The notes under the pieces: generated by a model
Seen by the model: the letters and a program-made list of their open reading frames with translations, nothing else
Database searches by the model: none
Told to the model about the DNA's origin: nothing
In this document: positions 1 through 64,000 of the stretch, piece by piece
How positions within the stretch are numbered: position 1 is the first letter of the stretch
Layout: each line of letters opens with the position of its first letter
Assembly: GCF_900100385.1 (NCBI RefSeq)
Contig: NZ_FNFC01000001.1
Span: forward strand, 1-64,000
DNA: 64,000 bases
Source: Halovenus aranensis
GTDB taxonomy: Archaea > Halobacteriota > Halobacteria > Halobacteriales > Haloarculaceae
Direction of reading: 5' to 3'
Translations under genes and position numbers: made by a program

Positions 1-298
1 TGTCTCGTGACGGCGGTTTTTCAAAGCCACAGGACAGCCAAGTCAGTGTATTTCGGAGTTCGCGTGTGACTGGACGTGTGCCGTAGATGCCTTTGTAGTA
101 GCAGTGCAGGAAGCCTCGAAAGAGTTCTGGTGGCTTGTGTACTCGTGTTCGCCCCCGCTTCGAGGGGGCGAACACGTCGTACTCCAGCAGAAACTCAAAC
201 TCCAAGTACTCGAACAGCGGTGCTGTCTCCGTAGCCGCGACATTCAAGAAGTCGTCAACCGAAGCTACGTCTTGCAGGGTTGCACTTGTGCTGGACAC
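1..298 (-). mobile_element. Insertion-sequence transposase, N-terminal part, cut by the window edge
   Basis: Read leftward from a GTG codon at 298-296, this frame stays open to the window edge (99 codons). It encodes an N-terminus with the core LLEYDVFAP, then GRTRVHKPPELFRGFLHCYY, then GTRPVTREL and LSCGFEKPPSRD. This matches my recollection of a widespread haloarchaeal DDE transposase group, often annotated as IS4/IS5-like. No ATG is available because a stop lies 13 codons upstream of the GTG, so GTG is the likely start. The catalytic part is outside the window, so I cannot tell whether the element is intact. The terminal inverted repeat should lie in 299-628, but it cannot be identified with only one end visible. 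Confidence 0.72.
144..176. repeat. Perfect 13-bp inverted repeat inside the transposase frame
   Basis: Arms 144-156 and 164-176 are exact reverse complements, separated by a 7-nt loop (GCTTCGA). The arms are very GC-rich with a run of five C/G. The hairpin lies within codons for the DVFAPSKRGRTR segment of the transposase, so it may be a by-product of the coding sequence or an RNA structure that limits translation of the transposase. Confidence 0.8.
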
Positions 299-628
299 AC
301 ATTTTGCACCCTGCAGCCTCCATTGTGAGGCTTTCTATGACACGCTCGCTGATATGTTATCATACCGACGACGTTGGCTATCTTAATATCCGGCACAATA
401 GGGAGTGAGAAAGCGTAGATTAATAAATTAGCTCAATCTCCATGGTGCAGAATTAACGAACTCACTCTGCCGCGCACTAGGTTTTATATTGTGCTCACTC
501 AAATCCGTAGACGTGACGTAGGCGGTAACGGTGACACAACGAACTCAGCCGCTCGGCGGCCGTGTTTCACCCGAAATCGATAGACTGCGACGAGGTGAGC
601 TGTGCTCGAAAAGCCCCGGTCAAGAAGC
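299..628. other. Intergenic stretch, no gene recognised
   Basis: This stretch is richer in A+T than its surroundings and lies between the transposase start and the tRNA. It must contain the upstream end of the insertion sequence and its junction with the host DNA. A TATA-like TTTATATT occurs near 482-489. I see no convincing open frame, no second tRNA and no clear terminal repeat. Confidence 0.5.
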
Positions 629-703
629 GGGCGTGGTGGGATTTGAACCCACGACCGTCGGATTAGAAGTCCGACGCTCTAGTCCGGGCTGAGCTACACG
701 CCC
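629..703 (-). tRNA. tRNA-Arg (anticodon TCU)
   Basis: The reverse complement folds as a complete 75-nt tRNA. The acceptor GGGCGTG pairs with CACGCCC, the D arm is GCTC/GAGC, and the anticodon stem TCGGA/TCCGA encloses loop CTTCTAA, giving anticodon TCT. The T arm is GTGGG-TTCAAAT-CCCAC. There is no intron and no encoded CCA. It reads AGA codons, which are rare in this GC-rich genome. It is transcribed toward the adjacent insertion-sequence fragment. Confidence 0.96.
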
Positions 704-705
704 TC

Positions 706-724
706 GTGGGTGAATCAGACCCAC
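706..724. terminator. Small hairpin between tRNA-Arg and the DUF373 gene
   Basis: GTGGGT (706-711) and ACCCAC (719-724) form a 6-bp stem with a 7-nt loop. It sits 27 bp beyond the stop of the leftward membrane-protein gene and just upstream of the tRNA. It could end the leftward che transcript, but there is no clear T tract, so this is a weak call. Confidence 0.3.
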
Positions 725-750
725 CGACAGATAGAGATTTGGGTTCTCGA

Positions 751-1836
751 TTAGCTCATCTTCTGTTGACGCTGTCGCCACGACTCGGCGACAGCAAACG
801 AGAGCGTGCTGGCGACGCCGAGCAGTGTCCCTCCCGTGAGCATGAACGCGAGAAACTCCAGGCTGGCCTCGTCGAGGAAGAACCCGCTTACCCCCGCGAG
901 GACGGCCGCGATGGCGACAATATAGAACGGAGCGTTGAGATAGCGCCAGTGGAAGCTACCGTCGAGATACTCGTCAGTGACACGACCGAGACTGCTCATC
1001 ACGCCCGCGGCGGCGAACCACTGGACGGACCCGAACGTAAGCGCAGCGATAATCTCGACGACGCCGAGTCGCGCGCTCGCACCCTCACGCATCGCTTCGA
1101 GGGTCTGCATTCCGCTGACGCCACCGATGACCAGCAGTGCCAGTGCGACGACCGACGTGATGAGCGTCACCCGGCCGGTAAAGAGACCGGTCCGGACGCG
1201 CTCGACACCCCAGTCGACCCACTCCATGACACCGAACCCGCGGGCGAGTAAGTACAGGCCCAGCAGGCCGGAAACCAGCCCGAAGACCGTCCCCGGAAGG
1301 CCGAGCAGGTTGGCGAGAATCGTCAGCGGGTAGATGAGCAACAAAATGCCGAGTGGAACCAGCAACGTCCCGCGTGTCTCCGGGTCGTCCAGCACCTGCT
1401 TGATAGTGTAGTACATCGATTCGAGGTCCTGTGCCTGACGGACGACAACACGGCGAACGCTGTCAATTGTCACCCGCGAGCGAATCACCGGGAGGACAGA
1501 TTCGTCCTGTGCACCGTCCGTGACGACAACCGCCCGCACGTCTTCGCCGGTGTCGAGTTCAGCCAGGACGCGGTCGACTTCCTCACCGACCTTTCGGTTT
1601 GCCTCGACATCGCGGCCGTCGACGCCGGTCACCGCAGCGACTTCGACAGCCTCGTCATCGAAGGAATCCACCTGGTGTAGCCCCTCAAACAGAACGTTCA
1701 CGTCGCTGTCTTCGGGGTCTGCGATGGCGAGTGCAACCGCAGCCTTGCGGACGGCCTCACGACCGACGACCGGGGTCTCCATGCCGGTCTTCCGGCCGAG
1801 GTCGTCGTCCAGGTCGACACACAGGACCAGCAGCAT
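751..1836 (-). CDS. DUF373-type membrane protein
   Basis: This 361-residue protein has a soluble N-terminal half starting MLLVLCVDLDDDLGRK, typical of the archaeal DUF373 family, with an internal RAVVVTDGAQDESV segment. The C-terminal half has about five or six hydrophobic helices, for example around LLVPLGILLLIYPLTI and VALALLVIGGVSG. I chose the ATG at 1836 because the family begins with this motif; a GTG two codons upstream (1842) is an alternative. The frame extends further upstream only by overlapping the HEAT-repeat gene. Its function is unknown. It lies at the end of the leftward che block, which may be coincidental. Confidence 0.8.
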   Translation of the reverse strand: MLLVLCVDLDDDLGRKTGMETPVVGREAVRKAAVALAIADPEDSDVNVLFEGLHQVDSFDDEAVEVAAVTGVDGRDVEANRKVGEEVDRVLAELDTGEDVRAVVVTDGAQDESVLPVIRSRVTIDSVRRVVVRQAQDLESMYYTIKQVLDDPETRGTLLVPLGILLLIYPLTILANLLGLPGTVFGLVSGLLGLYLLARGFGVMEWVDWGVERVRTGLFTGRVTLITSVVALALLVIGGVSGMQTLEAMREGASARLGVVEIIAALTFGSVQWFAAAGVMSSLGRVTDEYLDGSFHWRYLNAPFYIVAIAAVLAGVSGFFLDEASLEFLAFMLTGGTLLGVASTLSFAVAESWRQRQQKMS

Positions 1837-1894
1837 ACTCACGGCTACGATAGCCCGGTATATCTGCTTTCGGGAGCGCTGCTGTCTGAGTGCA

Positions 1895-3127
1895 CTACTG
1901 GCTGGTCCGACCGCCGAGTTTCGAGAGCGCAGAGAACGCCCGCTTGCGGACGGTCTGGTCTTCGGTGTCCTCCAGTAACTGCTCGATTTCCTCGGCGGTC
2001 TCTTCGTCACCAATCTTGCCGAGCGTAAACAGTGCCTGGGCGCGAGCCTCGCTGTCGTGGTCGGTGTTCGTGGCGAGTGCGAGCAGTTCCGACTCGGCGT
2101 AGGTGCCACCGATTTCAGCGAGACTGGTCGCGGCGAACTGGCGTGTCATCTGCTCGCCGTCTTCGAGTGCGACCACCAGCGCCTCAATGGCGGCGCGGTT
2201 GCTGTCGTCGTCGAGCACGCGCCCGAGTAGCCACGCGGTGTTTCGCCGCTGTGACGACTGCGTGCTGCGTTCGAGAATCTCGACGAGCGGTGCGACGACT
2301 GTCTCGTCTTCGACCGCCGAGAGCTGTTCGACGACGGTCTCGCGTATCTCGTGGCTCTTCTCGGTCGGTACGTTCGAGAGCAACTCGATGAGCGAGAACA
2401 CCGCTGTCCGTCGAACTGCCGCCGAGGCGTCGGCCAGCGCGTCGATGAGGTACTCGACGGGCCGGTCGTTGCTGAACTTTCCGAACCCGTTGACGGCGAT
2501 TCGCCGGACACGCTCGTCGTCGTCGTCGTAGAGTTTGAGCAGTGCCGTCAGTGCCTGTCGGTTTCCAATACGGCCGAGAGACTCTGCGGCTTCGAGACGG
2601 ACGGCTGCCGTCGGGTCGGTCAATAGCGATTCGAGGCCGTCGGTCGCCCGGGGGTCGTTGATGAGGCCACACGCACGGGCACTGCGAGCGCGGACCCGCG
2701 GGTCACCGTCCTGAAATCGCTCGACGAGTTCGGGGACCGCATCGGGGTCGCCGATTTCTCCCAGGCCGTTCGCGGCAGCCATCCGAAGCTCCGGAATGTC
2801 GGAGGATAGCCCCTGCATGAACGCCTTCGCGCGGACCCAGTCTGCGCCGTCGTCGATGTCGATATCAGCCATCGTCGCGATAAGCTGTTCGAGTGCGTCC
2901 TGGCCGAGGTCGTTGAGTGAGTCGATAGCCGCCCCGACGACGGCGTCGGAGTCGTCGTTCTGAGCGGCTGTAATCAGCGCCCGAACGATATCGTCTCTGT
3001 CATCGTGTTCCTCCAGCCGCCCGAGAAGCGTCGCTGCTCGCTCTCTGATGTTCTCGTTGTCGGAGTCGCGAAGCACCCGGATAATCTCCTGTGCGTTGCC
3101 GTTTCGTTCGTACTCGTACAGAGACAT
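1895..3127 (-). CDS. HEAT-repeat protein of the che operon (OE2401F-like)
   Basis: This 410-residue acidic protein consists almost entirely of HEAT/PBS-lyase-like helical repeats of about 31 residues. Recurrent cores resemble VRARSARACGLIND, VRLEAAESLGRIG and VRRIAVNGFGKF. Such repeats form protein-binding solenoids. It lies 3 bp downstream of cheR in the same direction. Halobacterium salinarum has a HEAT-repeat protein in its che region (OE2401F) that is linked to the chemotaxis-archaellum interface. Orthology is inferred from context and architecture, so a role in coupling Che proteins to the archaellum is likely but not shown here. Homology to phycobilin lyases is only through the repeat and does not imply lyase activity. 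Confidence 0.8.
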   Translation of the reverse strand: MSLYEYERNGNAQEIIRVLRDSDNENIRERAATLLGRLEEHDDRDDIVRALITAAQNDDSDAVVGAAIDSLNDLGQDALEQLIATMADIDIDDGADWVRAKAFMQGLSSDIPELRMAAANGLGEIGDPDAVPELVERFQDGDPRVRARSARACGLINDPRATDGLESLLTDPTAAVRLEAAESLGRIGNRQALTALLKLYDDDDERVRRIAVNGFGKFSNDRPVEYLIDALADASAAVRRTAVFSLIELLSNVPTEKSHEIRETVVEQLSAVEDETVVAPLVEILERSTQSSQRRNTAWLLGRVLDDDSNRAAIEALVVALEDGEQMTRQFAATSLAEIGGTYAESELLALATNTDHDSEARAQALFTLGKIGDEETAEEIEQLLEDTEDQTVRKRAFSALSKLGGRTSQ

Positions 3128-3130
3128 AAC

Positions 3131-3940
3131 TCAGGTGCGCCGATAGATGCGCTGCTTTTTGTGGACGGGGTCGAAATCGTTCCGGCTCGCTGTCGGCAGC
3201 GTCTCAGTCATCCCAATCATGAGATATCCCCCTTCGCGCAGCGAGTTGCGAATCGTCTCGAAAATCGGCTCCTTGAACGACGCGTCGATGTAGATGAGGA
3301 GGTTCCGACAGAGAACCAGATCGAAGTTGCGCTTGGGGTCCCCTCTGATGAGGTCGTGTTGCTCGAACTCGACGAGGTTCTTGACGCGGTCTTTGACCTG
3401 AAACCGGTCGTCATCCTGGTCGATATACGGCGAGTAGTCCTCCAGGGGTTCGAGTTCCTCGGCGATATCCGTCGTCTGGGAGGTCTCGTAGACTCCGTGA
3501 CGGGCCGTCTCCAGAATATCTGGGTTGATATCCGTCCCGAGCACGTCGATTCGCCGCTGTTCGATTTCGTCGTCGTCAAGCGCGAGCATCGCTACCGAGT
3601 ACGGCTCGCGGCCGTCTGCAGCAGGCGCACTCCAGACCCGAACACGTCGGTGTGAGTCTGTCAGCTCGCGCAGCACCTCGCGCAGCTTCTCCCAGGCATC
3701 TGGGTTTCTGAAAAAGCCCGTGACGTTAATCGACAGCGAATCGAGCAATAGCTCGCGCTCGTCCTCGTGGCGGTCGAGATACCGCTGGTAGACGCTGTAA
3801 TCGTCGTGGTCGGTCCGGCGCATCCGGGCCGTGATGCGACGGTCGAGGTAGGCGTCGTTGTAAAAGCCCGACTCGAAGTCCATCTCACGCTCGATGTACT
3901 CGAGCAGGTCGTTGAACGACCGCTCGTCGCCCCGGTTCAT
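3131..3940 (-). CDS. cheR: Chemotaxis receptor methyltransferase CheR
   Basis: This 269-residue protein has standard CheR length. CheR transfers methyl groups from S-adenosylmethionine to glutamates of chemoreceptors during adaptation. The N-terminal helical domain has an arginine-rich segment (YLDRRITARMRR). The methyltransferase domain has VRVWSAPAADGREPYS as the SAM loop, IDVLGTDINPDILE and FDLVLCRNLLIYID. In many CheR proteins the first of these reads SAGCSTGEEPYS; the Cys is Pro here and the Gly is Ala. Its start overlaps the end of cheA by 4 bp, implying translational coupling. The HEAT-repeat gene follows. Confidence 0.95.
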   Translation of the reverse strand: MNRGDERSFNDLLEYIEREMDFESGFYNDAYLDRRITARMRRTDHDDYSVYQRYLDRHEDERELLLDSLSINVTGFFRNPDAWEKLREVLRELTDSHRRVRVWSAPAADGREPYSVAMLALDDDEIEQRRIDVLGTDINPDILETARHGVYETSQTTDIAEELEPLEDYSPYIDQDDDRFQVKDRVKNLVEFEQHDLIRGDPKRNFDLVLCRNLLIYIDASFKEPIFETIRNSLREGGYLMIGMTETLPTASRNDFDPVHKKQRIYRRT

Positions 3941-5877
3941 AGCGTGACCACGTCGAGAATGTGCACGATGTTCCCGTCGCCGAGCACTGCGGTCCCCGAG
4001 AGACCGGGCGTCCCGCTCAGGATGCCTTCGAGGGGTTTGACGACGACTTCCTCCTGTGAGTTGACCGCATCACACCGCAGGGCGACCTGCCGTTCTGACT
4101 CCCGGATGCGGACGAGCATCTCGCCGCCGGCCGTGCCGCCGTCCGCGGTGGCGCGCCGGGGCACGTCGAAACGCTCGTCGAGGTCGATGACTGGGTAGAT
4201 TTCGTCGTTGTGTTTGATTACCTCCCTGCCGTTGACCTGTTTTACCTCGCCGGCACCGGTAATCTCGTCGACGTTTTTGATTGGGACGCCGTACTCCTCG
4301 TCGCCGACTTGGACGAACAGCACTTTCACGATAGCCATCGTCACCGGCAGCCGGAGCGAGACGGTCGTCCCTTCACCGAGCGCGCTGTCGACGTCGACAG
4401 AGCCATCCAGTTGCGTGACGGTGTCGTGGACGACGTCCATCCCGACGCCACGGCCGCTGGTGTCGGTCACTTCCTCGGCAGTCGAGAAACCCGGATGGAA
4501 GACGAGGTCGTAGATATCCGAGTCGTCCATCCGTTCGAGCTCTTCGGGCGAGCGGACGTTGCGTTCGATTGCTGTCTGCTCGAGTGCCTCGACGTCCAGC
4601 CCGGCACCGTCGTCTTCGACTTCGATAGTGACGTGGTCGCGCTGTCGAGAGGCCCGAAGCGTGACCTGTCCCTCGCGGGGTTTGCCTGCCTCGGCGCGCT
4701 CTTCGGGTGTCTCGATGCCGTGGTCGAGCGCGTTCCGGATGATGTGCATCAGCGGGTCCGAAATCTCGGTCAGAATCGTCCGGTCGAGCTCGATTTCCTC
4801 GCCCTCGATTTCGAAGTTGACCTCCTTGCCAAGCTCCCGAGAGAGGTCACGGACCATCCGCGGGAACTTACCGACAACTTTCTTCAGCGGAATTAGCCGC
4901 ATATCCATCACGGTGTTTTGGAGGTTCGCGGTGATTTTATCGAGCTCGTTCAGCGTGTCACTCGCCGAGTCGAGGTTGTCCTCCTCGACCGCGCGGCGAA
5001 GCTTGATGCGGCTGGTGACAAGCTGTTCGACGAGTCCGTGCAGGTCGTCGAGCTGGTCGACGTCGACCCTGACCGACTTGATTTCGTCGACCTCGTGTTC
5101 GTCCGTCGACCCGGTCAGTGAGACGGAACTGCCTTGATCGAGCACCTCGTCGGTAACGTTCTCGACAGCGGCGTCTTCGACGCGACCCAGTGCCGCAAGC
5201 TCGTCTTCGACCGCGCCCGTGTCGTCGGCATCGAGCGCCAGCCCGAAGGTATCCTCGTAGCTACCGTCTTCGATGTCCTCGCGGTCAGGGTCTGCATCGA
5301 GGATATCGAAGACGTCTTCAACTGCCTCCAGTACGAACATCGCGTCAACGCCGGGCATATCACTGTCGCCGAGGTCGACCGAGGCGTGGATGACTTGGTG
5401 GTCGACCGCGTCGTCGTCGACGTCGATATCGGTGAGGTCTGTCTCGTGGTTTGACGACGTCTCTGGCTCCGACGATGTATCCGCATCGACCGAACCCGTT
5501 CCTTCTTCGAGTACCGTCCGCAACTGGTCGACAGTCTCGGAGGTATCAGTCGTCGATTCGCCGTTCTCTTCGATCTCCTTGACGATTGCCTCGATTTGGT
5601 CGACACCAGCGAAAATAAGATCCATCACGTCCGGCGTCACTTCGAGGTCTCCCTCGCGCATCTTGTCGAGTAAATCCTCCATCGCGTGTGCGAGGTCCGA
5701 CGCGTCCTCGAAGCCCATCGCCCCGAAGTTCCCCTTGAGCGTGTGTGCCGTCCGGAATATCTGGTCCATCGCCTCCCGCGAGCTGGGGTCGGACTCCAGC
5801 TCGAGTAGCGAGTTGTTCAGCTTCGTTATTTCCTCTTCGCTCTCGCGAATGAACGCATCGAGGTACTGGTCTTCCAT
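3937..5877 (-). CDS. cheA: Chemotaxis histidine kinase CheA
   Basis: This 646-residue protein has the full class II CheA architecture. An Hpt (P1) domain has the phospho-accepting His45 in TAHTLKGNFG. An acidic linker and P2-like region follow, then a dimerisation domain around residues 270-340. The ATPase domain has DPLMHIIRNALDHGIE (N box), DDGAGLD and GRGVGMDVV (G boxes), and a C-terminal CheW-like domain couples it to receptors. It autophosphorylates and passes phosphate to CheY and CheB. The linker is unusually rich in Asp and Glu, as expected for halophiles. It is the central gene of the leftward cheB-cheA-cheR block. Confidence 0.97.
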   Translation of the reverse strand: MEDQYLDAFIRESEEEITKLNNSLLELESDPSSREAMDQIFRTAHTLKGNFGAMGFEDASDLAHAMEDLLDKMREGDLEVTPDVMDLIFAGVDQIEAIVKEIEENGESTTDTSETVDQLRTVLEEGTGSVDADTSSEPETSSNHETDLTDIDVDDDAVDHQVIHASVDLGDSDMPGVDAMFVLEAVEDVFDILDADPDREDIEDGSYEDTFGLALDADDTGAVEDELAALGRVEDAAVENVTDEVLDQGSSVSLTGSTDEHEVDEIKSVRVDVDQLDDLHGLVEQLVTSRIKLRRAVEEDNLDSASDTLNELDKITANLQNTVMDMRLIPLKKVVGKFPRMVRDLSRELGKEVNFEIEGEEIELDRTILTEISDPLMHIIRNALDHGIETPEERAEAGKPREGQVTLRASRQRDHVTIEVEDDGAGLDVEALEQTAIERNVRSPEELERMDDSDIYDLVFHPGFSTAEEVTDTSGRGVGMDVVHDTVTQLDGSVDVDSALGEGTTVSLRLPVTMAIVKVLFVQVGDEEYGVPIKNVDEITGAGEVKQVNGREVIKHNDEIYPVIDLDERFDVPRRATADGGTAGGEMLVRIRESERQVALRCDAVNSQEEVVVKPLEGILSGTPGLSGTAVLGDGNIVHILDVVTL

Positions 5878-5919
5878 TGTTAGTACACCTCTTGTTGTCG
5901 ATTCATAAGTGCTTCCCTG

Positions 5920-6978
5920 TCATTCGTCGTCTGGTATGTCCGTGCGTGCAGCGCGAGCGATGCCGTCGGCGATATCCTCAATCGGGAGGACTTCGTCGAC
6001 GTAGCCAGTCTCGATTGCTCGTTTTGGCATCCCGAACACCGCTGATGTCGCTTCGTCCTGTGCAAAGGTCGTCCCGTCGACTGCCTTGATTGACTTGATG
6101 CCAGCGGCACCATCCTCACCCATTCCAGTGAGAATAACACCGATGAGTGGGTCGTCGATGACTTCGGCGGCACTCGACATGGTCATGTCGACAGCCGGCC
6201 GGACGCTGTTTACCGGCGGGTCCTCTGTCAGCTTCACACGGAGCCGACCGCTCCGGTAGTTCGAGACAACCATGTGTTTGCCGCCGGCAGCGACGAGTGC
6301 TTCACCGTCGCCGATACGGTCGCCGTCCGTGGCTTCTCGAACGTCGTACGGACTGCCCGAGTCGATACGGGAGGCGAACCGCTCTGTGAAGCCACCCGGC
6401 ATATGCTGGACAATCAAAATCCGAAAACCGGCATCGAGTGGTAGCTCCGAAAGGACACGTTCGACCATCTTCGGGCCACCAGTCGAAGAACCGATGAGCA
6501 GCGTCGGGTTTTCGAGGTACGTCCGAGACGCCGTCTGTTCGCGGTCCGAAGACTGTGACGCCGCCGCTTCCTCGGTCGGGTCGACGCGTGCGACCGAGGT
6601 GACCATATCGACGATCTGGTCCTCTAGACGGGACATCTCCATCGAGACCTCGCCGCCGGGTTTACTGAAAAAGTCGACTGCCCCTTTGTCGAGGGCCTGG
6701 AAGGTCACGTCAGCGTTCTCGTCGGTGTGGGCAGAAAGCATCAACACCGGCGTCGGACACTTGTCCATAATCTCTTCGACGGCCTCGATGCCGTCCATCT
6801 CCGGCATCTCGACGTCCATCGTGACGACATCTGGCTCGTGTTCGACGACCGCTTCGACGGCCTCCAGTCCGTTTCGGGCCTGAGCGACGACATCGATGCC
6901 ACCGTCCTCGAGCATATCAGTGATGACACTCCGCATGAAGTGCGAATCGTCTGCGACGATTGCGCGCGTCCCTGACAT
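5920..6978 (-). CDS. cheB: Chemotaxis methylesterase/response regulator CheB
   Basis: This 352-residue protein has a receiver domain (acidic residues Asp10/Asp11, phospho-acceptor Asp55 in VTMDVEMP, Lys107 in FFSKPGG), a linker, and a methylesterase domain. The catalytic Ser165 is in IGSSTGGP, His192 in VQHMPGGFT and Asp289 in GMGEDGAAG. It removes methyl groups from receptors, and often deamidates them, when phosphorylated by CheA. It is the first gene of the leftward block and diverges from cheW; the promoter region carries a 12-bp palindrome. Confidence 0.97.
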   Translation of the reverse strand: MSGTRAIVADDSHFMRSVITDMLEDGGIDVVAQARNGLEAVEAVVEHEPDVVTMDVEMPEMDGIEAVEEIMDKCPTPVLMLSAHTDENADVTFQALDKGAVDFFSKPGGEVSMEMSRLEDQIVDMVTSVARVDPTEEAAASQSSDREQTASRTYLENPTLLIGSSTGGPKMVERVLSELPLDAGFRILIVQHMPGGFTERFASRIDSGSPYDVREATDGDRIGDGEALVAAGGKHMVVSNYRSGRLRVKLTEDPPVNSVRPAVDMTMSSAAEVIDDPLIGVILTGMGEDGAAGIKSIKAVDGTTFAQDEATSAVFGMPKRAIETGYVDEVLPIEDIADGIARAARTDIPDDE

Positions 6979-7099
6979 CAGTGACTCCTGCCGGTGGTCC
7001 CCGACTGTCTCTCCTGACAGTTGCAGTTCACTAGTTCAGCTTCGAGCAACGGCGAAATCGCTCCTAAACAACACTCGCTTCCCTGCATTCACAGTTGAC

Positions 7100-7125
7100 A
7101 CTCACGTGAGTATCCCAATAAAGAC
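7100..7125. promoter_or_regulatory. Divergent cheB-cheW promoter region with palindrome
   Basis: ACTCACGTGAGT at 7100-7111 is a perfect 12-bp palindrome. CCAATAAAGAC (7115-7125) reads on the minus strand as a TATA-like CTTTATTGG for cheB, so the palindrome would lie between TATA box and start site. A separate ATTTAAG at 7163-7169 could serve cheW. Binding of a regulator is inferred only from symmetry and position. Confidence 0.45.
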
Positions 7126-7254
7126 TCCGCCTCCGTAATCAAACGTGATAGCCCGGAAGGCAGATTTAAGTCCACGGCACCGGGAGAGTCACCACGTGAA
7201 CCGGACGATGGTGCCGAGACCGCCAACCGTGCACCCGGAGCCAGGAGGTTACAT

Positions 7255-7683
7255 ATGAAAGCTACGACGACAGGGCAAGTCCTCGAGTTCAAGCTCGGTG
7301 ACGAGACGTACTGTGTAAGTATCGATTACGTGACGGAGATTGTTGACGTCGGCGAGCTGACGACCGTCCCGAACTCGCCGCCACACGTCCAAGGCGTGAT
7401 GGACTTGCGTGGGCGAACCACGTCGATTGTCGACCCGAAAGTGGTGTTCGATATCGACTCCGACCGGGAACCGGACCGAGTCATCGTCTACGACCCCGAA
7501 ATCGTCGACGACCAGGCGGCCGCCGGTTGGCTCGTCGACGAAGTCAATCAGGTTGTACAGGTCGACAGCGGGGATGTCGACGATTCTCCGGCCGAAGACG
7601 AGGACGCTATCAACGGAGTCATCAAAGGTGAAGACGAGCGATTTGTCATCTGGGTCGACCCGGCATCGGTCCACAGCGCCTGA
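7255..7683 (+). CDS. cheW: Chemotaxis coupling protein CheW
   Basis: This 142-residue protein is a single CheW domain. It starts with VLEFKLGDETYCVSIDYVTEIVD and has the conserved PNSPPHVQGVMDLRGRTTSIVD segment. It bridges chemoreceptors and CheA in the signalling array. The ATG at 7255 follows a plausible ribosome-binding stretch, GGAGGT (7244-7249), that spaces well. It is the first rightward gene and is divergent from cheB. A KaiC-like ATPase gene follows after about 90 bp with its own TATA-like element. Confidence 0.95.
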   Translation: MKATTTGQVLEFKLGDETYCVSIDYVTEIVDVGELTTVPNSPPHVQGVMDLRGRTTSIVDPKVVFDIDSDREPDRVIVYDPEIVDDQAAAGWLVDEVNQVVQVDSGDVDDSPAEDEDAINGVIKGEDERFVIWVDPASVHSA

Positions 7684-7776
7684 CACACGGCTGTCGCTGG
7701 TCTCATCTACCGATGGTCAGTGGTGACGTACCAGATAACCCGGACCTTTTTAGCTACTGGGTCACCTCCACAGCAT

Positions 7777-8505
7777 ATGACCGAGCTTACAGAAACGGGC
7801 ATCGCCGGGCTCGACGAGATTCTGAACGGGGGGCTCGTCAGTAACTCCACGACGCTCGTAAGCGGCAATCCCGGCGCTGGGAAGAGCATTCTTGGACTGC
7901 AGTACATCTACAACGGTGTGGAACGATTCGACGAAGACGGTCTCTTTCTCTCTTTCGAGGAGAACGAACGCGACCTGCGGGAAGCAGCGGAATCCATCGG
8001 CTTCGACAACTGGCAAGACCACGTCGAGGCTGGAAATATCGAGATATACGACAAACAGGTCTTGCTCCGAGAAAACGACTTTAGTTCGTCGCTCGAACTG
8101 CTGTTGGGTGATCTCAATGACGACCGCTACGAGCGTCTCGTGTTGGATTCGTTGGCGATGTTCCAGCTGTTTTTCGACAGCGAGCGTGAAAAGCGAACGT
8201 ATCTCTTGAAATTTACTGACATCCTCGCCGAGAACGACCTGACGACGTTGATGACAAACGAACAGGGAGCTGTCTTTCCCGATACCGACGTTGGTCTCGA
8301 AAACTTTCTTACCGACGGGAACATCTTTCTCCTTCAGACGCCCACCGACTCGGGAGTTAACCGGTACGCCTGGGTAGCGAAGATGCGCAAACAAGATATC
8401 GACACCGACATCTTCCCGATGGAGATCCGAAAAGGCGAGGGCATCAGGATACACGAGAACGCGAGCGCCTTCTCGATGATGAACGACGAAGAATCCCCAC
8501 TATAG
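7777..8505 (+). CDS. KaiC/RecA-superfamily ATPase (HTR-like protein)
   Basis: This 242-residue protein is a single KaiC-type P-loop domain. Walker A is GNPGAGKS at residues 30-37, a Walker B-like strand is RLVLDSLAMF, and its start TGIAGLDEILNGG is typical of KaiC domains. Similar proteins beside haloarchaeal che genes have been annotated as HTR-like, and the fold is shared with ArlH. I chose the ATG at 7777 because the KaiC signature begins there. A longer frame from 7720 would add 19 residues with no family resemblance, and a TATA-like CTTTTTAG at 7746-7753 sits about 25 bp upstream. A regulatory role in taxis is inferred from position only. Confidence 0.75.
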   Translation: MTELTETGIAGLDEILNGGLVSNSTTLVSGNPGAGKSILGLQYIYNGVERFDEDGLFLSFEENERDLREAAESIGFDNWQDHVEAGNIEIYDKQVLLRENDFSSSLELLLGDLNDDRYERLVLDSLAMFQLFFDSEREKRTYLLKFTDILAENDLTTLMTNEQGAVFPDTDVGLENFLTDGNIFLLQTPTDSGVNRYAWVAKMRKQDIDTDIFPMEIRKGEGIRIHENASAFSMMNDEESPL

Positions 8506-8593
8506 CGACAGTATCTCCGGACTGAATACAATTATTGCCAACGAAAATGCCAGTATTGATGCCTGAAACTCTATCATTCTTCAGTTTCTGGAC

Positions 8594-8600
8594 CGATATA
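8594..8600 (+). promoter_or_regulatory. TATA box for the HTH regulator gene
   Basis: ATATAAA within CGATATAAAAACCG is a good archaeal TATA box. It would start a transcript near 8622 and leave a leader of about 45 nt before the HTH gene. A second AT-rich element (TAATTTATAATC, 8646-8657) lies closer to the ATG. Confidence 0.45.
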
Positions 8601-8668
8601 AAAACCGTCTACTGGGGTGGGAAGTCCCGGTAGATTTATGACTCTCGTAATTTATAATCTGATAATAG

Positions 8669-9007
8669 ATGCCATCAGTGGATCTATTGCAAACGCTCGG
8701 AAACAAATACAGCGCCGAGATACTCGACGCGACCGACGAGCCGCGGTCGGCTCAAGAGCTCAGTGACGAGCTCGATATCCCGATTGCGACCTGTTACCGG
8801 CGCATCGACGAACTTACCGAGCACGATCTGCTGGAGCTACACGATAACATCCTCTCCGACGACCGTCGGCGAATAAAGGTATATCGCCGTAACGTTGAGG
8901 CAGTACACATTGAGTTCGAGGACGACGAACTGTTTGTCGAGGTAGAGGAGCGCTCCGAGGTGGCAAACACACTTGATGAAGCCTGGAAGACTCTCTCTGA
9001 GGGATAG
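8669..9007 (+). CDS. Small winged-helix transcriptional regulator
   Basis: This 112-residue protein has an ArsR-like winged helix-turn-helix. Its start is LLQTLGNKYSAEILDAT, followed by SAQELSDELDIPIATCYRRIDELTEH (helix, turn and recognition helix) and the wing LSDDRRRIKVYRRNV. An acidic C-terminal helical part may dimerise. It has no cysteine cluster for metal sensing, so it is not a classical metal-responsive ArsR. It is followed 66 bp later by a small membrane protein gene. HTH plus DUF7521-type pairs recur in haloarchaea, which suggests a one-component sensing pair. Its target is unknown. Confidence 0.8.
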   Translation: MPSVDLLQTLGNKYSAEILDATDEPRSAQELSDELDIPIATCYRRIDELTEHDLLELHDNILSDDRRRIKVYRRNVEAVHIEFEDDELFVEVEERSEVANTLDEAWKTLSEG

Positions 9008-9073
9008 CCCGCGACGCTGGTACGGAAACTCACGTGGGTGGATTTAATACAGATGCACCTGTAGCTGGAGCTA

Positions 9074-9364
9074 GTGACCGCTACACCAGTTATCGAACTC
9101 TTATACGCAGTGGTGACCATCGTGTTCATCGTTGCTGGACTTACGATGGTTGGTATGGCAGTTCGCGCGTACGTGCAGACGGCGAGAACTGCGATGCTCC
9201 ACCTCTCGATTGGCTTTTCACTGGCAGTCGCTGGAGCTGCAGCGACACTAATCAGTGCATTCTACAATGACTTCGAGGGTGCTCGGTTACTGCTGCTGGT
9301 CAAAAGTGGCTTCTTCACTGTTGGCTTTTTGTTCATTATCTACAGCCTGGTCGTCTACGAGTAG
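9074..9364 (+). CDS. Small three-helix membrane protein (DUF7521-like)
   Basis: This 96-residue protein has three hydrophobic segments: LLYAVVTIVFIVAGLTMVG, LSIGFSLAVAGAAATLISAF and SGFFTVGFLFIIYSLVV. The pattern, including GFSLAVAG, fits the haloarchaeal DUF7521 family, recalled rather than searched. It begins with GTG at 9074; no ATG gives the first membrane helix. Its position just after the winged-helix gene suggests co-transcription and perhaps a membrane signal for that regulator. Confidence 0.65.
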   Translation: MTATPVIELLYAVVTIVFIVAGLTMVGMAVRAYVQTARTAMLHLSIGFSLAVAGAAATLISAFYNDFEGARLLLLVKSGFFTVGFLFIIYSLVVYE

Positions 9365-9591
9365 TGGCTGTGCTGGTGGTCACATTGTCGAGCTATGTGT
9401 AGTCACGAACAGTGCCCTTGATGTCGCTGCCATCCGAGTGTAAGGGTCGATGTCTGCCCGGCAACCGGTTTTTGCTGTTTTAAAATTCCTGAGGCCAATT
9501 ATCGCGCGCTTTCACTCTACGGAGCGTATCTAGTATTGGCCGTATTGCTTCCGAAACTGCCGTTTTCATACACGATAATGGGTGCCATAGC

Positions 9592-9598
9592 CTTATTA
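9592..9598 (+). promoter_or_regulatory. Candidate archaellin promoter
   Basis: CTTATTA in CCTTATTAGGG lies 52-58 bp before the first archaellin ATG and is the best TATA-like element in the 285-bp gap 9365-9649. Nothing else in that gap is recognisable as a gene. Confidence 0.35.
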
Positions 9599-9649
9599 GG
9601 GTAGCTTTGCAAGTGAGAAGTAAGTCTGGCAGGCCCAGGCGAGATAACC

Positions 9650-10576
9650 ATGATACTGAACGATACCCAAGACAAAAACGAACGTGGCCAAGTCGGCATC
9701 GGCACGCTCATCGTGTTCATCGCGATGGTGCTGGTGGCGGCGATTGCAGCCGGGGTGTTGATTAACACCGCCGGATTCCTGCAGACGCAGGCCGAGGACA
9801 CCGGGACGGAGAGTACAGCACAGGTGGCAGACAACCTGAACGTCATCACGCAGGTCGGGCAGGTCGGCTTCGACGGCGTCTTTACCGATGAGACGGCTGC
9901 GAACGCGCCCGAAAACTCGGGTGATGCAGACAAGATAGAAGAGTTGCGGATTGGTGTACAGCCAGCGGCCGGGTCGAACGACGTGAACCTGGCGGAACTG
10001 ACGATGCAGTACGTCAGTGACAACGAGTTCGCTAACATCGTCGCTGGTCACAACATCAACGAACTCGAAACGGTCTCCAACATTTCGTATTTCGACAACG
10101 GAACTGTGGAGTACTGGCATCAGGCTGCGTTCGAGGACCGAGAAAACGACACGCGTGCGGGCGGGGACACCGACCCCGAGAACATCGTGTCGGTGCCGGG
10201 CGAGGCGAGCTACGTGGTCGAGCCGGTGAAGGCGGCCGACGACACGGATGTCATCATGACCGAGAACACGGACCGCTACGAGATCGTCATTCCGCTCGAC
10301 GACACCCAGACCGCATTCAACCACAGCCGTGCGCTGGGCGATGACGCCGACAACGACGGAATCAATCAAATCGACTTCTCGGACAGTGCCGACGTGTTTA
10401 ACGACACGTTCGCTGTTCCAAATGAAGAGACCGTTCAGCCGGGGCTGGACCTCCTGAAGGAGGGCAACAACGTTGAGCTGAAGATTACGACGGAAGTCGG
10501 TGCACAGACGGTCGCATTCCTGCAGGTGCCCGACTCCCTGTCGGCCGACGCTGACAAGGACACGGTCAACCTCTAG
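9650..10576 (+). CDS. Archaellin 1 (archaellum filament subunit)
   Basis: This 308-residue archaellin has a class III leader of 13 residues ending ERG, followed by [19 protein letters not shown]. This is the standard haloarchaeal cleavage motif, with Gly at -1 for the ArlK/FlaK peptidase. The hydrophobic helix forms the filament core and the rest is the outer beta domain. Five Asn-X-Ser/Thr sequons lie in the mature protein (Asn144, 150, 166, 224, 251), consistent with N-glycosylation. It is the first of three tandem copies. It differs from copies 2 and 3 in its leader and in two internal blocks, residues about 138-163 and 224-258. It probably belongs to the arlA/flgA type. Confidence 0.95.
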
Positions 10577-10586
10577 GGTGATTTAA

Positions 10587-11528
10587 ATGAAGCTATTCAA
10601 CAACCACGACAACGAGAACACCACTCGGTCGCGGGCGCAAGTCGGTATCGGCACGCTCATCGTGTTCATCGCGATGGTGTTGGTGGCGGCGATTGCAGCC
10701 GGGGTGCTGATTAACACCGCGGGCTTCCTGCAGACGCAGGCCGAGGATACCGGGACGGAGAGTACAGCACAGGTGGCAGACAACCTGAACGTCATCACGC
10801 AGGTCGGCCAGGTCGGTTTCGACGGCGTCTTCACTGATGAGACGGCGGCGAACGCGCCGGAAAATTCGGGTGACGCAGACAAGATAGAAGAATTGCGGAT
10901 TGGTGTGCAGCCGGCGGCCGGGTCGAACGACGTGAACCTAGCGCAGCTGACGATGCAGTACGTCAGTGACAACGAGTTCGCCAACATCGTCGCTGGTCAC
11001 AACATCAACGACCTCGAAACTATCTCTAATAATATCTCGATTTTCGACAACGGGACAATCGACGAATGGGACCAGACGGACTTCGAGAACCGTGAGAACG
11101 ACACGCGTGCGGGCGGAGACACCGACCCCGACAACATCGTTGCGGTTCCGGGTGAAGCGAGCTACGTTGTCGAGCCGGTGAAGGCAAGTGACGACACGGA
11201 TGTCATCATGACCGAGAACACGGACCGATACGAGGTCGTCATTCCGCTCGACGACACCCAGACCGCATTCAACTACACCAGTGCACTGGGTAGCGACGAC
11301 GACAACGATGGAATCAAGCAAATTGACTTCAGTACGGGCAGCCCTGTCTTCAACCGTACTGCTGCAATCCCGGATGATGAGACGATTCAGCCGGGGCTGG
11401 ACCTCCTGAAGGAGGGCAACAACGTCGAGCTGAAGATTACGACGGAAGTCGGTGCACAGACGGTCGCGTTCCTGCAGGTGCCTGACTCCCTGTCGGCAGA
11501 CGCTGACAAGGACACGGTCAACCTCTAG
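10587..11528 (+). CDS. Archaellin 2
   Basis: This 313-residue archaellin is nearly identical to copy 1 across residues about 18-140 and over the last 55 residues. The leader is 17 residues (start [13 protein letters not shown]) and ends SRA, so the -1 residue is Ala instead of Gly before QVGIG. Sequons are kept at matching places (NIS, NGT, NDT, NYT, NRT) although the surrounding residues differ. The gene starts 10 bp after copy 1 with GGTGA 6 bp before the ATG, so the three genes are probably one operon. Confidence 0.94.
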
Positions 11529-11538
11529 GGTGATTCAA

Positions 11539-12486
11539 ATGAAACTATCCAACAACCACGACAACGAGAACACCACTCGGTCTCGGGCGCAAGTCGGCAT
11601 TGGCACGCTTATCGTGTTCATCGCGATGGTGCTGGTGGCGGCGATTGCAGCCGGGGTGTTGATTAACACCGCGGGCTTCCTGCAGACGCAGGCCGAGGAT
11701 ACCGGGACGGAGAGTACAGCACAGGTGGCAGACAACCTGAACGTCATCACGCAGGTCGGGCAGGTCGGCTTCGACGGCGTGCTTACGGATGAATCTGCAG
11801 CGAACGCGCCCGAGAATCCGGGTGATGCAGACAAGATAGAGGAGCTACGGATTGGTGTGCAGCCAGCGGCCGGGTCGAACGATGTGAACCTGGCGGAACT
11901 GACGATGCAGTACGTCAGTGACAACGAGTTCGCTAACATCGTCGCTGGTCATAACATCAATGATATTGAGGACATCGACAGCGATCACTTCGCTTACGAC
12001 TCCGACGGACTTGTCACTGATTGGAATCAGAGCCAGTTCGAGGACCGTGAGAATGACACGCGTGCGGGCGGGGACACTGACCCGACGAACATCGTGTCGG
12101 TCCCGGGAGAGGCGAACTACGTGATTGAGCCGGTGAAGGCGGAGGATGACACGGATGTCATCATGACCGATAATACGGACCGCTACGAGATCGTCATCCC
12201 GCTTGACGACACCCAAACCGCGTTTAATAGTACTGAAGCGCTTGACCCCAATGCAGGCGACGACGGAATAAAAAAGATTAATTACTCTACTGCTAATTCA
12301 AACATTTTCGACAACAGCTCTGACATCCCGGATGACGAGACGATTCAGCCGGGGCTGGACCTCCTTAAGGAGGGCAACAACGTCGAGTTGAAGATTACGA
12401 CGGAAGTCGGTGCACAGACGGTCGCGTTCCTGCAGGTGCCTGACTCCCTGTCGGCTGACGCTGACAAGGACACGGTCAATCTGTAG
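11539..12486 (+). CDS. Archaellin 3
   Basis: This 315-residue archaellin has a leader differing from copy 2 at one residue (Ser for Phe at position 4), again with Ala at -1. Its first variable block is distinct ([20 protein letters not shown]) and lacks the paired NIS/NGT sequons, carrying NQS instead. The second block has NST, NYS and NSS. I chose the ATG at 11539 because it follows the same 10-bp spacer (GGTGATTCAA) as copy 2. A frame open further upstream only overlaps the end of archaellin 2. It is the last archaellin gene, with a 206-bp gap after it. Confidence 0.94.
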
Positions 12487-12692
12487 ATAGCAGTCTGCCG
12501 TCGCAGTTCTCTTTTCGCATAATCTATTCGTGATAGAACGGACGAAAGACGTTGCCGCTTACATCGGCCGGTCCGTCTGCCGTATTACGCTTCTGTCGGC
12601 TAAATCATACGACGCTACAATAATCCACGTGTGATATGTAATTCTACAAATATGGAGACACGCTTTTACTCGTCCGTCACAGATAGTACGGT

Positions 12693-13427
12693 ATGGCCGA
12701 CAGGCCGCCCGACGATCTCGAGGACCTAGACGACATCGAGGAGGGGCCAGCAGACGAGGGTCGCGTCCTCGCTCCCGACGAGCTCGACATCACCGAAAGC
12801 GAGCACGTCGAGGAACTCGAAGAAGGGCGATTCGTCGTTTCACCGGACGGTCCGCCGAACGTCGGGCCAGGCCACCGCGAGGAGCAGACCGCATCTGAGT
12901 CACGCAGCCGACAATCTGACTCGCCGCGTCGAGACGACGACCCGGAGGAGTTCACCCAGCAATCACAGACCAGACGCACAGAGCGGTCCGAGCAGTCACG
13001 GTCAGCGTCGTCGGGCGGGACACGGGAGCGTCGTTCGCGTGACCGCCAAGAGCGCACACAGCGGACGAAACAGCCAGACGGAATCACACAGGAACGAGTC
13101 CACCAGTGGCTCAGACAGAGTTTCGAGGACGGACACACCCAGTACGGGTTCGACGTTACCGCGACCTTCGAGGGGTCGGTCAGCCAGCGTCGAATGGCCT
13201 CGAACGATGTTGTGACGATTTTCGAGAGTCTGATGCTCTGGTATGCACAGCAGGTCGACAGCGACACCCCGGTCGAGGAGATTCTCGGCATTTTGTTGAC
13301 TGAAGCCAACGTCCCAATCCGGTATCCGCCAGAGAGCATTCATCAGCTGGTGAAATCGTCAAATCTCACTCCCGAGGACTCTATCGGGGACTTGCTCGAA
13401 GAAATCGACGACGGCGTGCAGTTTTGA
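12693..13427 (+). CDS. Archaellum-linked acidic protein (DUF7500-like)
   Basis: This 244-residue protein has a conserved N-terminal patch, RVLAPDELDITESEHVEELEEGRFVV (about residues 22-48). A long charged Ser/Arg/Gln-rich disordered linker follows to about residue 125. The C-terminal domain (VHQWLRQSFEDG to the end) is folded, with VTIFESLMLWYAQQVD and PPESIHQLVKSS. I recall such proteins as DUF7500 in haloarchaeal archaellum loci, without known function. TTTTAC at 12664-12669 is a fitting TATA element for a nearly leaderless message. It sits between the archaellins and cheY, so a motility role is likely. Confidence 0.65.
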   Translation: MADRPPDDLEDLDDIEEGPADEGRVLAPDELDITESEHVEELEEGRFVVSPDGPPNVGPGHREEQTASESRSRQSDSPRRDDDPEEFTQQSQTRRTERSEQSRSASSGGTRERRSRDRQERTQRTKQPDGITQERVHQWLRQSFEDGHTQYGFDVTATFEGSVSQRRMASNDVVTIFESLMLWYAQQVDSDTPVEEILGILLTEANVPIRYPPESIHQLVKSSNLTPEDSIGDLLEEIDDGVQF

Positions 13428-13477
13428 CCGTCATCCGCGCGCCGGGAGGCTATCAACGCCGATAATCAACGGGAAGG

Positions 13478-13486
13478 TTTTATTTA
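13478..13486 (+). promoter_or_regulatory. cheY promoter TATA box
   Basis: TTTTATTTA lies about 30 bp before the chosen ATG of cheY and predicts a start site around 13508. GGTGAG (13506-13511) just upstream could also serve as a ribosome-binding site if transcription begins earlier. Confidence 0.5.
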
Positions 13487-13515
13487 CGTCATAGCAGTAC
13501 CATTTGGTGAGAGAC

Positions 13516-13875
13516 ATGGCAGAAGTGCTCATCGCCGACGACTCCGAGTTCATGAGAAACCTCCTGCGCGAGATACTGGAGGAGGACCACAATATCATCG
13601 GGGAAGTCGAGAACGGCGTCGAAGCCGTCGAAATGTTCAAAGAAGAGGAGCCGGACCTGGTAATGATGGATATCGTGATGCCGATACGAGACGGCATCGA
13701 GGCGACCGACGAAATCAAAACCGAGTATCCTAATTCGAATGTCATCATGTGTACCAGCGTCGGACAGGAAGAGAAAATGAAAGAGGCAGTCAAAGCCGGA
13801 GCTGACGGCTACATCACCAAACCGTTCCAGAAACCCAGTGTGATTGAAGCGATTCAGGACGTCGTGCCCTCGTAG
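13516..13875 (+). CDS. cheY: Chemotaxis response regulator CheY
   Basis: This 119-residue single receiver domain has Asp8/Asp9 in IADDSEFMR, the phospho-acceptor Asp52 in VMMDIVMP, Thr80 in CTSVG and Lys102 in ITKPF. In archaea CheY-P signals to the archaellum motor through the CheF adaptor; no cheF is visible here. I chose the ATG at 13516 because MAEVLIADD aligns with other CheY starts. An upstream start at 13504 would add four residues. cheC follows after 2 bp. Confidence 0.96.
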   Translation: MAEVLIADDSEFMRNLLREILEEDHNIIGEVENGVEAVEMFKEEEPDLVMMDIVMPIRDGIEATDEIKTEYPNSNVIMCTSVGQEEKMKEAVKAGADGYITKPFQKPSVIEAIQDVVPS

Positions 13876-13877
13876 CA

Positions 13878-15095
13878 ATGAAAATCGACGTTCAGTCGCT
13901 CGACACGTTCAATCAGTTGGCACACGAGGGGGCACAGGAAGCAACGCGTTCGATGACTCAGATGACGGGCATCGAAGCGACCGTCGAGGTAACCCGAATT
14001 TCGCTCGTCGACCGGAAAGACATCGGCGAAGAGCTGGGTAACGACGCCGAGTTCGTCGGCGTCCAGTTCGGGTTTGACGGCGCGCTCACTGGTGAGACTG
14101 TTCTCATCTTCGAGCGCGAGCAGAGTGCCGCAATCGTCGAGGCACTCGTCCCAGGGGGGATGGCAGACGAATCGATGGCACAGAGCAGTGTCAAAGAAAT
14201 CGGCAACATCATGATGAGCGGATTCATCGACGGTTGGGCCGAACACCTCGGTACATCTATCGAACACACGCCACCGAGCTACATCGAGCGGCAGGGGAAA
14301 GATGTCCTGCCGGAGGGGCCCGAGACCGACGAACACGACCAGGTGTTCGTCTTCAGGAGCGAAATTCAGTGGGAGGGCGAAGACGTGAGCTTCTACATCT
14401 ACATGTTGCCGGAGTATACGCCGCTGACGGAGCTGATGGCAGAACACGGCAGCAGCGGGACCGACGCGATTCCGATCAAAAAGCTCGCGGCGTTCAATCA
14501 GATGAACCGTGAGGGGACCAGACGGGCGGCTGAGAACGTCGAGATGATGTCTGGTATCGAGACGGAAGCAGAGGTGTCACAGATTTCGTTTGCCCCCATC
14601 GAGGACGTGCCAAAGCGGTTCGGCAAGGAGACACACGTCGGGACAGCGGTCGAGTTTACCGGTGCGCCGAGCGGGTTCTTGCTCGTCTTGTTCGACGAGC
14701 AGTCGGCGATTACCGTTGCCGAGGGGCTGATGCCGGTCGATATGGACAGCGACGAACTGACCGACCAACACAAGGCCGCAATCGAGGAACTCGGTAACAT
14801 CATGACCAGTGGCTTCGTCGACGGCTGGGCGAACGTACTCCAGCGGTCGGTCGAACACACGCCGCCGCGGCTCGTCCACGACATGGGGCAAGCTATCATC
14901 GACCCGCTTGCGGCACAACTGGGCCAGCACCAGCGCCACGCGTTCATGATTGATTCGACGATGAAAACCGAGGAACTGGAATTCGAGAGCAAAATCCACG
15001 CCCTGCCGAACGAGCAGGAACTGCGGAAGGCGCTCGACGACCTCGACGTCGACAGAGCCGACCAGACGGAGGCTGACGCCGACAGGTTGTTCTAA
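13878..15095 (+). CDS. cheC: Two-domain CheC phosphatase
   Basis: This 405-residue protein is about twice the usual CheC length, because two CheC domains are fused. Domain 1 has the active-site pattern KEIGN (Glu107, Asn110) and domain 2 has EELGN (Glu304, Asn307). Each is followed by an FxDGWA helix and a conserved EHTPP. Both halves therefore look catalytically competent for CheY-P dephosphorylation. Each half begins with a similar phrase (TFNQLAHEGAQEATR and AFNQMNREGTRRAAE), which supports internal duplication. The gene is 2 bp after cheY and 1 bp before cheD, so the three are almost certainly co-translated. Confidence 0.93.
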   Translation: MKIDVQSLDTFNQLAHEGAQEATRSMTQMTGIEATVEVTRISLVDRKDIGEELGNDAEFVGVQFGFDGALTGETVLIFEREQSAAIVEALVPGGMADESMAQSSVKEIGNIMMSGFIDGWAEHLGTSIEHTPPSYIERQGKDVLPEGPETDEHDQVFVFRSEIQWEGEDVSFYIYMLPEYTPLTELMAEHGSSGTDAIPIKKLAAFNQMNREGTRRAAENVEMMSGIETEAEVSQISFAPIEDVPKRFGKETHVGTAVEFTGAPSGFLLVLFDEQSAITVAEGLMPVDMDSDELTDQHKAAIEELGNIMTSGFVDGWANVLQRSVEHTPPRLVHDMGQAIIDPLAAQLGQHQRHAFMIDSTMKTEELEFESKIHALPNEQELRKALDDLDVDRADQTEADADRLF

Positions 15096-15096
15096 T

Positions 15097-15618
15097 ATGA
15101 AAATATACGACGGGAGCGAGTCCGGGGACTCGGAAGAGACGACGCCAGAGCGAATCAAGGTCGGCATCGCGGAGTACGAAGTCACTGCAGACGGGGCGAC
15201 GTTGACCACGAGTGGCCTCGGCTCCTGTGTCGGGGTTGCGCTCTATGACGAACACAGCGGCGCGGCCGGACTCGTCCACGTCATGTTGCCGGTCGCAGAC
15301 GAGGTTGACGACGGGAAACCCGCGAAGTTTGCCGACACTGGAACCGAGCTACTCATCGAAGAACTTGAATCGATTGGCGCGAACAAACGGGGCATCGAAG
15401 CAAAAATTGCAGGCGGCAGCGACATGCTCGACTTCTCAGAGGGCGGGTCTGGAATCGGCGACCGAAACGTCGAGCAGGTCAAAGAGACACTCTCTGACCA
15501 CAACATCTCACTCGCTGGCGAGGATGTCGGCGGCGACCACGGGCGCTCGGTTCGGCTGCAGGCCACTACCGGCGACCTCGTGGTCAAAAGCGCCAACCGA
15601 CAGGACCGAACGCTTTAA
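15097..15618 (+). CDS. cheD: Chemoreceptor glutamine deamidase CheD
   Basis: This 173-residue protein has the CheD active site: Cys44 in GLGSCVGV and His61 in AGLVHVMLP, with a Thr-rich strand just before the Cys. CheD deamidates receptor glutamines and interacts with CheC to tune adaptation. It is coupled to cheC with a 1-bp gap. The N-terminal 18 residues are acidic and extend beyond the family core. Confidence 0.93.
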   Translation: MKIYDGSESGDSEETTPERIKVGIAEYEVTADGATLTTSGLGSCVGVALYDEHSGAAGLVHVMLPVADEVDDGKPAKFADTGTELLIEELESIGANKRGIEAKIAGGSDMLDFSEGGSGIGDRNVEQVKETLSDHNISLAGEDVGGDHGRSVRLQATTGDLVVKSANRQDRTL

Positions 15619-15792
15619 GCTGTGTGACGCGTCCCCGTCAGACGACCGGCAGACTCGATTTCACATGTTGATAGAAACGGGGCTGTTCTCACTTGTTTCT
15701 CCGAAGAAATTAACGTCTGACTCTATGTACACTCTATTGGCGTAAATTCAACTCTGAAATATCTGAATACTTCACTAACTATCAGATATGAT

Positions 15793-15800
15793 ACTTAAAA
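15793..15800 (+). promoter_or_regulatory. TATA box for the archaellum motor operon
   Basis: ACTTAAAA within an AT-rich stretch lies about 40 bp before the ArlCDE start. The 220-bp gap after cheD suggests that the motor genes have their own promoter. Confidence 0.45.
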
Positions 15801-15838
15801 CAATACATTCAAGGGTATGAGCGCGGACCGTACGTACA

Positions 15839-17560
15839 ATGAGTAGTTTCGTGTTTGCGTTACCGCTACAGGCCGCTGTGCCGGAAGCCGGGGCCGTGGC
15901 GGTGATGCTCGTCCTGTTCTCCGGGGGGATGGTCGGGATGAGCATCCGCAACATGTTCGAGTCAATCATGTCCGAAGAGGAGGACGGCGACGACCTCGGC
16001 ATGAGTGGCGGTGGCGGCGGTGGCGGTGGTGGTGACTTAGCTGGTGGTAGTGGCGGCGACTTAGGCGGCGGTGGTGACGGTGGCGACCTCGGCGGGCTCG
16101 ACGATGGCGACGATGGCGGCGACGACGACCTTGGCGGGCTTGGTGGGCTCGAAGACGACGACCTCGGTGGACTCGGCGACGACGAGTTCGACGACATGGG
16201 CGGCGGTGGTGGCGGTGCTGGCGGTGCTGGCGGCAACGTCGACGAACTCGAACACCGACTCGACGAGCTCGAAAACGAGGTCGGAAACCTCTCTTCGACC
16301 GTGAACACGGTCCGCAACGAGAACGAACAGATTTCCGAGAGTGTCGACGAAGTCGAGGAGAACGTTCGGAAGCTGCTCGACATCTACGAGATGGTGACCC
16401 GTGGCGTCAACCCCTTTGCCGACGACATCGACGCAGGGATGGGCGGCGGCATGGGTGAGGGGTCGTTCGGCCTGTTCGCCGACGAAGAGGAAGAAGACGA
16501 AGCTGTCGACGAGGGAATCGCCGAAGCCGAGGCCGAGGGCTTTTTCGACGATGACCTCATCGAGGAGGAAGACGAGGAGATGTCGATGGACGCCGACGCT
16601 GGCGATATGCTCGGCGGCGGGAGTCCAGAGCCCGAGCCAGAGGGCGGTGACGCCTTCCAGGACAGTTTCGACGAGGACTTCGGCGAGGAGGATTTCGAGA
16701 CAGACGACACGGGCGGCGGAGCCGAGGAGTTCGCCGACGAGTCTGCTAGTGAGGACGACGACGGCGGTGGCTCGTCGTTCGAAGACCTGAAAGCAGAGTA
16801 CGAGTCCGGGGAAGCAGACTGGGCAGGCGAGGAAGGCGAGTCTGCGGACGAGGAGATGGCCGACGAGATGTTCGACGAGGAAGACGACTCCGACGACGAG
16901 TTCGCTGAAGACGACCTGTTCGACGAGGTAATCGAGGAAGAGGAGACCGATGCGACACCAGCAACCGAGTCTGCCGTCGAAGAACCAGAGACCGAAGAGT
17001 CTCCCATCGAGGAGGGTCTCGAAGACGAGGCACAGGCACACACGGCAGTCGAAGACGAGCCAGTCGAGGAGACGACGACCGAACCTGAAGTTGAGGAGCC
17101 AGAACCCGACGACACCGTCACGACCGAAGAACCCGAAACGACGACTACAGAGCCCGCGACGACGGAGACGACTACCACGGCCACCGAGACCACCGAGGAG
17201 TCCACCGAGGAGTCCACATCCGGCGACGCGAGCGACGGAAAGCCGTACCTATCGACGCTCCCGGGCGGGTTCGCGGCCGAACTCATCGTTGTCGAGTGGC
17301 TCGAATTCCTCGTCGAAGAAGCAGGCGTCCGGGGGACCGCGCAGGCAATCGATTACTACGAGAGTATCGACTGGATAGACGAAGCCGTTGCCGAAGAGCT
17401 ACAGTCCTATCTCGCCGGGTTCCAGGGCGCCGGCGACGGGTCACTGACAATCGACCACCACACGCAGAGTCTGGACTACATCGGCCAGCTAAACGGCAAC
17501 GGCGCGGCCGCGACGCACGGGCTCCAGCACGGGGGTGGTGTGAATGGGCTTCAGCGTTAG
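15839..17560 (+). CDS. Archaellum accessory fusion protein ArlC/D/E (FlaCE)
   Basis: This 573-residue protein contains several parts. A hydrophobic N-terminal helix (AGAVAVMLVLFSGGMVG) is followed by a Gly/Asp-rich low-complexity tract at about residues 57-130. The ArlC-like coiled coil spans about 132-190 (HRLDELENEVGNLSSTVNTVRNE, then YEMVTRGVNPFA). A long Asp/Glu-rich and Thr/Glu-rich linker leads to the ArlD/E domain (KPYLSTLPGGFAAELIVVEWLEFLV) near residues 462-525. ArlC/D/E form the cytosolic switch complex that receives CheY signals through CheF. The C-terminus overlaps arlF by 17 bp. The low complexity is extreme even for a halophile. Confidence 0.9.
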   Translation: MSSFVFALPLQAAVPEAGAVAVMLVLFSGGMVGMSIRNMFESIMSEEEDGDDLGMSGGGGGGGGGDLAGGSGGDLGGGGDGGDLGGLDDGDDGGDDDLGGLGGLEDDDLGGLGDDEFDDMGGGGGGAGGAGGNVDELEHRLDELENEVGNLSSTVNTVRNENEQISESVDEVEENVRKLLDIYEMVTRGVNPFADDIDAGMGGGMGEGSFGLFADEEEEDEAVDEGIAEAEAEGFFDDDLIEEEDEEMSMDADAGDMLGGGSPEPEPEGGDAFQDSFDEDFGEEDFETDDTGGGAEEFADESASEDDDGGGSSFEDLKAEYESGEADWAGEEGESADEEMADEMFDEEDDSDDEFAEDDLFDEVIEEEETDATPATESAVEEPETEESPIEEGLEDEAQAHTAVEDEPVEETTTEPEVEEPEPDDTVTTEEPETTTTEPATTETTTTATETTEESTEESTSGDASDGKPYLSTLPGGFAAELIVVEWLEFLVEEAGVRGTAQAIDYYESIDWIDEAVAEELQSYLAGFQGAGDGSLTIDHHTQSLDYIGQLNGNGAAATHGLQHGGGVNGLQR

Positions 17561-17984
17561 CGGGGCGGCAGCGCTCATCTTTCTGAGCCTGTTCATAGCG
17601 TTCGGAGCACTGTATACCGCGACAGACAACTCTTTCCAGCAAGTGACCGACGCCCAAGACGACCGTACCGACCGCGCACTCGAGACGAAGAACACGGCTC
17701 TCGAGTTGTCGTCGGCGGTCTACGATACCGGCGCGGACGAGCTGACGGTAACTGCGAACAACACCGGCGCGACGACGCTGTCGCTGAACGCGACGAGTCT
17801 ACTCATCGACAACAGCTTCCAGACCAACTGGGAAGCCAACGCGAGCGTCGACGGCAACGGTGAGACCGACCTCTGGCTGCCGGGCGAGACAGTGACGATA
17901 ACCCTGAATACGACGAGCCAGCCCGCGAGCGTCTCGCTGACGGCACCATCGGGTATATCGGCGTCAGCCGAGGTGACAACATGA
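17544..17984 (+). CDS. arlF: Archaellum stator protein ArlF
   Basis: This 146-residue protein has one N-terminal membrane helix (AALIFLSLFIAFGALYTA) and an extracytoplasmic beta-sandwich domain. It contains Asn-X-Thr/Ser sequons including NNTGAT and NATS. ArlF with ArlG anchors the motor to the S-layer. The start overlaps the end of the ArlC/D/E gene by 17 bp. A closely related longer gene follows after 12 bp. Confidence 0.88.
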   Translation: MGFSVSGAAALIFLSLFIAFGALYTATDNSFQQVTDAQDDRTDRALETKNTALELSSAVYDTGADELTVTANNTGATTLSLNATSLLIDNSFQTNWEANASVDGNGETDLWLPGETVTITLNTTSQPASVSLTAPSGISASAEVTT

Positions 17985-17996
17985 TGGGGGGTAACG

Positions 17997-18869
17997 ATGG
18001 GTGTTAGCACGAGCGGGAGTCTCCTGCTCATCTTTTTCGGGTCGTTCATTGCGCTCGGTGCCGTGTACACCGCGACCGGGAACACGACCGAGGCGTTCTC
18101 TGAGGCCTACGAGTCGCATCTCTCGACACAGGACACAATCGCAGAAACTGCTCTCTCACTCGAGGCTACCTACCACGAGACCGACGGCAACCTCACGATA
18201 CGTGCGAACAACACGGGCTCACAGGACCTCGCGGTGAGTGACACCACAGTGCTGGTCGACGGGGTATTCCGGGCGGTGTCGCGGTTCCAGATCGCGACCG
18301 TCGACAGTCAGGATACCGACCTCTGGACGGTCGGCACACAGCTTCGTCTGGAGAATGCGACTGCCGAGCCCGGACGAGTAAAAGTCGTGACCGGAAGCGG
18401 CGTCGCTGCGACCGCTGCGGTCGACGTGATGGGGTTCGTTGAGGACAATCCACAGACGCTCGACCGGACTGACAACGGGACCGACTCGACGATTGCCTTC
18501 GACATCGAGACGAGTTACGACGACAACGTGACGCTCACAGATGTCAGCGTTGACGGCGTCGACGGTGAGGACCCGGCGAGGATTAACTACTCGAACGACC
18601 CGTCGCTGTCGGAACTGAACATTACGCTCGCGCCCGACCACGGCACTGCGGTTACGACCGCAGACGGAGAGTTCGCTATCGGCGAAACAATCGACCACAG
18701 CGGAGTCGTCTTGAGTCCAGACGGGACCGCCCGCTACCGACTCGGAGAGTTCCGTGACAGCAACGGGGACCCCGTCCCGATGCCGTTGACCAGTGTGACT
18801 GTGACGATAACGTTCCTCGACCCCGAAGGCGTCGAACGGACGTTCACCTTCACGGAGGGTGGTTTCTGA
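17997..18869 (+). CDS. ArlF-like protein with C-terminal extension
   Basis: This 290-residue protein has an N-terminus very like ArlF: SGSLLLIFFGSFIALGAVYTATGN, then a beta-rich domain with NNTGSQDLAVSDTTVLVDG. After about residue 140 it has a second beta-rich domain of about 150 residues with FDIETSYDDNVTLTDVSVDG and a C-terminal TVTITFLDPEGVERTFTF. Many Asn-X-Ser/Thr sequons fit an outside location. It may be a second stator subunit or an S-layer contact. The name ArlG is sometimes given to the second gene in such loci, but the ArlG-type sequence here is the next gene. Confidence 0.75.
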   Translation: MGVSTSGSLLLIFFGSFIALGAVYTATGNTTEAFSEAYESHLSTQDTIAETALSLEATYHETDGNLTIRANNTGSQDLAVSDTTVLVDGVFRAVSRFQIATVDSQDTDLWTVGTQLRLENATAEPGRVKVVTGSGVAATAAVDVMGFVEDNPQTLDRTDNGTDSTIAFDIETSYDDNVTLTDVSVDGVDGEDPARINYSNDPSLSELNITLAPDHGTAVTTADGEFAIGETIDHSGVVLSPDGTARYRLGEFRDSNGDPVPMPLTSVTVTITFLDPEGVERTFTFTEGGF

Positions 18870-18936
18870 TGCAACATCACCATTGCATTGCCGACAACCA
18901 TACAAGCGACTGGATACTATATGAGGTGAGGAACTA

Positions 18937-19410
18937 ATGGCAAGTGTCTCTGTCTCCCATCTTATTCTGTTTATCGCCAGCATGATTATCGCTGCGGGCG
19001 TCGCTGGCGTGTTCACGACGAGTGTCGACAATCTCTCGGAGGCAATCAGCGACCGGGGCGTGCAGGTCAGTGACAACGTCAGGACCAGTATCGAAATCAT
19101 CAGTGACAGCGGGAGCGACAACGTCTTCGACAGTACGACCAACACGACGACGATATACGTCAAAAACACCGGGTCAAAACAGCTCAATCCCGTCGGGAGT
19201 CAGATTGATGTGCTGGTCGACGGTCGGTTCAAGACTGGCAACAACCTCAATATCACGGTTGCATCCAACGGAAACCCCGACGCCTGGGACACGAACGATG
19301 TTATCGAAATTACCATCGACGGCTATCTCGACCCCGGTGACCATCGGGTGCTCGTCATCGCCAACGGTGACGAGGAGACCTTCGAGTTCAGAGTGGAGGA
19401 CAACGCATGA
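18937..19410 (+). CDS. arlG: Archaellum stator protein ArlG
   Basis: This 157-residue protein starts [29 protein letters not shown], the typical ArlG membrane helix, followed by a beta-sandwich domain ([18 protein letters not shown], then DVLVDGRF). It forms a complex with ArlF in the pseudoperiplasm. A ribosome-binding stretch GAGGTGAGG (18924-18932) precedes the ATG. The stop overlaps the ArlH start by 4 bp. A 67-bp AT-rich gap separates it from the ArlF-like gene. Confidence 0.9.
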
Positions 19411-20177
19411 GTATCGCACGAAACGACCTGTACTCGATTGGTCTGGACGAACGGGACCGACTAAACAAAGAACTCGGCGGCGGCTTCCCGCCCGGTAGTA
19501 TCGTCCTCATTGAGGGCGACTACGGGGCCGGCAAGTCCGCGATGAGCCAGCGATTCTCATACGGCCTCTGTGAAGAGGACCACTCCGTGACGCTCCTGTC
19601 GACAGAGCTGACGGTGGGGAGCTTCCTCGAGCAGATGCATTCACTGAACTACGGTATGGTGAATCACCTGCTCGACGAGCAGATTCTGTTCTTGCACGCG
19701 GATATCGGTGAATCGAAAAACTCCTTCACCGACACCGGCTCTGACGACGAGGACGACCGGATGGACCTGCTCAAACGGCTGATGGAAGCAGAGGTGATGT
19801 GGGACTCGGATGTCGTCATCATCGATACCTTCGATGCCATCCTGCGCAACGACCCTACCTTCGAGGCGCTGGTCCGGCAAAACGAGGAGCGGCAGGCAGC
19901 ACTGGAGATTATCTCGTTTTTCCGAGATGTCATCGCGGACGGAAAGGTAATCGTCCTCACCGTCGACCCGACCACGCTCGACGAAGAGGCACTCGGCCCG
20001 TTCCGGTCTATCGCCGACGTGTTCCTCGAACTCGAGATGGTCGAGGTCGGGAACGACGTTCGCCGGCAGATTAGCGTGTTACGCTTTGCCGGCATGGGCG
20101 AACAGGTCGGAGACACCATCGGATACTCGGTGCGCTCCGGGACGGGCATCGTCATCGAAAGCAGGAGTGTTGCATAA
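19407..20177 (+). CDS. arlH: Archaellum ATP-binding regulator ArlH
   Basis: This 256-residue RecA/KaiC-fold protein has Walker A GDYGAGKS (residues 37-44) and Walker B VVIIDTF. ArlH binds ArlI and is thought to control assembly versus rotation. An acidic insertion ([11 protein letters not shown]) sits in a surface loop. It is co-translated with arlG (4-bp overlap) and followed by arlI after 2 bp. Confidence 0.95.
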
Positions 20178-20179
20178 CC

Positions 20180-21853
20180 ATGACAGACCACGGCAGACCC
20201 AACCCCTCGGACGAACTCAGACAACACGCGGCCCGCAGGCCACACCTCCGGGAACACCTCCAGAAGTTCAAGCAGATTACCGGCGAGTTCCCCATGTTCA
20301 TCGAGGAGGCCGACGACGAGTACGAGAGCGACCGTCCGAACGTCATCTACCCCGTCGGCGGGCCGATTTACGCCCACGTCTACGGCGACCTCGGTCAGGA
20401 CACCAAATACTACGCCATCGAGCCAGACTTGGCCGAAGACGAACGTGGCCTGTTCAACCAAGTGCGTGACCGCCTGCTCGAACGCAGCGTCACCAAACCG
20501 GCACCCCAAGACGAGGCCGAGTACGACGACCGCATCGAGGAACTGCTCCAGGAGACGACCTCGATTACGAGTTCCAGCGAGGGCGGTGGCGTCCTCTCGC
20601 GGCTGACGAATCTCACCGACGTCGGCAAAGTCGAGGTGACCGAGCAGACCTACGAGAACATTCGCTATCGCCTCAATCGTGACATCGTCGGCCTCGGGCC
20701 GCTGGAACCGGTGATGCGTGACCCCGCTAACGAGGACATTCACGTCATCGGACACACCGAGTGTCACGTCGACCATTCGGTCTACAGCATGCTCGAGACG
20801 ACCGTCGAGTGGGACAGTCCCGAGCATTTCGACCAGTGGCTCAAGAACATGGGCGAGCGGATGGGCGACCCAGTCAGCGACTCCGACCCTGTGGTCGACT
20901 CGACGCTGCCCGACGGTTCGCGTCTGAACCTCATCTACTCCGACGACGTGAGCCTCAAAGGCCCCTCGCTCACCATCCGTCAGGGCGACGAAGTTCCGCT
21001 GTCTATCTTCCAGATTACCGCCTGGAACACGCTCAGCCCGGAACTGTCGGCGTATCTCTGGCTCTGTCTGGAGAACGAGCAGACGGTGTTCGTCGTCGGC
21101 GAGACGGCGTCAGGGAAGACGACGACGCTGAACTCGATTATGTCGTTCATCCCGCGAGACTCGAAAATTTACACCGCGGAGGACACCGCCGAGGTCCTGC
21201 CGCCACACAACACCTGGCAACAGCTATTGACCCGTGAAGGCGACGACGAGGACACCTCGATCGACATGTTCGACCTGGTGGCTGCCGCACTGCGGTCTCG
21301 CCCGGACTACATCATCGTGGGTGAGGTTCGTGGTGAGGAGGGTCGGATGGCATTCCAGGCGGCCCAGACCGGCCACCCGGTCATGTTGACCTTCCACGCC
21401 AGCGACATCGTCTCGATGATTCAGCGCTTTACCGGCGAACCCATCAACGTCCCCGAGACGTTCATGGACGTGGCCGACGTGGCGCTGTTCCAGAACCGTG
21501 TCAAGCAGGGTGACGACGTGCTCCGTCGGGTCACCAGCGTCCAGGAAATCGAGGGATACTCCAAAGAGATGGACGGTGTCGTCACCCGTCAGAGCTTCTT
21601 CTGGGACCCCGTCGAGGACGAAATCAACTTCCAGGGGCGGAACAACTCCTACGTGCTCGAAGAGCAGATTGCGACCCTGCTGGGGTACGAAGACACGCGA
21701 GACATCTACGACGACCTGGACTTCCGTGCCCGTATCATCGAGCGCGCAATTCAGGAAGGTATCACTGGGTATCACGAGGTGAACGAACTTATTACCGACT
21801 TCCAGCGCGACGGGGTCGAAGGACTGCCCTTCGACATCGTTCGGCGAGACTGA
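20180..21853 (+). CDS. arlI: Archaellum motor ATPase ArlI
   Basis: This 557-residue type II/IV secretion-superfamily ATPase has Walker A GETASGKT (residues 307-314), a Walker B region DYIIVGEVRGEEGRMAFQAAQTGH and the His box PVMLTFHASD. A long N-terminal domain precedes the motor core. It drives both filament assembly and rotation. The stop codon shares one base with the arlJ start. Confidence 0.96.
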   Translation: MTDHGRPNPSDELRQHAARRPHLREHLQKFKQITGEFPMFIEEADDEYESDRPNVIYPVGGPIYAHVYGDLGQDTKYYAIEPDLAEDERGLFNQVRDRLLERSVTKPAPQDEAEYDDRIEELLQETTSITSSSEGGGVLSRLTNLTDVGKVEVTEQTYENIRYRLNRDIVGLGPLEPVMRDPANEDIHVIGHTECHVDHSVYSMLETTVEWDSPEHFDQWLKNMGERMGDPVSDSDPVVDSTLPDGSRLNLIYSDDVSLKGPSLTIRQGDEVPLSIFQITAWNTLSPELSAYLWLCLENEQTVFVVGETASGKTTTLNSIMSFIPRDSKIYTAEDTAEVLPPHNTWQQLLTREGDDEDTSIDMFDLVAAALRSRPDYIIVGEVRGEEGRMAFQAAQTGHPVMLTFHASDIVSMIQRFTGEPINVPETFMDVADVALFQNRVKQGDDVLRRVTSVQEIEGYSKEMDGVVTRQSFFWDPVEDEINFQGRNNSYVLEEQIATLLGYEDTRDIYDDLDFRARIIERAIQEGITGYHEVNELITDFQRDGVEGLPFDIVRRD

Positions 21854-23604
21854 TGTCTACCGACAACTCGAGTGCCACGCTCAATCTGACACTCTCGGAA
21901 AATCTTCAGTCGTTACTGCAGTCCTACCGGCAGATGCAGATGCCGATGGGCCAGTACGTCTCGTTTATCCTGATTCCCTCGATTGGCTTTTTCGTCGTGA
22001 CGGTGGTGTTGTCACTCGTTTTGTCGTTTCCGATGATGGTCCGGGTTCCGATTCCGCTACTGGGGTCGCTGGCGCTGTTTTCGGCGGTGTTCTACCCGAA
22101 GATTTTGCTGAGCCAGCGCCAGCGCCAACTGGATAACCGCTTTCATCTGATGGTCACCCACATGACGATTCTGTCGACGACGAAAATCGACCGGATGGAG
22201 GTGTTCCGGACGCTGGCCGATGACGACGAGTACGGTGAGTTGTCGAACGAACTGCGGCGCATCGTCGAACTCGTCGACACGTGGAACCAGAGCCTCGACG
22301 ACGCATTGCGCCGGCGGTCGAACGAGGTGCCAAGCGAGACGCTCGCGGATTTCTTCGAGCGACTCGCCTACACGATGGGTGCCGGACAGTCGCTCCGAGA
22401 GTACCTGCTCACCGAACAGGAGCAGATTCTGGAGAACTACGCCACTGTCTACGAGTCCTCACTCGAGAACATCGAGGTGATGAAAGACCTCTACCTCTCG
22501 ATGGTGCTGTCGATGACGTTCGCGCTCGTGTTCGCGGTCGTCTTGCCGGTGTTGACCGGGACGGAGCCGACGCTGACGGTCAGTGCGGTTATCCTCCTGT
22601 ACATCTTCGTCCAGACCGGCTTCTTCCTCGCGATGCGTTCGCTGTCACCGTACGACCCGCTGTGGTACCATCCCGACGAGAAACCGTCGGCCGTCGAGTC
22701 GACGATTACACGGAGTTTCTACGTCGGTGTCGGCCTGACCGGTATCCTGCTCGTTCTCTCGGTGACCGGCATCACCGGTCTCAGTCCAATCGGTCTGCCG
22801 ACGCTTATCCCGGGCATCAGCACACTCCCACTCCCCTTCTATGCGGTCATTCCGGTTACGCCGCTGCTCATTCCCGGCCTCGTCCTCAACAAGGCCGAAA
22901 AACGAGTCAAGGCCCGCGACCAGGAGTTTCCCAGCTTCATCCGGGCGCTGGGAACGACTGAGGCCGTCAAACAGTCGACCAGTTCGGACGTACTCAGCAC
23001 CCTCCGGAACAAGGACTTTGGCCCGCTCTCGGAGAATATCGACGACCTCTACAAGCGGCTGAACATGCGCATCGAGCCTGTCGAGGCGTGGCGGTATTTC
23101 ACTGCTGACTGCCGGTCGTACCTCATTCAGACCTTCAGCGAGATGTACCTCATGGGTCGCGAGATGGGTGGAAATCCGCAACTGCTCGGTGAACTCATTT
23201 CGGAGAACATGAACCGGGTACTCCAGTTGCGTGAACAGCGCAAGCAGGCGACGACGACGCTCATCGGACTCCTCTACGGAATGACTGCCGCCTCTACGTT
23301 CGCCTTTTTTATCGGTCTCGAGGTGGTGAACGTTCTCTCTAACCTCGGACTCGACCTCAATACTAGTGCCGGCGTCGATGTGGGACAGATTATCCGGCCC
23401 GACGTGTACAACATTCCACTCATCGAGTTCCTCTTGGTCGTCGTCATCATGTTCTCCGCGATGCTGTCGGCGCTGATGGTGCGGACTGTCGACGGCGGCC
23501 ACAAGGTGAACACGTACATGCACTTCGTTCTTCTCTCGTGGATTTCCTCGCTGGTCGCTATCTTCACCCGCTGGCTCATCAACACGTTCCTGGCTGTCGG
23601 TTAA
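21853..23604 (+). CDS. arlJ: Archaellum platform membrane protein ArlJ
   Basis: This 583-residue polytopic membrane protein of the GspF/TadC superfamily has two cytoplasmic helical modules, for example LADFFERLAYTMGAGQSLREYL and MYLMGREMGGNPQLLGELI. These are separated by groups of membrane helices (ILIPSIGFFVVTVVLSLVL, YVGVGLTGILLVLSV, and the C-terminal FLLVVVIMFSAMLSALM). It is the membrane anchor on which ArlI acts and is the last gene of the motility run. Confidence 0.95.
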   Translation: MSTDNSSATLNLTLSENLQSLLQSYRQMQMPMGQYVSFILIPSIGFFVVTVVLSLVLSFPMMVRVPIPLLGSLALFSAVFYPKILLSQRQRQLDNRFHLMVTHMTILSTTKIDRMEVFRTLADDDEYGELSNELRRIVELVDTWNQSLDDALRRRSNEVPSETLADFFERLAYTMGAGQSLREYLLTEQEQILENYATVYESSLENIEVMKDLYLSMVLSMTFALVFAVVLPVLTGTEPTLTVSAVILLYIFVQTGFFLAMRSLSPYDPLWYHPDEKPSAVESTITRSFYVGVGLTGILLVLSVTGITGLSPIGLPTLIPGISTLPLPFYAVIPVTPLLIPGLVLNKAEKRVKARDQEFPSFIRALGTTEAVKQSTSSDVLSTLRNKDFGPLSENIDDLYKRLNMRIEPVEAWRYFTADCRSYLIQTFSEMYLMGREMGGNPQLLGELISENMNRVLQLREQRKQATTTLIGLLYGMTAASTFAFFIGLEVVNVLSNLGLDLNTSAGVDVGQIIRPDVYNIPLIEFLLVVVIMFSAMLSALMVRTVDGGHKVNTYMHFVLLSWISSLVAIFTRWLINTFLAVG

Positions 23605-23657
23605 ATCGCGCCGACCGGTAACTTTCTTGCACATAGGCGTCGAACATGTGGTATCGT

Positions 23658-24236
23658 ATGTCAAACGTAGCAATCGTCGGCGGTGGTCCCGCCGGCCTGA
23701 GCACAGCGCTGTTCGTCCAGAAAAACGGTCTCGAGGCGACTGTCTTCGACACGGACGAGACGTGGATGCACAAGGCACATCTGTTCAACTATCCCGGCAT
23801 CGGTTCGGTGGACGGCTCGGCGTATCTGGAGACACTCAGGACACAGGCCGACAGCTTCGGTGTCGACCGCAACCAGGACGTCGAAGTGACGGCCGTGGCT
23901 GCCGAGGACGGCTTCACCGTCTCGACAGCCGAGGACGACCACGACGCCACGTACCTTGTCTTGGCGACGGGCGCAGACCGCAGCCTCGCCGAGGAGCTGG
24001 GCTGTGAGTTCGCCGGCGATGTCGTCGATGTCGGCGTCGAAATGGAAACCAGCGTCGAGGACGCGTACGCGACAGGTGCGATGGTCCGTGAACAGGAGTG
24101 GCAGGCAGTCATCTCCGCGGGCGACGGTGCTGCGGCGGCGCTGAATATCCTCTCGAAAGAGGAGGGCGAACACTTCCACGACTTCGACGTGCCCGCTGAC
24201 GCCGACGCGGTCTTCGGTGTGATGGGCGAGGAGTAG
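23658..24236 (+). CDS. Short FAD/NAD(P)-binding oxidoreductase
   Basis: This 192-residue protein begins NVAIVGGGPAGLSTALFVQKNG, a dinucleotide-binding Rossmann motif. It continues with a thioredoxin-reductase-like HLFNYPG segment and ends with VEDAYATGAMV, the region that closes the FAD site in that family. It is much shorter than thioredoxin reductases (about 300): the central NAD(P) domain and the redox CxxC are missing. It could be a reduced flavoprotein acting on an unknown partner. The ATG at 23658 is preferred to 23646, which adds four residues before the Rossmann strand. Confidence 0.75.
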   Translation: MSNVAIVGGGPAGLSTALFVQKNGLEATVFDTDETWMHKAHLFNYPGIGSVDGSAYLETLRTQADSFGVDRNQDVEVTAVAAEDGFTVSTAEDDHDATYLVLATGADRSLAEELGCEFAGDVVDVGVEMETSVEDAYATGAMVREQEWQAVISAGDGAAAALNILSKEEGEHFHDFDVPADADAVFGVMGEE

Positions 24237-24283
24237 CGGCCGGTTCCAGCAATCTTATTCGTTCGGGCGGTCGATTTTTGGGT

Positions 24284-24706
24284 ATGAACACACAGCGAGC
24301 GGAGTTTATCGCCGGCCAGCGCCCCGAAGACGTACACATCTACATCGACGCCGACGCCGTCTCGAATATCGATGCGTTGACAGAACACGGCGAGCGCACC
24401 GAGGACGGCATCGTGCTGGTGATGGACGGTGAACAGGCCCGGGGCGTCTTCCAGAGCGCGACCGGCATCGACCCGATGGCACTCGCACAGGAGGCGATGG
24501 ACACAGACGGCAGCGTAACGGCAGACTGTACTGACGGCACGTGTCCAGCAGACGACAGTCACACAGCCAAGTTCATCTTCTCGTTTGCCGAAGCCCAAAA
24601 CGACGACGTCGGCGGACTCTACGCGGAGGGTGACGTGATTCACGCCTACGCCGCCTGTGAGTGCGGTGAACGCTACTCTGACAAGTGGGTCGCCGACGAC
24701 CGCTGA
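24284..24706 (+). CDS. Haloarchaeal conserved protein (DUF5807-like)
   Basis: This 140-residue protein has a start (RAEFIAGQRPEDVHIYID) and layout matching what I recall of DUF5807. Cysteines occur in CTDGTCPADD and YAACECGERY and could form a metal site or disulfide. An alternative TTG two codons upstream is less likely. Function unknown; it is monocistronic downstream of the flavoprotein. Confidence 0.6.
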   Translation: MNTQRAEFIAGQRPEDVHIYIDADAVSNIDALTEHGERTEDGIVLVMDGEQARGVFQSATGIDPMALAQEAMDTDGSVTADCTDGTCPADDSHTAKFIFSFAEAQNDDVGGLYAEGDVIHAYAACECGERYSDKWVADDR

Positions 24707-24801
24707 ATCGGCTGCTGCGCTCGGCGTTCGGGGCGCACTGAGACCCTCATCGCGTGCGCTCGAAGCGCCTGATTCTCCTCTCGTCGAAGCGTTCTCTCAC
24801 C

Positions 24802-25029
24802 CTAGTCCAGCAGCGGCATGACGACACCGAACACGAGCGGCGAAAAGAAGCCGACGACCGTGCCGATGACCTCGGAGTAGAGAAAGAGTGATTTCTCCCA
24901 GCCGGGGACCTGTGTCTGTAGCCCAGGCGCGATAATTCCGCCCAGCGCGCCGGTGAGAAACAGCGCAGCGCCGACTAGGAACCCGGCCTTTGCTAGCCTG
25001 GCGTAATCTGTCGTCCCGTATTGTGCCAT
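24802..25029 (-). CDS. Small two-helix membrane protein (DUF7860-like)
   Basis: This 75-residue protein has two hydrophobic segments, GFLVGAALFLTGALGGIIAP and VIGTVVGFFSPLVFGVVMPLL, separated by a short loop ending GWEKSLFLYSE. Similar haloarchaeal proteins start MAQYxxTDYARL, as here. No function is known. It is transcribed leftward, convergent with the DUF5807-like gene. Confidence 0.6.
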   Translation of the reverse strand: MAQYGTTDYARLAKAGFLVGAALFLTGALGGIIAPGLQTQVPGWEKSLFLYSEVIGTVVGFFSPLVFGVVMPLLD

Positions 25030-25082
25030 GCCAGTGAGTCGACGGCTGGCCTTTGAGAACTTTTTGATTGCGCCCTCAACCG

Positions 25083-26153
25083 CTACTCGTCGTCGGCATC
25101 GAGTCGCCGGAAGGCGTCGACGATAGCCTGTTTCGCGACAGCGCCCTGTGTCGTCCAGTGGTGGGCGTAATCGAGCATGTCGTCGTAGATGTCGGGCTTA
25201 CAGCCCGCGGCTTTGGGGTGACCGCCGCCGTTGACCTGTGCGGCGACCTCGTGACAGCGCTCGAAGCCCTCGGTGCCGCGAATCGAGGCCGACCCGGCCG
25301 GCTTGACGATGACCGCGGCGTCAGCCCCCTGTTCGCGCAGCGCCTCAGCGACCTCGTTCTGTGAGCAGCGGCCGTAGGTGACACCGACCGTCCACGGGCC
25401 GACCTCGCGCAACTCGGCGCGCTCGATTGCCTTCTCGATAAGCGCTTCTTTCTCGACGCGCTGGTCGGCGAGAAACGCCTCGACCTCGTCTGGGAGGTCG
25501 ACTCCGTGGTCGAGGACGGTCTCGATGTACTCTTCTGGGTCTGCCCAGTAGGCGTAGTCCGCGATGTCGTCTGAACGCTCGTCTTCGCGTATCCAGAGGT
25601 CGTGGTCGCGGGTCACCGCCGCTAGCTCCCTGAACTGCTCGTCGAACTCGTGGTCTAGCTCTGCAAGCGCCACGTCTGCGGTACAGACCTCTTCAGAGGC
25701 TCCGACCGTGAGGCCGACACCTGCGGCCTCGACCTGCGTGGCGAGGTCGTCATCCCACTGATGGTGGTCGTACCACGACACACTCTCGACCTGAGAGACG
25801 GCCGCCGAGAGGTCCTTGATGTCGCTCTCGCTGTCGGGACAGAGGTCACAGATATACAGCGTCGCCGTCGGGTCGGCGTACTCGGCGACCCACGCGAGCG
25901 CCTCCTCGATTTCGTGTGGCCCCGCCGGAAGCAGTTCCCCTTCGCCGTGGGCGACGCGGACGAGTGCCGTACAGGCGAGTCCGTCCGCGTCGGGGTCGGC
26001 GATTACGACAACCTCGGCGTCTTCGAGTGTCTCTCTTGCTTCGCGTTCGGCCTTCTGGGACTCCAGTGAGTCCGGGTAGAAAAATCCCTCACCGGGAAGC
26101 ACGGATTTCCGGCCACGAGAGAGTCGGTCGTCGTCGATAAGCCAGTCTTGCAT
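25083..26153 (-). CDS. DHH/DHHA1 family phosphoesterase
   Basis: This 356-residue protein carries a DHH domain with the metal ligands IADPDADG (Asp53, Asp55, Asp57) and YDHH (Asp129-His131). A C-terminal DHHA1 domain has the GGGHPKAAG nucleic-acid-binding motif. Such enzymes hydrolyse short oligonucleotides or cyclic dinucleotides. The length is close to archaeal single-DHH exonuclease-like and NrnA-like proteins. The substrate cannot be assigned from sequence. Confidence 0.88.
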   Translation of the reverse strand: MQDWLIDDDRLSRGRKSVLPGEGFFYPDSLESQKAEREARETLEDAEVVVIADPDADGLACTALVRVAHGEGELLPAGPHEIEEALAWVAEYADPTATLYICDLCPDSESDIKDLSAAVSQVESVSWYDHHQWDDDLATQVEAAGVGLTVGASEEVCTADVALAELDHEFDEQFRELAAVTRDHDLWIREDERSDDIADYAYWADPEEYIETVLDHGVDLPDEVEAFLADQRVEKEALIEKAIERAELREVGPWTVGVTYGRCSQNEVAEALREQGADAAVIVKPAGSASIRGTEGFERCHEVAAQVNGGGHPKAAGCKPDIYDDMLDYAHHWTTQGAVAKQAIVDAFRRLDADDE

Positions 26154-26192
26154 ACCTCCGTGTCGCCCCCCAGCGCAAAGAACCCCGCGCTT

Positions 26193-26630
26193 TCAGTTTT
26201 CGAGCTGGCGGACCGTCAGCACGGGCATCGGTGCCTGCCGGACGACCGACTCGGCGACACTCCCGAGCAGAAACGAGTGTTCGCCGTGTCGGCCGCGGGT
26301 TCCCATAGCGATAACGTCGGCCTCGACTTCTTTTGCGTACTCGATGATCTCGGTCTTCGGGGACCCCTCTCTGAACGCAGTCACCACCTCTGGTTCGCCG
26401 TGGGTCTCGGCTTCCTCGCGGACGGTATCGAGCGCGTCTGTCCCTGTGGATTCGATGGCGTCTTTGAGCTGGTCGCGGACCTCCTCCGGCGAGGAGGCGA
26501 TCTCGGCGGCATCGACGACGTACACCGCGTGAACGGTCGCGTCGAACGTACTGGCCACGTCGAGTGCGGTCCGAATCCCCCGCTTGGCGCTGTCGGAGCC
26601 GTCCGTGGCGATGACTACGGTGTCGAACAT
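26193..26630 (-). CDS. Universal stress protein, ATP-binding type
   Basis: This 145-residue UspA domain starts FDTVVIATDGSDSAKRG. It has the nucleotide-binding tail IAMGTRGRHGEHSFLLGSVAESV (a G-x2-G-x9-G-S variant), then a closing strand MPVLTVRQL. It is the first of three Usp-type genes in 2.6 kb. It is convergent with the DHH gene only by proximity, as both read leftward. Confidence 0.88.
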   Translation of the reverse strand: MFDTVVIATDGSDSAKRGIRTALDVASTFDATVHAVYVVDAAEIASSPEEVRDQLKDAIESTGTDALDTVREEAETHGEPEVVTAFREGSPKTEIIEYAKEVEADVIAMGTRGRHGEHSFLLGSVAESVVRQAPMPVLTVRQLEN

Positions 26631-26785
26631 ACCGCGTGGTTACCCCGGAACGGTAAAAAAGCGCGTGATTGGCGGTCCGCGTGGGCGCTAGATACCGGAA
26701 TCCGTCCGGCCTCTGATAACATAAGATGTGGCGACATGAATATGCCTGCACCAGGGTTATGCCCAGTTCCTCACTCTGTAGAGCC

Positions 26786-27313
26786 ATGTCTCAGCCGAAA
26801 GTAAGCGGCAAATTTGTCGAGGCACTCGCGGCCAGTGCGGGGGCTGTTTCACCAGTCTTCGAACAGAAAATCGAGCAGTACCTCCGGTACAACGGAATCG
26901 ACAGTGTCGACCCGGGCGCGTGGTACTCGTATGAACAGTTTGCCAGCGCGGTCACAGACGTCGAAGAAGACATCGGGAGCATGACCGCGATGGACGCCGG
27001 CGCGGAGATGATTGCCACAGCAGAGGAGATAGCCGACATGTCCTCGATAGCCGAGACGATGGAACTCGCACAGGACGTGCATTCGGCGGCGTACCGTAAC
27101 TTCACGCCGGACGCGGTCGGACAGTGGAGCCACGAGTACACGGACACGGGAAACTCACGCATCGCGGCGTACGGCGGGTGGCGCTATCCGCAGGGATTTA
27201 CCCAGGGAATCGTCAAGGGGTACGCAAAGGCCTCGAACGACGTCGTTCAGGCTGAAATCACCGAGACTGCAACGACCAGCGACGAGGTGTTCGCGTTCGT
27301 CGTCCAGTCGTAA
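26786..27313 (+). CDS. Possible stand-alone sensory-domain protein
   Basis: This 175-residue soluble protein is not confidently recognised. It has a helical layout with VFEQKIEQYLRYNGI, a WYSYEQFASAVTDVEEDIG segment and a late GWRYPQGFTQGIVKGYAKA. The pattern of an aromatic Y-x-F position, alternating helices and a late glycine-rich helix loosely recalls small ligand-binding sensors (V4R, heme-NO-binding or DUF2378-like proteins), but no catalytic motif is visible. I chose the ATG at 26786; earlier starts would add 20 residues with no family character. It lies between two Usp genes, possibly part of a stress-response neighbourhood. Confidence 0.5.
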   Translation: MSQPKVSGKFVEALAASAGAVSPVFEQKIEQYLRYNGIDSVDPGAWYSYEQFASAVTDVEEDIGSMTAMDAGAEMIATAEEIADMSSIAETMELAQDVHSAAYRNFTPDAVGQWSHEYTDTGNSRIAAYGGWRYPQGFTQGIVKGYAKASNDVVQAEITETATTSDEVFAFVVQS

Positions 27314-27381
27314 CATAGCGTCGAGCAACGCGTTCGGACGGACCGGCGGCTTTTTTGCACAGCGGGGCCGAGTTTTCGGCG

Positions 27382-27825
27382 ATGGCGCTCGATATCGAAC
27401 TCGTCCTCGTGGCGGTCGACGGCAGCGACGAATCGCAGGCAGCAGCAGAGACGGCTGCCGCAATCGTCGAACGGTACGGGGCGGACCTGCACCTCTTGCA
27501 TTTCGTCGACAACCGGGTCATGCGCGACATCGAGACGGGGACCATCTCCCCGGAGACGATTGCACACGAACAGCGGGCGCTGACCGAGACCGTCCACGAG
27601 CATCTCCCCGATGATGTCGGATTTACCGCCTCGAGTGCCGCTGGCTTCTCTACCACGAAACTCGGCCAGACGCCCGGGACAATCATTCTCGACGTGGCCG
27701 AAGAACGAGGCGTCGACTTCTTGGTCGTCCCGCGCGAGACGCCGAGTGGCGACCCCGACGAAGTGCTCGGCAAGGCCGCTCTCTACGTCCTCGAGTACGC
27801 CAGCCAGCCCGTTCTCTCCGTCTGA
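27382..27825 (+). CDS. Universal stress protein, divergent nucleotide site
   Basis: This 147-residue UspA-fold protein starts IELVLVAVDGSDESQAAAET and ends LEYASQPVLSV. The usual ATP-binding G-x2-G-x9-G-S/T tract is replaced by VVPRETPSGDPDEVLGKAALYV, so nucleotide binding may be lost. The ATG at 27382 gives the canonical UspA start. An upstream start at 27355 would add nine residues. Confidence 0.8.
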   Translation: MALDIELVLVAVDGSDESQAAAETAAAIVERYGADLHLLHFVDNRVMRDIETGTISPETIAHEQRALTETVHEHLPDDVGFTASSAAGFSTTKLGQTPGTIILDVAEERGVDFLVVPRETPSGDPDEVLGKAALYVLEYASQPVLSV

Positions 27826-27861
27826 GTCCTCACAAGCAGGCCGGTCGTGTCTGATGTGGCG

Positions 27862-28395
27862 TTACTCCACGGGTTCGAGCCTGAGCGACATCTCTAGCTC
27901 GAAGCTGTCGTCACCGGTCCGCTCGAAGCCGATTTTCTCGTAGAGGCCGATTGCGGGACGGTTCCAGCGCTCGACGGTCAGCCAGATGCGCTGGATACCC
28001 TCGCGTTGTCCCAGTCCCAGGGCCGTCCTGACGAGTGCGGTCCCGATGCCCGCACCCTGGTAGGCCTGGAGGACGAAGATAGCGAGTTCGTAGCTGCCGT
28101 CGCCGTCGGGAACGAGCATCACGTGACCGACCGGCGACTCGTCGTGATAGGCGACCGTATTGAGCGCCTCGCCGGTCATCACGACTTCCAGCCACTCACG
28201 GATGCTGTCTTCGTCGCCGGGCGGGATACCCTGTGCGCGGTCCTCCGGGTCGAAATCGAGGTACATCGCCGTCAACGCGTCGCTGTCGTCGTAGGTCACC
28301 TCACACAGCCGGATTTCTCGCCCGTCGGCGTCGGTGACCGTCCGCGGGGGTGTGGGAAAGCCGTCGACCGTGTCTTCGGGAAAGCGTACTGTCAT
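27862..28395 (-). CDS. GNAT-family acetyltransferase
   Basis: This 177-residue protein has the acetyl-CoA binding motif A (YELAIFVLQAYQGAGIGTALVRTAL, with Q-x-x-G-x-G/A) and the following ERWNRPAIGLYEKIGFERTG segment typical of GNAT acetyltransferases. The substrate is not predictable. It overlaps the upstream UspA-like gene by 4 bp, so the two are translationally coupled. Confidence 0.88.
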   Translation of the reverse strand: MTVRFPEDTVDGFPTPPRTVTDADGREIRLCEVTYDDSDALTAMYLDFDPEDRAQGIPPGDEDSIREWLEVVMTGEALNTVAYHDESPVGHVMLVPDGDGSYELAIFVLQAYQGAGIGTALVRTALGLGQREGIQRIWLTVERWNRPAIGLYEKIGFERTGDDSFELEMSLRLEPVE

Positions 28396-28751
28396 CGTAT
28401 CAGTGTCACCGTCGTGTGCGCGTTCAGTAGAACGAACTCGATGACGCTGTCGAACTGTATCTTGCCCAGCGGGCTGGTCTGCCCACCCGAGAGGACGATA
28501 CGGTCGTAGTCGTCGGTTTCGGCGAGTTCGACGAGTCGGCTGCCCGGCTGGCCGGTCACCGTCTCGACGGTCGCGTCGACATCGAGCGTTTCGAGACGGT
28601 CGCGGACGGCCTCCTCGGTCGCCGCCACCGCGTCGTCGCTGCTGTAGACGGCGACGGTCAGCTCGTCACCAGCCTGTCGTGCGCGGTCGACAACCTCTTC
28701 GAGGCCGCCAAGCGCGCGTTCGCTTCCGTTGACGCCGACGAGGAGTCGCAT
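28392..28751 (-). CDS. Short universal-stress-type protein
   Basis: This 119-residue protein starts MRLLVGVNGSERALGGLEE and ends NAHTTVTLIR, a compact UspA fold lacking about 20 residues of the usual domain. The nucleotide-site region reads IVLSGGQTSPLGKIQFDS. It is the upstream gene of a two-gene unit with the GNAT acetyltransferase (4-bp overlap), which may point to acetylation linked to stress signalling; this is inference. Confidence 0.75.
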   Translation of the reverse strand: MRLLVGVNGSERALGGLEEVVDRARQAGDELTVAVYSSDDAVAATEEAVRDRLETLDVDATVETVTGQPGSRLVELAETDDYDRIVLSGGQTSPLGKIQFDSVIEFVLLNAHTTVTLIR

Positions 28752-28817
28752 ATCTCGGCCGATGTACCGGGCGTACTAAAACGCAGCGACCGGCGACGAG
28801 CGTGTGTCTCGGCGTGG

Positions 28818-29873
28818 CTACTCCCACTGGCGCTCGGCGAGCAGCGCCGGCCGCGAGGTCCAGACCAGTTGCTGGTGGTCGAGCCAGGCGACAACGACCA
28901 CGTGTGGTAGTGTCAACGCCGCTATCAACACGAGATAGAGGCCGACCCACTCCGAGATACTGCCGGGCGCGACCGGCACCAGCCAGTAGAACACCCCCAG
29001 AAAGACCAGCGACACGGCTGTCAGCGGCGCGGCGTCGCGGGCAAAGCGACCCAACGCCTGTCCGTATTCTCGGTCGGCCAGCCGCTCGCGTGCGGTCGGG
29101 TCGATAGCGAGCAGCCGACCGACGTGTCGGAGCGCGTGCCAGCAGGTGAAATAGAGCCCGACCGCGAGTACCGGCGGGACGAGCGCAAAGTACGCGACCA
29201 ACAGCCCCACCTCGCCGGCATCGACAAGCCAGTCGCGCCGGCGCTGGGCGCGGACGTATCCGAGCGCGAGCGACCCCGCCAGCAGTCCGGCGACCACGAC
29301 ACCGACCACGAGACGACCGTCGGGCGTGAACGCGCCTTCGGCCCAGCCGAGCGTCGGCGTCGTGAACAGGCCGACCAGCGTCTCGGTGACGAGCCGGTAC
29401 TGCTCGGGGAACGCGACAAGCGGGACGAGCATCGGGAGCGTGCCGCGGGCCAGTGCAGTCAGTGCCCGCTGGGCTGGCGTCGTGAGGTGGTCGACGCCAA
29501 GCACGCCAACCAGCGAATGAACCTCCCCCTGCCCCCAGTGGAGCCAGGTAATCAGGATGAAGACGGCAAAGGAGGCAACCGGGGCCAGAAACCAGGCCAG
29601 TGCGTAACAGCCACCGACGACAGCATACAGCACACCCACGGCCGCGAGTGAGCGCCCGGTCGGCGGCTGTCCCTGGACTCTGGTCGGTGCGAGGTGGTCA
29701 ACCGCGCCGTGTGGTAGCCCGAAAACGAGGACACTGGCGACCAGCGGGACGAACTGGTATCTGAGCGGGACCGTGAGCCCCGCGGCGAACGCGGCAGTTA
29801 TCACAGCGAAAACGACCCAGCCGGGGACGACTGTTAGCCGGACGAGCGACCGGCGAGCGCTGTCTGCTGTCAT
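28818..29873 (-). CDS. brp: Brp/Blh beta-carotene 15,15'-dioxygenase
   Basis: This 351-residue polytopic membrane protein has the conserved histidine motifs of the Brp/Blh family: FGLPHGAVDHLAP, ITWLHWGQGEVHS, FTCWHALRHVGRL and LTLPHVVVV. These bind the catalytic iron. It cleaves beta-carotene into two retinals, the chromophore of rhodopsins. It overlaps crtY by 4 bp, so lycopene cyclisation and cleavage are encoded as one unit. No rhodopsin gene is in the window. Confidence 0.92.
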   Translation of the reverse strand: MTADSARRSLVRLTVVPGWVVFAVITAAFAAGLTVPLRYQFVPLVASVLVFGLPHGAVDHLAPTRVQGQPPTGRSLAAVGVLYAVVGGCYALAWFLAPVASFAVFILITWLHWGQGEVHSLVGVLGVDHLTTPAQRALTALARGTLPMLVPLVAFPEQYRLVTETLVGLFTTPTLGWAEGAFTPDGRLVVGVVVAGLLAGSLALGYVRAQRRRDWLVDAGEVGLLVAYFALVPPVLAVGLYFTCWHALRHVGRLLAIDPTARERLADREYGQALGRFARDAAPLTAVSLVFLGVFYWLVPVAPGSISEWVGLYLVLIAALTLPHVVVVAWLDHQQLVWTSRPALLAERQWE

Positions 29874-30649
29874 CTCTCACTCGGGTCGCCTGTCACGCCG
29901 GGCAGGCTGGTGGGTGTCACCGTTGGCCACTGTGCGACGAGCCAGCAGTAGAGTACGTATCCCTGGACCACGAAGAGGTTCGTGACGACGAAAAACGTGG
30001 CCTCTTCGACCGGAAAGCCAAACGGCGCGAGTCCGACCGAGTACGTGTCGGCGATTGTCCAGAGGCCGAGCGAGATGGCCGTCCAGTCGGCGACCCAGAA
30101 ATACAGCGTCGGGACGGCCACCGCCGCCACGACCGCGCGACGGATGTAGACGAGATACGTCCAGCCAAACGCCCACTGAATCGCGAGGACCGGCCCAGCC
30201 CAGACGAGAATCGAGGCGAGATAGAGCCAGGAGTCTCCCGCGAGGAGCAGGCACACGCCGACCAGACTCACCCCGACGCCGCTCAACAGTCCGGCCAGTC
30301 GCTCGCGCACAGTAAGTGACAGCGACATGTCAGTAGGGAACTCGAACAGGCCCAAGAACAGAAGCGTCGCCGTCGGCTGTGCCAGGAAAAACAGGTATTC
30401 CCCGACCGGTGCGACCCAGATAGTCCGCCAGACGACGCCGTCGCCGTACCACCAGACGCCGACCTCGATAAGCAGATTATCCCAGGGAGTCGTGTAGCCA
30501 AGCGCGAGTCCGAGAATCACGACCATCCCGGCCACGGCGGCCGGACTGTCCAGCCGCGTGCCACGATACCAGGAGGCAGCGACCAGCAGTGCTATCACGG
30601 GGAGCGTGAACACGAGGTGAAACTGGAAGTACGTTTCAGGCGGTATCAT
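29870..30649 (-). CDS. crtY: Lycopene beta-cyclase (membrane heterodimer-type fused)
   Basis: This 259-residue membrane protein has two repeats of the lycopene-cyclase domain, each with about three helices. Conserved pieces include YTTPWDNLLIEVGVWWYGDGVVW, PVGEYLFFLAQP and FGFPVEEATFFVVTNLFVVQGYVLY. It converts lycopene to beta-carotene, which Brp then cleaves. The start at 30649 begins IPPETYFQFHLVFTLP, usual for the family. The promoter carries a Bat-type activator site. Confidence 0.92.
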   Translation of the reverse strand: MIPPETYFQFHLVFTLPVIALLVAASWYRGTRLDSPAAVAGMVVILGLALGYTTPWDNLLIEVGVWWYGDGVVWRTIWVAPVGEYLFFLAQPTATLLFLGLFEFPTDMSLSLTVRERLAGLLSGVGVSLVGVCLLLAGDSWLYLASILVWAGPVLAIQWAFGWTYLVYIRRAVVAAVAVPTLYFWVADWTAISLGLWTIADTYSVGLAPFGFPVEEATFFVVTNLFVVQGYVLYCWLVAQWPTVTPTSLPGVTGDPSER

Positions 30650-30714
30650 TGGTCACACGTGGGCAACGGGGACGGCTGATTTTGGCGGCACCTAGGACAA
30701 CTATCACGGCCCGG

Positions 30715-30744
30715 TATAATAACAACGTGCCCAACTAGTCAGGT
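30715..30744 (-). promoter_or_regulatory. crtY-brp promoter: Bat-type UAS plus TATA box
   Basis: On the minus strand, positions 30744-30730 read ACCTGACTAGTTGGG. The Halobacterium Bat (bacterioopsin activator) consensus as I recall it is ACCcnactagTTnGG; every strongly conserved base matches and only the weak fourth base differs. It is followed after 6 bp by GTTATTATA (30723-30715), a TATA box about 70 bp before the crtY start. The order, orientation and spacing mimic the bop promoter. Confidence 0.8.
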
Positions 30745-30765
30745 AGTCGTACAACTCGGACCGTG

Positions 30766-33700
30766 TTACCGGCTCCAGGGGAGCCGGTCGCGGGTCGACT
30801 CCCTTCGACGTCCGATGACCGATTCGGCCCAACTGATTACCTCGTCGAGTACGTCGGTCGGCTCCTCGTCGAACTCGAATTTCCGGATGTGGTCGAGGTT
30901 GCCGTCTTCGTGTCCGCCAATCATGTGCGTTGTCTGGCGGTCGCTCTCGGTGGGAACGAGGTAGGCGAGCACGTTGTTGTGTGCCTTTGCCGTCTCGTAC
31001 TCCGAGAGACGCCGCGAGGAGTCGTAGTCGACCAGTATCGAGAACTTCGAGAGCATCATGTAGATGGCGCGTTTCTCCTCTGCGGGCCGCCCCTCGACGT
31101 CGGGCAGCGCGTCGGCGAGGCGGGCGTCGTAGCCGCGCTCGGTTAGCCCGGTCTCGAGGCTGTCGAGGTCGTCGCCGTCGCCAGTGCTCGCCTCCATCAG
31201 GAGGACAGAGCTGTCGATGGTCTCGACGACCGTATCGAGCGCGTCACCGAAAGCCGCGAGGTCGCCGCCCTCGTCGGCCATCGCCTGCAGGTAGCCGGCG
31301 TCGGCGACGCTGCGCAACGCCTCAATCTGGGTGCGCAGGTCCTCTCGGGTCTTTGGCTGGCCCCAGTACTCTTGGAGTTTCGGACGGTCGTCGACCGGCT
31401 CGACGTCGATGGGTTCCCCGGAGTGACGAATCGCCTCTAGTCCCGCCTGTGCGCTCTCGATTGTCGAGAAGTACGGTATGTTCTCCTCGACACAGACTTC
31501 GAGTACGTCACGGTCGCGGGTGAGCACGAAGTCGATATCGCCGGCCCGTAGCGCGTCGGTGACCGCCTCCTTGCTGTCGAAGTCATCGAACTCCTGTACG
31601 TCGAAGAACTCGGTGAAGCCGACGACCGGCAGGTCGACGAGCGCGACACCCTCTTTGGGGATGGGACGACCGCGTGCCATCTGGGCTTTCTCGTAGGCTT
31701 TGCCGAACGTCGACGCCGTCCCCATTACCTCACCGGTCGATTTCATCTCCGGCCCGAGCCGCGGGTCACTGCCCGGGAGCCGGTCAAACGGCAAGACGAC
31801 ATCTTTGACGCTGACCTCGTCGGGAATCTGCTCCTCGTAGTCGAGTTCTTCGAGGGAGGCACCGGCCATCACCTTCGCCGCAATCTTGGCAATCGGGACG
31901 CCCGTCGCCTTCGAGACAAAAGGCACCGTCCGCGAGGACCGCGGATTCGCCTCCAGCACGTAGACCTCGCCATCTCTGACCGCAAGCTGGACGTTCAACA
32001 GCCCGACCGTATCGAGCGCCTGGGCGATGTTCTCGACGACCTCTCGCACCCGGCGGTTCACGTCACGACCGAGCGACCGGGGCGGAATCATACACGCCGA
32101 GTCGCCGGAGTGGACGCCGGCGGTCTCGACGTGTTCCATCACGCCGCCGATGAGGACGTTTTCGCCGTCAGCGACGGCGTCGACGTCGAGCTCGACGGCA
32201 TCAGCGAGGAACTCGTCGATGAGGATTGGCTTCTCTGGAGAGACCCGGACGGCCTCCTCGATGTAGGTTTCGAGGTCCTCGTCGTTGTAGACGACTTCCA
32301 TCGCCCGGCCGCCGAGCACGTAGGACGGCCGGACCAGCACGGGGTACCCGATGTCGTGAGCCAGTTCCAGCGCCTCCGACTCGCTGGTCGCGGTCGCACC
32401 CTCGGCCTGTGCGATTCCGAGACCGCCCATCAGCCGGTTGAACCGGTCGCGGTCCTCGGCGAGGTCCATCGCGTCGACCGAGGTGCCGAGCACCTCACAC
32501 TCGAGCTCACGCCGGTCCAGTTCCTGCTCCAGTGGGCGGCCGATATCGACGCTGGTCTGGCCGCCGAACTGGACCATCACGCCGTCGGCCTCGGTCGCCT
32601 CGATAACGTCGGCGACCTCCTCGGCCGTAATCGGCTCGAAGAAGAGGCCATCAGAGGTGTCGTAATCCGTCGAGACGGTCTCGGGGTTGTTGTTGACGAC
32701 GTGGGCGTCGATGCCCATCTCCCGAAGTGCCCGCACGGCGTGTACCGAGCAGTAGTCGAATTCGACACCCTGACCGATGCGAATCGGGCCGCCGCCGACG
32801 ACGACGACGCTCTCGATGTCGCGGTCGACCTGCAGTTCGTCGCGGTCGAGCGTCGACACCGGGTCACGCGTCGAGTAGTAGTACGGCGTCGAAGCGGCGA
32901 ACTCGCCGGCACAGGTGTCGACCAGCTTGAAGTCGCGGTCGACCGTGCGCCCGGCGACAGCGTCCACCGAGATAGCGGTGCCGCCGTCGGGCGCGGGGTT
33001 GCCCTCGACGCTCTGTGTGTCGCCCAGCGACTCGGGCAGCCAGGAGGCGTGGGTATCGTTGAACTCGCCGCCGGCGAGTGCTGTAATCTCCTGGTCGGTA
33101 AAGCCCACGTTCGCGGCCGTCTCGAAGTCACCGTCGCTCGCGGCCGCGGCGGCTCTTGCGACGCGTTTGTAGCGCTCGACGTACCACTCTCGAATCTCTG
33201 TCAGCTCGACGACCTCCTCGACGGCGTAGCCGCGCTCGAAGGCCTCGAACATCGCGTACGGCCGGTCCGGCGTCGGCGATTCGAGATACTCGGTCTCAAG
33301 CTCGTCGTCTGTGACGTCGCCCCAGTCCGTCGCCGGGTCGTACTCCGAGGAGCGAAGCGCCTTGAGCAGCGACTCCTCGAAGGTCCGGCCGATGGCCATC
33401 GCCTCGCCGGTCGATTTCATCGCCGGCCCGAGCTCGAAGTCCACGTCGGGGAACTTGTCTTTTGGCCATCTCGGGACCTTGGTGACGATGTAGTCGATAG
33501 CGGGCTCGAAGGCCGCCGTCGTCTCGCCGGTAATCTCGTTGTCGATTTCGTGGAGGCGCTTGCCGAGTGCGACCTTGGCGGTGACGCGAGCGATGGGATA
33601 GCCCGTCGCCTTCGAAGCCAGCGCCGAGGACCGCGACACGCGGGGGTTGACCTCGACGACGCGGTACTCGCCGCCGGGCGTGCCGTCGTCGTGCCAGGCG

Positions 33701-34554
33701 AACTGGATGTTACAGCCGCCCTGGATGCCGAGTTCGCGGATGACCTTCAGCGCGGTGTCGCGCATCTCCTGGTGACCGTCGTCGGGGATGACCTGCGAGG
33801 GGGTGACGACGACGGACTCGCCGGTGTGAATCCCCATCGGGTCGATGTTCTCCATGTTACAGATGATGATACAGGAGTCGTCGGCGTCGCGCATCACCTC
33901 GTATTCGAGTTCTATCCAGCCGTCGATTGACTCGGTAATCATCACGCGGTTGTCCCGGGAGAGACTCAGTCCCTTCCTGACCGCGTCTTTGAGCTCGTCC
34001 ATGTCGCCGATGACGCCCGACCCGGCACCGCCGAGCGTGTAGGTCGTTCGCATGATGACCGGCAGACCGCCGACGGCCTCGACGGCCTCCTCGACCTCGT
34101 CCATACTCTCGATGGTGACCGACTCGGGGACCGGCTCGTCGATGGCCTCCATCCGCTGGCGGAACTGGTCGCGGTCTTCGGTCGCGTATATGGTATCCAG
34201 CGGCGTCCCCATAACCTCGACGCCGTACTCCTCCAGCACTCCCTCCTCGGCGAGTTCGGCCGTGACGTTCAGGCCGGTCTGTCCACCCAGACCCGCGATA
34301 ACGCCGTCTGGCCGCTCTTTCCGGATAATCTCGGCGATTGCCTCGGTGTTGATGGGCTCGATGTACACCTCGTCGGCCATGTCCGGGTCGGTCATGATGG
34401 TCGCGGGATTCGAGTTGACCAACACGACGCGTGCGCCCTCCTCCTGGAGCGCCCGACAGGCCTGTGCCCCCGAGTAGTCGAACTCTGCCGCCTGTCCGAT
34501 CTGGATTGGACCGCTCCCGATGAGCAGTATTGTCCGGTCTTCTCCCTCTGTCAT
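30766..34554 (-). CDS. carB: Carbamoyl-phosphate synthase large subunit with extra C-terminal domain
   Basis: This 1262-residue protein makes carbamoyl phosphate from glutamine-derived ammonia, bicarbonate and 2 ATP for pyrimidine and arginine synthesis. It has two homologous synthetase halves: LLIGSGPIQIGQAAEFDYSG at the start, and a second half beginning VVVVGGGPIRIGQGVEFDYC. An MGS-like allosteric domain ends near YFSTIESAQAGLEAI. CarB is normally about 1060-1080 residues. Here about 195 residues follow DRPKLQEYWGQP. The tail has SSVLLMEASTGDGDDLD, KRAIYMMLSKFSILVDYDSS and THMIGGHEDGNLDHIRKFEF. The ATG at 34554 fits a TATA element at 34577-34583 (leaderless). carA is not in the window. Confidence 0.95.
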   Translation of the reverse strand: MTEGEDRTILLIGSGPIQIGQAAEFDYSGAQACRALQEEGARVVLVNSNPATIMTDPDMADEVYIEPINTEAIAEIIRKERPDGVIAGLGGQTGLNVTAELAEEGVLEEYGVEVMGTPLDTIYATEDRDQFRQRMEAIDEPVPESVTIESMDEVEEAVEAVGGLPVIMRTTYTLGGAGSGVIGDMDELKDAVRKGLSLSRDNRVMITESIDGWIELEYEVMRDADDSCIIICNMENIDPMGIHTGESVVVTPSQVIPDDGHQEMRDTALKVIRELGIQGGCNIQFAWHDDGTPGGEYRVVEVNPRVSRSSALASKATGYPIARVTAKVALGKRLHEIDNEITGETTAAFEPAIDYIVTKVPRWPKDKFPDVDFELGPAMKSTGEAMAIGRTFEESLLKALRSSEYDPATDWGDVTDDELETEYLESPTPDRPYAMFEAFERGYAVEEVVELTEIREWYVERYKRVARAAAAASDGDFETAANVGFTDQEITALAGGEFNDTHASWLPESLGDTQSVEGNPAPDGGTAISVDAVAGRTVDRDFKLVDTCAGEFAASTPYYYSTRDPVSTLDRDELQVDRDIESVVVVGGGPIRIGQGVEFDYCSVHAVRALREMGIDAHVVNNNPETVSTDYDTSDGLFFEPITAEEVADVIEATEADGVMVQFGGQTSVDIGRPLEQELDRRELECEVLGTSVDAMDLAEDRDRFNRLMGGLGIAQAEGATATSESEALELAHDIGYPVLVRPSYVLGGRAMEVVYNDEDLETYIEEAVRVSPEKPILIDEFLADAVELDVDAVADGENVLIGGVMEHVETAGVHSGDSACMIPPRSLGRDVNRRVREVVENIAQALDTVGLLNVQLAVRDGEVYVLEANPRSSRTVPFVSKATGVPIAKIAAKVMAGASLEELDYEEQIPDEVSVKDVVLPFDRLPGSDPRLGPEMKSTGEVMGTASTFGKAYEKAQMARGRPIPKEGVALVDLPVVGFTEFFDVQEFDDFDSKEAVTDALRAGDIDFVLTRDRDVLEVCVEENIPYFSTIESAQAGLEAIRHSGEPIDVEPVDDRPKLQEYWGQPKTREDLRTQIEALRSVADAGYLQAMADEGGDLAAFGDALDTVVETIDSSVLLMEASTGDGDDLDSLETGLTERGYDARLADALPDVEGRPAEEKRAIYMMLSKFSILVDYDSSRRLSEYETAKAHNNVLAYLVPTESDRQTTHMIGGHEDGNLDHIRKFEFDEEPTDVLDEVISWAESVIGRRRESTRDRLPWSR

Positions 34555-34576
34555 TGTCGGTTGGAGTCCGTACATC

Positions 34577-34648
34577 GTAATAAGCCCGACGGAATGGTAC
34601 GAAACTCGAAGGCGACTTTCGAAATTCGAATTGCTGGCAACGAATTTC
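34577..34648 (-). promoter_or_regulatory. carB promoter with an 8-bp dyad upstream
   Basis: GTAATAA at 34577-34583 (TTATTAC on the minus strand) sits 23-29 bp before the carB ATG and suits a leaderless transcript. Further upstream, GAAATTCG (34621-34628) and CGAATTTC (34641-34648) are perfect inverted repeats around a 12-nt spacer that itself contains TTGC-TG-GCAA. The symmetry and AT-richness suggest a dimeric regulator site. Confidence 0.5.
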
Positions 34649-34695
34649 AAAACGTCCGGACTGACGGCGGTGAGACCGGGTTCACCGCGCAGGGG

Positions 34696-36159
34696 TCACG
34701 CCGTGTCGATGGTCTGTAACACCGCGGCGTGGTCGCTTTCGGCCCGGAACTCGAACCGTGCGCCGCCTTCGGTCCCCTCGGTGACCGTGACCTCCCAGCC
34801 GTGCGAGCGGGCAATCTGGTCGACAATCGAGAGGCCAAAGCCAGTGCCCTCCTCGCTCGTGGTCATGCCGCGCTCGAACACCGCCTCGCGCTGGTCCTCG
34901 GGGATGCCGGGGCCGTCGTCCTCGACGTAGAAGCCGCGCTCGAAATCCAGGGGACCGACGCGGACGCTGACGCTCTCGGGGCCGTGTTCGTGGGCGTTGC
35001 GAAACAGGTTCACGAGCAACTGCGTCACCCGGTCCGGGTCGGCGGTAAGTTCAGTCTCCTGGACCGTCAACGTCGCCTCCGGATGGTCGACCTCCCACGG
35101 TGTCGTCTCGGCGGCGGCGGTCTGTTCCCACGCGGCGTCGGCGACTGCCTGCAGTGATATCTGGGCGGGGTCGACGACGAGCTGTCCCTGCTCTGCCATC
35201 GCGAGGAGGTCGTCGATGAGTGACTCCATCTGCTCGGCGATATCGGTGACGTTCTCACAGCGCTGGACCAGGCTGTCGCCGCCGGCTGCCGTGGCCTCGG
35301 CCTGCAGCGCTTCGAGTTCGCTTTTCAGGACGCCCAGCGGGTTCCGGAGGTCGTGTGCTACCGTCTGCCCGTACTCGGCGAGGCGCTCGTTTTGCTTTTC
35401 TATCTCTCGCCTGTATTTCTTGAGCCGGGTCACGTCGCGGTTGATGGCGACGAACCCCTCGATGGTGCCGTTCTCGGTGAGCGGTGAGATGGTCTGGTCG
35501 ACGACGTACCGCGACCCGTCTTTACGCTGATTGACGAGTTCGCCCTGCCAGACCTCGCCGGAGAGAATCGTCTCCCACAGCTCGCGGAAGGTCTCCTCGT
35601 CGTGTTCGCCGGAGTTGAGCAGCGAGGGGTCTTCGCCGATGGCCTCCGCCGCCGAGTAGCCCGTCGTCTCCTCGAAGGCGCTGTTGACGTACTGGATGGT
35701 GCCCTGCGTGTCCGTGATGAGGACGCCGTGACCGGCGTGCTCGACCGCGTTTCGGAATCGTTCGAGTTGGCGCTCGCGTGCTTTCCGTCTCGTGATGTCG
35801 ACGTTGACTGCGACGAATCTCGTGACCTCGCCGCCCTCCTCGATGGGCGCAATCGTCTGGTCGGCGACGTATCGCGTCCCGTTTCTCCGCTTGTTCACGA
35901 TTTCGTCGCGCCAGACCTCGCCGGAGAGAATCGTCTCCCACAGCTCCTCGTAGAACGTGCGGTCGTGTTCGCCCGATTTCAGGATGCGCGGCGTCTGGCC
36001 GACGGCCTCGCTCTCGCTGAATCCGGTAATCTCCTCGAACGCCGGGTTCACGTACTCGATGGTGCCGTCTACAGACGTGATGTATATGGAGTGACCGGCC
36101 GCTTCCGCGGTTTCCAGAAAGAGGTGTAGATTGTCCTCGTCGAGTCTGGTCTCGGTCAT
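34696..36159 (-). CDS. PAS-PAS sensor histidine kinase
   Basis: This 487-residue soluble kinase has two closely similar PAS domains (residues about 15-125 and 140-245). Both contain DGTIEYVNPAFEEITG-type or TQGTIQYVNSAFEETTG-type cores and a GEVW segment, so they probably arose by duplication. A HisKA domain with phospho-His in GQTVAHDLRNPLG follows, then a HATPase domain with LFRNAHEHG, YVEDDGPGIP and GTGFGLSIV. No membrane helix is present, so it senses intracellular ligand, redox state or light via PAS. A TATA-like element at 36184-36194 supports the ATG at 36159. No receiver partner is adjacent. Confidence 0.92.
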   Translation of the reverse strand: MTETRLDEDNLHLFLETAEAAGHSIYITSVDGTIEYVNPAFEEITGFSESEAVGQTPRILKSGEHDRTFYEELWETILSGEVWRDEIVNKRRNGTRYVADQTIAPIEEGGEVTRFVAVNVDITRRKARERQLERFRNAVEHAGHGVLITDTQGTIQYVNSAFEETTGYSAAEAIGEDPSLLNSGEHDEETFRELWETILSGEVWQGELVNQRKDGSRYVVDQTISPLTENGTIEGFVAINRDVTRLKKYRREIEKQNERLAEYGQTVAHDLRNPLGVLKSELEALQAEATAAGGDSLVQRCENVTDIAEQMESLIDDLLAMAEQGQLVVDPAQISLQAVADAAWEQTAAAETTPWEVDHPEATLTVQETELTADPDRVTQLLVNLFRNAHEHGPESVSVRVGPLDFERGFYVEDDGPGIPEDQREAVFERGMTTSEEGTGFGLSIVDQIARSHGWEVTVTEGTEGGARFEFRAESDHAAVLQTIDTA

Positions 36160-36240
36160 TTCGGTTTGTGTTCCAAACCCACTCGATAAGTATAGATGTT
36201 TCTTCGATTCCCGGGTTTGTGGACTGTTGACCCGACACAA

Positions 36241-37977
36241 CTAGCTGTCTGCCTGCGACGGTGGTCTCCGTGTGCCGTGTGAGCGCGGCGTCCAGACGTT
36301 TTCGACCGGTAGCGACACTTCGATTCGGTTGCCGCCGTATTCGCTCGTCTCGAATGTGAGTCGCCCACCCAGACGCTGGACACACCAGCTTACCGTCCAG
36401 AGGCCGAGGCTGCTCGAATGCTGGAGCGGCGTTTCGATTGCAGCGTCGATTGCCTCGCGTTCCGCGTCCGGGATGACCGGTCCGTTGTCCGCCACGACCA
36501 ACACGGCCCGCGGGTCGGGGTCGCCGACTTCGCGCAGTCGCACCTCGACCAGCGGGTCGTCGCTGTCGTTGTGCTCGATGGCGTTTTCGACGAGGTTCTC
36601 GACGACAAGGTCGAGCAGGCCGGTATGGGCGCTGGTGAGCGACAGCTCGTCCGGGAGGTCTGTCTGGAGGGTCACGCCCGGCTCGTCGTACTCGTTGAGG
36701 ACTGTCTCGACGATATTTGCCGCGTCTATCTCGACGGGACTGGTCTGTAGACCGATGACCTGCTCGATAGCGCGGGCCTTCTCGCCGACGCCGTTTAGCG
36801 TGGTCGCCGCTTTCTGAATGTCCTCGGCGAGCTGGCGCTCGGGGTCCTCAAGCCCCTCGGCGAGGACTTCTGCCTGTCCCTTGACGACGGTCAACTGGTT
36901 CCGGAGGTTGTGCCGGAGGACACGGTTGAGGACACTCAGACGCTGTTCGCGCAGGGTGCGCTCGGTCACGTCTCGGAACACGAGGAGGTGCCCGACGGTC
37001 CGGTACTGCCAGTCAGAGAGCGGCGATGCGGTCATCTCGAAGGTCCGGTTCCCCCGAGCGACAGTAAGCTCGACCGTCTCGCCGGGCGAGGGAAGCGTCA
37101 CGTCGTCGAACTGGGCCTCCAGTGGCTTGCCGAGGACCGAGTCGCGTTCGATGTCGAAGGCGTACTCCGCGACCGGGTTTACCTCGACAATGCGGCGTTG
37201 GTCGTCGACGATGAGGACGGCATCGAGCATGTTGTCGATAACGGCGTCCCGACCAAGCGCTCGCGTCGCAGGGACGAACTCGAAGAGGTCGTATCGGGTA
37301 AGCGCGTAGCCGAACGCGACACCGCTTACACTGACTGCATACGGTGTCATATCGAGCCCCTCGATTGGGGCGATACCCAGTACTGACAGGAAGTTGGCGG
37401 CGACCGGGACGATGGCTCCGACCACGAGCGCGGCCGACTGGTCGACGTACAGCCCTTCGGCCGTGAAAACGAGGCTGAGCAGGAGGAACGCTCCGGCCAG
37501 GATGAGTGCGTAGTTGTAGAGTGCAACCGGCCAGAACAGCGGGCCAAACGTCTGTACTGCCACGGCGACGCCGCCGGTGACGACTATCTCGTCGCTCGTC
37601 CAGATGAGTTCGTGGATAGGATTCGTGAACACGGCCGCGGCGGTGAGTGTGGCCACGGCGAGCAGTCCAGCGATGCGTCGTCTGGTAATCAGACGACGAC
37701 GGCCGGTGTACGAGAGAGCGAAGACAAGCCACGCTACGGGTGCAGTCGTCACACCGACCCACATCACCCGTTCGAGTAGCCGTCTGGTACCCTCCTCGTG
37801 AGTGAGCAAGCCAGCGGCGTAGATACCGCCCCAGACCAAACTCGCACACAGGAGCGCGGTCAACTCGGCCGCGCCCGCCTGTGGTCGCTGTCGCCAGACC
37901 AACGCGGCCACCACCGCGACGACGAGCAGACAACAGCCCAAAAGCAAGACAGATAACGGCCAGTGGCCCGGCTGCAT
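36241..37977 (-). CDS. Seven-helix membrane sensor histidine kinase
   Basis: This 578-residue protein has an N-terminal 7TM sensor region (residues about 1-225, e.g. WPLSVLLLGCCLLVVAVVAAL and YNYALILAGAFLLLSLVF). A PAS-like domain follows (NMLDAVLIVDDQRRIVEVN), then HisKA with LNRVLRHNLRNQLTVV (His in RHNLRN) and HATPase with VENLVENAIEHN, VVADNGPVIP and SSLGLWTVSW. This is the common haloarchaeal 7TM-PAS-kinase design. The ATG at 37977 fits a TATA-like element at 38004-38012. It stands between the soluble kinase and a divergent TPP enzyme gene. Confidence 0.92.
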   Translation of the reverse strand: MQPGHWPLSVLLLGCCLLVVAVVAALVWRQRPQAGAAELTALLCASLVWGGIYAAGLLTHEEGTRRLLERVMWVGVTTAPVAWLVFALSYTGRRRLITRRRIAGLLAVATLTAAAVFTNPIHELIWTSDEIVVTGGVAVAVQTFGPLFWPVALYNYALILAGAFLLLSLVFTAEGLYVDQSAALVVGAIVPVAANFLSVLGIAPIEGLDMTPYAVSVSGVAFGYALTRYDLFEFVPATRALGRDAVIDNMLDAVLIVDDQRRIVEVNPVAEYAFDIERDSVLGKPLEAQFDDVTLPSPGETVELTVARGNRTFEMTASPLSDWQYRTVGHLLVFRDVTERTLREQRLSVLNRVLRHNLRNQLTVVKGQAEVLAEGLEDPERQLAEDIQKAATTLNGVGEKARAIEQVIGLQTSPVEIDAANIVETVLNEYDEPGVTLQTDLPDELSLTSAHTGLLDLVVENLVENAIEHNDSDDPLVEVRLREVGDPDPRAVLVVADNGPVIPDAEREAIDAAIETPLQHSSSLGLWTVSWCVQRLGGRLTFETSEYGGNRIEVSLPVENVWTPRSHGTRRPPSQADS

Positions 37978-38065
37978 TGTCAAATATGCGTGTTTCTATT
38001 CGGATATATCTATCTCCAGTCGTGCTGTCTTCGCTTCCTTCCGACGACGCTGGTGAATGCAGGCC

Positions 38066-38074
38066 GTTTATATC
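38066..38074 (+). promoter_or_regulatory. TATA box for the TPP-enzyme gene
   Basis: GTTTATATC lies 23-31 bp upstream of the ATG at 38097, which predicts a leaderless message. Confidence 0.55.
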
Positions 38075-38096
38075 CGCCTCGCCAGAGTGACTACAT

Positions 38097-39740
38097 ATGA
38101 AGGTCGGCCGCGCAGTTATCGAACGACTCGCCGAGAACGGCATCGATACGCTCTTTGGCATTCCTGGCAAGCAGACGCTACCGCTGAACGAGGCAATTGG
38201 CAACCGGGACGACATCGACTTCGTCGTCGCGCGCCACGAGACGGCGGTTTCTCACGCCGCCTGGGGGTACGCCGAAACGAGTGGCAGGCCCGCCGCCACG
38301 GTCGTCATCCCGGGACCGGGCGATATGAACGCGATGAACGGGCTCAAAAACGCCCTGAACGACTGCACACCCCTGGTGCATATCGCCGTCGAGACCAGCC
38401 CCGAGATTCGAGGTGGTGACGGTATCCACGAGACGCCGCCCGACACCTACGACAACGTCGTCAAAACCAACACCGTCGTCGACAGCCCCGAGAGCACACT
38501 CGTCGAACTCCAGCAGGCGATAGATACAGCGATGACACCGCCCAAGGGTCCGGTAAGGGTGGGGATTCCAAAGAACTTCCTCAAACAGGACGTGGCCCTG
38601 GCTACTCCGGCGACGTACTCGCGAGAGTACACGACCGACGTACCCGCCGAGGACGTGGCCGCAGGTGCAGACCTGCTGGCGTCGAGTAGTGAGCCGGTCA
38701 TCCTCGCCGGCGGCGGCGTCCGGGCCTCCGGTGGGAGTGACCGCCTGCGTGCGGTTGCCGAGGCGTTGAACGCGCCTATCGTGACGACCTACAAGGGGAA
38801 AGGTGCAGTTCCCGACAGCGACGACCGCGTCGCCGGCGCGCTCTCGGGCAGTGCCAGCCCGGAGCTACTCGACTGTCTCGCCGAGGCCGACGCCATGCTC
38901 GCGGTCGGGACCGATTTCGACGCGGTCGCGACGCGGGCCTGGTCGGTCGAGGTCCCGGAGGCGCTCGTCCACGTAACCCTCTCGCCAGACGACCTCGGGA
39001 CGGGATACGACCCGACGGTCGGTATCGTCGCGGACGCGACCGCGGCGCTTGACGCGCTGGCGACCGAACTCGACGACCGGACGACGCCCGATGGGAACGG
39101 CATCGAGCGCGCCACCGCTGTCCGTGCGGGCACAGCCGACCGTATCGAACCGCTGCTGGGCGAGGAGCCACCCCTCACATCAGTCCAGGCGCTCCGAACG
39201 GTCCGAGAGGCCATCCCCGAGGAGACGGTCGTCGCGGCCGACGCTGGCGGGTTCCGCGTGTGGGGACTCAACGTCTTCGAGGCCGCCGGCCCGCGGTCGT
39301 ATGTCAATCCCGGCTCCTGGGCGACGATGGGCACCGGCCTCCCGTCGGGACTTGGGGCACAACTCGCAAATCCCGACGACGACGTCGTCGTCCTCACCGG
39401 CGACGGTGGTCTGATGATGTGCCTTCACGAACTACACACCGCAGTCTCGGAGGAGATTCCGGTCACTGTCCTCGTCTTCAACAACAGTGACTACGCCATC
39501 ATCAGCGAAGAGGCAGGACGTTCCTTCGACTTGCCCGAGGAAGCCTATAGCTGGGCTGACGCCCCGCTTGACTTCGCGACCATCGCTGATGGAATGGGCC
39601 TCGAGACGGCGCAAGCGAGCCGCCCCGACGAGATAGCAGCCGAACTCACCGACGCGCTCGATACCGACGCGCCGACGCTGCTCGAAGTGCCGACTGACCC
39701 GACGGAACCGCAGGCGAGCACCTGGATGTCGTCCGATTAG
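38097..39740 (+). CDS. Thiamine-diphosphate-dependent enzyme (acetolactate-synthase-like)
   Basis: This 547-residue protein has the three-domain ThDP fold. The N-terminal pyrimidine-binding domain has the catalytic Glu in VARHETAVSHAAWGYAE. A central domain follows (VILAGGGVRASGG, then APIVTTYKGKGAVPD). The C-terminal domain has the ThDP/Mg motif GDGGLMMCLHELHTAVS to VFNN. The active-site Glu is retained, so activity on a 2-oxo acid is likely (acetolactate synthase, benzoylformate or oxo-acid decarboxylase type). No small regulatory subunit or ilvC is adjacent, so it is probably not the main acetolactate synthase. The 3' end overlaps the convergent gene by 4 bp. Confidence 0.85.
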   Translation: MKVGRAVIERLAENGIDTLFGIPGKQTLPLNEAIGNRDDIDFVVARHETAVSHAAWGYAETSGRPAATVVIPGPGDMNAMNGLKNALNDCTPLVHIAVETSPEIRGGDGIHETPPDTYDNVVKTNTVVDSPESTLVELQQAIDTAMTPPKGPVRVGIPKNFLKQDVALATPATYSREYTTDVPAEDVAAGADLLASSSEPVILAGGGVRASGGSDRLRAVAEALNAPIVTTYKGKGAVPDSDDRVAGALSGSASPELLDCLAEADAMLAVGTDFDAVATRAWSVEVPEALVHVTLSPDDLGTGYDPTVGIVADATAALDALATELDDRTTPDGNGIERATAVRAGTADRIEPLLGEEPPLTSVQALRTVREAIPEETVVAADAGGFRVWGLNVFEAAGPRSYVNPGSWATMGTGLPSGLGAQLANPDDDVVVLTGDGGLMMCLHELHTAVSEEIPVTVLVFNNSDYAIISEEAGRSFDLPEEAYSWADAPLDFATIADGMGLETAQASRPDEIAAELTDALDTDAPTLLEVPTDPTEPQASTWMSSD

Positions 39741-40822
39741 AAGGGAAGCCGCGAGCGGACCCACCCGAGAACGCCGCTGTCGTCTGTCTCCTCTGTGGCG
39801 TCGACGGCCAACTCGACCCATTCGAACTCTGCTGACGACTCTATCTCGCCGCGCACGTCTTCGAGAATGTAGTCTTCCGGGTTCGCCGGGAGCGCGGGTG
39901 CCCGTTCTGTGTCGTCGTCTCCCACGTCCGAGAACGGCACGTGGGCCGCTTCCCCATCGGCTGGTCCACCGGTGGCCGTCTCGCGCTCCGGGTCGTCGTC
40001 CGCCTTCGTGGTCGACCCCTCCGGGTGGTCTGTCTCCGTAGTTGTGCCCGTCGTGGTGTCTGGGCCGTCGATGTGGTCGCCGGCTTCTGACTCCTCGGCC
40101 GTCGTCGCCGGGGAATCTCCCGTCACCGACGTGTCTGCCGTGGTCGGCGTCACCCACTGAATCGACTCCCCGTCGTCGCTTTCTGTTGTGTCGTCCGCGT
40201 CAGCCGCGACCGAGCGTTCATCTGTGGCATCGCCGGCGTCGTCCTGTGAATCGTCGCCGCCCTCGTCAGGCTCTGTCCCGGCCCGGGCGTCGTCTACTGA
40301 TACGTTCGTCTGCGATGAGTCGCCTGTCGACGATTCCGACTCCGAGGGCTCGGTCTCACTTTCCTCGTCGACTGACGGCTCGTCTGCACTCTCCTCGGTG
40401 TTGGTCTGTGCTGTCTCTTCGGGGTCGCCCTCGATGTCGGGGTCGATATCGGTCAGCGTCTCGACTGTGGTCTCGCCTTGCGTGACGACGATAGTCCCGT
40501 AGTTGATGAAATTGACGAGCGCCGGTATGTCGACGCGCTTGATGCCGTAGACGGTCTCGATTTGCTCGCCCGGGTCGATGTCTGTGCTAAATTCGAGCGT
40601 CGCATCTTCGACGCTCCAGGCGTCGCCCATGTAACTCGCGGTGAAGCTGAGGTGGTCTCGCGCGAGGTCGTCCGGGACGGTCTGGCGGTACGTGACGGTG
40701 ACAGGCTCCTCGCGCACGTTCTTGAGAATGAATTTGACCGCCACGTACGACTCTCGCCGGTATATGGTCACCTGACAGGCGAGGGCGTTCGTCCCGCCGT
40801 GGCGTCGTGTCGATTCTGTCAT
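39737..40822 (-). CDS. Unknown acidic protein, paralog of the upstream gene
   Basis: This 361-residue protein has an N-terminal beta-rich domain at about residues 15-115. Its core RESYVAVKFILKNVREEPVTV, then MGDAWSVEDATLEFSTDIDPGEQIETVYGIK, resembles the matching region of the next gene upstream. A long Asp/Glu/Ser/Thr-rich disordered segment (about 125-300) follows, then a short C-terminal helix (NPEDYILEDVRGEI, later VLGWVRSRLPF). It has no catalytic motif. It is the last gene of a three-gene leftward operon and is convergent (4-bp overlap) with the ThDP enzyme. I do not recognise the family. Confidence 0.7.
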   Translation of the reverse strand: MTESTRRHGGTNALACQVTIYRRESYVAVKFILKNVREEPVTVTYRQTVPDDLARDHLSFTASYMGDAWSVEDATLEFSTDIDPGEQIETVYGIKRVDIPALVNFINYGTIVVTQGETTVETLTDIDPDIEGDPEETAQTNTEESADEPSVDEESETEPSESESSTGDSSQTNVSVDDARAGTEPDEGGDDSQDDAGDATDERSVAADADDTTESDDGESIQWVTPTTADTSVTGDSPATTAEESEAGDHIDGPDTTTGTTTETDHPEGSTTKADDDPERETATGGPADGEAAHVPFSDVGDDDTERAPALPANPEDYILEDVRGEIESSAEFEWVELAVDATEETDDSGVLGWVRSRLPF

Positions 40823-40849
40823 CGCTCTGTAGCTCCCGGTTCTCGGGCG

Positions 40850-42106
40850 TCACTCATCCATGAACGTCTTCAGTGCACCTGTCACCTTCTCGCGCCAGCT
40901 CTGGATGGCACTGACCTCGGATTCGAGTTCCTCGACGCTGTCTTCCATCCCAGTGACACTCTCGTCGACTTCTTCGACGTCGTTCTCGACGCTGTCGAGT
41001 CGGGGTTCGACGGTCTCGCGCCACTCCGCGGTGGCTTCGACCTCGTTGCTCATCTCCGCGATTTCGGCTTCCATCGCTTCGAGTCGCTCTTCGAACTCGC
41101 CGAACACCGCCGCTGGCGGACCGTGTTCGTCGAGAACGTCCTCCATCGAGGAACTGAACGCCTCGATGTCACTCATCCGCGACTGGAGGTGTGCAATTCT
41201 GGCGTCACCGGCGTCGCCGTCGCCGAGTTCCGCGTCGAGCTGTCGGCGCTGTTCCGGCGTCAGGTCGCCGTCGTCGAGACGACTCTGTAGCTCGCTCACC
41301 AGCTCTGCTGTCGAAAGCGACGATACGTCTCGTTGCTCTTGCTCGCTTGCTGTCATCTCTGTGTCCTCCTGGGTGTTTTCGTCTGTCGGCGTTGCGGGGT
41401 CGTCGGTCTCGCTGTCCGTCGCGAGTGGGTCGGGTTCCGCCTCAGTTGCGAGCGGGTCGCTCTCTCCGGGGTCCGCCGAGTCCTCGGCACTCTCGGTCTC
41501 CTCGAACACACCCGACTCGGCCGAATCACTGTCGACCGCGTCGTCGCCCTGGCTGTCCTCGACTGTCAGTGGCTCCTCGTCGGGGTCGACCAGAATGTCG
41601 TCAGGGTCCGTCCCAAACTCCGCGGTCTCGGTCTCTATCGGCTCGGCACTGCCGGTCTCGTCGTCGACGGGCTCGAACCCACTTTCAGAGAGCGAGTCGG
41701 CCTGTTCGATAACGTCTTCGGCACCGCGACCGGCAGACTGTTCGGCGGTTTCGAGGGCTGTCACCGCGGCAATCCGGCAGTCTTCGAGCGCACGGGTGGC
41801 GACGGCGTCGTCGGCGTTCTCGATGAGATAGAGCGTCGTCAGCTCGGCGTCGGGGGCGAGGTCGGCCTCGAACTCCAGGCTCCCGTCCCGTACCGTCCAG
41901 GCGTCGCCGTCGAAATCCGGATGAAAGCCGATGCGGTCGGCGTCGAGACTCGGCACTGCGAGACGGACCTGGCACCGTTCGGGACGGTCCGAAACGAGCT
42001 TGAGAACCACCGCTGGCACCTCGAACTCGTCTTCGGTATAGAGCTGATGGACCGTGATTCCGTCGGCCGATATGGTCGCATCTCGATTGTACGAACGCTC
42101 TTCCAT
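40850..42106 (-). CDS. Unknown acidic coiled-coil protein, same N-terminal domain
   Basis: This 418-residue protein shares the beta-domain of the downstream gene: EDEFEVPAVVLKLVSDRPERCQV, then FDGDAWTVRDGSLEFEADLAPDAELTTLYLIE. An acidic linker follows, then a helical hairpin (LSTAELVSELQSRLDDGDLTPEQRRQLDAEL) and a coiled coil of about 90 residues (EFEERLEAMEAEIAEMSNEVE onward) ending SWREKVTGALKTFMDE. The helical part could mediate oligomerisation or partner binding. The ATG at 42106 begins MEERSYNRDATI; the frame is open slightly further upstream only through a TTG. It lies 27 bp upstream of its paralog. Confidence 0.7.
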   Translation of the reverse strand: MEERSYNRDATISADGITVHQLYTEDEFEVPAVVLKLVSDRPERCQVRLAVPSLDADRIGFHPDFDGDAWTVRDGSLEFEADLAPDAELTTLYLIENADDAVATRALEDCRIAAVTALETAEQSAGRGAEDVIEQADSLSESGFEPVDDETGSAEPIETETAEFGTDPDDILVDPDEEPLTVEDSQGDDAVDSDSAESGVFEETESAEDSADPGESDPLATEAEPDPLATDSETDDPATPTDENTQEDTEMTASEQEQRDVSSLSTAELVSELQSRLDDGDLTPEQRRQLDAELGDGDAGDARIAHLQSRMSDIEAFSSSMEDVLDEHGPPAAVFGEFEERLEAMEAEIAEMSNEVEATAEWRETVEPRLDSVENDVEEVDESVTGMEDSVEELESEVSAIQSWREKVTGALKTFMDE

Positions 42107-42167
42107 ACCGGAGGTGTCGCCCCACTGGGTCAAAACGGTGGCGATGCTATGTCAGCATTTTCATGTA

Positions 42168-43196
42168 TCAGGCGGGGCGACGCTTTCTGGCCCCGGTCTG
42201 GTCGATTTCGATTCGGTGGCCGCCGGTGTGACGCGACACGGAGAGCGACCAGCCACAGGTGCGTAGCTGCTTTTGAATGGCTTCCAGACGGGCCTCCTGC
42301 TGGCTGTCTGCCAGCGTGGTCGTACAGTCGACGTAGATTCCGTTCTCGGTCGTCCCGACTCGGACGACCCGTCTGTCGGGGGCGTCTCGCGCCGGAGTGT
42401 AGCCGCCGTCGCTCTCGATAGTCACGTCGCTCTGTGGATTCCGGTGCTGTGCCCGGAGTGTGATTGCTCGGCTGGTGAAGACCTGACCGTCGTTTGTTTG
42501 CCCGGCGACGACAGTCCGAATCAGGTCCCGGAGCGCCGACCGCACCTGCTCTGGGTCGGCTTCGAGTGGCTTCGAGTCGATAATCTCCAGCACGACAGAG
42601 TGTGTCTCGACGCTCTGCCAGGACTGCTCGACGACCGTCGCCAGCGACGGCGGCCCGGCCTGTGCCCTCGTGGTTGTCTCCGCCGGTGGATTGTCGGCTG
42701 GCGGCTCCGGCTCGGCCGACCCGTCAGTCCGAGGAGGCGGCGAACTTGACTCGCGTGCATCCGACGATTGGCTCATCGCTGCCGCCGACTCGGCCACGTC
42801 TCTGGCAGATGTCGGCTCGGACTCCGCCGCCTGTCCACTCTCGTCGGTTGGCGATGACGAGGTGTCGGCCGATTGCTCTGTGGTCGACCGCGCTGAATCC
42901 TCTGTGGACGTCGAAATCTCCGCTTTGACCTCCTCTAGCTGGTTCTGTGTCTGCTCGAACTGTCGCCGGTAGGTCGTCGTCTTCTCTTGTTGCTGTTCGA
43001 CCTGCTGTTCGAGGGCCGCCTGCTGGTCGTGAAGGTGTCTGATATGTCGGTAGAGGCCAACCCCGGCAGCCACCGCGACGGCCCCGAGTGCGCCGACTCC
43101 GAGGCCGACCTGTGGGCCCAGCAGATATCCGGCAAGTGCCGCCGCCACGACGGCGCCGCCCAGTCCACCCACGGCGAACAGTGTCTCCCGGCTCAT
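42168..43196 (-). CDS. Membrane protein with degenerate kinase-type ATPase domain
   Basis: This 342-residue protein has two N-terminal membrane helices (LFAVGGLGGAVVAAALAGYLL, VGALGAVAVAAGVGLY), a coiled coil of about 45 residues rich in Gln, and a Ser/Pro-rich disordered linker. A C-terminal domain of about 160 residues resembles the HATPase region of haloarchaeal sensor kinases in order and phrasing: SLATVVEQSWQSVETHS, ADPEQVRSALRDLIRTVVAG, then CGWSLSVSRHTGGHRIEI. The N-box Asn is replaced (DLIRTVV), the DxGxG box is absent (YVDCTTTLAD) and no His phospho-acceptor is seen, so ATP binding is doubtful. It is the first gene of the operon with the two acidic proteins. TATA-like AATAAATATC occurs at 43231-43240. 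Confidence 0.65.
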   Translation of the reverse strand: MSRETLFAVGGLGGAVVAAALAGYLLGPQVGLGVGALGAVAVAAGVGLYRHIRHLHDQQAALEQQVEQQQEKTTTYRRQFEQTQNQLEEVKAEISTSTEDSARSTTEQSADTSSSPTDESGQAAESEPTSARDVAESAAAMSQSSDARESSSPPPRTDGSAEPEPPADNPPAETTTRAQAGPPSLATVVEQSWQSVETHSVVLEIIDSKPLEADPEQVRSALRDLIRTVVAGQTNDGQVFTSRAITLRAQHRNPQSDVTIESDGGYTPARDAPDRRVVRVGTTENGIYVDCTTTLADSQQEARLEAIQKQLRTCGWSLSVSRHTGGHRIEIDQTGARKRRPA

Positions 43197-43291
43197 CGTT
43201 GGTACAGCCGTACCCACTATCTATAACAATAAATATCTAATTCCTCTGTCATACACGCGTCTGACGCCTGTCGGGTCAGGTACCCGAGAGG

Positions 43292-43921
43292 TCAGGCATC
43301 GCCGGCGATTTCGCGGTCGAAGCGGTCGAGAAACGACTCGACGAACGCGCTGCGGTCGTCGGCAATCGCTCGGCCGGCGTCGGTGTACATCCGCTCTGGC
43401 AGGTCGAGAATCTTCTTGTAGAAGTGGTTGTACTGGTGGGCTCCCGCCGACGTATCGTCCTCGGTGAGGGGTATCTCGGGGTCGTAGATCGTCTCGCCGC
43501 GTTCGCCGCCGTAACTGAAACAGCGCGCTATCCCGACGGCACCGAGCGCGTCGAGGTTGTCGGCGTCACAGAGAATCTCGGCTTCGAGTGTTTCGGGCTC
43601 TAGGTCGTTCGAGTACCGATGGACGCGGATAGCGTGACAAACACCGTCGACATGTGACTCGTCGACCCCGCGGTCGGCGAGAATGTCCTCGGCCTCCCGG
43701 GCACCCCAACTCGCGTGGTCGTCGATGTCGCCGCGGTCTTCGCGGACTCTGCCGATGTCGTGGAGTAAGACGGCGTGTCGAACGACGGTCTCCTCTGCTC
43801 GGTCGTAGGTATCGAGAAGGGTATCGGCGAGACGCTCGACGCGCTGGACGTGGTGCCAGTCGTGGGCCGGGTTCATCTCGTCGTCGAAATACGAGCGGGC
43901 GACTGCGCGAACGTCTTCCAT
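43292..43921 (-). CDS. HD-domain metal-dependent phosphohydrolase
   Basis: This 209-residue protein has HD-domain ligands HDWHHVQRVERLA, AVLLHDIGR (HD pair) and CDADNLDALGAVGIAR (Asp). The layout resembles small HD hydrolases acting on nucleotides. I chose the ATG at 43921 because MEDVRAVARSYFDDE is the usual start and a TATA-like element lies near 43947-43953. An upstream start at 44005 would add 28 basic residues of unlike composition. The substrate is unknown. Confidence 0.88.
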   Translation of the reverse strand: MEDVRAVARSYFDDEMNPAHDWHHVQRVERLADTLLDTYDRAEETVVRHAVLLHDIGRVREDRGDIDDHASWGAREAEDILADRGVDESHVDGVCHAIRVHRYSNDLEPETLEAEILCDADNLDALGAVGIARCFSYGGERGETIYDPEIPLTEDDTSAGAHQYNHFYKKILDLPERMYTDAGRAIADDRSAFVESFLDRFDREIAGDA

Positions 43922-44075
43922 GCCTGCCCGGATTCTCTCTCGTTCAATAACGGTTGTGGTGCCGGTTCGTGGTGATTCTCGGGGTACTCTTTGACACGCC
44001 GGCACAAACGAGGGTTTGTGCGCTCCAAGACAGACCCTCTCATCACCTCGCGGTAATGACCCACAGCAACCACAG

Positions 44076-46295
44076 TCAGGGCGTCGGCGGGTCGCCTCCG
44101 TAAGCGTCCATATCGCCGTAGAAATTCAGCAGGCCGAACTTGAGTTTCGCGGGGTCGACATCTATCATCTCGTTGCGCTCCTCTGGCGGGAAGGTGCCAC
44201 GGACGGCGTACTCCGGCATCTCGATTTCAGCCCGCTCGGTGTAGCGGGCATCGAGCAAGATTCGCGCCCCGAAGTCCTCGGGTGAGCGAACAACCCGGCC
44301 GAGCGCCTGGCGGGTCTTCCGGACCGTCGGAATCTCGACGGCATAGCGCCAGCCAGCCTCCTCCTTCGCGTCGCCGAACTCGGCTTCGTAGGCGCGCTGG
44401 ACGGCGTCCATCCGGTCGTCTAGATGCGGGTACGGAACGCCGACGACGACGACACTCCGGGCGTCGTCGCCGTCGTAGCTCACGCCCTCCCCGAGGGTTC
44501 CCCACAGCGAAGTAAAGAGGATGCCGGCGTCGTCGTCTGTGAACTGCTCCCGGAGTTCCTGGGCGGGCGTTCCAGGCTCGTCGAGGTAGGTCGTACCGGT
44601 CGTTACGCGCTCGTGATACCGGGCGGCTTCGCCGTAACTCGGAAAGAAGGCGAGCGTGTTTCCCGGCGTCATCCGAGCGGTGTCTTCGAGGACGCTCGTC
44701 ACGGTTTCCTGGACATCGCGGTCGTCGCGGTTGCTGGCAAACAGTGCCGGGCCGTCGACCGCGTAGGTCCGCCGACGGGACTCGGGGAACTGTGCCCCGT
44801 ATGCCATCGTCTCGGGGTCGTCGAGCCCCAGCACGTCCTCGGTCACGTCGAAGGGACGCAACGTTGCACTCATCAACGCGCTGGCGTGGAGGTCGTCGAA
44901 CAGCGACTGGGTCACCTGTTCGGGGATACACGTGTACAACTCGACGCGTCCGTAGATGTCGCCTTTGGTGTCGTTGATTCGCTCGTCGACATCGCCACCG
45001 CGTTGCTCGCGGCGGAGGCTGACGACCGGATAGGTCCCCGTCTCGTCGGTCTCGCCAAGCCACGATTCGAGGAACGTAGCGGTCTGGAGCGTCTGACACT
45101 CCTTTCGCACGCTCGTCTCGCCGTTCCTGTAGGCCTGGTCGTACTGTCTGTCGAGTTCGTTGCCGAGGTCGAGTGCCTCCTCGAGTTCCTGTTCGTAGCC
45201 GGGCCCGGAGTACGACTGGAGGAAAGTCAGCGTCAGGTCGTCACGCCGGTCCTCGTTGGCAATCGAGAGGTCCGTCCAGTGGTCGTCTATCTGCTCGGGA
45301 CCGGGTACGTCGGTGTCGTATGCCCCCTCGTCGAGCTGGCGCTCGTAGGTCTCTCGGAGCGCCCGAAGAAACGTCGAGATGAGGTTGTACGCGCCGTCAG
45401 AACGCCGGTCGTCCGCTTCCTCCAGTTCGTCTAGGGCACTCACGATAGTGTTTTCAGTGAGCGTCTTGCGGGCGTGGTCGCGGGCAGCGTCTTCGACGTT
45501 GTGGGCCTCGTCGAAGATGGCGATAACGTCCTCGGGGTCCCGGCCGAGCCACCGGAAGAACTGCTCGCGTATCATCGGGTCGAGCAGGTGGTGGTAGTTA
45601 CAGACCACGAGGTCGACCCCCTCGACTCCCTCTTTCAAGAGTTCGTACCCACAGAGTCCCCGCTCGTGAGCGTACTCGTAGATGTCGTCGGGCGTGCGCA
45701 CGTCGTCGTACAGCCACGCGAAAAACTCAGTCGTATCCGTCGTCAGATTCCGGTAGTAGTGGTCGCAGGTCGCCTGCTCCTCGAACTCTGCCAGCTCGTC
45801 CTCGGCGGCGTCGAGTTCGTCCATCACGGCCGCCCGCGCTTCAGTGGCGTCGCTGTCGCCCTGTTGGCTCCGGTCGAGGAGGTCGCGCTGTTTTCGTTCG
45901 AGGTCGGCAAGCTCTTGCTCGGCGTCGACGAGGTCACGGGTCGTGTCCCGGAGGGCCTGACACTCCTCGTAGCCAACGTCGATGTGACACATCGAACTCT
46001 TGCCACGGAAGACGACCGCCCGTACGTCTTGGGTGGCGGCGATGGCGCTTGCCTCGCGGCGGAACTGCCGCATCTGCTGGTGAACGTTGGTGGTGATGAC
46101 CACTGTCTTGTCCGTCTTGCGGGCGTATTCGAGCGCCGGTATCAGCGACGCCAGGGTCTTTCCCGTCCCCGTTGCGCCCTCGAAGAGGATGTCCGTCCCG
46201 TCGTCGAGCGCCTCGTACACCTGCGCCATCGCCTCGCGCTGGTGGTCGTAGGGTGAATCGTACGGGAAATACCGAAGATACGACGGCTGTGACAC
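44076..46295 (-). CDS. XPD/DinG-like DNA helicase with predicted Fe-S cluster
   Basis: This 739-residue SF2 helicase has Walker A GATGTGKT (residues 40-47) and the DEAH box at 262-265. Four cysteines (103, 112, 177, 215) are placed as in the 4Fe-4S domain of XPD/DinG/FANCJ helicases. The second RecA domain has TLAFFPSYGEAARYHERV and SLWGTLGEGVSYDGDDARSVVVVG, and the final motif is ALGRVVRSPEDFGARILLD. It unwinds DNA 5' to 3' in repair or replication restart. I chose the GTG at 46295 because its N-terminus fits the family and a TATA box at 46319-46326 gives a leaderless transcript. An upstream ATG would extend across that promoter into the divergent gene. Confidence 0.9.
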   Translation of the reverse strand: MSQPSYLRYFPYDSPYDHQREAMAQVYEALDDGTDILFEGATGTGKTLASLIPALEYARKTDKTVVITTNVHQQMRQFRREASAIAATQDVRAVVFRGKSSMCHIDVGYEECQALRDTTRDLVDAEQELADLERKQRDLLDRSQQGDSDATEARAAVMDELDAAEDELAEFEEQATCDHYYRNLTTDTTEFFAWLYDDVRTPDDIYEYAHERGLCGYELLKEGVEGVDLVVCNYHHLLDPMIREQFFRWLGRDPEDVIAIFDEAHNVEDAARDHARKTLTENTIVSALDELEEADDRRSDGAYNLISTFLRALRETYERQLDEGAYDTDVPGPEQIDDHWTDLSIANEDRRDDLTLTFLQSYSGPGYEQELEEALDLGNELDRQYDQAYRNGETSVRKECQTLQTATFLESWLGETDETGTYPVVSLRREQRGGDVDERINDTKGDIYGRVELYTCIPEQVTQSLFDDLHASALMSATLRPFDVTEDVLGLDDPETMAYGAQFPESRRRTYAVDGPALFASNRDDRDVQETVTSVLEDTARMTPGNTLAFFPSYGEAARYHERVTTGTTYLDEPGTPAQELREQFTDDDAGILFTSLWGTLGEGVSYDGDDARSVVVVGVPYPHLDDRMDAVQRAYEAEFGDAKEEAGWRYAVEIPTVRKTRQALGRVVRSPEDFGARILLDARYTERAEIEMPEYAVRGTFPPEERNEMIDVDPAKLKFGLLNFYGDMDAYGGDPPTP

Positions 46296-46318
46296 GTGCG
46301 GTCGTACGGTGTTCTGGG

Positions 46319-46326
46319 ATATAAAC
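46319..46326. promoter_or_regulatory. Bidirectional TATA box between helicase and glycosidase-like gene
   Basis: ATATAAAC reads as GTTTATAT on the minus strand, 24-31 bp from the helicase GTG at 46295, placing the start site at that codon. On the plus strand it could also serve the GH2-like gene with a leader of about 45 nt. Confidence 0.5.
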
Positions 46327-46389
46327 GACAGCCTCGAAGTGGATGTGGTCGCGGACGCGGCCGGGCTGAGTACCGCTCCCGTAACTGAT

Positions 46390-48243
46390 ATGACGACGGC
46401 GAACGGCGAGCGACATATGCTCGAGGAGTGGCAGGCATCGGCGCTCGACGGCGGTCGGTCGGGGAGCCATACCGTCTCTGTCCCGGGAAAACCAGCACAG
46501 CTGGCCGGCAGCGACGCTGTAAAATACAAGACACAGTTCACAGACCCCCGTGACCCCGACGACGACGTTGCCGTCCTCGAACTGCGTGGGCTCTACGCGC
46601 AGGCCGAAGTCCACGTGACCGGCGAGCGAATCGGGGGGAACGGACCCGTCTCACACGACGCCTATTTCGACCCGTGTCGCGTGGCGTTCGACCCCTACGA
46701 AGACAACGAGGTGGTCGTCACCTGCCGACGGCCACAGGACCGCTTTGGCGGCATCCACGACACCGACAGCCTCCACGAGCAAGCGCGGGTCCCCGGTATC
46801 TGGTGGGGCGCGACGCTCGAAGGCCGCCCGCTCCCGTACATCGAAGACCTGAGTGTCCGGCCGGAACTCACCGACGCCGGCGCACGGCTCCACGTGACCG
46901 CGACCGTGGTTAGCGACGAGGCGCTCTCAGACCGCATCACCTACTCGCTCAGGCCCGCAGGCGACTCGCGGAGATCCGGAATGATGGACCGCGAACGCGT
47001 CGAGACCGCCGGTCCGGGACGCGAGCGGGTTCATCACGCCGTCGAGGTTCGCGACCCGGCACGGTGGTGGCCACGCGAACTCGGCGAGCAGAACCGCTAC
47101 ACGCTCCGGGCGAAACTTGGCGACTCAGAGCGCACTGTCACCACTGGCATCTGTGAGATTGCGCGCGAGGGCGGAGCGTTGCGCGTCAACGGCGAGCGCG
47201 TCCCGATACGGGGCGTCAATCTCACTGGTGGGACCGAAGCAGATGTCGACCGCGCATGCGAGCTCAACGCCACCGTCGTCAGGGCACACGCGAGCGTGTT
47301 ACCGCCGGCGTGTTACGAACGGTGCGACCGCGAGGGGCTGCTGGTCTGGCAGGACCTCCCGTTAACCGGCCCCGGCGCCTTCGATGTCGACCGAGGACAG
47401 TCACTCGCCCGGACGCTGGCGCGCCGCCGCGCACAGAACCCGAGTGTCGCCGTCTATACTGTCCACGACGACCCGGTCGAACCGTTTACCGACGGACTCG
47501 GGACCGGAACGCTCGATAGTCTCCGACTGCGGTGGCGGGCTTGGCGGAGTAACTACGACCGCTCGGCGGCCGACCGGGTCGCCGAGGAACTCCCCGAGGA
47601 CAGGCCAGTGGTTCCTGTTGTCGGGCCGCCGGGAACTGGTGCAGACGCCGGCTCGTATTACCCAGGCTGGGACTACGGCGAGCCGAGCGATATCGGGGCG
47701 TTACTCGACCGGTACCCGACCGATGTCGTCGCCGAGTTCGGAGCCGGAGCGCTGGCCGAAGCCGTCGGGGATGCCGCGGGATTCGACGCCGCCAAACACG
47801 AGCGCCACGCCGAGGGCGTCACGGAGTCACAGGCCTACCAGGCGTCGCTGCTCCGGACGATTATCGAACGGCTTCGAATCGCGGATGTCGGCGCGCTCGC
47901 GTTCACACTCCGCGACACCGACCGAGCCGGAATGGGCGTCTACGCCGCCGACGGGGACGCCAAGGCCGCGGCCGACGCAGTCGAGAACGCGCTCCGACCG
48001 CTACAGGCGTTTCTCGCAGATACCTCGCCGGGAGAGAGCGAGGTCGTGGTCGTCAACGACCTCCCAAAATCGTTCGACATCTCGCTCTCGTGGACGGCCG
48101 GCGACGAGAGCGGCGAGTTCGACCTGACCGTCGAGGGTGGGAATCACTGGCGCGGCGGCGCTGTCGCCGTCCCAAATGAGGGAACCGTCGGCCTCACGAT
48201 GGAGGTCGGCGACCACCGTATCGAAAACGAGTACGACGTGTGA
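46390..48243 (+). CDS. Glycoside-hydrolase-2-like protein with altered catalytic motif
   Basis: This 617-residue protein has the GH2 plan: an N-terminal sugar-binding-like beta domain (VAVLELRGLYAQAEVHVTGE, later RFGGIHDT and VPGIWWG), an immunoglobulin-like domain, then a TIM-barrel core (LRVNGERVPIRGVNLTG, then GLLVWQDLPLTG). At the position where GH2 enzymes have the acid/base Asn-Glu, this protein has Asp360-Asp361 in NPSVAVYTVHDDP. The nucleophile region VAEFGAG keeps Glu449. It may have changed activity or be a non-catalytic binding protein. The ATG at 46390 is used; an upstream extension would cross the promoter. No signal peptide is seen, so it is probably cytoplasmic. Confidence 0.72.
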   Translation: MTTANGERHMLEEWQASALDGGRSGSHTVSVPGKPAQLAGSDAVKYKTQFTDPRDPDDDVAVLELRGLYAQAEVHVTGERIGGNGPVSHDAYFDPCRVAFDPYEDNEVVVTCRRPQDRFGGIHDTDSLHEQARVPGIWWGATLEGRPLPYIEDLSVRPELTDAGARLHVTATVVSDEALSDRITYSLRPAGDSRRSGMMDRERVETAGPGRERVHHAVEVRDPARWWPRELGEQNRYTLRAKLGDSERTVTTGICEIAREGGALRVNGERVPIRGVNLTGGTEADVDRACELNATVVRAHASVLPPACYERCDREGLLVWQDLPLTGPGAFDVDRGQSLARTLARRRAQNPSVAVYTVHDDPVEPFTDGLGTGTLDSLRLRWRAWRSNYDRSAADRVAEELPEDRPVVPVVGPPGTGADAGSYYPGWDYGEPSDIGALLDRYPTDVVAEFGAGALAEAVGDAAGFDAAKHERHAEGVTESQAYQASLLRTIIERLRIADVGALAFTLRDTDRAGMGVYAADGDAKAAADAVENALRPLQAFLADTSPGESEVVVVNDLPKSFDISLSWTAGDESGEFDLTVEGGNHWRGGAVAVPNEGTVGLTMEVGDHRIENEYDV

Positions 48244-48664
48244 GCGCCGATACACGCCAAATAATCGCTTGAGCTGTGCCGTCGCTGTCAGCCCAGTGAT
48301 GGCCGACCTGCGTCGACGTATTCGTCGACTTCCTACCGCATTCGTATAGAACTACTGACTGTAGGGTCTGTTTATATACTCGTAATCTTGTCATACCGGC
48401 GCGTCGCATCCACTGTGAACGGTTTGCAGGGGCTGACACAGCGGTTGTCCGGTATGTGCGAACTGTCGCCACACGGGGTATCGACCGGAATATTTAAACG
48501 CTATCCCATAGAAAAGATAGATACCAGAACGTTCCAGCGTTCCGGCAGTACAGCCCGACGACCGACATGACAGGCAACACTTGTTATCGGCGTCAGCTAC
48601 TCCGTAGCTGTATTGCCGTCCGCGGGGACGGAGATGGAATCGACCTACACATAGAGGGACAATC
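48244..48664. other. Intergenic region and 5' leader of the coiled-coil gene
   Basis: This 421-bp gap holds a TATA-like TTTATATA near 48371-48378 and another at 48490-48498 (ATATTTAAA). The second predicts a transcript from about 48520, leaving a leader of about 145 nt. Two hairpins lie in the leader: CAGCTAC/GTAGCTG (48594-48610, 3-nt loop) and CCGTCC/GGACGG (48616-48631, 4-nt loop). GAGGGA at 48654-48659 sits 5 nt before the ATG. I see no gene in 48244-48480. Confidence 0.5.
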
Positions 48665-49555
48665 ATGTCAAAGGTACTCGACGACTCAAACAACATCGAA
48701 ATCACAGAAGAGCAACTCGAAAACAACTCCAAAGGCGAGCTTATCAAGCTCGCAGGCAAGCTCCGAGACCGACGCAACGAGCTAAACCAGCTGGCCTCCG
48801 AGAAGGCCTCGGCCCGTGACGACCTCAACGCGAAAACGCGTGAGAAAGTCGACGAAGCCCAGGAACACCGCGAGAAACGCGACGAGCTCAACGAGCAGGT
48901 CCAAGAGCACAAAGAAAAGCGCAACGACCTCAACGCCAAGGCAAACGAGCTGTTCGAGGAGGTCGAACAGCAGAAAGACGACCTCAAAATCGACGAGGGC
49001 AAAGAAATCGAAGAACTTGAGTCCGAAATCGAGGACCTAGAGTTCAAACAGCAGACCGAGGTTCTCGACGCCGAGGACGAGCGTGAACTCATCGAGAAAA
49101 TCGAGCAAAAACGCGAGGAACTCCAGGAGAAACGCGAGAAGCTCGACCAGAGCGACGACCTCGAAGAGCTCGAAGCCGAAGCCGAGGAAGTGCGTGCCGA
49201 AGCCTCCGAACACCACCAGAAGGTGACCGAGCTCGCCGACGAGGCCCAAGAACACCACAACAAGATGATCGAGGCCTACCGCGAGGCCGACGACATCCGC
49301 GACGAAGCCGACGAGAAACACGAGGAGTTCGTCGAGGTACAGGAAGCCGCCGACCAGCACCACGAGGACTTCGTCCGTGTCCAGAAGCGCCTCCGCGAAC
49401 TCGATAAGCAGGAAGAAGAAGAAGAGCGCGCACAGCGCGAGGAGAAAGAAGAGGCTGCCCGCGAGGAAGCAGAGGAAATCTACCAGAAGTTCAAGGAAGG
49501 CGAGACGCTGGACACTGAGGACCTGATGAAACTCCAGAAGACGGGGCTTCTGTAA
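48665..49555 (+). CDS. Archaeal coiled-coil protein (COG1340-type)
   Basis: This 296-residue protein is nearly all heptad-repeat coiled coil, with Lys/Glu/Asp/His-rich segments such as HREKRDELNEQVQEHKEKRND and HHQKVTELADEAQEHHNKM. It has no cysteine and no membrane segment. The pattern matches the conserved archaeal coiled-coil family COG1340, whose role is unsettled. It ends with a small helical motif (GETLDTEDLMKLQKTGLL). It is monocistronic with a long structured leader and a Shine-Dalgarno-like site, unusual in haloarchaea. Confidence 0.82.
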   Translation: MSKVLDDSNNIEITEEQLENNSKGELIKLAGKLRDRRNELNQLASEKASARDDLNAKTREKVDEAQEHREKRDELNEQVQEHKEKRNDLNAKANELFEEVEQQKDDLKIDEGKEIEELESEIEDLEFKQQTEVLDAEDERELIEKIEQKREELQEKREKLDQSDDLEELEAEAEEVRAEASEHHQKVTELADEAQEHHNKMIEAYREADDIRDEADEKHEEFVEVQEAADQHHEDFVRVQKRLRELDKQEEEEERAQREEKEEAAREEAEEIYQKFKEGETLDTEDLMKLQKTGLL

Positions 49556-49674
49556 CACGATTGTCCCTCAGCAGGGTGGGGTGTCGCTGGCCTGTCAGTT
49601 CGTCTTTTTTATCGACAGCCAGCAGACGTGCTCACGCTATTTGTGTCGCCTTGCAGCCAGCCTGAACGCTCCAG

Positions 49675-50718
49675 TCACCACCCCAAGCCACGCGGTGCAG
49701 CAGGTGGCGAGAGCGGGCTCGCCGGTAGCGCTGACTCAGGCTCTGGGTCGTTGTACCCCCGCGGTGCGACATCGTTTGGACTAGCGGGGTAGAACAACGA
49801 TGCGAGTGCGTGGAGGTGTTGACGACCAACATCAAGCTCGAACTGGCCGCCGCCATACAACGTGATATCACGCTCCTCGCAGTACTCGATCGTCGCCAAC
49901 AGCGATTCGACGGAGCCAAACCGAGACGGTTTGATGTTGAGCCACTCCGGCTCCCAGGGAAGCGCCTCGACCGTTTCGACGCCTCGTATCGGATAATCCC
50001 AGGAGACACGTCCCTTTGCGCTCGCAAATAGGGGCCGCGTCTCGTCGGTAATCTCGGGGTCTTCGACGATGGCGTCGGGAAACGCTTCGAGTATCAGTTC
50101 GTATAGCGCCGGGTCGGCCGCCTGGTCGACATCGGTTCCCTCGTACTGACCCTTGAGGTCGAGAATACGGACTGCATCGGTCGCTGTGAGCCGCTCGACT
50201 AGCTCTGTGGTCCAGTCGCCGGTCGGGTCGAGCTTGAATTCGAGTGTGGGGTCTCGGTCGAGCCAGGAGGTGACACGCTCACCTGTCGGCGGCTCGGCCA
50301 AGCGTGTGCTCACGACGAACCTGACGGGGTCATACTGCCGTTCGAGACGCGCTGCGAGTGTCGTCTCGGCCTGCTTCAACGCTAGGTCGAGCGCCGCGCT
50401 CTCGATTGCCCACCGGCGGTAGTTCCGGAATATCGCACTCTCTGGCTCGCCGCGAAAAAAGAGGTCAGTCGCGCCAATGTGCTCGGAAAACTCGTTAAAC
50501 GTGTACGAACCGTCCAGCGGAAGGTCGCCACCGTGTTCGACGAACCTGTCGTGTGGGTCGGTCTCGTAAATGACGTCTTCGCCGCGCCCGACGTAGCCGC
50601 CGCCCCGGAGTGATACGACTGTGGTCGTTCGCGTGAACCCACTCGACGTCTCACGCTCTCGCGTTTCGAGGTCCCAAGCGTCGATGTGCAGTGCCAGTCC
50701 GGCGAGTTTGTCGTACAT
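49675..50718 (-). CDS. Enolase-superfamily enzyme
   Basis: This 347-residue protein has the muconate-lactonizing/mandelate-racemase-like barrel. Catalytic candidates are Lys162 (FKLDP), metal ligands Asp187 (LDLKG), Glu219 (IVEDPE) and Asp241 (SWDYP), and Lys263 (NIKPSR). The two lysines on opposite sides fit the o-succinylbenzoate synthase/dipeptide epimerase branch. No menaquinone genes are nearby, so the substrate is open. The ATG at 50718 is supported by GTTAAAT at 50745-50751 (ATTTAAC on the minus strand). A longer start would extend into the neighbouring DUF7283-like gene. Confidence 0.82.
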   Translation of the reverse strand: MYDKLAGLALHIDAWDLETRERETSSGFTRTTTVVSLRGGGYVGRGEDVIYETDPHDRFVEHGGDLPLDGSYTFNEFSEHIGATDLFFRGEPESAIFRNYRRWAIESAALDLALKQAETTLAARLERQYDPVRFVVSTRLAEPPTGERVTSWLDRDPTLEFKLDPTGDWTTELVERLTATDAVRILDLKGQYEGTDVDQAADPALYELILEAFPDAIVEDPEITDETRPLFASAKGRVSWDYPIRGVETVEALPWEPEWLNIKPSRFGSVESLLATIEYCEERDITLYGGGQFELDVGRQHLHALASLFYPASPNDVAPRGYNDPEPESALPASPLSPPAAPRGLGW

Positions 50719-50758
50719 TGCAGTTGTGCAGGGCCCGCTCGAAGTTAAATCCAGGCAG

Positions 50759-51283
50759 CTAGCTGCCGACCAGCACGACCAGTTCACCGTCGAGGTGGAC
50801 GCTGTGAACCCGAAGTCTCCCGCTTGTTTGCCGCCACTGGGGACCGCGATTGCGCCGACGCTCTCGGGCACTTGCGACCGCCTGTTGGAGTTCGCTCTCG
50901 GTCAGTGCATCGAACGATGTTCGGCCGAGCACTTCGGCTGGCGGCGTTCCGTGGAGCATCGATTGCAGTGCATGCCGGGCGGTCGCGTCTCCGACGGCCG
51001 TCACGGGTGTAACTGGACCGAATGCGAGGGTAGCGTGAACGGTCCCACCGTCGTTTCGCATCGAGATGCGACTAGTCCCGAGACGGACTTCTTCTGCGGC
51101 GTGGTTGACTGTCGCTGTGGCGACCTGCGTGCTTCCAGCAACTCTGTCGATTGCGTTTGCCGCCTGTGCCGCGTCTGGTGGGGGCTGTGTCGGTAGCGAG
51201 AGCGCGACTCCCGTGATAGCGAGACTGGCGACCGCGACACCGAACCAGACGTACCACGCATCGACCGGTGCTTCGAACTCCAT
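50759..51283 (-). CDS. DUF7283-like single-helix surface protein
   Basis: This 174-residue protein has an N-terminal membrane helix (AWYVWFGVAVASLAITGVALSL) with most of the rest predicted outside. Conserved phrases EEVRLGTSRISMRNDGGTVHATLAFG and LGRTSFDALTESELQQAV match the haloarchaeal DUF7283 pattern I recall. A TATA-like element (TATATAAAC, 51307-51315) gives a leaderless start at 51283. It is the distal member of the leftward pilin-like cluster. Confidence 0.65.
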   Translation of the reverse strand: MEFEAPVDAWYVWFGVAVASLAITGVALSLPTQPPPDAAQAANAIDRVAGSTQVATATVNHAAEEVRLGTSRISMRNDGGTVHATLAFGPVTPVTAVGDATARHALQSMLHGTPPAEVLGRTSFDALTESELQQAVASARERRRNRGPQWRQTSGRLRVHSVHLDGELVVLVGS

Positions 51284-51371
51284 CGTTGACGGTTCACTCG
51301 GCTTCGTATATAAACAGTGTCAGTCTTTCACCGGGGTTGACGCGATTCACTCCCGCCCTGTTCGGTCCTCG

Positions 51372-51392
51372 GTTCCGACACAGTGTCGGAAC
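51372..51392. repeat. 21-bp palindrome between DUF7283- and DUF7286-like genes
   Basis: GTTCCGACAC (51372-51381) and GTGTCGGAAC (51383-51392) are perfect reverse complements with a single central base. It lies about 60 bp past the 3' end of the large DUF7286-like gene and upstream of the TATA element of the DUF7283-like gene. It could be a regulator site or a transcript-end hairpin. Confidence 0.7.
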
Positions 51393-51453
51393 ACTCGTCC
51401 CTCACGGGAAGGGTGGGATTCTCTCGCTGTATGAAGATAGAAGCTGGTGGTAC

Positions 51454-54400
51454 CTACCCGTCTGTGAGGGCACAGGCCACAGACTGACCCGAATCGACTT
51501 CGCCGACGTGTGGATAAGTCGGCGAACACTCCGGGTTCTGGCTGCCCCGGTCGCCGACGCCGACGCCCGGCGGCGTGACGACAACGAGTACGGTCTGGCT
51601 GTCGAACGCAATCGGCTCGACAGCGCCGAGACGCCGTTTCTGGCCGCCAATTTTGCGACTCACGGTGCGGTTCTCGCGGACGTAGGTGAGTGGCCCGTCT
51701 GCGGGTGTCCCGAGGCGTGCCGAGACTTCGAACCGGGCGTACTCGCCGGCAACCTCGACGGTCCAGGCGTTTGCAGTCGCAACCCACTGACCGGGAACCG
51801 GCAAGAGCGGTAGCCCGGCAGGTACGCGTGCCGCCCGGTTTGCAGTCCGCCGGGCGTTGCCCAGCCAGTGTTCGCCAACGGTCCGCCCGACAGCCTCACC
51901 GGCGTTGGCAACTCTGTCTTCGACGAGGGCTGTCGTCGCTTGCCCGAGAGCGTCCTGTATCCGTTCGTCGAGGGCTTCGGCCTGTGTGACGCTCCCAATT
52001 TCGATCGACGTGGAACTCGCTGTCATCACCGCTGGCCGCACTGCGGCCCCGACGAGTGTGCCCCACTGCTCTGTCTCGTACCGCTTCTCGAAGGCGTCGT
52101 ACCCCCGGTACCTCGGCCCAGCGAGTGCACGCGTAACGCTGTCGACGATGTGTTCGGTTGCGTTACCGTCCTCGAGTAACCGGGCCGTTTCGGCCGTCCC
52201 ATACGGTGCCAGCGCACGCCGGACGCCGTCTTCGGTCGCCGAGACGGCAGCCTCGATGACGGGTTCGAGGTCTGAGTCAGTGGCCGACGCACACGTCTCC
52301 CGGCCCGGATAGCTGTCGTGATGTGGTGTCTTCGCGTAGACGAGACAGTCCGAGGCGGGACTCGGATACAGCGCCGCTACCGTTCGCTTTGCTACCTCGC
52401 GTTCGAACGCATCGAGCGCCGCCTCGACGTTTTTCGCAAACGACTCGATGTCACTCTCGAAGGCAGCCGCCTCGTCGAGATACGTGTCTTGACGGGCGCT
52501 CGTCTGAGCGCTCTCGTGTGCTTCCAGTGCCAACTCACCGGCGCTCAGCACATCACCGGCCATCCGGAACGAAAGCTCTGTGTCAGGCGTCGCACTCGTG
52601 CCTGGCAGCGCCTCCAGTACCGCAGCAAGTATGTCGTTGACGGCCGTATCGTACGGCAACTCGACAGCGTTCACGTTTCTCGTCCGGAGTGGCGCAAACT
52701 CCCCGTCGGCCGCAGGAACCTGCTCGCTGTCGACAGTCTGGCTGGCACCGAGATACGTCGGCGAGCCGGAGATCTCGTAGCTGATGTTCTCGGTTACGCC
52801 TGAGGCGGGGAACGCATCCGGTGTTGCCTGGTGCTGGCGCAGACCCTGAGCGAGAAACCGTGTTCCGTTTGCGAAGGCGCTGTCGATAGCCGCGAGTCGG
52901 TCGTCGAGCTCTGCCGTTGCTGTCTCGTGGGCTGTCTCGACCCCTTCAAGCTGCTCGACCAGTGCCCGATAGTACGCGTAGCGTGCCTCGTAAACTACTT
53001 TCTCCCGGACGTTCTCGTAGTCTTCGCCGTCCGGCCTCTCGATGAACTCGGATTTGAACTCGGTTTGGAGACGGTCGAGCAGCCGACTGGTCGGATTACC
53101 GGTAACCAACTCGCGACGTTCGACCTCGGCGGATACGTTCGCCGCCTGTGTCTGCAAAGTGTGAATATCTTCGGTCAGCTCGGCGAAGAGCCCGACGTTC
53201 CCGAGTAACGCCTCGTAATCGAGTTTAACGGCTTCTGTCGCTTCGAACTGCTCGTCGCGGGGTGGTCGACGCTCGTAGTTTGTAGCGTCCATCCGCGCTT
53301 CGAGCCAGTCCTCGTAGCTTGCAGTGCCGGTCCCACCCAGAAGCGCCTCGGTTACGGCGTCGCCTGCGCCGTCGTAGTTGTTGAATACCGTTCCATCGCG
53401 ACGACTTGGGCCGGGGGTGTACGCGTAGGCTGGCGATACGTCGGCGCGTGGGTTCACGTTGTCTATCTTCGCGGCCGGACTCGCCTCCTGCTCCCCAACT
53501 GTCGTGGTCATCTCGATTGTGTATCTGTCGGTGTCGTGGCGCTGGACCGTCGTATTCCCATCTCGCTCCCTGCACGTGCGTTCGGCTGATACCGTGACCG
53601 CCACTGCTGCGGTGTACCGGTAGTACTGTTTTTCCCTGTCACTCTCGGTTCGGTTGACTGCCTGGATATCGTACCGACCCTCACGAGAGACGGGGCCGCC
53701 CCGGTAGCCAACACGACAGCCCACATCCAACTGCACCGAACCGCGCACGTCGGCCTCGGTCGCTACCTGTCCTTCGATGGTAAATATCCGTTGTATGGCA
53801 CTTTCAAACGAGTACTGGGTACTGTCATCTGTTAGTACTGTCAACGGCATTGCAGCGAGTTCGCCGACGGCGACCGTCTTCGTCTGCTGGAGCTGTGAAG
53901 GACCAGCGAGAACGTCCACCGTCTCCGGAAGCGCGGACTGTCGCTGTGTAATTCGATTGTAGAATGCGTGTGCGTTGTTACAGACTCGCCCCGCGACATC
54001 AGGCATGCCAGCACTCGACTGATTGTCTGTCGTGTACTCCTCGAACAGCGCTTGTCCGTCCTTGAGTGCCATACAGGCCCAGCCGAGCCGAACCGCGTTC
54101 TGCAGGTCGGGGTCAGCGGCGCCGAAGATGTCCTGTTGTGTCCGGTACAGTGCGGCGTTTGCCGACGGTTCGATGTGCCTGGTCGCCAGCACTTCCCCGA
54201 CGGGTGCCTGGTAGTTCTGTGCCCAGCCCCGCGCCCATCCGATTGCGTACGTCCGGGCGTTGAACCGCTGTCTGAACCCTGGCTCAGTGATTGGTGCCTC
54301 GTCGATTGCGTACTGGTACGCTGTCACCCTGTCATGCATCTCCAGTACTGGCGTGAAGACGGTCACCGTCAGGTTCGTCGTTCGACGCTCTATTTCCTTG

Positions 54401-54945
54401 CCCGCTCGTGTCGCGGTGACGGTCACGTTCGATAGAGTGACCGTCACTTCGGCCCCCGACCGTTCAAGAGTTACCCGTTTGATTGCCTCCCCGAGTTCGG
54501 TCGGTGTATCGACTGCCGGAATCTGGACTGCAGTCCGAATGTCTCCGTCGGTCTGACCCGCGTGGTCGAGACTATCCCGGAGCTCTAGGTAGACGAGCGC
54601 TCGGAGGTAGTTCTCGAAGGGGTCGTCTGCGAACCTTGCCTCAGACCGTTCGAGGACTGCACCCCAACGGGTGTCAGCGGGGTCGGTTACCGGTTGTGCT
54701 GCTGCCAGCTTGGCCGCTCGTTTCACGCTGTCTCGGGCGACCGTCTGTAGTGTCGCCTCAGTCTGGTCGAGCGCGAGACTCGCGTCCACGTTCGGGCCTG
54801 GCTCCTCGCCTGTTTCGAGTTGGCCGATCAATATCGCGCTTGACAGGAGCAGAAAGACACCGACGACTGCCAGCGGGACCCGTGCGCGCTCGTCGCAGAT
54901 TACGCCACCGGCACAACTGCGTACCGTTGTCTGTGACTTACTCAT
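51454..54945 (-). CDS. Large surface protein of the pilin-like cluster (DUF7286-like)
   Basis: This 1163-residue protein has a single N-terminal hydrophobic helix preceded by basic residues (ERARVPLAVVGVFLLLSSAILIGQLE), like haloarchaeal pilin-type signal anchors. Its large ectodomain has helical and beta segments, a few cysteines (ERTCRERDG, DCLVYAKTPHHDSYPGRETC) and a hydrophobic stretch (ARVPAGLPLLPVPGQWV) near residue 1045. It resembles what I recall as DUF7286. It overlaps the upstream gene by 8 bp. It has no enzymatic motif. It is probably a structural component of a cell-surface assembly. Confidence 0.7.
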   Translation of the reverse strand: MSKSQTTVRSCAGGVICDERARVPLAVVGVFLLLSSAILIGQLETGEEPGPNVDASLALDQTEATLQTVARDSVKRAAKLAAAQPVTDPADTRWGAVLERSEARFADDPFENYLRALVYLELRDSLDHAGQTDGDIRTAVQIPAVDTPTELGEAIKRVTLERSGAEVTVTLSNVTVTATRAGKEIERRTTNLTVTVFTPVLEMHDRVTAYQYAIDEAPITEPGFRQRFNARTYAIGWARGWAQNYQAPVGEVLATRHIEPSANAALYRTQQDIFGAADPDLQNAVRLGWACMALKDGQALFEEYTTDNQSSAGMPDVAGRVCNNAHAFYNRITQRQSALPETVDVLAGPSQLQQTKTVAVGELAAMPLTVLTDDSTQYSFESAIQRIFTIEGQVATEADVRGSVQLDVGCRVGYRGGPVSREGRYDIQAVNRTESDREKQYYRYTAAVAVTVSAERTCRERDGNTTVQRHDTDRYTIEMTTTVGEQEASPAAKIDNVNPRADVSPAYAYTPGPSRRDGTVFNNYDGAGDAVTEALLGGTGTASYEDWLEARMDATNYERRPPRDEQFEATEAVKLDYEALLGNVGLFAELTEDIHTLQTQAANVSAEVERRELVTGNPTSRLLDRLQTEFKSEFIERPDGEDYENVREKVVYEARYAYYRALVEQLEGVETAHETATAELDDRLAAIDSAFANGTRFLAQGLRQHQATPDAFPASGVTENISYEISGSPTYLGASQTVDSEQVPAADGEFAPLRTRNVNAVELPYDTAVNDILAAVLEALPGTSATPDTELSFRMAGDVLSAGELALEAHESAQTSARQDTYLDEAAAFESDIESFAKNVEAALDAFEREVAKRTVAALYPSPASDCLVYAKTPHHDSYPGRETCASATDSDLEPVIEAAVSATEDGVRRALAPYGTAETARLLEDGNATEHIVDSVTRALAGPRYRGYDAFEKRYETEQWGTLVGAAVRPAVMTASSTSIEIGSVTQAEALDERIQDALGQATTALVEDRVANAGEAVGRTVGEHWLGNARRTANRAARVPAGLPLLPVPGQWVATANAWTVEVAGEYARFEVSARLGTPADGPLTYVRENRTVSRKIGGQKRRLGAVEPIAFDSQTVLVVVTPPGVGVGDRGSQNPECSPTYPHVGEVDSGQSVACALTDG

Positions 54946-55870
54946 GTGTCCACGTTCTGAGTGTAAGCGTGACAGTTTCTACCGAAACTTTGCGTGCCGC
55001 GTCCTGTGCACTCTCATAGGCGTCGTCGAGTTGCGGCCCGAGGGTTGCTGCGAGCCGGCGTCTGAGATACTCGTTTGCGGCCGCTGCGTCCGCGCTCGAC
55101 GGCGAGAGCCAGTCGCGTCGCTCGAAAACTGTTCGGCCACCGTCGAGGACACGCGCCAGCCGCTCGTAGCGATACCGCACGAAGTCCGCCTCGGCGCCGG
55201 TTTGCTCTAACGCGCGCTGTGTCTCGAGGGGCGGGAACAGCCCCGTGACAGTTGCGTTGGCCACCGCACGCGCGACAGCCAGGTAGTCGCCTGGGCCGTC
55301 TATCGTTTCGATTGAGTCCTCTCGCGCACTCGGCAGGCCACTCGGGACAGTGACCGTCTTCGTACTCACGTCGGCATCTGGCGGTGGTGTCTCTCCCAGC
55401 GCGACCTTCCCCAACAAGTCCACGCCCGCGACTGGCCGCCAGTGTGCTGTAACCGAGAGGTCGAACTGTGAACCACGAAGACGCGTCCAGAGCGCGGCTT
55501 CGAGCGCTCGTCTGTAGTCGGTCGCCGCGGCCGACACCTGCGTGCCGTCGACGGCGGTCATCGCGACGGCGAGGTCAGCCACCTGTGTGGCGATGGGGCC
55601 GTGGGAGACCCGTCTTAGTTCCCCTTCGCTGTACGGATTGGCTGTCTGACGGTAGTCCCGAAAGTAGGCCTCGATGGCGGGACCGAGCGAGTACGTCGTG
55701 TTCACGGTCGACCCGGCGATGGTCTGTGCCGCGTACGCGGTGTCTGTCGGGTCGTGCTCGTGGCTCTCTGTCTCTGCGGCCGTCACCAGCACGCCCATCG
55801 CCACCACGACAACCAGAATTCCCAGACTGACATCGGCAACTGTGCTGACACCACGCCGATTATCGCACAT
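54938..55870 (-). CDS. Pilin-like surface protein (DUF7284-like)
   Basis: This 310-residue protein starts with a short basic leader and hydrophobic helix, RRGVSTVADVSLGILVVVVAMGVLV, matching a type IV pilin-type processing site (Arg-Gly before the helix). The rest is extracellular, with sequons NTTYS and NATVTG. It overlaps the genes on both sides (8 bp and 11 bp), so the block is one transcription unit. I recall the family as DUF7284; no function is known. Confidence 0.7.
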   Translation of the reverse strand: MCDNRRGVSTVADVSLGILVVVVAMGVLVTAAETESHEHDPTDTAYAAQTIAGSTVNTTYSLGPAIEAYFRDYRQTANPYSEGELRRVSHGPIATQVADLAVAMTAVDGTQVSAAATDYRRALEAALWTRLRGSQFDLSVTAHWRPVAGVDLLGKVALGETPPPDADVSTKTVTVPSGLPSAREDSIETIDGPGDYLAVARAVANATVTGLFPPLETQRALEQTGAEADFVRYRYERLARVLDGGRTVFERRDWLSPSSADAAAANEYLRRRLAATLGPQLDDAYESAQDAARKVSVETVTLTLRTWTHE

Positions 55871-56327
55871 TGCTTACCACCACCGTGAGCATTCCGGGCC
55901 GAACGTCTCCGCTCTGGCGCTGGACTGGTATCGGCCGACGAAACGTCTCACCGTTGGATGTGACTGCCCCGACAGACTCGCCGGTAGTGTCGAACGACGC
56001 CTGACTCGCCGTCGTGAGCGTTCCTCTGTGGACGTAGGTAACGTTCACGCTCACGCGGCGTCCGTGGGGAAACACGTCGGCGTCGAGTACAGACGAGAGG
56101 TTCGTCCCCGCCGGGTATATCCCGTTCTCGCTGACGACCTCCCAGACCCGTTCCCCGGTCACTTCGGCGAGTTCTCTGTCGCTGCCGAGTTCTGGAAGAA
56201 GTCCCGTGAGGAATCCGGCATAGACCGATAGCGCGACACAGAACAGCGCGACAGCGACGAGTGCCGCCAGCGGTTCGGTCTGACCGCGCGCTCTCAGACG
56301 CTGGAGATGCGATTCGTCTCGATTCAT
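55860..56327 (-). CDS. Pilin-like surface protein (DUF7285-like)
   Basis: This 155-residue protein has a leader with arginines and RARGQTEPLAALVAVALFCVALSVYAGF, a typical pilin-like Gly/Gln junction followed by a helix. A short ectodomain contains two sequons (NLSS, NVTY). This is the minor-pilin size class. It is the first gene of the leftward trio. A TATA-like TATATAAA at 56361-56368 reads TTTATATA on the minus strand and can promote it. Confidence 0.72.
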   Translation of the reverse strand: MNRDESHLQRLRARGQTEPLAALVAVALFCVALSVYAGFLTGLLPELGSDRELAEVTGERVWEVVSENGIYPAGTNLSSVLDADVFPHGRRVSVNVTYVHRGTLTTASQASFDTTGESVGAVTSNGETFRRPIPVQRQSGDVRPGMLTVVVSNVR

Positions 56328-56423
56328 GCGTTCACGTAGGCGCCGCTGGTTCCGTCACCGTATATAAACCCGCGCACCGGTAGGTGCCAGCACGCCTTTC
56401 ATGACTGACGGCGAACACCGCGT

Positions 56424-56711
56424 ATGGCAGAGACTGATGGCGACACGGTGCGCGTCTGGCTCGTCGAGCGGACCTACTCCGACGACGAGCAAAACCTCAT
56501 CATTCTCACGTACGCGACACCAGACGGTAAGCGATACGTCAAAAAGGAGCGCGCACTCACCTCGTTCACCGGCTCAGCCCGGGAGACAACCGCGGCGGTC
56601 GACGTGGAACCGGACAATCTCGGCCACGTCGAAGACCAAGACCAACAGGCACAGTACGCCGCCGAGGTGGACCGTCTCATGGACCGCCACGAGCCTGACG
56701 ACCCGATATAG
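56424..56711 (+). CDS. Conserved haloarchaeal hypothetical protein
   Basis: This 95-residue soluble acidic protein has the core VRVWLVERTYSDDEQNLIILTYATPDGKRYVKKERALTSF. It is compact and mostly beta at its start with a C-terminal helix. Similar small proteins occur in other haloarchaea, as I recall, but I do not know a function. It shares the TATATAAA (56361-56368) region with the divergent pilin-like gene. The reading frame is also open in a second phase, but this phase has the conserved character. Confidence 0.6.
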   Translation: MAETDGDTVRVWLVERTYSDDEQNLIILTYATPDGKRYVKKERALTSFTGSARETTAAVDVEPDNLGHVEDQDQQAQYAAEVDRLMDRHEPDDPI

Positions 56712-56759
56712 AACTGATTCTCTGACGGTCACCAGTCTCACGAACAGCTGAGTCGCTGC

Positions 56760-57224
56760 TTACCGCCGGATCGTCGTCTGGACCACACCGTCACCGTCCG
56801 AGCCGAGAACCAGTTCGAGAACGATCGTCTGTGAGCCGGTCGCGCCGCTCAGGTCTATCGTCGATGTTCCCTCGGCCGCGTTCAGAATGGGCACGTCGAG
56901 TATTCGCGTCGCCGCGGGCCGCCCGTCGAACTGATAGCGTACGATGGTCCTGTCGGTTCGGTTAGCGGGGCTGAAAACCAGCGTCTCGACGCCTGCAGAG
57001 CCAAACCCGTCCGCGGGTAGGTCGACATCGAGAACGCGCCGCGGTGGCGAGTCGCCCGGGACGGGGTCATCGTGTGTGAGCAGCGAGACGGCCTCCCCCT
57101 CGATTGCCGACAGCTCTCGTTCGAGCTGTCTCTCGCCACGGACGGCCGACACGTCTTCGAGGGCGAGCAGGCTAACGCCGAGCAGTGTCGTCGTCAACAA
57201 CACCGCGACCACGTACCGAATCAT
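56760..57224 (-). CDS. Single-helix surface protein (DUF7311-like)
   Basis: This 154-residue protein has an N-terminal membrane helix (RYVVAVLLTTTLLGVSLLA), then an extracytoplasmic domain with RQLERELSAIEGEAVSLL and a beta-rich C-terminus (RTIVRYQFDGRPAATRI). This matches the DUF7311 pattern as I recall it, usually found beside a HerA-like ATPase gene, which is indeed divergent from it here. Function unknown. Confidence 0.65.
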   Translation of the reverse strand: MIRYVVAVLLTTTLLGVSLLALEDVSAVRGERQLERELSAIEGEAVSLLTHDDPVPGDSPPRRVLDVDLPADGFGSAGVETLVFSPANRTDRTIVRYQFDGRPAATRILDVPILNAAEGTSTIDLSGATGSQTIVLELVLGSDGDGVVQTTIRR

Positions 57225-57300
57225 TGGCCACGGCTTGTCCGGGCACCGCTCTTAAGTCTGTGGCCCCAGGTTCATATACCAGGCCGAAGCCAGCCCCGTT

Positions 57301-58374
57301 ATGGGCTTTGTCATCGGTAGAGCAGACAATGCGGTTCGGGGGCGGCCGACAGGACGACTGGGACGGTACAGGGCGCTCGACGGGAGTGCGGGAACGGCCC
57401 TGTCTCTCGACCTCGATACGCCTCATGCGATGCTTGTCGTCGGAAAGCGTGGCTACGGCAAGTCCTATACGCTGGGCGTCATCGCCGAAGAACTCGCGCG
57501 CGCAGACGGCCTCGCACCAGTTGTCATCGACCCGATGGGAGTTTTTGATACGCTTACAGACGCTGGCACACAGGAAGCTGTCCCAGCGACCGTCTGTGAG
57601 CATCCGACAGTCGCACCCGACACGCTCGACCCGAAATCATGGTGTGCGCTGCTGGGTCTCTCACCCGAGAGCGGCCCAGGTAGTCTGGTCTGGCAGGCAG
57701 CACAGGGCGCGGACAGCATAGCGGCCATGAAAGCGGCAGTTCGCGAAACGGACGCCCGAGACAGTGACAGCCGAAGTGCACACAACCACCTCGAACTCGC
57801 CGACTCATGGGGCGTCTTCGACACTGACGGGCTCGATGAAGCGACCCTCTCCTCCGGTGCGGTGACCGTACTCGACGTGTCGGGTCTCGACGCTGAGCCG
57901 ATGAACGCGGTCTGTCGGGGCGTCGCCGATATTCTCTATCACGCCCGACTCACCGACAACATCGACAGGCTCCCGTGGCTGCTCGTCGACGAGGCACACG
58001 CGTTTTTTAACGGTGTCGCCGGGAGCGCACTACGGCTGTTACTCACGCGGGGCCGCGCGCCCGGCGTGAGTCTGGTAGCGGCGACACAGCGCCCGAGCGC
58101 GATTCCGACCGTCGGCATCTCGCAGGCGGATATTCTCGTCTCACACCGTCTCACGGCCACAGACGACCTCGCAGCGCTCGAAGCCGCGCGACCGACCTAC
58201 CTCGACGGAGACTTCGCCGATAGGCTCCCGGCGCAACCGGGCGAGGTCCTCATCGTCGACGACGCCACCGAGACGGTCCACGCGGCTCGTATCCGAACCA
58301 GGGAGACGCCACACGGCGGCGAAAGCCCACGCGCAAGCGAGCTGGCTACCGATGCGCAACTGATAGAAGAGTAG
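57301..58374 (+). CDS. HerA/DUF87-like ATPase of the pilin-like cluster
   Basis: This 357-residue P-loop ATPase has Walker A VGKRGYGKSYTLGV, Walker B WLLVDEAHAFF and sensor-like SLVAATQRPSAIP with an arginine-finger-like LLLTRGRAPG. It lacks the N-terminal HAS barrel of typical HerA (about 500 residues). Such small HerA-type ATPases accompany DUF7311 genes and might power assembly or transport, in place of a GspE/ArlI-type motor. Confidence in ATPase identity is high; confidence in role is low. Confidence 0.8.
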   Translation: MGFVIGRADNAVRGRPTGRLGRYRALDGSAGTALSLDLDTPHAMLVVGKRGYGKSYTLGVIAEELARADGLAPVVIDPMGVFDTLTDAGTQEAVPATVCEHPTVAPDTLDPKSWCALLGLSPESGPGSLVWQAAQGADSIAAMKAAVRETDARDSDSRSAHNHLELADSWGVFDTDGLDEATLSSGAVTVLDVSGLDAEPMNAVCRGVADILYHARLTDNIDRLPWLLVDEAHAFFNGVAGSALRLLLTRGRAPGVSLVAATQRPSAIPTVGISQADILVSHRLTATDDLAALEAARPTYLDGDFADRLPAQPGEVLIVDDATETVHAARIRTRETPHGGESPRASELATDAQLIEE

Positions 58375-58390
58375 AGCCCAACCTCCGGAT

Positions 58391-58948
58391 ATGCAAGCGT
58401 ACGCTCGTGAGCACGTTGGCGGGCTGACCGCAGTGTTGTCGGCTGTGTCGCTGGCGCTCGTCTTTGGGGCCGTACTCGGCTACGTCCCCAAGGCGATGCT
58501 CCCGCGACTCGACCCGCTCGTCGAACTCGTTCCACATCTCAACGCCGTCATCAGCGCGTTCGCCATCGTGACAATTCTGCGTGGTGTCCGGGCGATTCGA
58601 CGCCGCGATATCGAGACACACCGGGCGTCGATGCTCGCTAGTGCCGGCCTGTTCGCGCTGTTTCTCGTCTTGTACCTCTACCGCATCTCGCTCGAAGGGC
58701 CGAGCGAGTTTGGCGGCCCAGACGTTGTGTATCAGTATCTCTATCTGCCAATGCTAGCAATTCACATTCTCTTTGCTATCGTCGCTGTCCCCGTCGTTTA
58801 CTACGTCCTGTTACTTGCCACGACGCGACCGACTTCTGCACTCCCCGAGACACGGCATGCCCGGGTCGGCCGCGTAGCCGCGACGCTCTGGCTCGTCTCG
58901 TTTGCACTCGGTATCTGTATCTGGCTCATGCTCCACGTGCTGTTCTAG
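58391..58948 (+). CDS. DUF420 membrane protein
   Basis: This 185-residue protein has about five membrane helices, e.g. LTAVLSAVSLALVFGAVLGYV and PMLAIHILFAIVAVPVVYYVLLL. Histidines in PHLNAVISAFAIV, ETHRASML and LAIHIL are characteristic of DUF420. Related proteins are linked to cytochrome oxidase assembly or haem handling in some organisms. It starts 16 bp after the HerA-like gene. Confidence 0.85.
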   Translation: MQAYAREHVGGLTAVLSAVSLALVFGAVLGYVPKAMLPRLDPLVELVPHLNAVISAFAIVTILRGVRAIRRRDIETHRASMLASAGLFALFLVLYLYRISLEGPSEFGGPDVVYQYLYLPMLAIHILFAIVAVPVVYYVLLLATTRPTSALPETRHARVGRVAATLWLVSFALGICIWLMLHVLF

Positions 58949-59644
58949 CTATCTCGCCTGTCGCCACCTCGTGAGACCGAACGCACACAACCCACCGATA
59001 CCGCCGAACACCACCGGGTAGGCAACACCGGCAATTGCCAGCGGTCGGATGAATCCGGGGTCGACCTCGACCAGTGTGCTTCCGAAGACGGTCACCTCGA
59101 ACGATGAGACAACAGCGACGACCGCGAGACACGGCAGATATCCGACTGCGGCCGTTGCACCCGCCAAGACGGCGTCGAGTGGACTGGTACGTGTACCATA
59201 CAGTGCCACGAACAAGCCGGCCCCCGCGAGCGATAGCGGCGGGAGAACTTGGAGCGTCGAAGCCGTCGGAAGCAGCGTGTCGACGTATTCGCTTGCGAGT
59301 CCACCGCCGAACAGGTCGCCGCCGGCAGCGGAGACGGCGACCTGATGATTTTCGAGAAACTCCCAGCTCAACACGTGATACCACTCCGGGAGGAGTTCAG
59401 ACAGGGAAACCCCGGGCGGTCCGCCGTCACCGAGCAAGCGCTCGACCGCCTCGCGACTTTCCTGTGCGTCCGAGCGAATCGCCGTTGCGACGAACCCACA
59501 CACGAATGCCGCCACACCTGCGGCGAAGCCGACAGTCACCTCTCTCACGCGCAGTCGCCTTGCGGTCGCAACTGCCTGGCCACAGTTGGGGCACTGTTTT
59601 GCGTCTGTCGTGACGTCCGTGCCACAGGCCGGGCAGTCAGGCAT
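58949..59644 (-). CDS. Zinc-ribbon membrane protein
   Basis: This 231-residue protein begins with a zinc ribbon ([19 protein letters not shown], two CxxC knuckles) and then has about five membrane helices (e.g. [41 protein letters not shown]). I chose the ATG at 59644 because the ribbon starts there. A longer start would run into the rpsL promoter. Function unknown. It is convergent with the DUF420 gene and divergent from rpsL. Confidence 0.75.
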
Positions 59645-59749
59645 ACCTTGCTCTACAGCGGCCACCGTGAAGAGAACACCGTCCGGCAGCGTTTCTCCCG
59701 CCGCTTGACTCACATCAAACGTAGCGATGTGGCGAGGGAAAAGAGGAGT

Positions 59750-59757
59750 CTTAAGTA
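59750..59757 (+). promoter_or_regulatory. rpsL-rpsG promoter
   Basis: CTTAAGTA lies 26-33 bp upstream of the rpsL ATG, where a TATA box for a nearly leaderless message is expected. Confidence 0.55.
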
Positions 59758-59782
59758 CCTCCACCAAGTATCACCTCGCACT

Positions 59783-60211
59783 ATGGCAAACGGCAAGTAC
59801 GCCGCGCGCAAGCTGAAGAAGGACCGCCAGAAACACCGGTGGTCCGACTCGGACTACGCGCGACGCGAGCGGGGTCTTCGCGAGAAGGCCGACCCTCTCG
59901 AGGGTGCACCGCAGGCACGAGGTATTGTACTCGAAAAGATTGGTATCGAGGCAAAACAGCCAAACTCGGCAATCCGGAAATGCGTTGGCGTCCAGCTCAT
60001 CAAAAACGGGAAGCAGGTCACTGCCTTCTGTCCTGGAGATGGCGCTATCTCATTTATCGACGAACACGACGAAGTCACCATTGCCGGTATCGGCGGCGCG
60101 AAGGGTGGTGCAATGGGTGACATCGGCGGCGTCCGGTACAAAGTCGAGAAGGTAAACGGCGTGTCGCTCATCGAACTCGTTCGTGGCAACGCGGAGAAAC
60201 CTGTTCGCTAA
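59783..60211 (+). CDS. rpsL: 30S ribosomal protein S12
   Basis: This 142-residue archaeal uS12 starts [20 protein letters not shown] and contains [14 protein letters not shown] and the decoding-loop [17 protein letters not shown], around the residues known for streptomycin interaction in bacteria. S12 sits at the decoding centre of the small subunit. The ATG at 59783 follows from the family start; a longer in-frame extension upstream is not part of the protein. rpsG follows after 2 bp. No nusA or fusA is adjacent in the window. Confidence 0.97.
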
Positions 60212-60213
60212 CT

Positions 60214-60819
60214 ATGTCGACAGAACAACCAGACCCCGACGCCCCGGCTGACTCGGAGGACGCGACTGCGAAGCTGTTCGGCCAGTGGGACACCGAGGAA
60301 ATCGAGTTCCGCGACGTCTCCACGGAACGGTACATCACGGTCACGCCCATCGCGCACACGATGGGCCGTCACGCCGACAAGCAGTTCAAAAAGAGCCAGA
60401 TTTCCATCGTCGAACGGCTCATCAATCGGCTGATGCAGACCGACGAAAACACCGGCAAGAAACAGCTCGCCACGCAACTCACGCGTGACGCGTTCGAGAC
60501 CATCCACGACCGGACCGACGAGAACCCCGTTCAGATTCTCGTCCGCGCCGTCGAGAACGCGGCTCCCCGCGAGGAGACGGTTCGCCTGAAATACGGCGGT
60601 ATCTCAGTCCCGAAGGCGGTCGACGTCGCTCCCCAGCGTCGTGTCGACCAGGCGCTGAAGTTCCTCGCCGAGGGCGTCCAAAACGACTCGTTCAAGACCG
60701 AGACCGACGCGGCCGACGCCCTCGCACGCCAGCTGATGGGTGCGGCCAACGACGACGTGGACACGTACGCCGTCTCACAGAAAGAAGAAAAAGAACGCGT
60801 CGCGGCGGCTGCCAGATAA
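60214..60819 (+). CDS. rpsG: 30S ribosomal protein S7
   Basis: This 201-residue archaeal uS7 has an acidic N-terminal extension (TEQPDPDAPADSEDATAK), then FGQWDTEEIEFRDVSTERYI and the RNA-binding helices (VERLINRLMQT, VPKAVDVAPQRRVDQALKF). Haloarchaeal S7 has such an N-terminal tail. It binds 16S rRNA 3' domain and contacts the E site. A T-rich GGTTTTTCTCCC near 60843-60854 may end the transcript. Confidence 0.97.
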   Translation: MSTEQPDPDAPADSEDATAKLFGQWDTEEIEFRDVSTERYITVTPIAHTMGRHADKQFKKSQISIVERLINRLMQTDENTGKKQLATQLTRDAFETIHDRTDENPVQILVRAVENAAPREETVRLKYGGISVPKAVDVAPQRRVDQALKFLAEGVQNDSFKTETDAADALARQLMGAANDDVDTYAVSQKEEKERVAAAAR

Positions 60820-60884
60820 CTCGTTTCTGCGTCTCTCCCGTCGGTTTTTCTCCCGAGCCGTCCAGTGCTGTCTCTTTGCAATGT

Positions 60885-60916
60885 CTGTAAACCACAGAGA
60901 CTATCTTGGTTGACGA
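60885..60916 (+). promoter_or_regulatory. BirA-box-like operator upstream of bioY
   Basis: CTGTAAACC (60885-60893), a 14-nt spacer, then GGTTGACGA (60908-60916). The classical biotin-repressor box is TTGTAAACC-N14/15-GGTTTACAA; the left half matches 8 of 9 and the right half 7 of 9. It lies 14-45 bp before the bioY ATG, where a bound repressor would block transcription when biotin is plentiful. Confidence 0.8.
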
Positions 60917-60929
60917 GACACAGAGGAGT

Positions 60930-61523
60930 ATGACTGAACAGTACGAGTCCGTCGAACTCGTGGGGGACAACACAGTACAGTACTTTGCGATGGCGGTCGT
61001 CGTCGCGGCGCTGACTGCGGCACTCGCCCAGTTCACGGTGCCGTACCCGTTCTCGCCGGCACCGTTTACGCTCCAGACTGTCGGGGTGTATCTGGCAGGA
61101 TTGTTGCTCGGGCCGCTCTGGGGCGCGCTTTCACTCTTGTTGTACGCGATGGTTGGGGCTGCAGGAGCGCCGGTGTTTGCCGGCTTCGGTGCTGGCTTTG
61201 GAGTCATCACGGGACCTACTGGCGGATATATCCTCAGCTTCCCAATTGCGGCCGGGATTATCGGCGCTCTCGTTCACCGGCGGGTCGACCCGCGTGCGCT
61301 CGATTCTGTCTCTGTTCCGATACAGGTCGTCGGCATGCTCGTCGGTCTCGCGGTCATCTACGCTATCGGCTCAGTTTGGCTCGCTGCTTCGACCGACCAG
61401 TCACTGGTCACCGGTCTCATCGAGGGTGGCGTCGTCTTCGTTCCGGGTGACCTGCTCAAGGCGGTCGCTGTCATCTCGCTTGTCACCGGTGGTCACCTCG
61501 CGCGCATCTCCTTTGTCGAGTAA
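60930..61523 (+). CDS. bioY: Biotin transporter substrate-binding component BioY
   Basis: This 197-residue polytopic membrane protein has the BioY patterns VPYPFSPAPFTLQTVGVYLAGLLLGPLWG and GPTGGYILSFPIAAGI with YAMVGAAGAPVFAGF. It binds biotin and, with BioM/BioN, forms an energy-coupling-factor transporter. The ATG at 60930 follows GGAG (60925-60928). It is the first gene of the bioY-bioM-bioN operon. Confidence 0.95.
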   Translation: MTEQYESVELVGDNTVQYFAMAVVVAALTAALAQFTVPYPFSPAPFTLQTVGVYLAGLLLGPLWGALSLLLYAMVGAAGAPVFAGFGAGFGVITGPTGGYILSFPIAAGIIGALVHRRVDPRALDSVSVPIQVVGMLVGLAVIYAIGSVWLAASTDQSLVTGLIEGGVVFVPGDLLKAVAVISLVTGGHLARISFVE

Positions 61524-61526
61524 TCG

Positions 61527-62249
61527 ATGATTCACATCGAGGGGGTAACCGCGACCTACGAGGACGTGACTGCAGTCGACGACGTGTCCGTGGACATCGA
61601 CGACGGTCAGTTCGTTCTCATCGTCGGTGCGAACGGCAGCGGCAAGACGACGTTCGTGCGTCATCTCAACGCCTTGCTCGAACCTGATTCGGGTACCGTC
61701 GAGGTCGACGGCGTCGACGTAACCGACGACCCAATTGCCGCCCGGGCGAACATCGGAATGGTGTTCCAACAGCCACGCGACCAGTTCGTCGCCGCGACAA
61801 TCGGCGCTGATGTGGCCTTCGGCCCGGAGAACCTCGGCTTCGACCGTGACGAGGTCGACCGCCGCGTCGAGTCGGCGTTGGAGGCGGTCAATCTCGACGG
61901 GCGAGAGAACGACCGCATCGACGAACTCTCCGGGGGCGAACAGGCCCGTGTCGCAATCGCCGGTGCGCTCGCCATGGAGCCGTCGTATCTCGTTCTCGAC
62001 GAACCGTTTACCGGTCTCGACCAGCCCGCACGGGAGTCCGTCCTCGCCCAGCTCGACGCGCTCACGGCAGACGGCACCGGCATACTCGTGGTCACACACG
62101 ACCTTCGTGACCTCCACAGCCGGGCCGACCGTCTGCTCGGGATGCACGACGGCCGTATCGTCGTCGACGGACCGCCGCGAGACGTAGCTGACGAACTGCC
62201 GGGTATCGACGTTCGCGTCGTTGAGCGCCTCAACAGCCGAGTCTCATGA
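61527..62249 (+). CDS. bioM: Energy-coupling-factor ATPase BioM
   Basis: This 240-residue ABC-type ATPase has Walker A GANGSGKTT, the Q loop VFQQPRDQF, signature LSGGEQARVAIAGALAM, Walker B YLVLDEPFTGLD and His in VVTHDLRD. It energises biotin uptake through BioN and BioY. It begins 3 bp after bioY and overlaps bioN by 4 bp. Confidence 0.95.
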   Translation: MIHIEGVTATYEDVTAVDDVSVDIDDGQFVLIVGANGSGKTTFVRHLNALLEPDSGTVEVDGVDVTDDPIAARANIGMVFQQPRDQFVAATIGADVAFGPENLGFDRDEVDRRVESALEAVNLDGRENDRIDELSGGEQARVAIAGALAMEPSYLVLDEPFTGLDQPARESVLAQLDALTADGTGILVVTHDLRDLHSRADRLLGMHDGRIVVDGPPRDVADELPGIDVRVVERLNSRVS

Positions 62250-62989
62250 TAGCGTACGAACACGGAACGACACTGTTTCACCGGCTCGACCCACGCTCGA
62301 AACTCGTCGCACAGTTTGGCTTCGCGTTTGCCGCTGTGACGACGACGGAGCCATCTGTGGTGGCTGTGCTCTCGCTTGTGGCGCTTGGCACGCTCGCGGT
62401 CGCTCGACTCTCGGTGTTCCGTGTCCTCTGGACGTACCGGTTCGTTCTGGTACTTCTGGCCCTTGGCCCGCTGTTTGCGAGTCTCAGGTTCGGTCCGCCG
62501 TGGCTCGCTCTCGAACACGCGCCACCTTCCCTCCTTGCGGGCTATCAGGTCGTGCTCGTGTTGTTCGTCTCGGCGGCATACGTCAGGACGACGCCGGTCC
62601 GGGAGACGCGTGCCGCTATCCAGCGACACGTCCCTGGCAGAGCCGGCCAGTTGCTCGGCACCGGTGTCGGGCTCGTGTTCCGCTTTTTCCCCGTCGTCCT
62701 TCGTGACGTTCGCCGGGCGCGGCTGGCGCTCCGTGCCCGTGGCGGAGACGAACTGTCGACCCGCGAGCGGATACAGCGCCTGTCGCTACTCACCGTCGAG
62801 CAGGCGTTTTCGCGGGGAGAACGGCTGGCGCTCGCGCTCCGAGCGCGGTGTTTCTCGTGGAATCCGACCCTGCCACGGCTGGCCTTCGGACGGGCCGATT
62901 ATCCGCTCGTGGCCGCCGGACTCCTCCTCACTGGATTGGGATTCGTTCAGGTTCTCGGTCTCCCTGCTGCCGGCTCGCTTCCGGTCTGA
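62246..62989 (+). CDS. bioN: Energy-coupling-factor transmembrane component BioN
   Basis: This 247-residue membrane T-component has HRLDPRSKLVAQFGFAFAAV near the start. The two Ala-Arg-Gly-type coupling motifs are DVRRARLALRARGGDE and RGERLALALRARCFSW. These helices dock onto the ATPase. It completes the biotin ECF module after bioY and bioM (4-bp overlap). Confidence 0.93.
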   Translation: MIAYEHGTTLFHRLDPRSKLVAQFGFAFAAVTTTEPSVVAVLSLVALGTLAVARLSVFRVLWTYRFVLVLLALGPLFASLRFGPPWLALEHAPPSLLAGYQVVLVLFVSAAYVRTTPVRETRAAIQRHVPGRAGQLLGTGVGLVFRFFPVVLRDVRRARLALRARGGDELSTRERIQRLSLLTVEQAFSRGERLALALRARCFSWNPTLPRLAFGRADYPLVAAGLLLTGLGFVQVLGLPAAGSLPV

Positions 62990-63004
62990 AAGCAGGCCAG
63001 CAAG

Positions 63005-63559
63005 TCACAGTGACGGCTTCTTCTCGCCGGCCGGCACGACCACGTCGAGCCAGTTCTCCTCGGGCGGAAGCGGGCAGGCGAAGGTCTCGCTGTAGGCACA
63101 GAACGGCGAGTACGCCAGATTGAAGTCGAGTTCGACGGTGTCGCCGTCGGCAATGTCGCCCTCGGGTTCGAGTTCGAGATAGCGACCGTCCTTGTAGGTC
63201 TGTTGCCCGGTCGTCTTGTCGCGGAATGGGACGAAAATCGCGTCGTCGGGCTGCTGACGATAGCCCGCCAGTGTCTGCGCTTCGCCGCGCATCTCGACGG
63301 CGAACTCGAAGACACGCTTGTACGTGACCGTCCGGCCGTCCGAGGTGTCGAGTTCGACCGTCTCGGGGTCGTCGAACCGTGTCACGTTGGCCTCGACCCG
63401 ATAGGCCGTGTCTGGCTCGAAATACGCCAGACCGTCGAAGTCGTCGCGCTTCTCGGGCGGAATCGGTGACTGTCTGTGTGTGGCAAAGAAGTCGTCTTTC
63501 TCTGCGCGTTTCTCTCCCAACGTCCGGGCGTACTCGCTGTCTGCGGTCGAATCGTCCAT
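63005..63559 (-). CDS. DUF1684 family protein
   Basis: This 184-residue soluble protein has the DUF1684 pattern: FFATHRQSPIPPEKRDDFDGLAYFEPD, then FVPFRDKTTGQQTYKDGRYLELE and FNLAYSPFCAYSETFACPLPPEENW. The function of the family is unknown. The ATG at 63559 gives the usual start; upstream in-frame sequence is non-coding in character. It is convergent with bioN and follows the redoxin gene on the same strand. Confidence 0.9.
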   Translation of the reverse strand: MDDSTADSEYARTLGEKRAEKDDFFATHRQSPIPPEKRDDFDGLAYFEPDTAYRVEANVTRFDDPETVELDTSDGRTVTYKRVFEFAVEMRGEAQTLAGYRQQPDDAIFVPFRDKTTGQQTYKDGRYLELEPEGDIADGDTVELDFNLAYSPFCAYSETFACPLPPEENWLDVVVPAGEKKPSL

Positions 63560-63608
63560 ACGTGACCGTCGGCTGCGAGCCGTATCAGGGTGACGTTGCC
63601 ACCCCAGT

Positions 63609-64000
63609 CTACCGGTGCTCGTCGATGGCCGCGTAGATTTCGTCGAGTTCCGGGCGGTCCCAGGTCGAGGACCCCTCGTGTGTGTAGACGATTGTGGGGT
63701 CGCCGTCCCGGCAGTCGAGTAGGACCGCCTTCGGCATCCGACCGAGCAGGTCGCTGAACCGGCCCAGCGGCCCGAACCGGACGGGCTGGTCGTACTCCGA
63801 GCCGGCGGTCGTCTCGGGGTCGGCACAGAGCGGATAGGGCAGGTCGTACTCCTCTTGCCAGGTCTGAACGCGCTCGCGTGGCTCGGGGACGATGGAGACA
63901 ACTTCGGTGTTGCGCGCGCGAAACTCGTCGTACCAGTCGGCGAACACCTGCACCTGCTTGCGACAGTTCCCGCAGTGGTGGTCGCGCTGGAGCAACAACA
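63609..64000 (-). CDS. Redoxin/peroxiredoxin-like protein, 5' part cut by the window edge
   Basis: This 3' portion (about 130 residues) starts within LLLQRDHHCGNCRKQVQ, where CGNC resembles the resolving/peroxidatic region of an AhpC/TSA-like redoxin. It continues with SIVPEPRERVQTWQEEYDLPYPLCADPE and VVYTHEGSSTWDRPELDEI. The reading frame is open to the right edge, so the start codon is outside. It probably reduces peroxides or thiols in the cytoplasm. It lies 49 bp before the DUF1684 gene on the same strand. Confidence 0.8.
   Translation of the reverse strand, partial: LLLQRDHHCGNCRKQVQVFADWYDEFRARNTEVVSIVPEPRERVQTWQEEYDLPYPLCADPETTAGSEYDQPVRFGPLGRFSDLLGRMPKAVLLDCRDGDPTIVYTHEGSSTWDRPELDEIYAAIDEHR

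Follow-up and report, generated by a model that had tools for sequence, protein, structure and literature searches.

A putative Bat-type operator upstream of crtY-brp in a haloarchaeal genome lacking the locus-linked Bat gene

Introduction

In Halobacterium NRC-1, bop, brp and crtB1 have UAS sites nearby, and Bat is described as the sensor-activator; according to the same review, HTH_10 proteins can also serve other promoters, as exemplified by DmsR (PMC1447603). Proteins of the Bat type have been studied as BAT-LOV* (Yee et al. 2015, PMC4682037) and as archaeal LOV-HTH proteins (PMC4844311). Loss of the cysteine in Bat LOV domains is already known (PMC4682037, PMC4844311), and a BAT-LOV protein without it binds flavin and responds to redox (PMC4682037).

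We rebuilt the consensus of the operator from Halobacterium-type loci (L026-L029), leaving out the bop promoter of H. salinarum DSM 3754, whose contig begins ~90 bp before bop. The sites of Halobacterium sp. TGN-42-S1 read ACCATACTGATTGGG at bop, ACCCCACTAGCTGGG at brp, ACCCCACCAGTTTGG near crtB and ACCCCAGCAGTTTGG at a fourth promoter and have ACC...(T/C)T.GG in common, and the bop promoters of Haloplanus, Halohasta and SHRA6 carry ACCG(T/A)ACTGTTTGGG. Here, we describe a site in a 64,000-nucleotide stretch of the Halovenus aranensis genome (the window) that has every one of the bases shared by the four TGN-42-S1 sites. Like the Halobacterium UAS, it is an ACC-N9-TT.GG-type dyad immediately upstream of a retinal-protein TATA box. 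In contrast to the UAS, it precedes crtY-brp and not bop, brp or crtB1, it has no adjacent bat, and the bR promoter of its own genome is without the site, whereas the crtY-blh loci of Halobacterium (L148, L140) contain no such element.

Results

A single operator between carB and crtY

The initial annotation had reported a Bat consensus match at the crtY-brp promoter, and this is borne out, as the 15-mer ACCTGACTAGTTGGG agrees with ACCNNACTAGTTNGG at zero mismatches (Table 1). The interval assigned to it, 30715-30744, does contain the operator and takes in the TATA box as well, and the gap between the two elements, given as 6 bp, is in fact 7-8 nt. On the minus strand, the carB stop codon is followed after 21 nt by the operator, then by the TATA box and, ~65 nt further on, by the crtY ATG, the distance from the operator to crtY-brp being 80 nt. 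The start of crtY is fixed by an in-frame TGA two codons ahead of the ATG, and crtY and brp/blh overlap by 4 bases at the crtY stop. A hairpin at 30768-30788 falls within the final carB codons and lacks a T run, and we do not propose it as the carB terminator.

Table 1. Features of the crtY-brp locus and the LOV-BAT gene near the bR gene
Feature	Position	Strand	Basis or remark
Bat-type operator ACCTGACTAGTTGGG, dyad CCNNACTAGTNNGG	30730..30744	-	genome pattern search and conservation in relatives
TATA box TTATTATA	30715..30722	-	7-8 nt downstream of operator; read from sequence
crtY, CarR-type lycopene beta-cyclase, 259 aa, first in operon	29870..30649	-	TIGR03462, E 1.5e-34
brp/blh, beta-carotene 15,15'-dioxygenase, 351 aa	28818..29873	-	PF15461, E 4e-80; TIGR03753, E 5e-74
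carB	30766..34650	-	CPSase large-chain domains; upstream of operator, synteny
C21 multi-PAS (one LOV-type, GRNCRFLQ) GAF-BAT-HTH_10 protein, 1278 aa	L018:5977-9813		~4 kb from bR gene

Across the 3,287,116 bp of the genome (3.29 Mb), ACCTGACTAGTTGGG is the sole match to ACCNNACTAGTTNGG at up to one mismatch. Under an order-1 Markov model, 0.14 perfect matches are expected in the genome, 0.003 in the window and 5e-6 between carB and crtY; CTAG itself is depleted ~3.4-fold. When two mismatches are allowed, the window yields 5 matches vs 2.87 expected, and since this pattern is unremarkable, only the perfect match counts as evidence. A second exact copy of the dyad in the genome (C42:138196) was dismissed, being located inside a cas3-like reading frame (a gene named from its sequence).

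Conservation and TATA phase at crtY loci

Is the site a recurrent element of crtY loci? We gathered 100 crtY loci of the order, 98 of which were usable. In 19 of the 98, CCNNACTAGTNNGG lies upstream of crtY at a distance of up to 1.3 kb, the best of 63 other palindromic cores reaching 7. The remaining 724 kb of these loci hold only 5 ACTAGT in the CCNNACTAGTNNGG frame, and several of these, too, are at rhodopsin genes. The operator sits before crtY-brp or bR-crtY-brp, in many cases with a Bat-type gene immediately preceding it, and in relatives it is also found before halorhodopsin (L066, L067, L089, L193), bacteriorhodopsin (L191, L194) and crtB (L199). Its phase relative to the TATA box is constant: over the 30 exact sites collected from retinal-gene promoters, the A+T content is highest from +9 to +13 relative to the operator, with 0.97 A+T at +11, and the window promoter, with TATTAT at +9 to +14, fits this phase. 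A chance match, with which the absence of enrichment of the two-mismatch pattern in the window would agree, is hardly credible against the minute expectation for the intergenic gap, and it is already refuted by the relatives, in which the position, the sequence and the TATA spacing are all conserved.

The exact site is associated with a linked bat (14/33 vs 5/65 loci; odds ratio 8.8, Fisher p 8.7e-5, uncorrected for relatedness). This association disappears when one mismatch within 350 bp is permitted, an effect due in part to a family that carries the variant CCTAACCAGTATGG and has no linked bat. The variant is conserved in many genomes of this family (L095, L097, L102, L109, L116, L122, L124, L127 and L133, with no linked bat in the fetched locus), where it precedes crtY by ~80-120 bp and has the same TATA spacing.

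Operator copies were also seen at other kinds of genes. In G148, one is flanked by halorhodopsin and a divergent amino-acid permease, and G054 has one before a similar permease (L193, L197); G073 and G089 each have a copy at the 3' end of a LOV-BAT gene that is unlinked, with a lipoprotein-like gene nearby (L190:2044, L201:2014).

Bat and rhodopsin genes of the genome and its relatives

The initial annotation had stated that the window holds neither Bat nor a rhodopsin, which is correct. It had asked for both to be sought in the rest of the genome, where an absence of any bat homologue would have spoken against it. We found 12 BAT-domain matches, so that bat homologues exist in a loose sense, and four rhodopsins, with bR on contig C21, HR on C25 and one sensory type each on C22 and C53 (assigned from sequence and transducer neighbours). 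Further copies of the motif, which the initial annotation had likewise asked to be sought, did not turn up: besides ACCTGACTAGTTGGG there is none in the genome at up to one mismatch, and the genome's own bR, HR, SR and crtB promoters are all without the site. The locus thus does not belong to a co-regulated set of the Halobacterium bop/brp/crtB1 kind. A regulon shared with rhodopsin genes of the same genome is seen in the relatives G067, G148, G280 and G112.

In the sister species G293 (identity to the window genome 92% for carB, 86% for brp and 92% for bR), the gene order is carB-hop-bat-site-crtY-brp, as opposed to carB-site-crtY-brp in the window, and hop and bat thus occupy the point where the window has 21 nt between the carB stop codon and the operator. 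The bat gene stands directly ahead of site-crtY in G301, G303 and G293. In G224, carB is followed directly by the site with no bat between, and Bat is kept beside the bR gene. An orthologue of the linked Bat was not found in the window genome; the best match of the G293 Bat there, the C25 protein, is 31% identical, the same level at which this Bat matches the C25-type paralogue of G293 itself. The linked bat may have been lost, or may never have been at this place in the window lineage; both are compatible with G224 having the same bat-free junction. With the assembly still a draft in 56 contigs, a relocated bat could be missed.

Candidate readers of the operator

The linked Bats of relatives have a REC-LOV/PAS-GAF-BAT-HTH_10 architecture (determined for L089) and share the type of BAT-LOV* and the archaeal LOV-HTH proteins. 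Their PAS domain is LOV-like, with the adduct cysteine (NCRFLQ/NCRLLQ) in 23 of ~38 (L063-L161, L275, L215); Cys-less variants read NHR in H. salinarum and NPR in G293, G054, G023 and G243. In contrast, the window genome has no such linked-Bat protein, and its C25 paralogue (C25:174290-177127, 945 aa; PAS, GAFs, BAT, HTH_10), encoded at a site unlinked to the operator locus, is without the LOV cysteine motif.

When 94 BAT-HTH_10 regions were placed in a tree, the linked Bats grouped with the C25 type and the Bat of H. salinarum in one clade with moderate support (SH-aLRT 84), which has the recognition helix (R/P)xT(F/Y)HQHLRxA in common. The C25 protein is the sole member of this clade in the window genome, the C21, C22 and C42 proteins falling outside and C21 on a long branch. 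We rejected the C25 protein as a true Bat orthologue, since G268, G182 and G293 have orthologues of it in addition to a linked Bat. C25-type proteins in relatives that keep the linked Bat are 68% (G268) and 67% (G182) identical, and the site is present in G148, G051, G244 and G067, which have no close C25 relative. Both observations suggest that C25 probably had another job, and we name it only tentatively as the predicted reader of the operator.

It is improbable that a different regulator reads the site, be it the C21 LOV-BAT protein or a bat copy in an assembly gap. The C21 protein has a LOV motif, BAT and HTH_10 and is encoded beside the bR gene, but its recognition helix, SPAIYNHLQSA vs STFHQHLRAA, differs and it stands outside the Bat clade, though on that long branch. 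As to a gap, assembly completeness is 99.7% and the bat position at the locus is itself closed.

Close relatives of the C21 protein within the genus were seen only in G268 (56%) and G303 (52%). Its neighbourhood contains a chemotaxis-type transducer that also adjoins the bR gene (L018:9884-12247) and, ~3 kb from the bR gene, an RPE65-family carotenoid dioxygenase (L018:17125-18522), possibly a second retinal/apocarotenoid enzyme.

Discussion

Judged from sequence comparison, the 15-mer very probably is, or was, an operator of the Bat family, and we consider it probable that it still works as a putative binding and activation site of an HTH_10 protein for crtY-brp. The initial annotation had suggested Bat-type control of retinal synthesis by oxygen or light. 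An operator kept in relatives, TATA-phased and often beside a Bat gene speaks for the first part. Control by a locus-linked Bat is unsupported as stated, its orthologue being missing from the window genome. Oxygen or light control is unsupported as stated, the best remaining candidate reader being free of the LOV cysteine motif, and the proposal appears partly supported as a whole. The window site shares with the Bat UAS the conserved ACC...TT.GG, the TATA phasing, the position before a retinal gene and the presence of a Bat-clade protein with the HQH helix in the genome. We looked in the window genome for a linked bat and for a regulon shared with the rhodopsin genes and found neither, and membership among the Bat UAS is therefore not fully earned.

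The main rival explanation is a relic, in which a former Bat operator has lost its cognate bat, no reader is left and crtY-brp is transcribed from the core promoter alone. Such a relic would agree with a linked bat missing from the locus and from the rest of the genome and with bR, HR, SR and crtB promoters that carry no site. However, the ten defining bases of the operator are intact in the window, where the flanks align poorly and the 4-fold sites have diverged from G293 by 53% in crtY and 39% in brp, and from G224 by ~60% in crtY-brp, which argues, not conclusively, against a relic. By a rough estimate from these 4-fold figures, the ten bases would survive neutrally on the window branch alone in ~5% of cases, and the odds would be much lower if the loss of bat is older, as the bat-free carB-crtY junction common to G224 suggests. 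The loss of bat may, on the other hand, be too recent for the operator to have decayed. We regard the relic as unlikely.

For a working operator, we propose that the dyad CCNNAC / GTNNGG, placed roughly one helical turn ahead of the TATA box, would be bound by a dimer of a Bat-clade protein. The dimer would assist TBP/TFB in initiating transcription of crtY-brp, such that beta-carotene and retinal would be produced when the cell needs rhodopsins. The bat gene directly upstream would supply the cognate protein in the sister species and in other relatives. In the window genome, bat and hop would have gone from the locus and the operator would have been kept, the likeliest reason being that C25, with the same recognition helix, reads it. 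The full scenario of regulator replacement, in which Bat was lost, the operator was rewired to a LOV-less paralogue and retinal synthesis was uncoupled from the rhodopsin promoters, is possible, if rather doubtful.

In summary, to the Bat operator known from Halobacterium we add a concrete, TATA-phased CCNN-ACTAGT-NNGG operator, which in many haloarchaeal genera is linked to Bat genes, many of them with an intact LOV motif, and which predicts which rhodopsin, crtY-brp and crtB genes share control. The window genome, with a site and no bat, and its sister species form a natural test pair for regulator replacement vs decay. If true, the rewiring would represent a natural regulator replacement in an archaeal photobiology regulon.
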